Positions 1 to 24,739 of a stretch of DNA of 24,739 nt are shown in pieces. Each line of letters opens with the position of its first letter. The stretch's first letter is position 1. The stretch comes from a virus: positions 1 through 24,739 of IMG/VR virus record IMGVR_UViG_3300038701_001244. One strand, given 5' to 3'. The notes beneath the pieces were generated by a model. It was given only the letters and a program-made list of their open reading frames with translations. It was not told the origin of the DNA and ran no database searches. The translations under genes were made by a program, and so were the position numbers.

Positions 1-27
1 ATGGAAAAAGCAATTATGGGGGTTTAA
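1..27 (+). CDS. Possible 3' end of an upstream gene (left edge, ambiguous)
   Basis: The first frame reads MEKAIMGV and stops at 25-27, overlapping the next ATG as TAATG. The second frame is also open from the edge, reads WKKQLWGFNVYS and stops at 38-40. The third frame is open into the small membrane ORF at 27-104. One of these is presumably the tail of the preceding gene, but eight to twelve codons are too few to choose. The TAATG junction slightly favours the first frame. No function can be given. Confidence 0.3.
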   Translation: MEKAIMGV

Positions 28-104
28 TGTCTATTCTTGAAATCGTTTCCTTAATCCTTTTTGTCGTTTGGCTTTTATGTTCATTTTATAAGAATTTTAA
101 ATAA
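27..104 (+). CDS. Very small single-span membrane peptide (25 aa)
   Basis: The 25-residue product begins MSILEIVSLILFVVWLL and ends in a short basic tail (YKNFK), so it is almost entirely one hydrophobic span with a probable cytoplasmic C-terminus. The start overlaps a preceding stop as TAATG, and its own stop overlaps the next start at 104 in the same way. This suggests translational coupling through the tail operon. A GGGGG run just upstream could serve as ribosome site. The frame is open to the window edge, so it could instead be the end of a longer protein. Similar tiny membrane peptides occur elsewhere in this window. Its function is unknown. Confidence 0.45.
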   Translation: MSILEIVSLILFVVWLLCSFYKNFK

Positions 105-2149
105 TGTTCAAAATAACAATCAATAATGCAGATATTGATAACTATGAATCCAACAACATAGTATTAAATAGAACTCTGTTTTCTTATGGGTCTGTGCAAA
201 ATAGAAACGTTGGTTTTTCTAATCAAATCTTTCTTCCAGCAACAAAAACGAATGAGGAAATATTTAATCTAAATTCTAGCAATATTTATTCACAAGAATT
301 TGAAGCCAAGATATACTGGAAAAATGATTTAATTGTTGATGGTTTATGCAAGGTTACGAATATCCAAAGAAATAGATATAACGCTGCGGTTGGTAGGTTT
401 AAGATTCAGATTTATGACAAGATAAAAAGGTTTTACAAAGACATTGAAGATGATTTATTTAAATTAGATTTATCTGCTGATGATTTTGTTTTTAATGAGA
501 CTTCTTATGATTCTTTGAAGTCATCTAATACATCATTTATGTTTTGGCCGTTGGTTGACAATAGAGGCTTGAAAGATGCTCAAATAGTTGATAATACGTT
601 GATTCCTACAAACACATCTAGACCGGATAGGGCGTATACTAGACCGTCTTATGTAGTATATAGACTGATAGAGGAAATCGCATCTAATCAAGGTTACTCG
701 GTGGATTGGTCGAATATATCGAGCATTTATTATGATAAGCTTTTACTCTCTGCATGTGCTGAAGATTTTAGATTCACGGATTTTGAGTTGCAACTAGGTT
801 CTACAGCTTACACTTCCGGCGGTTTTGTTGATTTATCTGGTGCTTCAGTACCCATAGTCCCGGTTAACTTTTTCGATACCTCATCAAGCACAACGGAAAT
901 AGAACTAAAAAGAGCACCCTCAAGAGTGGCTATAAAGTTAAGTATAAACGTAAACACAGCAGTATTCAACATAAACTCCAAAGAGGGATTAAACACTAGG
1001 GTGACAGAAACTTATTTCATTTCGGATGGCACTCTAAATATTGTGAGTGACGAGTACGAAATAAACGACCTTGGTACGTTTTTAAGTTTTTCTTTTGACA
1101 GAGATTTGACTATAAACTCACTTGAGGTTTATGGACTAACATCAGAAGGCCGCTATTATTCCGCTTCAGATGTGGTTACGTGGGGAGATGGTTCAACGTT
1201 GAACGGATGGAGGAAAACTATATCCTTGGTCGATGTCCCATTATTGGAAGATTATGAAATTAAAGCATCCTATAACTTACCGTCATGGACACAAAAGCAG
1301 CTATTATTTGAGTTTATGGATTTATTTAACCTAGAGGCAGACATTAAGGCCGGGCAGCTGGTTTTTACTAGACGCAACAGTTTTAACCGTGACGGGTCTT
1401 ACACTGTCGAGAAGTTAGCAAATGAACCTTTGGTGGAGCCTTTCACAGAAATAAATGCTATAAATAGGTTTGAATATTCAAATGATATAGAAAACGAAAC
1501 AGACGAAGAAATCCCAGAAATGACAGAAAAATACGCTTCTTATGAAAAAACTGTTGAATCCGAGCTTTTGAACAACAAAGGTACGACTGTTAGTTTGTCG
1601 TCTTCTGCTTCTGTCGATCTGATCAAAAAAGATCCACTCGGCTCAAATGCGTATTATGTGATGGTCAATGTCCCAACGCTCAATATGACATCTCCACTCA
1701 ATGACGATATTGAAGATCGAGCAATTTTAAAGCCTAGATTTTATCTATACACAAGCGATGAGCTCCCAACATCCCAAGCGTCATATAAAGGGTATTTTAT
1801 AAAAAGTCTTTTGGCTTCTGATTCGTACTTTGAAAATCTTGGATGGGAAACCTTGTTTGAAAACTATTACTACCAGAATTATGGTTTATCTGGTGATTTA
1901 ATAAAAGTTCCTTATCAATTGTGGCTGACTTATAAAGGTTATTTAAGTATTATAAAAAATAAAGTAATTTACGACCCTAAACTTGGCCGTTATTTTACAG
2001 TTATTGCAATTTCAAAATTTAACCCGTCAAGAATAACAGACGTTTTGGCTGTGCAGCTTGATCTAGTCGACCCATACGCAACACCACCGACTGCACTTGT
2101 TGACGATGGGGATACTTTAATTGATGACGGAGTTGTTTTATTCGATTAA
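104..2149 (+). CDS. Probable tail/baseplate structural protein (distal-tail-like)
   Basis: This 681-residue protein has no signal peptide. The opening MFKITINNADIDNYES, followed by a segment rich in N, S and aromatic residues, resembles the N-termini of large tail or baseplate proteins in Bacteroidetes siphoviruses, where a small beta domain binds the tail tube. The rest looks mainly beta-structured. It ends in an acidic tail with a near repeat (DDGDTLIDDGVVLFD). It lies two genes upstream of the tape measure, which supports a tail role but is the reverse of the usual tape measure then distal tail order. The start has no good ribosome site and is probably coupled to the 25-aa gene by TAATG. 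The structural role is likely; the exact position in the tail is inference. Confidence 0.55.
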   Translation: MFKITINNADIDNYESNNIVLNRTLFSYGSVQNRNVGFSNQIFLPATKTNEEIFNLNSSNIYSQEFEAKIYWKNDLIVDGLCKVTNIQRNRYNAAVGRFKIQIYDKIKRFYKDIEDDLFKLDLSADDFVFNETSYDSLKSSNTSFMFWPLVDNRGLKDAQIVDNTLIPTNTSRPDRAYTRPSYVVYRLIEEIASNQGYSVDWSNISSIYYDKLLLSACAEDFRFTDFELQLGSTAYTSGGFVDLSGASVPIVPVNFFDTSSSTTEIELKRAPSRVAIKLSINVNTAVFNINSKEGLNTRVTETYFISDGTLNIVSDEYEINDLGTFLSFSFDRDLTINSLEVYGLTSEGRYYSASDVVTWGDGSTLNGWRKTISLVDVPLLEDYEIKASYNLPSWTQKQLLFEFMDLFNLEADIKAGQLVFTRRNSFNRDGSYTVEKLANEPLVEPFTEINAINRFEYSNDIENETDEEIPEMTEKYASYEKTVESELLNNKGTTVSLSSSASVDLIKKDPLGSNAYYVMVNVPTLNMTSPLNDDIEDRAILKPRFYLYTSDELPTSQASYKGYFIKSLLASDSYFENLGWETLFENYYYQNYGLSGDLIKVPYQLWLTYKGYLSIIKNKVIYDPKLGRYFTVIAISKFNPSRITDVLAVQLDLVDPYATPPTALVDDGDTLIDDGVVLFD

Positions 2150-2183
2150 ATAGGCGTTCGAAGATGAGCCGAATAGGTATATC

Positions 2184-2260
2184 GGGCGTTTATACCCTTG
2201 TGGGGTTAATGGTTGCACTTATGAAGTATATTAACCCCGTTCGGGTTTAACTTGTGGAGG
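2184..2260 (+). promoter_or_regulatory. Leader-like region of serial complementary segments
   Basis: Five alternating segments can pair with their neighbours: GGG (2184-2186), ACCC (2194-2197), GGGGTTAAT (2202-2210), ATTAACCCC (2230-2238) and GGGTTTAA (2243-2250). The perfect 9-bp stem 2202-2210/2230-2238 with a 19-nt loop excludes the short hairpin AACCC(CGTTC)GGGTT at 2233-2247. A 28-codon ORF (ATG 2164 to TAA 2250, beginning MSRIGISGVYTLVGLM) runs across all segments, and a GGAGG ribosome-site-like sequence follows at 2256-2260. The geometry recalls an attenuator or a translational switch. No T-tract follows, so simple termination is unlikely. The function is inferred. Confidence 0.4.
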
Positions 2261-2398
2261 TTGTTTATCAGGGCAATAAAACACAATAATCTAATTTGGA
2301 AAGTGGTGGGTATTTCTCCAAGCGGTCAATACTTAAAAATAAAAAGGGGAGATAAAATAAAACTTATCTCAAAAAGCGAAATGAGGAAATTGAAATGA
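2252..2398 (+). CDS. Small basic protein (up to 48 aa), non-AUG start
   Basis: The frame is open from 2225 and closes with TGA at 2396-2398, overlapping the next ATG (2395) in an ATGA junction. The C-terminal 30 residues (from WKVVGISPSGQYLKIKRG onward) have convincing protein character, with mixed hydrophobic and basic residues and a GDKIKL turn. There is no ATG. Possible starts are TTG 2252, TTG 2261, or a codon about 6 nt after the GGAGG at 2256-2260 (ATC 2267). Entry by +1 frameshift from the 28-codon ORF ending at 2250 is also possible. The start coordinate is therefore uncertain. The coupling to the fibre gene argues that it is expressed. Its function is unknown. Confidence 0.45.
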   Translation: MWRLFIRAIKHNNLIWKVVGISPSGQYLKIKRGDKIKLISKSEMRKLK

Positions 2399-5300
2399 AA
2401 AAAATACTATTTGTTCTGATGATTATCGGAACGACAATTTTCGGACAAACAAAAATACCGACTCCAGATAGTGCGAAAGCATGGTATTCTATGCCCGAGG
2501 TTACAAGTATAGATACATCGGATAAATTTATGATTAGAAGGAATACACCATTAAGTCATGTTATAAGATGGTCAAATGCTATTGCTGACCTTCCGCAGTT
2601 TGACTCTGCGTCTGTTTGGAGCAATGTAGTTACTTTTGACTCGACTGTTTATTTTAACGACTCGGTTTATTTCAATCATTTAGTTTGGTTTGATTCCACG
2701 GTTGAGTTTAATCAATATACTTTTTTTGATTCTGCTGCAACTTTTAACGATACGGTAAATTTTAACGGGAGTGCTGATTTTAATAATTCTGTTTATTTAG
2801 ACTCGGTCTTAATATCAAATGATACCGCTTATTTTAATTCAGATGCAGTTTTTGATCTTACCTCCGAAGTATTGTTTAGAGATACAGTTACTTTTGATGG
2901 AAATTCTGAAATAATAATCGCAACAAAGACAGATTACGTTGCGGGGAGTGAGATATTGTTACCCGCTTTGTGGTCTTCGTCTTTAGATAGATCATTCGGG
3001 ACTAATGGCGGTTTGATGCTATTTAATTATTCTGCTGGATTAACTGACACGATGATTTCACGAAGATATCTAAGAAACACAACAGAATTAAATACAAAAT
3101 ATGCTCGATTGGATACAGCGAATACATTCACAAGTGATAACACTTTTTCGGGAGGCTATACAAGATTAAGGAGGGCAAATGTAGACAGTTCGTTAACATT
3201 CTCTGTATTGGCTGGTCTTGAATTACCACAATCACAGCCTTTGGCCGTTTCAAATAACGGGATGCTGTGGAGTGCTTCGGGGTCGACCGAATCAATATTG
3301 ATTTCAAATTACAATCTAACATCAACAGATACTTTGGCCACCCGTGAATGGACTCGAAGTAATTACTCAACAAATCTTTTACCAAGAAACAATACGTGGT
3401 CGGGGACTAATGACTTTCAAGGGCTGACGGATTTAGATCAAACGGTGGTAAATGATATTTTATATTTTGCTGCTTCAAACTCCGCTTTTAGATTGCCGAA
3501 TCCTACCCCGGTAACACCGAGTAATGGTTTATTGTGGCATAAAACAAATTCAAGTGAACCGTTGTTATTAACAACCTATAATACTTCGTCTGTTGATACT
3601 CTAGCTACCCGAAGATGGAATAGGGCCAATGATGCTGGTGAAGATAACACCGCTTCTAATGTCGGTGCGGGTGATGGATGGTTTAAGCAAAAGTCTGCTT
3701 CTGATTTACAATTTAAAAGCTTTATTACTGGGACTGACTTAACAGTATCAAACAACGCTAATGACTTAACTCTTTCTTTATCTTCAAATATTCCAAGACT
3801 TAACGGCTCGAATACTTGGACAAGCACAAACACATTTAATAGCACAGTGGGGTTAAACGGTACAACAACCGTAAATAGCAACCTTGGTTTTGGTTCTTCT
3901 GGAAGGTTGACTTCCTTAAACCAAGCAAGTTTATTATTTTCTTACGAATTGGCATTTTTAACGGGAACAAATTTAATCGCAACTTATGGGGTTTCGTCTT
4001 TGGATACTTTAGCAACTAGAAGTTATTCAAGAGATAACGCAACTTACTTATTAAACCAAAATAATACTTGGACGGGGACAAACAATTTTAATACCTCTTT
4101 GACTAGTATTAGAAATGCTAAGATTGATTCTGTTTTGAGATTCCCCGCTTTAGCTGGGATGATTTTACCATCTACACAGCCATTGGCGGCTAGTGAAAAC
4201 GGCTGGATTTGGCAAACATCGAACGCATCTGAACCAGTTTTAATAACTAATTATAATATCACCTCTGTGGATACTTTGTCTAGTCGCAGATGGGTTAGGA
4301 ATAACGTTAATACAAGTGATTTACTTAGCTTAAATAATACTTGGACGGGAACTAATACATACAGTTCAACGGTAACGCTAAACAGCTTATCAGTTGTAAA
4401 TGATTTGTTAAGGTTTGACTCTGGGTCGGGGTTAAGGTTACCGCCCGTTATACCAAGCGTGCCTTCAAATGGTTTGATTTGGCAAAACTCAAATTCATCT
4501 GAATCTTTATTGATGACTATTTATAATTCAAGCTCAGTTGATACTTTAGCTACCCGAAGGTGGCATAGAAACAACGCATCTTTACCAAGCAATGTAGCAT
4601 ACACAGACCAGAATCAAACATTCACCGGAGATAATACATTTTCGGGTGGTGAAACTAGAATAAGGGATATGAAAATAGATAGCGTTTTGGCCTTCCCGTC
4701 TTTGACTGCTCTAATATTGCCGCCATCTCCACCACTAGCCACGACAACGAACGGTCTTTTGTGGCAAAATACGGGAGCAACCGAGCCGCTATTGATTACT
4801 AATTATAATAATACTTCGGTCGATACGTTGGCCACAAGAAGGTGGCATCGCAACAATTTGTCGAGTGGCAATGAATTTGATTCTCTGTATACTGACAGAC
4901 TAATACCATTGACTGCATCGCAAATAAACATTGACATAAGATCAAAAAGTACAGGCGGGGCGGCATTAGGTTTTTACGATGTGAACCAAATTTATTATGG
5001 AAGATTTTATGCGTCTGCTCCGACGGCTCCACAATTAGGCTTTTTAGATAAAGATAACCACTGGTCTTATAAACATATTTCGGACGATCGGCACGAATGG
5101 AGCATAAACAATACTGAACACATGCAGTTAGACGAAGACGGTTTATTTATAAATAATAGTTTAGCGATTGAAGAAAATAATGTAACAAGTGGGGCAACCA
5201 TTGACGTATCAGACAAAACTTTCTTGCAATTAGATTATTCAGCAACTACCACAATAACTAATTTTACAAATGGAGTTGTGGGGCAACTATTGTACATAAC

Positions 5301-5454
5301 CAAAACGGGCGGGGCATCGGTAACTATTCAAAATGATAACTCAAATATACATTTGGAAGGTTCAACAAATTTATTATTACCTACAAATTCAATGATAATC
5401 TTAATGAAGTCCGATAACGGATGGATTCAAGCAGCACCAGCGAGTATAAATTAA
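2395..5454 (+). CDS. Long repeat-built tail fibre with N-terminal signal peptide
   Basis: The 1019-residue product starts with a clear signal peptide (MKKILFVLMIIGTTIFGQ), with likely cleavage before Q. Residues about 65-150 carry short FDSTVYFND-type repeats, suggesting a beta-helical or trimeric shaft. Residues about 185-825 hold roughly seven diverged units of 75-90 residues. Each contains a hydrophobic strand, a P-rich turn, NGLLW, then SVDTLATRRW, and several are joined by NNTWTGTNTF linkers. Residues 930-1019 form a C-terminal module ending DNGWIQAAPASIN, like fibre tips that carry a beta-sandwich. The start has GAGGAA upstream and an ATGA overlap with the small gene before it. A fibre or receptor-binding role is strongly supported; the export signal on a virion protein is unexpected. 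Confidence 0.75.
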   Translation: MKKILFVLMIIGTTIFGQTKIPTPDSAKAWYSMPEVTSIDTSDKFMIRRNTPLSHVIRWSNAIADLPQFDSASVWSNVVTFDSTVYFNDSVYFNHLVWFDSTVEFNQYTFFDSAATFNDTVNFNGSADFNNSVYLDSVLISNDTAYFNSDAVFDLTSEVLFRDTVTFDGNSEIIIATKTDYVAGSEILLPALWSSSLDRSFGTNGGLMLFNYSAGLTDTMISRRYLRNTTELNTKYARLDTANTFTSDNTFSGGYTRLRRANVDSSLTFSVLAGLELPQSQPLAVSNNGMLWSASGSTESILISNYNLTSTDTLATREWTRSNYSTNLLPRNNTWSGTNDFQGLTDLDQTVVNDILYFAASNSAFRLPNPTPVTPSNGLLWHKTNSSEPLLLTTYNTSSVDTLATRRWNRANDAGEDNTASNVGAGDGWFKQKSASDLQFKSFITGTDLTVSNNANDLTLSLSSNIPRLNGSNTWTSTNTFNSTVGLNGTTTVNSNLGFGSSGRLTSLNQASLLFSYELAFLTGTNLIATYGVSSLDTLATRSYSRDNATYLLNQNNTWTGTNNFNTSLTSIRNAKIDSVLRFPALAGMILPSTQPLAASENGWIWQTSNASEPVLITNYNITSVDTLSSRRWVRNNVNTSDLLSLNNTWTGTNTYSSTVTLNSLSVVNDLLRFDSGSGLRLPPVIPSVPSNGLIWQNSNSSESLLMTIYNSSSVDTLATRRWHRNNASLPSNVAYTDQNQTFTGDNTFSGGETRIRDMKIDSVLAFPSLTALILPPSPPLATTTNGLLWQNTGATEPLLITNYNNTSVDTLATRRWHRNNLSSGNEFDSLYTDRLIPLTASQINIDIRSKSTGGAALGFYDVNQIYYGRFYASAPTAPQLGFLDKDNHWSYKHISDDRHEWSINNTEHMQLDEDGLFINNSLAIEENNVTSGATIDVSDKTFLQLDYSATTTITNFTNGVVGQLLYITKTGGASVTIQNDNSNIHLEGSTNLLLPTNSMIILMKSDNGWIQAAPASIN
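3159..4860 (+). repeat. Tandem diverged fibre repeats (protein level, about 6-7 units)
   Basis: Units of roughly 225-290 bp recur through the middle of the fibre gene. The most conserved protein segment is a DTLATRRW-like stretch, near coordinates 3330, 3595, 4003, 4267, 4541 and 4823, followed by RNN or a similar turn. An NNTWTGTNTF-like linker is present between several units. DNA identity is modest, so these are old duplications under protein-level selection, not recent copies. A more diverged first unit precedes 3159. Confidence 0.7.
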
Positions 5455-5466
5455 AAAGGTTCAATC

Positions 5467-7908
5467 ATGGCAACAACTGAAAATACTGTAATAATTCGAT
5501 ATGATATTGACCCGGATGGGAATAGAAAAAAACAAGATGAATTGACTCAATCTATTATCGAAAATTCGGAAGCAATAAAACAGAATAAAGCACAGCAAAA
5601 AGAATTGACTAAAGCTAGTGGGGATAATACCGAAGCGGTTAAAAGTCTACAAAAAGAAGAATTAAAACTAAAAGATCGGGGTCGGGAATTAAACGCAGAA
5701 AGGCGGGAAGCGGTTAAGGTCTCCAAGTTGCAATCAAATAGTTTGGCACTTGCAAGAAAACGAACCGCAGAATTAACAAAAACCCGTGATAATTTAAATC
5801 TTGCGACAAAGCAAGGCAGAAAACAATTTGCTGAACTTACAAAAGAGATTAAAAGGAATAACGATTTTGTCCAAGATGCAGATAAAGAAGCGGGTAATTT
5901 TAAATCCTCTATTGGTGGTTATGAACAAGCGATTACAAGTGCTTTGGGCCCGATGGGTGCACAAATAACCGCATTGCAACAGACCGTGACCGGACTAAAA
6001 GCATCAAAAGTCGCACTTGCTGCTAATACTAAAGTATTGGGGTTATTTAAAAAGGCTTTAGTTAGTACGGGAATAGGTGCATTGGTTGTTGCTCTTGGAT
6101 CATTTATTACATTCTTAACAAAGACACAAGACGGACTAGACGGGGTAAATAAGTTCCTTGATCAAGTTGGGGCAGTTGTAGATGTTTTGATTGGTCGTTT
6201 TGCTAAATTTGGCGAAGTGGTGAGCTTTATTCTAGATCGTGAATTTAGTATGGCATGGGATGCTGCTGGTGAGGCAGTCTCCGGGGTTACTGATGAAATG
6301 GCGGGTGCAGTTGAACAAGCTGGGGCATTGCACGATTTAAATATACAAATTGAAGAGGACGAATCTAGAATTGCCCTTGCAAACTCTGAAAGAAGAAAAC
6401 AAATTCAAGAGCTTATATTTTTAACTAGAGATGAATCGGTAAGTTTTGAGGAAAGGCGTAAAGCACTAGAAGAAGCCAATAAGCTGGAAAATGCTATCTT
6501 AAAAGACAATTTAGATTTACAAGCTCAAAAAATACAGTCAATTAAAGATGAAATAGCAGCCACTCCAGAAAATTTAAGAAATAGACAACAAGAGATAGAT
6601 TTACAAGCAGCTTTAACAGATCAAAACGATTTACAATCTCTTTCTTTAGCAAAACAAAGGGAATTACTCAATAGGCTTAACGAATTAGAGAATAAACGCA
6701 GAGCACAAGCAAAGGCAAGTTTAGAAGAACAAAAGAAAATTGATGAAATAAGGGAAAAGAATTTGACCGAAGCGAAACTTGCTGCGGAAAAATTAGCAGA
6801 AGCCGAAGCGGAAACTCAAAAATTCATTTTATCCCAAGAACAGGAAGCCCAGCTCGAAAGATTAAAAGGAACCAAAGAGTTTTATAATAAACGATCTGCA
6901 TTTGCTGAAGAAAATTTTAATATGGAAGTTGAACGGCTAAACGAAGAACGCCATGCTATTTTAGAAAATGACGAAATAACATTTTTAGAAAAACAGCTTT
7001 TATTAGAAGAAAATAATTTGGCACACCTGGAAATACAGAAAGAATTTAGGGATGAATTAAACCAGATAAATGAGGAATCAGAGCAAAAACAAACCGACAC
7101 CGCAGAAAAATTTGCACAAGAAAGGAACAATATATTCCAACAAGGGCAACAAGTTTTATTTTCTGCCCTTAATCAGTCTTTGATAGCAGAAGACGCCCGT
7201 ATTAGTCGAAGTTATGACAAAAGACAAAACGATTTAAGAAAAGCTCTTGATAATGGATTGATAACACAAGAGGAATATGATAAAAAACAAGCACAACTAG
7301 AAAAAAACAGAGCGAGGGAAGAATATAAAGTCGCACTTGCTCAATTTAAAGTAAATCAAACGGAAGCATTAGCAAATATCGCAATTGATACGGCTCAAAA
7401 CGTTATCGAAGCTTATCCGAATCCTTTCCTTATTGCTGGTGCTTTGGCTTTAGGTGCTGCACAAGCTTTAATTGTTAGACAACAACCAGCCCCAGCACCT
7501 CCAAGTTTTGCTGATGGTGGCGAAGTGCCTTTAAAATCCGGAACGTTCGGAGGTAAACCTCACGAACTTGGGGGAACTCCTATTTTTGATGGTGCTGGAA
7601 AACAATTAGCAGAGGTCGAAGCAAATGAAAAGTTTTTCGTATTAAATGAACGCGCATCGGCTTTTATTGACGGATTGGATAATATTAACCAGATGTTTGG
7701 GGGTAGGTCGTTAAAGCAGCCAAGCGTTAAGTTTATGCGTGAAGGTGGCCAGTTAAATGTGGATGATAATAGCCAAGTGGAGAATATTGTCAGATCGACA
7801 CTTGACAGTTTCCTAAAAAATACTAATATTAACGTTCAAGTGTCCGACATCATCAACGGAGTTGATACCTTCCAGAATACCGTTAATGTCGGAATTGAAC
7901 AATCATAA
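5467..7908 (+). CDS. Tail tape measure protein
   Basis: This 813-residue protein sets tail length and is threaded through the tail tube. Residues about 15-140 are charged and coiled-coil-like. A hydrophobic segment lies near 198-218 (GIGALVVALGSFITFL), and long K/E/Q-rich coiled coil runs from about 290 to 640. A second hydrophobic patch lies near 650-675 (NPFLIAGALALGAAQALIV). It is followed by PAPAPPSFADGGEV and a G-rich stretch with KPHELGGTPIF, which is characteristic of tape measure C-termini in Bacteroidetes phages. It sits 13 nt after the fibre gene, with AAAAGG upstream. The length suggests a flexible tail in the 100-nm class. It is unusual in lying directly upstream of the head genes. 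Confidence 0.88.
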   Translation: MATTENTVIIRYDIDPDGNRKKQDELTQSIIENSEAIKQNKAQQKELTKASGDNTEAVKSLQKEELKLKDRGRELNAERREAVKVSKLQSNSLALARKRTAELTKTRDNLNLATKQGRKQFAELTKEIKRNNDFVQDADKEAGNFKSSIGGYEQAITSALGPMGAQITALQQTVTGLKASKVALAANTKVLGLFKKALVSTGIGALVVALGSFITFLTKTQDGLDGVNKFLDQVGAVVDVLIGRFAKFGEVVSFILDREFSMAWDAAGEAVSGVTDEMAGAVEQAGALHDLNIQIEEDESRIALANSERRKQIQELIFLTRDESVSFEERRKALEEANKLENAILKDNLDLQAQKIQSIKDEIAATPENLRNRQQEIDLQAALTDQNDLQSLSLAKQRELLNRLNELENKRRAQAKASLEEQKKIDEIREKNLTEAKLAAEKLAEAEAETQKFILSQEQEAQLERLKGTKEFYNKRSAFAEENFNMEVERLNEERHAILENDEITFLEKQLLLEENNLAHLEIQKEFRDELNQINEESEQKQTDTAEKFAQERNNIFQQGQQVLFSALNQSLIAEDARISRSYDKRQNDLRKALDNGLITQEEYDKKQAQLEKNRAREEYKVALAQFKVNQTEALANIAIDTAQNVIEAYPNPFLIAGALALGAAQALIVRQQPAPAPPSFADGGEVPLKSGTFGGKPHELGGTPIFDGAGKQLAEVEANEKFFVLNERASAFIDGLDNINQMFGGRSLKQPSVKFMREGGQLNVDDNSQVENIVRSTLDSFLKNTNINVQVSDIINGVDTFQNTVNVGIEQS

Positions 7909-7920
7909 GGATTGCAAATC

Positions 7921-8997
7921 ATGAAAATAATTCAAATTCATAACACAATTGATAATGATTCATTCTTGGGAATGGGTGAGCATGGTTATATTTCTAAAAA
8001 AGTAGATGAGTTTAATGAGGATTTAGAAGAACCGATTTTACTTTCTCTAAATACTCCGGGTGGTTATGTCTATGATGGTTATAATTTGCTCGGTGCAATG
8101 GATGATCACAAAGGAAAAATTACAGCAGTTGTTGAAGGCTTGGCCGCTTCGATGGGTGCTTATTTTATGGCTTATGCTGATGAGGCAAAAGCGAGAAGTT
8201 TTGCCCGAATAATGTTGCACAAAGCATACAATCCATATATCGACTACATCGAGGACGAAAAAGAGAAAGAAATAATGCAAGAACAGTTGAATGTTATGAA
8301 TCAAAATCTTGCGAAAGCTTTTAAGACTCGTGGAGCCAATCCCGCACTAATCGACCAGATATTTTCTGATGAAAACAATCTTGACTTTTGGTTTTCTGCT
8401 GAAGAAGCTCTTGAAAATGGTCTTATTGATGAAATAATCGGATCGGCTGGACACGGTGACGCTGTTAAAATCGCAGCAATGGAAAAAGAAACTGAACAAT
8501 TTAAAGTATATTGGAATAACAACCCTAAATTTTATAAAAAAGACGAGGAAACAATGGGAATTTTTAATAAGGAAGAAATCCTATCGAAAGTAAACGATTT
8601 TGAATCTGCTCTTGGTGGACTTGGTGATAAGGTCACAGAAATGTCAGAAACATTGGCAAGTGTAAACGAAAAGCTTAATTCAATTTCTGAAATGCAAAAT
8701 AAGGTTGATGAACTACAAAAAATAGTTGATGAAACAAAAGAAAGTGTTGCTGATGATAAAAAAGCGTTTGAGCTTTCAGTAAAAACTATTGCTGAGGATT
8801 TGGAATCACATGCAGAAGCAACAAAAGAAACGGTTGAGGCTGTGCAAAATGATATTGAAACTGTAAAAAACGAAGTTAAGGAATCTCTGGAAGGTTTGCA
8901 AACTAACTTTACTCCAGACGAAAACCCAGAAATCGAAACAGACCCTTATAAAGAGATAGTAGAAATTAACAAAAAAAATGATCGCAGAAACAGATAA
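7921..8997 (+). CDS. ClpP-type prohead protease with C-terminal scaffold domain
   Basis: The N-terminal 190 residues are a ClpP/S14-like serine protease. They contain NTPGG, the nucleophile motif GLAASMGA (Ser77 counted from ATG 7921), IMLHK with the likely catalytic His100, and GLIDEIIG near the end of the domain. Such enzymes mature the procapsid by cleaving scaffold and themselves. The C-terminal part, from about residue 212, is acidic coiled coil (repeated VNDFES-, KVDELQK- and ETVEAVQND-like heptads), as expected for a scaffolding domain. A TTG in frame at 7912 is only 1-2 nt from the AAGG ribosome site, so ATG 7921, about 10 nt from it, is preferred. The major capsid gene follows directly, as in many phages. 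Confidence 0.85.
   Translation: MKIIQIHNTIDNDSFLGMGEHGYISKKVDEFNEDLEEPILLSLNTPGGYVYDGYNLLGAMDDHKGKITAVVEGLAASMGAYFMAYADEAKARSFARIMLHKAYNPYIDYIEDEKEKEIMQEQLNVMNQNLAKAFKTRGANPALIDQIFSDENNLDFWFSAEEALENGLIDEIIGSAGHGDAVKIAAMEKETEQFKVYWNNNPKFYKKDEETMGIFNKEEILSKVNDFESALGGLGDKVTEMSETLASVNEKLNSISEMQNKVDELQKIVDETKESVADDKKAFELSVKTIAEDLESHAEATKETVEAVQNDIETVKNEVKESLEGLQTNFTPDENPEIETDPYKEIVEINKKNDRRNR
8554..8997 (+). CDS. Likely nested scaffolding protein (internal start, 147 aa)
   Basis: Inside the protease gene and in the same frame, ATG 8554 is preceded by GAGGAA at the right distance (GAGGAAACA-ATG). From here the product is purely acidic, heptad-rich scaffold sequence starting MGIFNKEEILSKVNDFES. Translation from this site would give free scaffold in addition to the protease-scaffold fusion, as known for lambda C/Nu3 and relatives. 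The ribosome site and domain boundary are seen directly; separate expression is inferred. Confidence 0.55.
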   Translation: MGIFNKEEILSKVNDFESALGGLGDKVTEMSETLASVNEKLNSISEMQNKVDELQKIVDETKESVADDKKAFELSVKTIAEDLESHAEATKETVEAVQNDIETVKNEVKESLEGLQTNFTPDENPEIETDPYKEIVEINKKNDRRNR

Positions 8998-9023
8998 CAA
9001 ATTTTTAAATTTTGGAGGATGAA

Positions 9024-10001
9024 ATGCCTAAAAGACTAGCGGAAATATTTCCGAAAAACACTATCACGCACACAATGGACGGCAAGTATGAAGCGTCCAA
9101 CGCTGCTGATATTTACAAAATTTTAACAACTGGCGGAGAGTGGGATTCTTATTTACGCACTTTCACCGGATTAACAAAGCCAAAGGTTTTAGCTAAATCA
9201 AAATCAAGCGGTTCTTTATTACAAGCTTCGGCAGATCGTCCACGTTTGGGGACTAATGATCTTGGTGGAGTTGCTTTTTCTTACAGACTTTTAGAAGTTG
9301 CTGAAATGATGGTTCATTTACCATTAGACCCGGACGATTGGAGAGATGAGTTCCCAGATTGGCAACCATCGGGCAATATGTTGAATCTTGAATATGCTTC
9401 TCAAATTTCCGATACTATAATCGAGACATTATTACAACAAGTTAAAACCTATAATTCCGATCTTTATGTTCAAGGTGATGATTCTTTAAGTTCGCCATCA
9501 CAATTAAGATTTTTTGATGGGTTCTTAAAAATTATGGCTGCTGATGCTGATGTTGTTGATGTTGCGAATGTTGGTGTTTTAACTACTTCTAATATTTTGT
9601 CGGTGCTTAATTCCGTTAAGGATGCAAGACCAACAAGATTAAGAACTCGACCTAACCAAGCAATTTTTATGAGTTATACAGATTGGGATAAAGCACAAGA
9701 AGCAAATAAAGCTTCAAACGCTCAAGATATTAGTTTCTTAGAGCAAGGCGACATTGGACGCATTGATAATGTTCCTTTAATCCCAATGAACTCAGTACCG
9801 GAAAATTCAATGTTTTGGACTATTGCGGGAACTGGTGAAGACTCTAATTTAGTTCGTGGTGTTTGGTTCCAAGAGGACGAACAGAACTTTATTATAGCGA
9901 AAGAAGCCGAAGGCGATAAGACTTGGAAATTTTTAATGAGATATTTAGATGGCGTTCAATACCGAACTGGTGAAGACGTTGTTTTATATCAAGGTTCGTA
10001 A
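9024..10001 (+). CDS. Major capsid protein (HK97-fold type)
   Basis: The 325-residue protein follows the protease/scaffold gene. It has the composition and layout of an HK97-like major capsid protein: a charged N-terminal arm, a segment like an E-loop (residues about 40-75, with SSGSLLQASADRPRLGTNDL), a long helix near ISDTIIETLLQQ, a P-domain-like middle and a final strand RTGEDVVLYQGS. ATG 9024 is chosen because GGAGG at 9014-9018 lies 5 nt upstream; the in-frame TTG at 9012 overlaps that site. There is no cleaved delta domain, since scaffold is attached to the protease. The assignment rests on context and general features, not on a specific motif. Confidence 0.8.
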   Translation: MPKRLAEIFPKNTITHTMDGKYEASNAADIYKILTTGGEWDSYLRTFTGLTKPKVLAKSKSSGSLLQASADRPRLGTNDLGGVAFSYRLLEVAEMMVHLPLDPDDWRDEFPDWQPSGNMLNLEYASQISDTIIETLLQQVKTYNSDLYVQGDDSLSSPSQLRFFDGFLKIMAADADVVDVANVGVLTTSNILSVLNSVKDARPTRLRTRPNQAIFMSYTDWDKAQEANKASNAQDISFLEQGDIGRIDNVPLIPMNSVPENSMFWTIAGTGEDSNLVRGVWFQEDEQNFIIAKEAEGDKTWKFLMRYLDGVQYRTGEDVVLYQGS

Positions 10002-10011
10002 GGAGGATAAA

Positions 10012-10407
10012 TTGAAAAAGATATTATCATTATTTATAATCCTATTAGTTTTCTTTGTAGCTGATGTTTCAGCACAAAAGTATGTTTTATCTTATGATTC
10101 GTCCGTTTCAACTTTAGCGGGTGCGGATACTTTGACATTCACAAGTCCGGCAATCGAGAAATACTCGGGTGTTGTGGCTTTCGATTATTCAATAACAAAT
10201 ACTGCCGACTCCTGTAATGCCTTAATAATGCAAGGTTCTTTTGATGGTTCGACATGGTCAACTGTTGACCAACCGACAGCAAAAGCGACTGCGGAAACTT
10301 TAATTGATGAGACTCCAGCATATTTATATTATAGACTATTTATGAGTACTGCGTCTGGTGATACCGTTGTAGTTAATTCCGTTCAATTTGTCTATAAGGA
10401 GGAATAA
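10012..10407 (+). CDS. Small exported-type structural protein (TTG start)
   Basis: The start is TTG 10012, five nt after a perfect AAGGAGG (10000-10006). An upstream in-frame ATG at 9949 would lie inside the capsid gene and lacks a comparable site. The 131-residue product has a signal peptide (MKKILSLFIILLVFFVADVSAQ), with probable cleavage at SA-Q, and then about 110 residues of beta-rich sequence (QGSFDGSTWSTVDQPT, PAYLYYRLFM). The second part resembles small beta-sandwich domains of phage surface or decoration proteins. Its place directly after the capsid gene suggests a virion decoration or host-contact role, but an export signal on such a protein is puzzling. Function is not established. 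Confidence 0.65.
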   Translation: MKKILSLFIILLVFFVADVSAQKYVLSYDSSVSTLAGADTLTFTSPAIEKYSGVVAFDYSITNTADSCNALIMQGSFDGSTWSTVDQPTAKATAETLIDETPAYLYYRLFMSTASGDTVVVNSVQFVYKEE

Positions 10408-10411
10408 TTAA

Positions 10412-11002
10412 ATGACTTGTTTAGTAGATCAAGAATTTATAAGAACCGCGTGTGAAGCGGCCGCAATCGGTGGCTTTACTGGACGTGTCTGGTTAATCAA
10501 CTTTGACCAGTGGGCTGATGCTACATTGACCGAAGGCACGGACGGAGAAATAACGGCCATTGTTTTGACAAATACTGGAGACCGAGCTTATAGAATTGAA
10601 ACTGCTCGAGGTTCTGGTACATTTGCACAAACATTCACTAAAAATGCAAACGGTGTTTCTGGTTACGTTCATCAAGCGACAATCAACATCGGTGATCTTG
10701 GCCAAGCAATGAAAAATTCAATTGACACCTTAGTAAATGTTAATCGAGTTGTTTTAATTATGGAAACTGATAATAAAGCTGAGGGATCGAGTGCAACAAA
10801 ATCTCCCCCTTACGTTGTTTATGGTTCTACCTCCGGATTGGAATTAGTTACAAATGAAAACAATCCAACAGACCAAGCAACTTCTGGGCTTCAAGTTGTA
10901 ACTTTAGCGACTCCAGTTAATTCACAGCTAGAACAAAAGCAGCCTAAAAATGTTATTATGGACGAGGCTGATATTATTACACTAGAAACTCCGATAGCAT
11001 AA
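10412..11002 (+). CDS. Virion structural protein, possibly tail tube
   Basis: This 196-residue protein has no signal peptide. It is translated from ATG 10412, with AAGGAGG at 10396-10402 lying inside the end of the previous gene. It is rich in T, N and A with alternating beta-like strands, and has a C-terminal segment GLQVVTLATPVNSQ followed by PKNVIMDEAD. Related-looking proteins in Bacteroidetes siphoviruses lie near the capsid gene, and one of them should supply the tail tube. No other tube candidate is visible in this window, so tail tube is a reasonable guess; a head decoration protein is the alternative. Its stop overlaps the next start (TAATGA). Confidence 0.45.
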   Translation: MTCLVDQEFIRTACEAAAIGGFTGRVWLINFDQWADATLTEGTDGEITAIVLTNTGDRAYRIETARGSGTFAQTFTKNANGVSGYVHQATINIGDLGQAMKNSIDTLVNVNRVVLIMETDNKAEGSSATKSPPYVVYGSTSGLELVTNENNPTDQATSGLQVVTLATPVNSQLEQKQPKNVIMDEADIITLETPIA

Positions 11003-11208
11003 TGAAAAATATTTATTACTACACCCCGCAAACTAGCGGGGTAGTTATTAAAGGGAAACGATACTGTGACGGCATGATTTCAGAAATTAAAAAGAATCAT
11101 CCGAAGGTATTTAAAAAGCTTTTAGATAATGGAACAATAATTAAAGAGGTTGAGCAAGATGGCAAAAACAAGAGCGAAGAAAACAAAGAAGTGGTTCCCG
11201 AAGGATAA
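11002..11208 (+). CDS. Small hypothetical structural-region protein (68 aa)
   Basis: The product starts MKNIYYYTPQTSGVVIKGKRY and ends in a charged tail (KNKSEENKEVVPEG). The N-terminal half looks folded, with short strands and a KNHPKVFKKLLDNGTI helix. The start overlaps the preceding stop, and the last 50 nt overlap the next gene in another frame. The position between a tube-like gene and the portal suggests a head or neck accessory role. I do not recognise the family. Confidence 0.6.
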   Translation: MKNIYYYTPQTSGVVIKGKRYCDGMISEIKKNHPKVFKKLLDNGTIIKEVEQDGKNKSEENKEVVPEG

Positions 11209-11536
11209 AATTTTTGAGGGTACATTCCATTTTGATGTTGAAAAAAGAAAGTCTAACAATCCACACTTTGTAAAACGACCAGCAGAAACAAAAAGTATCG
11301 GCTTTAGAGGTAAAATAATCACCTTAACCAAAGGTGAGGAAGTTCCCCAAAATGTTGTAGACATGTTTATTGATAAGGTCGCACTAGAAAAAGCATCAAA
11401 GGAACTACTCAAATTTAAAGCACAGTTTAAGAAAGATTTGATTGAGGAATTTGAGTACAATGATCTAGTTGCAGAGTTGGATAAAAAGAAAGAACAAGCT
11501 TTTTATTCCTTAAATTTTTACTTGGAACAAAGGTAA
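11159..11536 (+). CDS. Hypothetical basic protein upstream of portal (125 aa)
   Basis: The N-terminus is strongly basic (MAKTRAKKTKKWFPKDK), the middle is beta-like (SIGFRGKIITLTKGEEVP) and the end is a helical K/E-rich coil. ATG 11159 is preferred, with GAGG about 10 nt upstream, over the in-frame TTG at 11150, which abuts that site. It overlaps the previous gene by 50 nt and ends one base before the portal ATG. The basic N-terminus could bind DNA or acidic partners. The role is unknown; a packaging or head accessory protein is a guess from position. Confidence 0.6.
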   Translation: MAKTRAKKTKKWFPKDKIFEGTFHFDVEKRKSNNPHFVKRPAETKSIGFRGKIITLTKGEEVPQNVVDMFIDKVALEKASKELLKFKAQFKKDLIEEFEYNDLVAELDKKKEQAFYSLNFYLEQR

Positions 11537-12667
11537 ATGAGAACGATAAAGAGATCGCTTAACAGACCGCAGAACAAAAATAAAAAAATAAACGTTTCTA
11601 GCGTTACGAATGATGTTGAGGTCGGGCGTTGTATGAATCACAAAAAAATGATTCCTTACGGCTCTGATAATCTTTATCCTAATAAAATGGACGACATTGT
11701 TAGAAACTCCCCAACCACAAAGGGGTGCGTAAACGTTAAAAAAGAATTTATTTTTGGCTTAGGTCAAGAGGGCGGGGACTTTGAAGTAAACAAAAAGGGT
11801 AAAACCTTTAATGATATTTTGATTAAATCTGTTGAAGATTATGCAAAATTTAACGGCTTTGCCCTGCACTTTAATGTTAATGGTCTTGGCCGTATTGTTG
11901 AAATAAACAATCTTGATTTCCGATACACAAGGAAGCATTATAACAGTAAAGACGCTTTCTATGGAAACATAATGAGAACCTCAACAATGAACGGTGATCT
12001 TTTTATAATACCCTTGTATAATCCAAAGAATTTCAGAAGGACTGTCCGTGATGCGGGTGGTCTTTCTAGTTTTAATGGTTGGATTTATTATTTTCAATCT
12101 AATGGGAATGTCTATCCAGAGGCTTCGCATAATGCAAGTTCAACGAGTGGAATGTTTGAGGACTCAGTTCAATCTTTTAATTATTCGACTATCGAAAATT
12201 CTTTCTCTGCTTCTGGTGTGGTTAAAGTCCCGCAGAATGTAAACGGGGAAGACACGACAAAGAATGTCAAAAAGCAACTAAAGAAAATGAAGGGTTCTGA
12301 TAACGCTGGTTCAATGATTGTAATTGAATCTCCTTTGGGTGCAGATGGCGAGTCTAAAAATAGTAATATTTATGAGTCTTTTACTTTACCTAACATAGAT
12401 AATATGTTTAACAACCAAGTTAAAAACGCAAAGGATTCTATTCTAAGAGAATACAGAGTCCCAGAAATTTTACTTGGAACGCCAGAACAAGGAATGTTTA
12501 ATCAAACCGAATATTATGAAGCTAGTAATTATTATAATAATTTAACTTTTGGTGATAGAAAGGCAGTGGAAAGGGCGTTTAATAAATTTTGGGATAATAC
12601 CGTTTTCCCATTGCAGCAGATTGAAATAACACCCTTAGAAATGGAGCAGCTAAATGATACCGAATGA
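11537..12667 (+). CDS. Phage portal protein
   Basis: The 376-residue protein has portal hallmarks of Bacteroidetes phages: an N-terminal YGSDNLYPNKMDDIVRNSPT segment, a middle clip/stem region, and C-terminal REYRVPEILLGTPEQGMFNQ followed by a helix ending RKAVERAFNKFWDN, the typical portal crown/stem motif. The portal forms the dodecameric DNA gate at one capsid vertex. It is somewhat shorter than common portals (400-500 residues). It begins right after the preceding stop and overlaps the next gene by 14 nt. It lies downstream of the capsid gene, the reverse of the usual order. Confidence 0.82.
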   Translation: MRTIKRSLNRPQNKNKKINVSSVTNDVEVGRCMNHKKMIPYGSDNLYPNKMDDIVRNSPTTKGCVNVKKEFIFGLGQEGGDFEVNKKGKTFNDILIKSVEDYAKFNGFALHFNVNGLGRIVEINNLDFRYTRKHYNSKDAFYGNIMRTSTMNGDLFIIPLYNPKNFRRTVRDAGGLSSFNGWIYYFQSNGNVYPEASHNASSTSGMFEDSVQSFNYSTIENSFSASGVVKVPQNVNGEDTTKNVKKQLKKMKGSDNAGSMIVIESPLGADGESKNSNIYESFTLPNIDNMFNNQVKNAKDSILREYRVPEILLGTPEQGMFNQTEYYEASNYYNNLTFGDRKAVERAFNKFWDNTVFPLQQIEITPLEMEQLNDTE

Positions 12668-13214
12668 AGCAGCTTTAATCGACATTGATTTTGTCAGAGA
12701 GATAAGACAGTTTGATAAAAATTATAACTCAAACGCTTTCGATGCTATTGTATTGGAAGTACAAAGAAAATTCTTGTTGCCGACAATAGGTTATCCTTTA
12801 TATAAAGACCTTATTGATAATCCGACTGAATCAAGAAATGTTGATCTTTTGGACGGTGCAGAATATACATATAACGGCAAGGATAAATTTTATTATGGCA
12901 TTAAATTTTATGTAGCTTATAAGTTTTTAGAGATTTACGCAAAAGAGGGGAAAGTAAAATTACAAGAAAAAGGAAGGTCTGAGTTAATAAGCGATTTCAC
13001 GTCAAATAGAGATACTAGATTAAGTCAAGACGTTTGGAATCAATACAAAGATTCAGCGAACGAAAATGCTACGGATTTATTAGAATTTTTAGATGTTAAC
13101 CAAGACGTTTACACTTTATTTCAAAGCTCTAATACATCCACAGCACAAAACGAAAAGGTTAACTTTTCAGTTATCGGCAATGAATATAATAAACCGAGCC
13201 CAAAATGTTATTAA
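12654..13214 (+). CDS. Head-tail connector (adaptor)-like protein
   Basis: The 186-residue, mainly helical protein contains LPTIGYPLYKDLIDNP, an acidic loop, then FYYGIKFYVAYKFLEIYAKEGKVKL. This helix-rich layout resembles gp6-type connector proteins that sit under the portal. The start overlaps the portal end, with GGAG about 8 nt upstream. A disordered, S/T/N-rich C-terminus follows (FQSSNTSTAQN). Position and fold style support a connector; the exact family is not certain. Confidence 0.6.
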   Translation: MIPNEAALIDIDFVREIRQFDKNYNSNAFDAIVLEVQRKFLLPTIGYPLYKDLIDNPTESRNVDLLDGAEYTYNGKDKFYYGIKFYVAYKFLEIYAKEGKVKLQEKGRSELISDFTSNRDTRLSQDVWNQYKDSANENATDLLEFLDVNQDVYTLFQSSNTSTAQNEKVNFSVIGNEYNKPSPKCY

Positions 13215-13738
13215 GTGAACTTTATTTAATATCGACCACAGACAAAACGCCTTTTGTATTTGAGCCGGATTCTATTTTTGATAGCATTGGTTTAAATAAC
13301 TCTAATGAACAAATAATTGACAGCCTTGTTCTAAATAGTGCAGTTTATAGATTTGGTCTTCCGTGCTCACGTTTGGAATTTAACCATTCTTATGACCAAG
13401 GGCGGGAATTATATCAACCCTTTGGTGGTTCTTTGGCTCATTATAGTTATACTCTTTCAATATTAAATGAATATGGTTCGATAACAATCAGTGATTTTTG
13501 GGACACTTTCGGGAGTCTTGCAAGCAATAATTACCAGTGTATTTTTAAAACAACTGATGGCACTTGGTATATTTGCTACGCAGAACTAGAAGCTGAATCG
13601 TTCAATAATAATTATGCTGATAAGTTAATTATAACTCTAAGAGCGAACGATGTAAAGGAGGGGCTATATGAGATCGAATCTTTTTCAACTAATTCACTAA
13701 CTGTTGATTATGATTTCACAATTGGGGCAATAACATGA
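13205..13738 (+). CDS. Neck/tail hypothetical protein (177 aa)
   Basis: The product starts MLLSELYLISTTDKTPFVFE and has alternating beta strands and aromatic residues, with GTWYICYAELEAE followed by KLIITLRANDV. It overlaps the connector by 10 nt and the next gene by 4 nt (ATGA). In this position a head-closure (stopper) or tail protein would be expected, but I do not recognise the family. Confidence 0.55.
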   Translation: MLLSELYLISTTDKTPFVFEPDSIFDSIGLNNSNEQIIDSLVLNSAVYRFGLPCSRLEFNHSYDQGRELYQPFGGSLAHYSYTLSILNEYGSITISDFWDTFGSLASNNYQCIFKTTDGTWYICYAELEAESFNNNYADKLIITLRANDVKEGLYEIESFSTNSLTVDYDFTIGAIT

Positions 13739-14328
13739 TTTTGAAAATAAACAATAAAAAATATAATATACCAAAATTTTCAGAGTTGACGGTCGAGCAG
13801 TACATAAGGGTGGTTGCTCACGGTGTCAATCTAAATGTAATATCTTATTTAGAATCTTTTGTTGATGAAAATATCCACGATTCTAAAGTTGATAGCAATA
13901 TCTCTGCTGCAGAGTTGGAATCTTTATTATTCGACTGTGACCCAGATTTTCAGAAAATAAAAATGTTAAATGTTTTTAATGATGTTCCAGTCTCAGAAAT
14001 GGACAAGGAATCTAAATTTGGAGTAAGATACTATTTTTCCAAATACCACAAAGAATGTGCTGCGGGGAAAATTAGTGTAGTTGAATTGTGCGTTCGTGCT
14101 TTGGCCGTAACATTAGATTATAAAAATCAAGATGAACTTTATAAAACTTTGTTAAAAAGAAAATGGTCTGAGGTTTTACCGATAGGATTTTTTTTTACTC
14201 AAAAATTCTCGGGGAACAAGATTTCTTTACGGAAGCTATTAACGGTATCAATAGCCAAGCTTTACAGTTTCCTAGTTCGGGCGGGAATGTCACTAAAATA
14301 CCAGTGGACACTTTTGATGCAACGTTAA
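13735..14328 (+). CDS. Tail assembly chaperone-like protein, short (zero-frame) form
   Basis: The 197-residue zero-frame product begins MILKINNKKYNIPKFSELTVEQYIRV, a common opening of chaperone-like proteins encoded near tail genes. Residues 1-150 look like a normal helical protein. After a run of nine T at 14188-14196 the zero frame encodes 43 residues that are basic and hydrophobic, ending in TAA at 14326-14328. The -1 frame downstream has better protein character. In the lambda G/GT system the short form is the major product. The start overlaps the previous stop. Confidence 0.65.
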   Translation: MILKINNKKYNIPKFSELTVEQYIRVVAHGVNLNVISYLESFVDENIHDSKVDSNISAAELESLLFDCDPDFQKIKMLNVFNDVPVSEMDKESKFGVRYYFSKYHKECAAGKISVVELCVRALAVTLDYKNQDELYKTLLKRKWSEVLPIGFFFTQKFSGNKISLRKLLTVSIAKLYSFLVRAGMSLKYQWTLLMQR

Positions 14329-14480
14329 TAAATTATTGTTCTTTGTCTAACATGAAACCCGAAGAAGTTTTAGAGGAGAGTTATAACTTTGTAATGATGA
14401 TCACGATAAACCAAATGAAAATAAATATAAATTCACATAATGAACAAGTTTCCAGATATTTAGCGAATAGACATAAATGA
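13735..14480 (+). CDS. Tail assembly chaperone-like fusion protein (-1 frameshift product)
   Basis: This is read as join(13735..14196, 14196..14480), giving about 248 residues: 154 from the zero frame and 94 from the -1 frame. The added part begins YSKILGEQDFFTEAINGINS and ends VSRYLANRHK. It includes an acidic helix PEEVLEESYNFVMMIT and stops at TGA 14478-14480, overlapping the next ATG (14477). Without frameshifting, 148 bases between 14328 and 14477 would be non-coding in a region where every other junction overlaps. This matches gpG/gpGT-type tail chaperones, whose long form recruits tube and tape measure. A sequencing or natural frameshift mutation is the alternative. Confidence 0.7.
14188..14196 (+). 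promoter_or_regulatory. Probable -1 ribosomal frameshift site (slippery T9)
   Basis: In the frame of the 13735 gene the site reads GGA TTT TTT TTT ACT, containing the T-TTT-TTT heptamer that fits the X-XXY-YYZ rule. A GAGG at 14170-14173, about 14 nt upstream, could act as a stimulatory ribosome-binding sequence as in dnaX. A perfect 6-bp hairpin (14235-14240 with 14250-14255) is present but about 38 nt downstream, which is far for a stimulator. A -1 shift opens a frame ending exactly in an ATGA overlap with the next gene. Confidence 0.75.
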
Positions 14481-14908
14481 GTACTTGGACAGAAATAGAA
14501 TCATTATTAAGAACGCAGTCCTTATCGGTTGCAGATGAGTTTTATGTCACCTCATTAGAGGAAATGGAACACGAATCATTTGAGTTTGATGGGACTGTAA
14601 TTTGCCTTGATGTTAAAGACCAGAAAGGCTCAAAATCGTTCACTAATAGGGGTACAGTACAAGACATTTATCCTTTAGATATTTATATCATACAGAACCA
14701 AGAAACGGACGATAGCGAAGCAGACATAAGTTCTATCTTTTCTGCTTGTAACGTAATCGCGGGGCAATTGTTGTATAATCTAAATGAAGTTTTTGAGGAT
14801 ATTTTACCAGTTCAAAACGCTAATATATCGAGAGTCCGAAATGTTACGGGGAATGTTTGGGCTGGTGTTTTAATGAATATAAGTTTAGCGACTGAGTGCA
14901 ATAGATGA
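14477..14908 (+). CDS. Tail terminator/completion-like protein
   Basis: The 143-residue protein starts MSTWTEIESLLRTQ. It has central strands (DIYPLDIYIIQNQET), a helix (IFSACNVIAGQLLYNLNEVFE) and an ending typical of tail terminator or completion proteins: a conserved-looking RNVTGNVWAGVLMNISLAT strand pair. These proteins cap the tail tube at the neck. It overlaps the chaperone-like gene (ATGA) and the next gene by 4 nt. The fold-level resemblance is moderate. Confidence 0.5.
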   Translation: MSTWTEIESLLRTQSLSVADEFYVTSLEEMEHESFEFDGTVICLDVKDQKGSKSFTNRGTVQDIYPLDIYIIQNQETDDSEADISSIFSACNVIAGQLLYNLNEVFEDILPVQNANISRVRNVTGNVWAGVLMNISLATECNR

Positions 14909-15330
14909 CCTTAAATGAGATAGGAAATAATTTAGTCAATGATTTAAGGCAGAAACTTAAAAGTTTTGATGATACTGGAAAGACTTCTAATTCATTAAGT
15001 CATACTTCCGGTGAAAATTTCCTAGAAATAAATGGTCTTAAAAGTATTGAATATTTAGTTCGAGGTTCTGGTGTTTGGAGAAATCCAGAAAATTATAGAA
15101 AACTTGGTTATATTTTAGATATTACTGGATGGGCAGAAAGGCGAGGTATGAATCCTTATGCTGTGGCTTATGTAATAGCACATGAAGGGAATCAAGTTTT
15201 TAGAGGTTTAAGAAAGGGATTAGATTTAACATCTGTCATTGAATCCGGCACAAAACAAATTATGAAGGCAATGGGTGAAGATGTTACAGTAAGGGTTAAA
15301 AGTGAAATTGATAAATTACTAAAGGTTTAG
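14905..15330 (+). CDS. Tail completion/neck-like protein
   Basis: The 141-residue protein starts with a helix (MTLNEIGNNLVNDLRQKLKS). Its middle reads VYILDITG-like (GYILDITGWAERRGM), followed by AYVIAHEGNQVFRGLRKGLD and a C-terminal amphipathic helix. A small helix - beta - helix protein with a charged end, lying between a terminator-like gene and fibre genes, fits the HK97 gp10-like neck/tail completion class of minor proteins. This is supported mainly by layout and neighbours. Confidence 0.5.
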   Translation: MTLNEIGNNLVNDLRQKLKSFDDTGKTSNSLSHTSGENFLEINGLKSIEYLVRGSGVWRNPENYRKLGYILDITGWAERRGMNPYAVAYVIAHEGNQVFRGLRKGLDLTSVIESGTKQIMKAMGEDVTVRVKSEIDKLLKV

Positions 15331-15332
15331 AA

Positions 15333-15809
15333 ATGGGAAGCAATAGAAAATATTATGTAAAATTTAAGAAGATCGCAACTAACAGCAGTATTCATTTATT
15401 GGATGAAGACGATAATTTTTTGAGGTCATTCTATTTCAAACATGCTGTTTTAGCACAAGGCGATAGCAACATTACACTTGTTAATTTTGATTCAACATTT
15501 GACAATGTGAAAGAAGTAGTTGAAGAATTCACTCACGATTCGACAACTAAAAATGTTAGAGAATTAATTCTTGCTAGTGGTTCGACTGTTGATGCTTCCG
15601 TCTTGACTAATAAAGAAGTGGCAGAGATTTTAGCAACTGAATTTTTCTCTGAAACTGGTGCAACTGCAACGGCTGGATTTTTGGGTTATGGTGCAACAGC
15701 AGACAGACCGAGCGGTCTTTCAATTACCGATACTGGAAAATTTTGGTTTGATACAGATTTAGAGCGTCCAGTTTATTGGACGGGCTCAGAATGGGACGAT
15801 AATTATTAG
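15333..15809 (+). CDS. Fibre/appendage protein with receptor-type C-terminus
   Basis: The 158-residue protein starts MGSNRKYYVKFKKIAT and has no signal peptide. A central acidic helix follows. The last 35 residues (TADRPSGLSITDTGKFWFDTDLERP then YWTGSEWDDNY) are the kind of small C-terminal module found at the end of many phage fibre and tail-spike proteins: D-rich with W and Y around a turn. It starts 3 nt after the neck gene and is followed by two exported-type structural genes. A role in an appendage or its attachment is likely. Confidence 0.6.
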   Translation: MGSNRKYYVKFKKIATNSSIHLLDEDDNFLRSFYFKHAVLAQGDSNITLVNFDSTFDNVKEVVEEFTHDSTTKNVRELILASGSTVDASVLTNKEVAEILATEFFSETGATATAGFLGYGATADRPSGLSITDTGKFWFDTDLERPVYWTGSEWDDNY

Positions 15810-15819
15810 GAGAATTAAA

Positions 15820-16674
15820 ATGAAACATTTAATTTTGATGCTATTTTTAATATCAAGCATATTGTTTGCACAGAGACCAGAAAGGGTAATTGTTGACTCA
15901 TCAAACAATAAAGCACTGGAAATAAAGTCCGACGGGTCGATAGACATAAATTTACAAGATCAAACAACTGACCCGGTTATATTTAAGTTTAATCGCATTG
16001 CGGAAAGTACAATCCTTGCTGATACCGCATCTAGCGGAAGTTATACGATAGTTGTTGATGACACAACCGGGGCGGCTAACAACGCCTATGTCATTATATT
16101 TAATCCCGATACTGAGCGGTTTTACAAAGGGAGCATTCTTTCTATTAGTGACGATACTTTAACTGTTGATACTCCTTTGGATTCCACATTCCCGGACTCG
16201 TCTTTTGTAGATTTCACAAGGACCAACATGAATGTAGACGGAAGTGCTACGGTTCAAACTTTCGGGGTTAGAGGCGTTTCAGCATCTCCAATCGGGGTGA
16301 CTGTTGACATAACTAGAATTATAATTCATTGCCAAGCCGCTAGTGCTGTTGATTTGGCGAGTTTCGCAGATATATCAGCACTTACAAACGGGTTGGTTCT
16401 AAGAGTCAGAGATGGCCGAAATTTCAACATTTTTAATGTTAAATCTAACGGGGAGTTAGCCGCCTTAATGTATGATTGGACGCCTTACTTAGCAACCAAC
16501 CCACAGCAAGGCGTTGACGGGTTTTTGGGTCGTTTGACATTTGCGGGACAAAATAAAATCGGTGTCGCTTTGAGGTTAGAGCCGGGGGAAGACTTAGAGT
16601 TTTTAATTCAAGATGATTTAACTGGTGTAGATTTATTGGAAGTAACGGCCGAAGGGCATATAGTGGAGGAATAA
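15820..16674 (+). CDS. Exported-type structural/fibre protein with signal peptide
   Basis: The 284-residue protein starts with a signal peptide (MKHLILMLFLISSILFAQ), with likely cleavage at FA-Q. The mature part is beta-rich: an early EIKSDGSIDINL, then a middle TYNNAYVIIFN-like domain, then GRNFNIFNVKSNGELA, a motif common in phage fibre and appendage proteins, and an ending LLEVTAEGHIVEE. AGGAG lies upstream. Together with the next gene it forms a pair of secreted-looking fibre proteins. A virion appendage is the best guess. Confidence 0.65.
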   Translation: MKHLILMLFLISSILFAQRPERVIVDSSNNKALEIKSDGSIDINLQDQTTDPVIFKFNRIAESTILADTASSGSYTIVVDDTTGAANNAYVIIFNPDTERFYKGSILSISDDTLTVDTPLDSTFPDSSFVDFTRTNMNVDGSATVQTFGVRGVSASPIGVTVDITRIIIHCQAASAVDLASFADISALTNGLVLRVRDGRNFNIFNVKSNGELAALMYDWTPYLATNPQQGVDGFLGRLTFAGQNKIGVALRLEPGEDLEFLIQDDLTGVDLLEVTAEGHIVEE

Positions 16675-18102
16675 ATGAAACGAGTAATATTTTTAATACT
16701 TATAACTTCTATTGGTCTTTTTGGTCAAACCAGATCAAGACTAATTGATGAAAATCACTTAACCGATTCCTTGACAATTTTAAGAGCTGCGGACGCAAAT
16801 ATTAGATCGTCTGTGGATTCGCTTGTCACAGTTTCCAATGAGTACAGAGATTCAATAAATGCTTTGTCGGCAAGATCGACCAATAATTTGAGCAGAGTCG
16901 AAGTTTTAGAGGATAGTTCTGGGTCTTGGACTCCGCAATTTAATACCTTAAAAGGTAGGGTTTCGGTTAATGAAGACAGTTTAACCGACCATACAAGTCA
17001 ATTTAATATCCTCAAAGGCCGTGTCACTGTCAACGAAGATTCAGTATCAGATATTTCGTCTAGATCATTAGTTAATTCGTCTAGCATTTCAGTTTTAGAC
17101 GATACTGCCGATGTCCACACTACACAAATAGATAATCTAAACGCTTTTAAGTCTGCGCAAATAGACACGAATCAACTATTCCCTAAGATGACCGAATATA
17201 CCCCTAAATCCGCACTCAAATACAACGGTACAGATGCTTATAGTGAGATACAAAACAGCTTTGAGAGCACGGTTCAGTCTGGTGAAGTCTCTTTTAGCTT
17301 GTGGGTTAAGGCTGGTGATGGGAACGGAACATCGATTCAATATATTTTAGGATCTAGAAATGGAACTGATGGGATATTGGGTGTAAATATTACGACATCG
17401 GGCGATTTGAAAGTCTCTTTATATTCAAATGGGGTAGGTTCTGAGGATTTATACGTTCCAAATGTTTTCATAGATGGTGAAAACGATTGGAAGCATATAG
17501 TTATTACTATAAAAAGCGACACAGTAGCCGATGGGGTCACCATATATATCAACGGGGATAAGCAAGCTTTACAGAGTTCTTCAACCTCTGGAATTATTAT
17601 GTCAAATTACTCTAATAGCCTAAACTTATATTTGGGCAATTGGAACTATATTACGTCGTTACCATTCAATGGTCAACTCTCAAACGTTCACATCTTCAAC
17701 AAAGTACTATCCAGCACAGAGGCATCTCAACTTTGGAATCAAGGACTCGGCTTAGATGAATTGCCAGATACATTGAGGACTAACAATGTTTTAGACCTTA
17801 ACCACTCAACCGCAACCGCTGAAAGGTGGACTGATTTATCATTAAACAGTAACGATGCTATAAATTATAACACCGAACTAATCGGCCAGTTCAAAAAGAA
17901 ACTAAATTCGCAAAACATAGCGTACACAGATAGCACATCAACACCACCTACCGATGCAGAATTAGATGCTATTTTTGGTGAGCCGTCCAGTAACAACGGT
18001 GCTATTTATCACCTTGACGTTAATGGCGCAGATACAAACGTGTATCAAATATTTTCAAATGGAACAAGCTGGTTTATTTTAACAATGACTAAAGGCTTGT
18101 AG
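16675..18102 (+). CDS. LamG-domain fibre/adhesin protein with signal peptide
   Basis: The 475-residue protein opens with a signal peptide (MKRVIFLILITSIGLFGQ), with probable cleavage before Q. Residues about 40-160 form a coiled-coil or repeat shaft with LKGRVSVNEDSL- and LKGRVTVNEDSV-like copies. Residues about 179-355 are a LamG/concanavalin A-like beta-sandwich, with ALKYNGTDAYSEI, SFSLWVKAG, DWKHIVITI, VTIYINGDKQAL and FNGQLSNVHIFNKVLSS in the expected order; these domains often bind glycans. A smaller C-terminal region follows (DAIFGEPSSNNGAIYHLD). GGAGG lies 5 nt upstream of the ATG. It probably binds host surface sugars. Confidence 0.75.
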   Translation: MKRVIFLILITSIGLFGQTRSRLIDENHLTDSLTILRAADANIRSSVDSLVTVSNEYRDSINALSARSTNNLSRVEVLEDSSGSWTPQFNTLKGRVSVNEDSLTDHTSQFNILKGRVTVNEDSVSDISSRSLVNSSSISVLDDTADVHTTQIDNLNAFKSAQIDTNQLFPKMTEYTPKSALKYNGTDAYSEIQNSFESTVQSGEVSFSLWVKAGDGNGTSIQYILGSRNGTDGILGVNITTSGDLKVSLYSNGVGSEDLYVPNVFIDGENDWKHIVITIKSDTVADGVTIYINGDKQALQSSSTSGIIMSNYSNSLNLYLGNWNYITSLPFNGQLSNVHIFNKVLSSTEASQLWNQGLGLDELPDTLRTNNVLDLNHSTATAERWTDLSLNSNDAINYNTELIGQFKKKLNSQNIAYTDSTSTPPTDAELDAIFGEPSSNNGAIYHLDVNGADTNVYQIFSNGTSWFILTMTKGL

Positions 18103-18109
18103 GTAATCT

Positions 18110-18277
18110 ATGGAAAACTTTATTGATAATTTTAAGGTATGGGGGGTAAATCTCCCGATTTTAGGTTTTGTTGGTATTGCTGATATTGAGTCTATTTTAA
18201 GCATTATATTATTGTGCTTATCAATTTATTACACAATTATTTCAATTATTAAAAAGAGCAAAGAGAGGAAAAAATGA
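18110..18277 (+). CDS. Small membrane protein, holin candidate (55 aa)
   Basis: The product has an amphipathic N-terminus (MENFIDNFKVWGVNLP), a hydrophobic segment with a short polar break at ADIES, a strong span (ILSIILLCLSIYYTIISII) and a basic tail (KKSKERKK). This topology fits small phage holins in Bacteroidetes phages. It starts 8 nt after the LamG gene and ends in an ATGA overlap with the next gene. It opens the lysis cassette that ends with the endolysin. Holin is inferred from size, topology and place. Confidence 0.6.
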   Translation: MENFIDNFKVWGVNLPILGFVGIADIESILSIILLCLSIYYTIISIIKKSKERKK

Positions 18278-18729
18278 AAAAAACAATTTCAAGCGAAGAA
18301 GCAAAAAAAATCAAAATTAAAAAATGGGATGTTCTGAAAGTAGCCAAGCAAAATGGAATCAAGTTGATCGGTGAAAAAGACGTTGACAGAAAAGACCCGA
18401 ATTTGTTCCCGATAAGCGACTTTAAGGACATTGTTGTTTTCTTAGGTTCTGGAGCTTCAGCAATAATCAACAAAGACGTTAATTTTATCAAACTGGCAAA
18501 ACAAGGTTTTGACGCTTACGTTGGTTATGATAAAGCTATCCCTCAGTTTTTGGATATGACGCAAGATGAATTTTTGTCTGTATACGAAGATTTTGAAGCA
18601 CAATTTAAAATCGACAATGATCCAGAATTACAAAAATTTGTAATCGATAGATTTATGACTGCAATAAGTGAGGCGAAAGCGATTATTTTATTCGCAATGT
18701 CAAGAAAAGAAGATGAACCAGAAAAATAA
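18274..18729 (+). CDS. Hypothetical protein in lysis cassette (151 aa)
   Basis: This soluble protein has a basic N-terminus (MKKTISSEEAKKIKIKKWDV), a hydrophobic stretch FKDIVVFLGSGASAIIN, an acidic middle (DMTQDEFLSVYEDFEAQFK) and a helix near AISEAKAIILFAMS. GAGAGGAAAAA lies before the ATG, which overlaps the previous stop. It shares the operon with two membrane proteins and the endolysin, so it could regulate or assist lysis, but I recognise no family. Confidence 0.6.
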   Translation: MKKTISSEEAKKIKIKKWDVLKVAKQNGIKLIGEKDVDRKDPNLFPISDFKDIVVFLGSGASAIINKDVNFIKLAKQGFDAYVGYDKAIPQFLDMTQDEFLSVYEDFEAQFKIDNDPELQKFVIDRFMTAISEAKAIILFAMSRKEDEPEK

Positions 18730-18955
18730 AAAATGGTATGCTACTAAAAGATTTTGGGGTGGTGCATTAACTTTAATCTCTACTGGATTGGAATTATTCG
18801 CACCCCCGCATACTTTTGCTTATAAAGCGGGTCTTTTTATTGGAGTGGGTTTATCTACATTCGGGTTTATCGACAAAAATTCAGATTATAAAATAAGCGA
18901 AACAATAAAAGAAAAAATGCCGAGTGGATTAAGTGAAAAGAATAAATCTAAATAA
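18713..18955 (+). CDS. Small membrane protein, second holin-like candidate (80 aa)
   Basis: Starting at ATG 18713, the product is MNQKNKKWYATKRFWGGAL, with two hydrophobic segments: GALTLISTGLELFAPP and AGLFIGVGLSTFGFID. A basic, S/E/K-rich tail follows. An in-frame upstream ATG at 18668 would add 15 residues but lies deep in the previous gene. Two spans fit a holin or antiholin partner next to the single-span candidate at 18110. The gene overlaps the previous one by 17 nt. Confidence 0.55.
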   Translation: MNQKNKKWYATKRFWGGALTLISTGLELFAPPHTFAYKAGLFIGVGLSTFGFIDKNSDYKISETIKEKMPSGLSEKNKSK

Positions 18956-19052
18956 GTTATTTTCATTCTTTACTTGGGATAAAAGATTTAAGCCGTTTAT
19001 TCCGAAGCACTGGACAGAAAAAATAAAAATAAAATTCAAGATAAGATTATGA
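18933..19052 (+). CDS. Very small basic protein in lysis cassette (39 aa, GTG start)
   Basis: The frame runs from GTG 18933 to TGA 19050-19052 and overlaps the endolysin ATG (19049) as ATGA. The product (MKRINLNKLFSFFTWDKRFK, then PFIPKHWTEK and a basic end) is basic and aromatic. It overlaps the previous gene by 23 nt, and GGAT is the only ribosome-site-like sequence upstream. The perfect coupling to the endolysin and lack of any gap argue that it is translated. Function is unknown. Confidence 0.45.
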   Translation: MKRINLNKLFSFFTWDKRFKPFIPKHWTEKIKIKFKIRL

Positions 19053-19546
19053 TCTTTGATGAAGCGGTCAAGTTGCTGTTTGAAAACGAGGGCATAACGT
19101 TTACCAATGACCCGCATGACAAAGGCGGAGAAACTGTAATCGGTATTACAAAAAGAGATTTCCCAGAATATTTCCACAGAGTTTTTAATCTTATGAAATC
19201 CGGAAATATCGAAGCTGCCAAAATTATAGCGAATGAGTTTTATTATGAAGTCTTTTGGAACCCGCTTTACGAAAATCTAAACGAAAAACTAGCAATTAAA
19301 CTTTTCGATATTGGGGTAAATATTGGAGTTACAAAAGCGGTTAAAATATTACAAACAACATTGCAGACATTTGATAAAGACATTGTTATTGATGGTGTTT
19401 TTGGTACAAAAACATTGAAGTCTTGCAATGAGATAAAACTCCAAGAGAGTTTATATTCAAGATTTGTATTTGAATTGTCACAATTTTATGCGTCTCTTAA
19501 CCAGCCACGTTTTTTTAATGGGTGGTTAAATAGGTTATATAGGTGA
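19049..19546 (+). CDS. Endolysin, glycoside hydrolase family 108 muramidase
   Basis: The 165-residue protein has the GH108 signature near its N-terminus: a helix LLFENEG, with the likely catalytic Glu14 just before Gly15, then FTNDPHDKGGETVIGIT, which matches the family's ND-P-D-GG-T--GIT pattern. The C-terminal part (from about residue 95, with LQTTLQ then IDGVFGTKTLKSC) fits the small peptidoglycan-binding domain usually fused to GH108. It would cut the glycan strands of the host wall. No signal peptide is present, so release depends on the upstream holin candidates. It is the last gene before the terminator. Confidence 0.85.
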   Translation: MIFDEAVKLLFENEGITFTNDPHDKGGETVIGITKRDFPEYFHRVFNLMKSGNIEAAKIIANEFYYEVFWNPLYENLNEKLAIKLFDIGVNIGVTKAVKILQTTLQTFDKDIVIDGVFGTKTLKSCNEIKLQESLYSRFVFELSQFYASLNQPRFFNGWLNRLYR

Positions 19547-19573
19547 TTGCCCTCTCATCTTGCTCCCTAACTC

Positions 19574-19600
19574 GGGCGGTTTCGGCCGCCCTTGTCTTTT
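19574..19600 (+). terminator. Strong Rho-independent terminator after endolysin
   Basis: A perfect 6-bp GC stem GGGCGG/CCGCCC (19574-19579 with 19586-19591) closes a TTTCGG loop and is followed by TTGTCTTTT. It lies 27 nt after the endolysin stop and before the metallophosphoesterase, so it most likely ends the late transcript. Confidence 0.85.
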
Positions 19601-19621
19601 CTAAACAATTAAGGAAACCAA

Positions 19622-20635
19622 ATGAAGCGAGTTGACATAATAAGAAAAGAATTAGACAAATTCCCAGATATTAAAATCAGAACTTTAGCCAACAAGCTTT
19701 ACAAGCAATCCCCAGAATTGTGGATGAGCGTGGAATCTTGCAGAGCACAAATAAGGAAAGTTACTGGCAGCTGTGGCGATAGAGCAAGACAAGAAATAAA
19801 AGACCCAGAAAAAAGAAAATATTTTAGGAATAAAACTGCGGAGAATGAATCTTTTAACAAATTACCAAAACCACAAACATCATTAAAAAAATGGTCAATA
19901 TTCCAGTTAAGAGGAAATCATAAGGCTTTTATTATTGGCGATATACATATTCCTTTTTATAATCGTGAGTGCTTAGAGATTGCTGTTAATGATTCAATAA
20001 AATTCGGGACTGATTTAATAATATTGAATGGAGATATTTTTGATTTCTATAAAATCTCTCGATGGCAGACAGACCCCAGAGAAAGAAAATTCTCGCAAGA
20101 ACTGGAAGCATGTAAACAGTTTTTAATGTGGCTTCGTGAGAAATTCCCAAAAGCAAGAATAATATTTAAGCATGGGAACCATGAGGAAAGATATGAGAAC
20201 TATTTAATATTAAAAGCACCAGAATTGTTGGATATTGCGAAATTTGATATGTCAAGTATTTTGGAATTTAATGATCTTGGCATTGAAGAAATTAGAGATA
20301 TGAGGCCAATAAAATTAAATGAACTGGCAATAATTCACGGGCACGAATATAAATTTTCAATATCAAACCCAGTTAACCCAGCAAGGGGATTATTTTTAAG
20401 AGCCAAAATAAACGCACTTACAAACCACTTTCATCAGTCGTCAAGTCATTCCGAAACAAACATGGAGGGGAAAGTAACGTCTTGCTACTCTTTGGGATGC
20501 ATGTCAGAGTTAAGACCTAAATATATGCCGTTAAATAAATGGAATCACGGTTTCGCAAATGTAGAGACGAGCGGACAAAAAGAATTTAATGTACTAAACA
20601 AAAAAATTATTGATGGGAAAATATATCCGGCATAA
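19622..20635 (+). CDS. Calcineurin-like metallophosphoesterase
   Basis: The 337-residue protein contains the metal-binding motifs of the family in order: GDIH (residues 106-109), NGDIFD (136-141), GNHEER (185-190) and HGHE (239-242). These residues bind two metal ions in enzymes that cleave phosphate esters. A basic N-terminal extension of about 90 residues (MKRVDIIRKELDKFPDIKI, then LANKLYKQSPELW) has HTH-like helices and could bind nucleic acid. AAGG lies about 7 nt upstream of the ATG. It is transcribed alone, after the late terminator and before the strands converge. In phages such enzymes are common, but their substrate is usually unknown. It overlaps the next small ORF by 23 nt. Confidence 0.85.
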   Translation: MKRVDIIRKELDKFPDIKIRTLANKLYKQSPELWMSVESCRAQIRKVTGSCGDRARQEIKDPEKRKYFRNKTAENESFNKLPKPQTSLKKWSIFQLRGNHKAFIIGDIHIPFYNRECLEIAVNDSIKFGTDLIILNGDIFDFYKISRWQTDPRERKFSQELEACKQFLMWLREKFPKARIIFKHGNHEERYENYLILKAPELLDIAKFDMSSILEFNDLGIEEIRDMRPIKLNELAIIHGHEYKFSISNPVNPARGLFLRAKINALTNHFHQSSSHSETNMEGKVTSCYSLGCMSELRPKYMPLNKWNHGFANVETSGQKEFNVLNKKIIDGKIYPA

Positions 20636-20783
20636 AATTTACATCTTAGAGCAAAATAGACAAATTGCAGAATACAGTATATTTGAATACATGACGAAAG
20701 ACCAAATAAGAAAAACGTTTTACCCTTTGGGTAAAATAGTCAAAATAATAGATTTGGTGCGGTCGTCAGATCACACCACTTAG
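20613..20783 (+). CDS. Small hypothetical protein overlapping the phosphoesterase (56 aa)
   Basis: From ATG 20613 the product is MGKYIRHKIYILEQNRQIAE, then YSIFEYMTKDQIRKTFYPLG and KIVKIIDLVR, which reads like a compact folded protein with alternating strands and a helix. It begins inside the end of the phosphoesterase gene and stops 3 nt before the convergent minus-strand gene ends. Both hairpins at the convergence point lie within it, which lowers confidence, since the hairpins could explain the sequence constraint. Translation could be coupled to the gene before it. Function is unknown. Confidence 0.5.
   Translation: MGKYIRHKIYILEQNRQIAEYSIFEYMTKDQIRKTFYPLGKIVKIIDLVRSSDHTT
20711..20736 (-). 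terminator. Probable terminator for the minus-strand genes
   Basis: A perfect inverted repeat TTTTACCC-TTT-GGGTAAAA lies at 20718-20736. Read leftward on the minus strand it is followed by CGTTTTTCTTATTT, giving a stem plus T-tract. It lies about 50 nt past the stop of the leftmost minus-strand gene. It is inside the small plus-strand ORF. Confidence 0.6.
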
Positions 20784-20788
20784 TTTTT
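20755..20788 (+). terminator. Probable terminator for the phosphoesterase unit
   Basis: The arms TGGTG-c-GGTC and GATC-a-CACCA (20755-20764 with 20769-20778) pair around a GTCA loop with one mismatch and one wobble, and are followed by CTTAGTTTTTATT. It would end the rightward transcript at the convergence point. The stop codon of the 56-aa ORF lies in the trailing part. Confidence 0.6.
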
Positions 20789-21224
20789 ATTCATCAATTT
20801 CAACTGGCTCGTATACTGGTTTTTCTATTTTATATTTGAAATCTATTTCGATTATTTGGCATTTCATCTGTCTTAATCTACAAGCAATCCCGCCTCTAAA
20901 TCCAGAATGATAAGCATTCAGCATTATTTTTTTTACCACCTCGTTTTTAGATGAACCAACATAATCAGTTAAAAATTCACCCGTCATATAATTAACCGTT
21001 GCCCATAAATTATTTTTTTTCTGCTGCACTTCGGTATCGGTCAAGTTTATATCAACAATGTTGTCCTCTATTGCTTTTAAACAGCAAGATTCTTTTTCGC
21101 TTATGATTGTACAGTTTTTTGTAACATGGTCTTTAGATACTCCGTAATAGGATTTAATTTGATATTTTGAGTTTGCAATTACAATCCTATTTCGGTCTTG
21201 ATGCTTCATGTTGTAAAGTTTCAT
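20787..21224 (-). CDS. Hypothetical protein (145 aa), last gene of minus-strand block
   Basis: The product starts MKLYNMKHQDRNRIVIANSK. It has a middle with several cysteines (NCTIISEKESCCLKAIED), a segment KKNNLWATVNYMTGEFLTDY, and a second basic part with two cysteines near GIACRLRQMKCQ, followed by an acidic tail. The cysteines do not form a clear zinc-finger pattern. The ATG overlaps the preceding small gene (ATGA), with GAGAGG upstream. I do not recognise the family; it belongs to the early/accessory block. Confidence 0.65.
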   Translation of the reverse strand: MKLYNMKHQDRNRIVIANSKYQIKSYYGVSKDHVTKNCTIISEKESCCLKAIEDNIVDINLTDTEVQQKKNNLWATVNYMTGEFLTDYVGSSKNEVVKKIMLNAYHSGFRGGIACRLRQMKCQIIEIDFKYKIEKPVYEPVEIDE

Positions 21225-21358
21225 TTTTTAACCTCTCTTTTTCGCAATGATTTTTTCTTTTTCATGGGTCTCCCGTTACCCACAACTCTTGGATTTTGTG
21301 TACTGCCACCATCATGGTTTATTAGTGCTGGAAACGTTAAAGGTATAAACGGAATCAT
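21221..21358 (-). CDS. Small basic protein (45 aa) in minus-strand chain
   Basis: The frame runs from ATG at 21358 down to the stop at 21221-21223 and overlaps genes on both sides by ATGA. The product starts MIPFIPLTFPALINHDGG and ends in a very basic tail (PMKKKKSLRKREVKK), which could bind nucleic acid. GAGGTGAG precedes the ATG. Exact overlaps at both ends support it as real. Function is unknown. Confidence 0.55.
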   Translation of the reverse strand: MIPFIPLTFPALINHDGGSTQNPRVVGNGRPMKKKKSLRKREVKK

Positions 21359-21513
21359 TGTCTCACCTCAATTTGTTTTTTAGAATCATCAAATTTCTTT
21401 TTCCTAATTGCATCTTCAAATTTCTTGTCATAATCAGCACCAACAACCACACAAGAGTAAGCGACCAAAGCGAGAAACAATGCTATTGCAGTAAAGATGA
21501 TTAAATAAACCAT
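21355..21513 (-). CDS. Small membrane-anchored protein (52 aa)
   Basis: The product has a single N-terminal hydrophobic span (MVYLIIFTAIALFLALVAYS, then CVVVGA) followed by a charged cytoplasmic-type tail (DYDKKFEDAIRKKKFDDSKK). A strong TAGGAGG site lies upstream of ATG 21513, and the stop overlaps the next gene. A lipobox is not convincing. It may act at the inner membrane, for example in exclusion or lysis control, but no family is recognised. Confidence 0.6.
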   Translation of the reverse strand: MVYLIIFTAIALFLALVAYSCVVVGADYDKKFEDAIRKKKFDDSKKQIEVRQ

Positions 21514-21534
21514 AAGTCAAGCCTCCTAAAAATG

Positions 21535-21732
21535 TTAAAATTTACAATTTAATATTCTCTCAAATCCTTTTTGCGTAATTACGCTTTTACCGTCTAAGAT
21601 AGATATATCGCCCTCGTCCAGTATAGGAGGGTAGAATTTAGTCGGAGTCATTCTACCTTTTTGATAATTGTAAAGAGTCCTTCTTGTTATCCCTAAGACT
21701 CTTAATGCTATTTTTGTTTCAATGTGATACAT
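21535..21732 (-). CDS. Small helix-turn-helix DNA-binding protein (65 aa)
   Basis: Residues about 6-28 (TKIALRVLGITRRTLYNYQK) form a MerR/excisionase-type winged HTH start: a helix, the turn at LGIT, then the recognition helix RRTLYNYQKGR. A wing-like stretch follows (GDISILDGKSVITQKGFERI). Such proteins act as phage regulators or excisionases. It is the only clear DNA-binding regulator in the window. A hairpin and repeated CCGTTTGG-like motifs lie directly upstream and could be its operator. The start has only a weak ribosome site. Confidence 0.7.
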   Translation of the reverse strand: MYHIETKIALRVLGITRRTLYNYQKGRMTPTKFYPPILDEGDISILDGKSVITQKGFERILNCKF

Positions 21733-21743
21733 TTCAGTTCTGC

Positions 21744-21778
21744 CCGTCTGGTTAGTAATATGTTAAATTTCCAAACGG
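21744..21778 (-). promoter_or_regulatory. Inverted repeat upstream of the HTH gene
   Basis: On the plus strand CCGTCTGG (21744-21751) and CCAAACGG (21771-21778) form an inverted repeat that would pair in the minus-strand RNA with 8 base pairs, one of them G-U, around a 19-nt loop. It fills the gap between the 32-aa gene and the HTH gene. It may be an operator or an RNA element. A third motif copy lies at 21889-21896. Confidence 0.45.
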
Positions 21779-21877
21779 CTAACAAAGCTCTATATATAAG
21801 ATAGATGCGATGACCATTATCCAACTTACCGCAAAAAATGCAATTACAAATATCTTGTGTTTTGTCTTGTTTTCCAT
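21779..21877 (-). CDS. Very small membrane peptide (32 aa)
   Basis: The product MENKTKHKIFVIAFFAVSWI, followed by MVIASILYIELC, is a single membrane span with a short charged N-terminus. A good GGGAGGG site lies 4 nt before ATG 21877. Two small hairpins lie just upstream, and an inverted repeat follows its stop. It ends with Cys. Function is unknown; it is one of several tiny membrane peptides here. Confidence 0.5.
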   Translation of the reverse strand: MENKTKHKIFVIAFFAVSWIMVIASILYIELC

Positions 21878-21886
21878 ATTCCCTCC

Positions 21887-21919
21887 CGCCGTTTGGCGTT
21901 CATTTGCGCCCTTTCGGGC
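21887..21919 (-). promoter_or_regulatory. Two tandem tetraloop hairpins before the 32-aa gene
   Basis: On the minus strand GCCC-GAAA-GGGC (21908-21919) is a GNRA-loop hairpin, followed by CGCC-AAAC-GGCG (21887-21898) directly before the GGGAGGG ribosome site. Together they could affect translation or stability of the small gene. No T-tract follows, so they are not obvious terminators. Confidence 0.45.
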
Positions 21920-21930
21920 ATTCACTAAAT

Positions 21931-22137
21931 TTAACCATCCGCACAACCGGAATTGCTGAGTTTGTCAGCCCACTTTTTGAAGAACTTTTTTAATACTTTA
22001 TCTTTTTCTTTCGCCATTTCTGGAGTTCTATCAAATATCTTAGCGTTGCTTGTGAATATTAAATTAAATTCATACATCATTTTATTTTCTGGTATTGCGA
22101 AATATTCCGAATCTTCTTTTGTGTACCATCCAGTCAT
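21931..22137 (-). CDS. Small hypothetical protein (68 aa)
   Basis: The product starts MTGWYTKEDSEYFAIPENKM. It has a central strand-like YEFNLIFTSN and a basic helical end (KEKDKVLKKFFKKWADKLSN). AGAGGAG lies upstream of the ATG. The gene sits after a copy of the intergenic repeat at 22167-22206. It is a soluble early/accessory protein of unknown role. Confidence 0.6.
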   Translation of the reverse strand: MTGWYTKEDSEYFAIPENKMMYEFNLIFTSNAKIFDRTPEMAKEKDKVLKKFFKKWADKLSNSGCADG

Positions 22138-22166
22138 GTTGTTTTATCTCCTCTTTGGTTTATTGC

Positions 22167-22206
22167 AATCCGGTTTGCTTTTACCGTTATACTGTTTGTT
22201 GGCTAA
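22167..22206 (-). repeat. Intergenic direct repeat, copy 1
   Basis: On the plus strand the 40-bp copy begins AATCCGGTTTGCTTTT, then A, then CCGTTATA, and ends TTGGCTAA. Its right end covers the stop of the 22203 gene. It matches the copy at 22579-22619 at 24 of the first 25 positions. Confidence 0.75.
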
Positions 22207-22544
22207 GTAGCTTTGTCTAAAAAAAGTTCATTATTCAATACAGTCTTATCCCTCATTACATACCATTGCTTTTGCTCTTCTTCCGACAAATCAGCAGCAC
22301 AACCAAATACATCAGCACCTTTAATAAGTGCTCTAAAATCAGTCAATATTTTTATTGCTTCCGCCAACAAATCGGCATCGTCCTTATTGTCAGTCTTAGC
22401 CTCAGTATAACAATCCGCTAAACCGGAATTTTTAATATTCTTCTTTTCTATAAGAGTTTTCTTTAAGAAATCAATCAACTCATCTTTATTCAATTTCTTC
22501 ATTTCTTTTTTCCACTCTTCGCCAAATGGTACGTATTCAGCCAT
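22203..22544 (-). CDS. Hypothetical phage protein (113 aa) flanked by direct repeats
   Basis: The product starts MAEYVPFGEEWKKEMKKLNK, a motif style seen at the start of small phage proteins. It continues with an acidic/basic helical middle (DELIDFLKKTLIEKKN), then DDADLLAEAIKILTDFRALI and an end with KQWYVMRDKTVLNNELF. TTAGGAGAG lies upstream. It is predicted to be soluble and helical. The two near-identical intergenic copies on either side make it look like a cassette. Function is unknown. Confidence 0.65.
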   Translation of the reverse strand: MAEYVPFGEEWKKEMKKLNKDELIDFLKKTLIEKKNIKNSGLADCYTEAKTDNKDDADLLAEAIKILTDFRALIKGADVFGCAADLSEEEQKQWYVMRDKTVLNNELFLDKAT

Positions 22545-22578
22545 TTTATATCTCTCCTAATTTATTTTGAATGTCCAA

Positions 22579-22619
22579 AATCCGGTTTGCTTTTGCCGTT
22601 ATATTTATTTATTGGCTAA
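22579..22619 (-). repeat. Intergenic direct repeat, copy 2
   Basis: The 41-bp copy on the plus strand begins AATCCGGTTTGCTTTT, then G, then CCGTTATA, and ends TTGGCTAA. It overlaps the last five codons of the 22605 gene, whose end reads ELANK. Spacing to copy 1 is about 412 bp. Confidence 0.75.
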
Positions 22620-23015
22620 CTCTCTCGCCATCCAAACGTATTCTTTAATCTCCTTTTTGTCCTCATCTAAATGTCGTTTTGTTACATAATAATCGTCATA
22701 AGCACCGCCATTGTTCGGGAATTGGTTCGGCATTCTATCACCTGAATAACTATACTTTTCTCGTTCAATATATCCGTCAATAATTACAAGTGTTCTTCTT
22801 GGGTATCGGTACATTAACTCATCATTTATTCTTATCTCTTTTATTGCTATTGCAATTTCTGCTTTTACTGTGTCAAGTTTACCGGCTGCATAATGTCCCA
22901 TTCTAAATTCTCCTATGTTAAATTCTTGTGCTTTAACTTCCGGCAAAAAAAAGCATAACAACGCACTCAGCCAGACAAATAATATTGATGCCACTTTTAA
23001 TTTAATTTTCTTCAT
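22605..23015 (-). CDS. Exported hypothetical protein with signal peptide (136 aa)
   Basis: The product starts MKKIKLKVASILFVWLSALL and has a clear signal peptide with probable cleavage at KA-Q (about residue 29-30). The mature part (EFNIGEFRMGHYAAGKLDTV, then TLVIIDGYIEREKYSYSGD) has alternating strands and an acidic, K-rich C-terminal helix. It is likely periplasmic or outer-membrane associated. GAGG lies upstream of the ATG. An exported protein in the early block suggests a role in host-surface change such as superinfection exclusion, but no family is recognised. Confidence 0.6.
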   Translation of the reverse strand: MKKIKLKVASILFVWLSALLCFFLPEVKAQEFNIGEFRMGHYAAGKLDTVKAEIAIAIKEIRINDELMYRYPRRTLVIIDGYIEREKYSYSGDRMPNQFPNNGGAYDDYYVTKRHLDEDKKEIKEYVWMARELANK

Positions 23016-23060
23016 AATTTCCTCACTTATTTAAGTTTAGTTTTCAATGCCCTTTGCTGG

Positions 23061-23354
23061 CTAGTTCAAGTCCGTTATTTGGTCTTCTATTCCATTGTCT
23101 TTATACCAACCCTCAAAAGAATTTCTATTCGACTCTTTACCAATTAGATAAGCTGAAAACATAAAACTTTTTATTTGCGTCTCTATCTCCGCCAACAAAT
23201 CGGCTTGTGGGATAGCCTCGGTTTCAAGCCGATTACTTTCAGCCTTCAGCAACTTTAATATTTTTGTTGCCTCGAAAATCCGACCAGACTGAAATTGATT
23301 TGGCTTATCAAAATAATCTATTGTATGCTGCAATTCCTTAATTATTTTTTCCAA
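23061..23354 (-). CDS. Hypothetical helical protein (97 aa, TTG start)
   Basis: The preferred start is TTG 23354, six nt after AGGAGA; an in-frame GTG at 23378 would add eight residues but lacks a site. The product, with L read as M, starts MEKIIKELQHTIDYFDKPNQ. It has a helical middle with DLLAEIETQIKSFMF, a segment like that in the 22203 protein (DLLAE), and ends in a loop with WYKDNGIEDQ. A soluble early-block protein of unknown function. Confidence 0.6.
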   Translation of the reverse strand: MEKIIKELQHTIDYFDKPNQFQSGRIFEATKILKLLKAESNRLETEAIPQADLLAEIETQIKSFMFSAYLIGKESNRNSFEGWYKDNGIEDQITDLN

Positions 23355-23433
23355 TTTTAATCTCCTTTTATTTTTCACAACAGATTAAAAGCCCCCAGGA
23401 TACCACAACGCCACCCTAAAACCCAATGTGGCA

Positions 23434-24081
23434 TTAAAGTATCTCATAAGCTAAGTAATTCTGAATTATAGCAAGTATCAAACCGCCAATTTGCCACTCC
23501 CAAGATGCGAAGTTTTCAAATCCAGATGTATTATATTTTTTCTGGTAATCACTTTGCCAAAACCAACTTTTGCCCCTTGCTACGTTTTGAAATCCGTTAT
23601 GACAAAACCCGTAAACAATCCAAGATGATATAATATCCGAAATAATATGCCAAGTTTTTCCTTTAGCAGACAAAGGGATAGTTGCTCCAGCTAGCAACAG
23701 TCCAGCTCGTTCAAAAGTTTGATAATTGTGGTGCAATCTATTATTCTCAACGCCTTGTAATCTAACATAATAATCAGAGTGACCAGACATAGCACCAGAA
23801 AAACCGCTCAAAGAATATTGTCCTAATTTCCACCAATTAAAAAATTTTGGCCTCGATTCTTGATTCGCAAATTGCAAATCATAAATTTTTCCAGCCATTT
23901 TTAATTGATAACGATTAGCAAAGTCATTTTTATAAGGCAACGGATAAGCTAATTTATTAACTGAGTCAACCATCATTATTTCACTAGCAGACTCTTCCGC
24001 TAATTTATCCCAATTTTGCGGATAAATAGAACAAGCTAAAAAAGATAGAATAAACACGGTTAGGAAGCTATATTTTTTCAT
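23434..24081 (-). CDS. Membrane/exported hypothetical protein (215 aa)
   Basis: From ATG 24081 (GGGGAG about 8 nt upstream, ATGA overlap with the YopX-like gene) the product starts MKKYSFLTVFILSFLACSIY, a signal-type segment with a weak lipobox-like FLAC and an alternative cleavage before QNWDK. Hydrophobic stretches at AGLLLAGATIPLS, IISDIISSWIVYGF and IGGLILAIIQNYLAYEIL suggest several membrane segments. The middle (DYYVRLQGVENNRLHHNYQT) is rich in N, H and Y. An in-frame upstream ATG at 24117 lies inside the previous gene. It is likely an inner- or outer-membrane protein; its role is not known. Confidence 0.6.
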   Translation of the reverse strand: MKKYSFLTVFILSFLACSIYPQNWDKLAEESASEIMMVDSVNKLAYPLPYKNDFANRYQLKMAGKIYDLQFANQESRPKFFNWWKLGQYSLSGFSGAMSGHSDYYVRLQGVENNRLHHNYQTFERAGLLLAGATIPLSAKGKTWHIISDIISSWIVYGFCHNGFQNVARGKSWFWQSDYQKKYNTSGFENFASWEWQIGGLILAIIQNYLAYEIL

Positions 24082-24518
24082 TTTAATAACTCCCCATTTT
24101 CGTGAACGTTCCCGCATACTTCAAACCAATGCAACCCGCTACATGCTAGAAATGACAAGCTATTCATGTCATCAGTGAGGCGAGGCTTTAGATCAAAGGC
24201 GGGGTAGTCGGAGTTACCATAAACAACCTCATGATATTTAAAATTACAGCTATCCTCAATGCAATCATCATCATAAACCTTGATTATATCGCCTCCGTAA
24301 ACTTCCCTTTTATTGCTATCCCTTACCGATGTAAATTGTGATACAGAATCTTTCTCAACAATAAAAGCGGGAGCGTCAACAGACCAATGTTGCGAGCTCT
24401 GAGTAAACGCTTGGCTTGATTCTAAAATTATATAGCTGTGGCTTTCGTCTTTAACTAAAGAACCATATTTCCATTTTTTGGATCGTATGGCTCTACCTCT
24501 AAATTTTATTTCTCTCAT
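24078..24518 (-). CDS. yopX: YopX-family protein
   Basis: The 146-residue protein has the family's features: the opening MREIKFRGRAIRSKKWKYGS, a middle strand pair, then VSQFTSVRDSNKREVYGGDII, matching the QFTG--D--G--I--GDI core, and a C-terminal GNVHEN. YopX-like proteins are common in phages of Firmicutes and Bacteroidetes; their function is not established. It overlaps the small gene upstream and the membrane protein downstream by ATGA. The symbol is the family name. Confidence 0.82.
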   Translation of the reverse strand: MREIKFRGRAIRSKKWKYGSLVKDESHSYIILESSQAFTQSSQHWSVDAPAFIVEKDSVSQFTSVRDSNKREVYGGDIIKVYDDDCIEDSCNFKYHEVVYGNSDYPAFDLKPRLTDDMNSLSFLACSGLHWFEVCGNVHENGELLK

Positions 24519-24619
24519 TTTATCAACTCCATTAAAAATATTATTATCGCAGCTATTAAAACTGCATAAATTGTTTTCTTTGTTGCTTCGTGTGCTGCTT
24601 GTTTTAAAATATTATTCAT
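24515..24619 (-). CDS. Very small membrane peptide (34 aa)
   Basis: The product starts MNNILKQAAHEATKKTIYAV and then has the hydrophobic span LIAAIIIFLMELIK, giving an amphipathic N-terminus and one membrane anchor. Its stop overlaps the YopX-like ATG (ATGA). A GGGTT-like site lies upstream of ATG 24619. Function is unknown; coupling supports expression. Confidence 0.5.
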   Translation of the reverse strand: MNNILKQAAHEATKKTIYAVLIAAIIIFLMELIK

Positions 24620-24631
24620 TTTTTAACCCGC

Positions 24632-24739
24632 TTAAATTATTTCAAAAATATCAACTATTGATTCTGCAATATTAACTTGTCCCCGCCACAAATTAAAAAA
24701 TTCTTGTTCATCATCAGTTAGCTTTCTTTGGCATGGCTC
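24632..24739 (-). CDS. Partial protein at right edge (35 aa seen)
   Basis: The frame is open from the window edge to TAA at 24632-24634. The 35 residues seen (EPCQRKLTDDEQEFFNLWRG, then QVNIAESIVDIFEII) have good protein character and end in a helix. The start lies outside the window. An overlapping short frame (MPKKAN) at the edge could be the end of another gene instead. The stop lies 12 nt before the 34-aa gene start. Confidence 0.5.
   Translation of the reverse strand, partial: EPCQRKLTDDEQEFFNLWRGQVNIAESIVDIFEII

Follow-up and report, generated by a model that had tools for sequence, protein, structure and literature searches.

Introduction

Equivalents of the lambda G and GT proteins are widespread in long-tailed phages, and their classical place is just 5' of the tape measure gene. 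A downstream stimulator structure is usual, but not obligatory, for programmed -1 ribosomal frameshifting. That tail assembly chaperones use programmed frameshifting is textbook knowledge (PMC5009743, PMC10885494), and some of the frameshifts in tailed phages work without stimulators (PMC5009743). Bacterial genes and IS elements provide known cases of transcriptional slippage on runs of nine A or nine T (PMC1088944). In many bacteria, selection against runs of A or T begins to show at a length of nine, an effect ascribed in part to transcriptional slippage (PMC1088944), and in E. coli the heptamer UUUUUUU is avoided in all frames (PMC4066793). In the open-access literature we found no description of a phage tail gene that uses transcriptional slippage, and no paper that joins tail-chaperone recoding with slippage on A9 or T9 or that describes the gene family presented here.

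We analyzed a 24,739-base record of an uncultured virus (hereafter the window; 36% G+C), which carries an operon of virion genes on the plus strand. One of these genes, starting at 13735, resembles lambda G/GT in several ways. It is a single gene that specifies a short product and a -1 extension of comparable size in overlapping frames, it comes from a phage with a tape measure protein, and it shows no evident RNA stimulator. It differs from lambda G/GT in three respects: no sequence or fold match was detected, its slip site is a strict run of nine T (T9), and in the window and its relatives it stands 0.2-6 kb to the 3' side of the tape measure gene or ~7.5-12 kb to the 5' side. With genes that use transcriptional slippage (Thermus dnaX with its A9, Shigella mxiE and spa13, and several IS transposases; PMC1088944, PMC5009743) it shares a homopolymer in overlapping frames and two proteins per gene, and several of those genes need no downstream structure. 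The known cases of transcriptional slippage are in bacterial genes, IS elements and RNA viruses, whereas the T9 gene belongs to a phage and is known from sequence alone. A gene of ~293-301 aa in the Duneviridae (Cellulophaga phage Ingeline, Flavobacterium phage FPSV-F7), Bacteroidota phages, has a similar total length, is followed by a gene of ~153 aa and, in Ingeline, lies between the adaptor and tape measure genes. It differs in being a single continuous open reading frame, and hhalign gave a probability of <1% for a relationship.

Sequence comparison shows a conserved, programmed -1 switch at the T9 that would let the gene at 13735 make two products, and its likeliest identity is that of a G/GT-type tail assembly chaperone; we hold this combined reading to be probable.

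Results

A run of nine T and an open -1 frame

At 14185-14199 the gene that starts at 13735 has the sequence GGA TTT TTT TTT ACT. The T9 (14188-14196) is in phase, as had been claimed in a preliminary description of this DNA, lies 151 codons after the ATG and contains the in-phase heptamer T_TTT_TTT. The zero frame (13735-14328, plus strand) ends at 14328 and encodes a predicted short product of 197 aa, in which a 151-aa N-terminal domain (N-domain), conserved in 18 relatives, is followed by the GFFF of the T-run and by a zero-frame tail. From 14196 the -1 frame runs for 94 codons (YSKILGEQ...RHK) to a TGA at 14478-14480. This stop overlaps the ATG at 14477 of the next gene in the sequence ATGA, exactly as described before. 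The predicted fusion product is 248 aa long, with the junction GFFF-YSKILG, and the two tails overlap at 14197-14328. The next gene (14477-14908, plus strand, 143 aa) is a conserved neighbor of ~150 aa across the relatives, for which we found no protein family.

Long homopolymers are scarce in the window. There is one T9 or A9, compared with 8.2 expected from dinucleotide shuffles; runs of A or T of length 6, 7, 8 and 9 number 37, 11, 5 and 1, and none is longer than nine. The zero-frame stop leaves a gap of 148 nt before the next gene. This gap had been called the only sizeable one in the operon, and it is the largest within ~5.4-18.1 kb; outside that interval there are larger gaps of 245 nt (2150-2394) and 171 nt (18103-18273).

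The two-frame gene follows a series of head-tail genes on the plus strand. These are a portal gene (11537-12667; phrog_11226, E=2.5e-39), a gene for a DUF6712 protein (12654-13214; Pfam PF20459, E=9e-12) that is likely a head-tail connector, judging by its place after the portal gene, and, directly 5' of the two-frame gene, a gene encoding 177 aa (13205-13738). The last of these had no family match in Pfam and PHROG searches and has counterparts at the same position in two relatives (L010 and L011). The tape measure gene (5467-7908, plus strand; PHROG tail length tape measure, E=1.7e-6 and 3.4e-6) is 5.8 kb upstream, in agreement with the earlier estimate of about 6 kb.

The run of nine T is conserved in diverged relatives

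We identified relatives by protein-level searches whose patterns all left out the T-run. Scanning genomes with the N-terminal part turned up a 4-kb contig in a Calditrichia metagenome bin (L010). Its N-terminal part is 40% identical to that of the window, it has the same T9 and an open -1 frame, and its gene order is that of the window: portal, connector, a 171-aa gene, the two-frame gene and a 148-aa gene. Alignments of the N-terminal part and the portal led to further virus contigs, and a profile search detected the two-frame gene in 13 of 28 portal-bearing records. Two added protein-pattern scans, one for the N-domain without Phe codons and one for the -1 tail, contributed five more distinct members. 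The resulting 18 further distinct relatives comprise 17 in uncultured virus contigs and the one in the Calditrichia bin. Where measured, their N-domains are 21-40% identical to that of the window; the median pairwise identity is 32% and the minimum 19%.

Other searches were negative. There was no true match in 50,697 phage records by tblastn with the window's N-terminal part, the fused window protein or the fused proteins of two relatives (weak matches in MT835619 and MT836929 are to tyrosine recombinases and were discarded), and none in single-protein scans of viral contigs with the N-terminal part, the capsid or the portal as query. A search of the phylum Calditrichota (40 genomes) returned solely the genome of the already known locus. 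The window's proteins have no close kin among the 50,697 phage records, and its portal is 20-24% identical to those of Cellulophaga, Bacteroides and Elizabethkingia phages.

Exactly nine T were present at the homologous codons in 18 of the 19 distinct sequences (the window counted), and ten in the remaining one (L047). The site codons in the 17 T9 members that we tabulated are GGT TTT TTT TTC (n = 11), GCT TTT TTT TTG (n = 3), and one instance each of GGT TTT TTT TTG, GGT TTT TTT TTA and, in the window, GGA TTT TTT TTT. The window run thus begins and ends one base later than in the GGT and GCT relatives, and its length is still nine. Phe-Phe pairs are written TTTTTT in 5 of 11 cases elsewhere in these genes and in all 17 at the site. 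Recent ancestry does not explain the T9, because the N-domains are so diverged and because the 60 nt directly 5' of the site have at most 68% nucleotide identity for any pair of the 17.

The -1 frame is open for 91-96 codons in all 17 tabulated members. Its stop lies between -17 and +5 nt from the next start in every one of them, with an overlap of exactly 4 nt in 12, and the zero-frame stop falls 97-202 nt short of the next gene. Because 17 further T9 relatives also keep the run, an open -1 frame and a next gene that abuts it, we regard programmed access to that frame as strongly supported by comparative sequence evidence, and with 18 relatives the occurrence of a T9 with an open -1 frame is not due to chance. 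The preliminary description had proposed comparing homologues for the T-run and the -1 frame, and had held that relatives with a continuous frame and no T-run would speak against recoding. The comparison gave the opposite result: the -1 frame is open and conserved, and even the lone T10 member keeps a T-run.

Polymerase slippage is slightly preferred over ribosomal frameshifting

Most expression of the gene would lead to the short protein of 197 aa, and slippage on the T9 would lead to the long protein of 248 aa, with a 94-residue extension that is probably helical. The slip could be a realignment of RNA polymerase on the T9, producing mRNAs with one extra U, or a tandem -1 slippage of the ribosome on T_TTT_TTT. 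We have a slight preference for RNA polymerase. The preliminary description had proposed a -1 ribosomal frameshift. Its switch into the -1 frame is upheld by our analysis; its choice of the ribosome is no likelier than RNA polymerase.

The strongest competing explanation accepts the same two-frame gene and attributes the switch to canonical programmed -1 ribosomal frameshifting on T_TTT_TTT, with no role for polymerase slippage; we give it a little less than an even chance. A T9 contains T_TTT_TTT in phase whatever its register, and each of the 18 T9 members has this heptamer. The frameshifts known from tail chaperones occur in the ribosome and may do without stimulators (PMC5009743). For a ribosome, however, seven T would be enough, yet nine are found in 18 of the 19 sequences and no other type of heptamer occurs. 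Folding z-scores for the 60-90 nt 3' of the site in 17 sequences scatter around 0, giving no sign of a stimulator. Because the run length is strict and no RNA structure is seen, transcriptional slippage is at least as likely as ribosomal slippage. Polymerase slippage would also fit the conservation of nine T through the shift in register between the window's GGA-T9 and its GGT and GCT relatives, and we also count in its favor that nine is the run length at which selection against A/T runs sets in (PMC1088944). Transcriptional slippage is expected to go with a homopolymer of at least nine and a conserved shifted frame, and we found T9 in 18 of the 19 sequences and T10 in one. It may also be that the third T-rich codon is kept by the amino-acid needs of both frames (Phe or Leu in the zero frame, Phe in the -1 frame) and not by run length.

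The T10 member bears directly on the choice and, if real, is the single datum that separates the two slip mechanisms by sequence. Its run is at 1914-1923 of L047, and the zero frame reads directly into the long product, with 93 further residues, an observation that favors polymerase slippage over a ribosomal -1 shift. The +1 frame holds the tail of the short product, which stops after 27 residues. The tenth T is either a homopolymer assembly error or the mark of a member in which slippage yields the short form.

The product may be a tail assembly chaperone

Our best reading of the gene is a putative G/GT-like tail assembly chaperone. This reading is favored because every relative searched has a tape measure gene: we found a homologue in the window and in 13 of 13 relative records. 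By analogy, and given the two-frame architecture and the presence of that gene, the abundant short form would coat the tape measure protein, and the long form, present in few copies, would recruit the tail tube subunit. Two overlapping frames, encoding a short product and a shifted long one, are predicted from the sequence in the window and in 17 T9 relatives.

The location of the gene is unusual. In the window it is not at the classical site immediately before the tape measure gene, a peculiarity that is a property of the family, because in the window and the 11 relatives in which both genes could be placed the two-frame gene was never directly 5' of the tape measure gene. It lies 3' of it by 0.2 kb in G019, 1 kb in G028 and 5.8 kb in the window, and ~7.5-12 kb 5' of it in eight relatives (assuming for G010 and G017 that the contig is circular). 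In G025 (L063) the two-frame gene is at 7703-8143 on the minus strand and the tape measure gene at 32652-35111 on the plus strand, placing them in different transcription units. We saw no second two-frame candidate just 5' of the window's tape measure gene.

Homology searches gave no significant match of the N- or C-terminal part to a known tail chaperone in Pfam, PHROGs or PDB sequences; the PHROG and Pfam matches were weak and to families of unknown function. In 5 of 18 members the C-terminal domain weakly matched phrog_10445 (E about 1e-4), but this family also matched 13 of 14 control genomes in a six-frame search, and we set the match aside as nonspecific. We modeled the two domains separately with AlphaFold. 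The N-domain model is moderately confident (pLDDT 80), with a beta hairpin followed by helices, and the model of the -1 domain is all-helical and of low confidence (pLDDT 69). Neither gave a significant match to a known chaperone fold with Foldseek (PDB for the N-domain, BFVD for both). The best viral fold match (E=1.4, not significant) was in Flavobacterium phage 6H and led to the Duneviridae gene, which hhalign rejected. Chaperone families diverge widely, so the missing match is weak evidence against a chaperone function.

The earlier description of the gene as tail-chaperone-like is therefore borne out by the two-frame architecture and the accompanying tape measure gene, and not by profile or fold matches or by a place 5' of the tape measure gene. 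We do not file the gene as a member of the G/GT group, because neither its position nor its homology places it there. It could instead be a real two-product virion or assembly gene with another task, such as a protein of the neck, of tail completion or of capsid assembly that comes in two lengths. We regard this as unlikely, with a chance that is still appreciable. The gene sits among head-tail genes (the portal gene, the DUF6712 gene, the adjoining 5' gene and the gene at 14477) and not beside the tape measure gene, and it has no chaperone homology; yet making a short and a long product through a -1 shift is what characterizes G/GT in long-tailed phages, and in two relatives the gene is just 3' of the tape measure gene. 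A narrower form of the chaperone reading, in which an undescribed chaperone family is unlinked from the tape measure gene and its ratio of short to long product is set by RNA polymerase slipping on exactly nine T, is offered tentatively, as clearly short of an even chance.

The -1 frame is a conserved extension of the gene

The protein encoded by the -1 tail is conserved, with the motif YxEIQTLCxLLNxDxExxLxxxDxFxxKxLLxN..FE, which is fainter in the window's own closest group. Divergence at the three codon positions in the single-coding part of the -1 frame was 0.29/0.23/0.48, the third position being the most variable. Between its preceding stop and the run, the -1 frame lacks a start codon in 14 of the 17 members, and in 16 of them the first 16 codons of the tail contain none.

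Sequencing error, an indel and internal initiation are ruled out in our view because the -1 frame is conserved, abuts the next gene and is mostly without a start. That a continuous gene was broken by a one-base indel in the T-run, through sequencing or assembly error or decay, is very improbable: homopolymers are error-prone and L047 does have a T10 and a continuous frame, but the T9 recurs in 18 distinct sequences from many samples, and the conserved -1 tail abuts the next gene in all T9 members tested. Least probable of all is that the -1 frame is a gene in its own right. In 3 of the 17 members a TTG or GTG 10 codons before the run could serve as its start, but the other 14 have no start there, and it is at the run that the conserved -1 frame sets in.

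The zero-frame tail after the T-run (14197-14328 in the window) is basic and hydrophobic in the window and its relatives and has 27-59 codons, exactly 36 in many relatives. It is open for somewhat longer than in recoded controls (geometric mean P 0.14), and its similarity score exceeds that of recoded sequences (1.23 vs 0.73 ± 0.085). The third-frame control was raised too, so we do not claim selection on the zero-frame tail, which is not separable from shared ancestry; these sequence comparisons are suggestive of it.

Implications and other features of the window

The T9 genes add a deeply diverged family of recoded genes that protein-family libraries miss, and their fixed T9 lends itself to a clean test of transcriptional against translational recoding in the same role. 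If the chaperone reading is true, annotation by the rule of searching immediately before the tape measure gene can miss such genes; they, and their -1 extensions of ~95 codons, which gene callers drop, have probably been overlooked in many environmental phages.

The virion genes of the window are mosaic, with capsid kin in the Bacteroides phage p00 and jmh_hp records and the nearest portals in Cellulophaga and Bacteroides phages. The relation of the major capsid protein (9012-10001) to the capsid of the p00 and jmh_hp records is distant (25%). Those records carry Mu-like transposase genes. Directly 5' of the tape measure gene, a 1019-aa protein (2395-5454) has a signal-peptide-like start and repeated SVDTLATRRWHRNN and GLLWQNS motifs that resemble tail-fibre repeats. 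Finally, the 191-aa gene of phage 6H (L081, 10352-10927) is a truncated form of the continuous ~293-aa gene of FPSV-F7 (L082, 2498-3379), its >98% identical relative; an indel seems to be present at this place in the 6H record.
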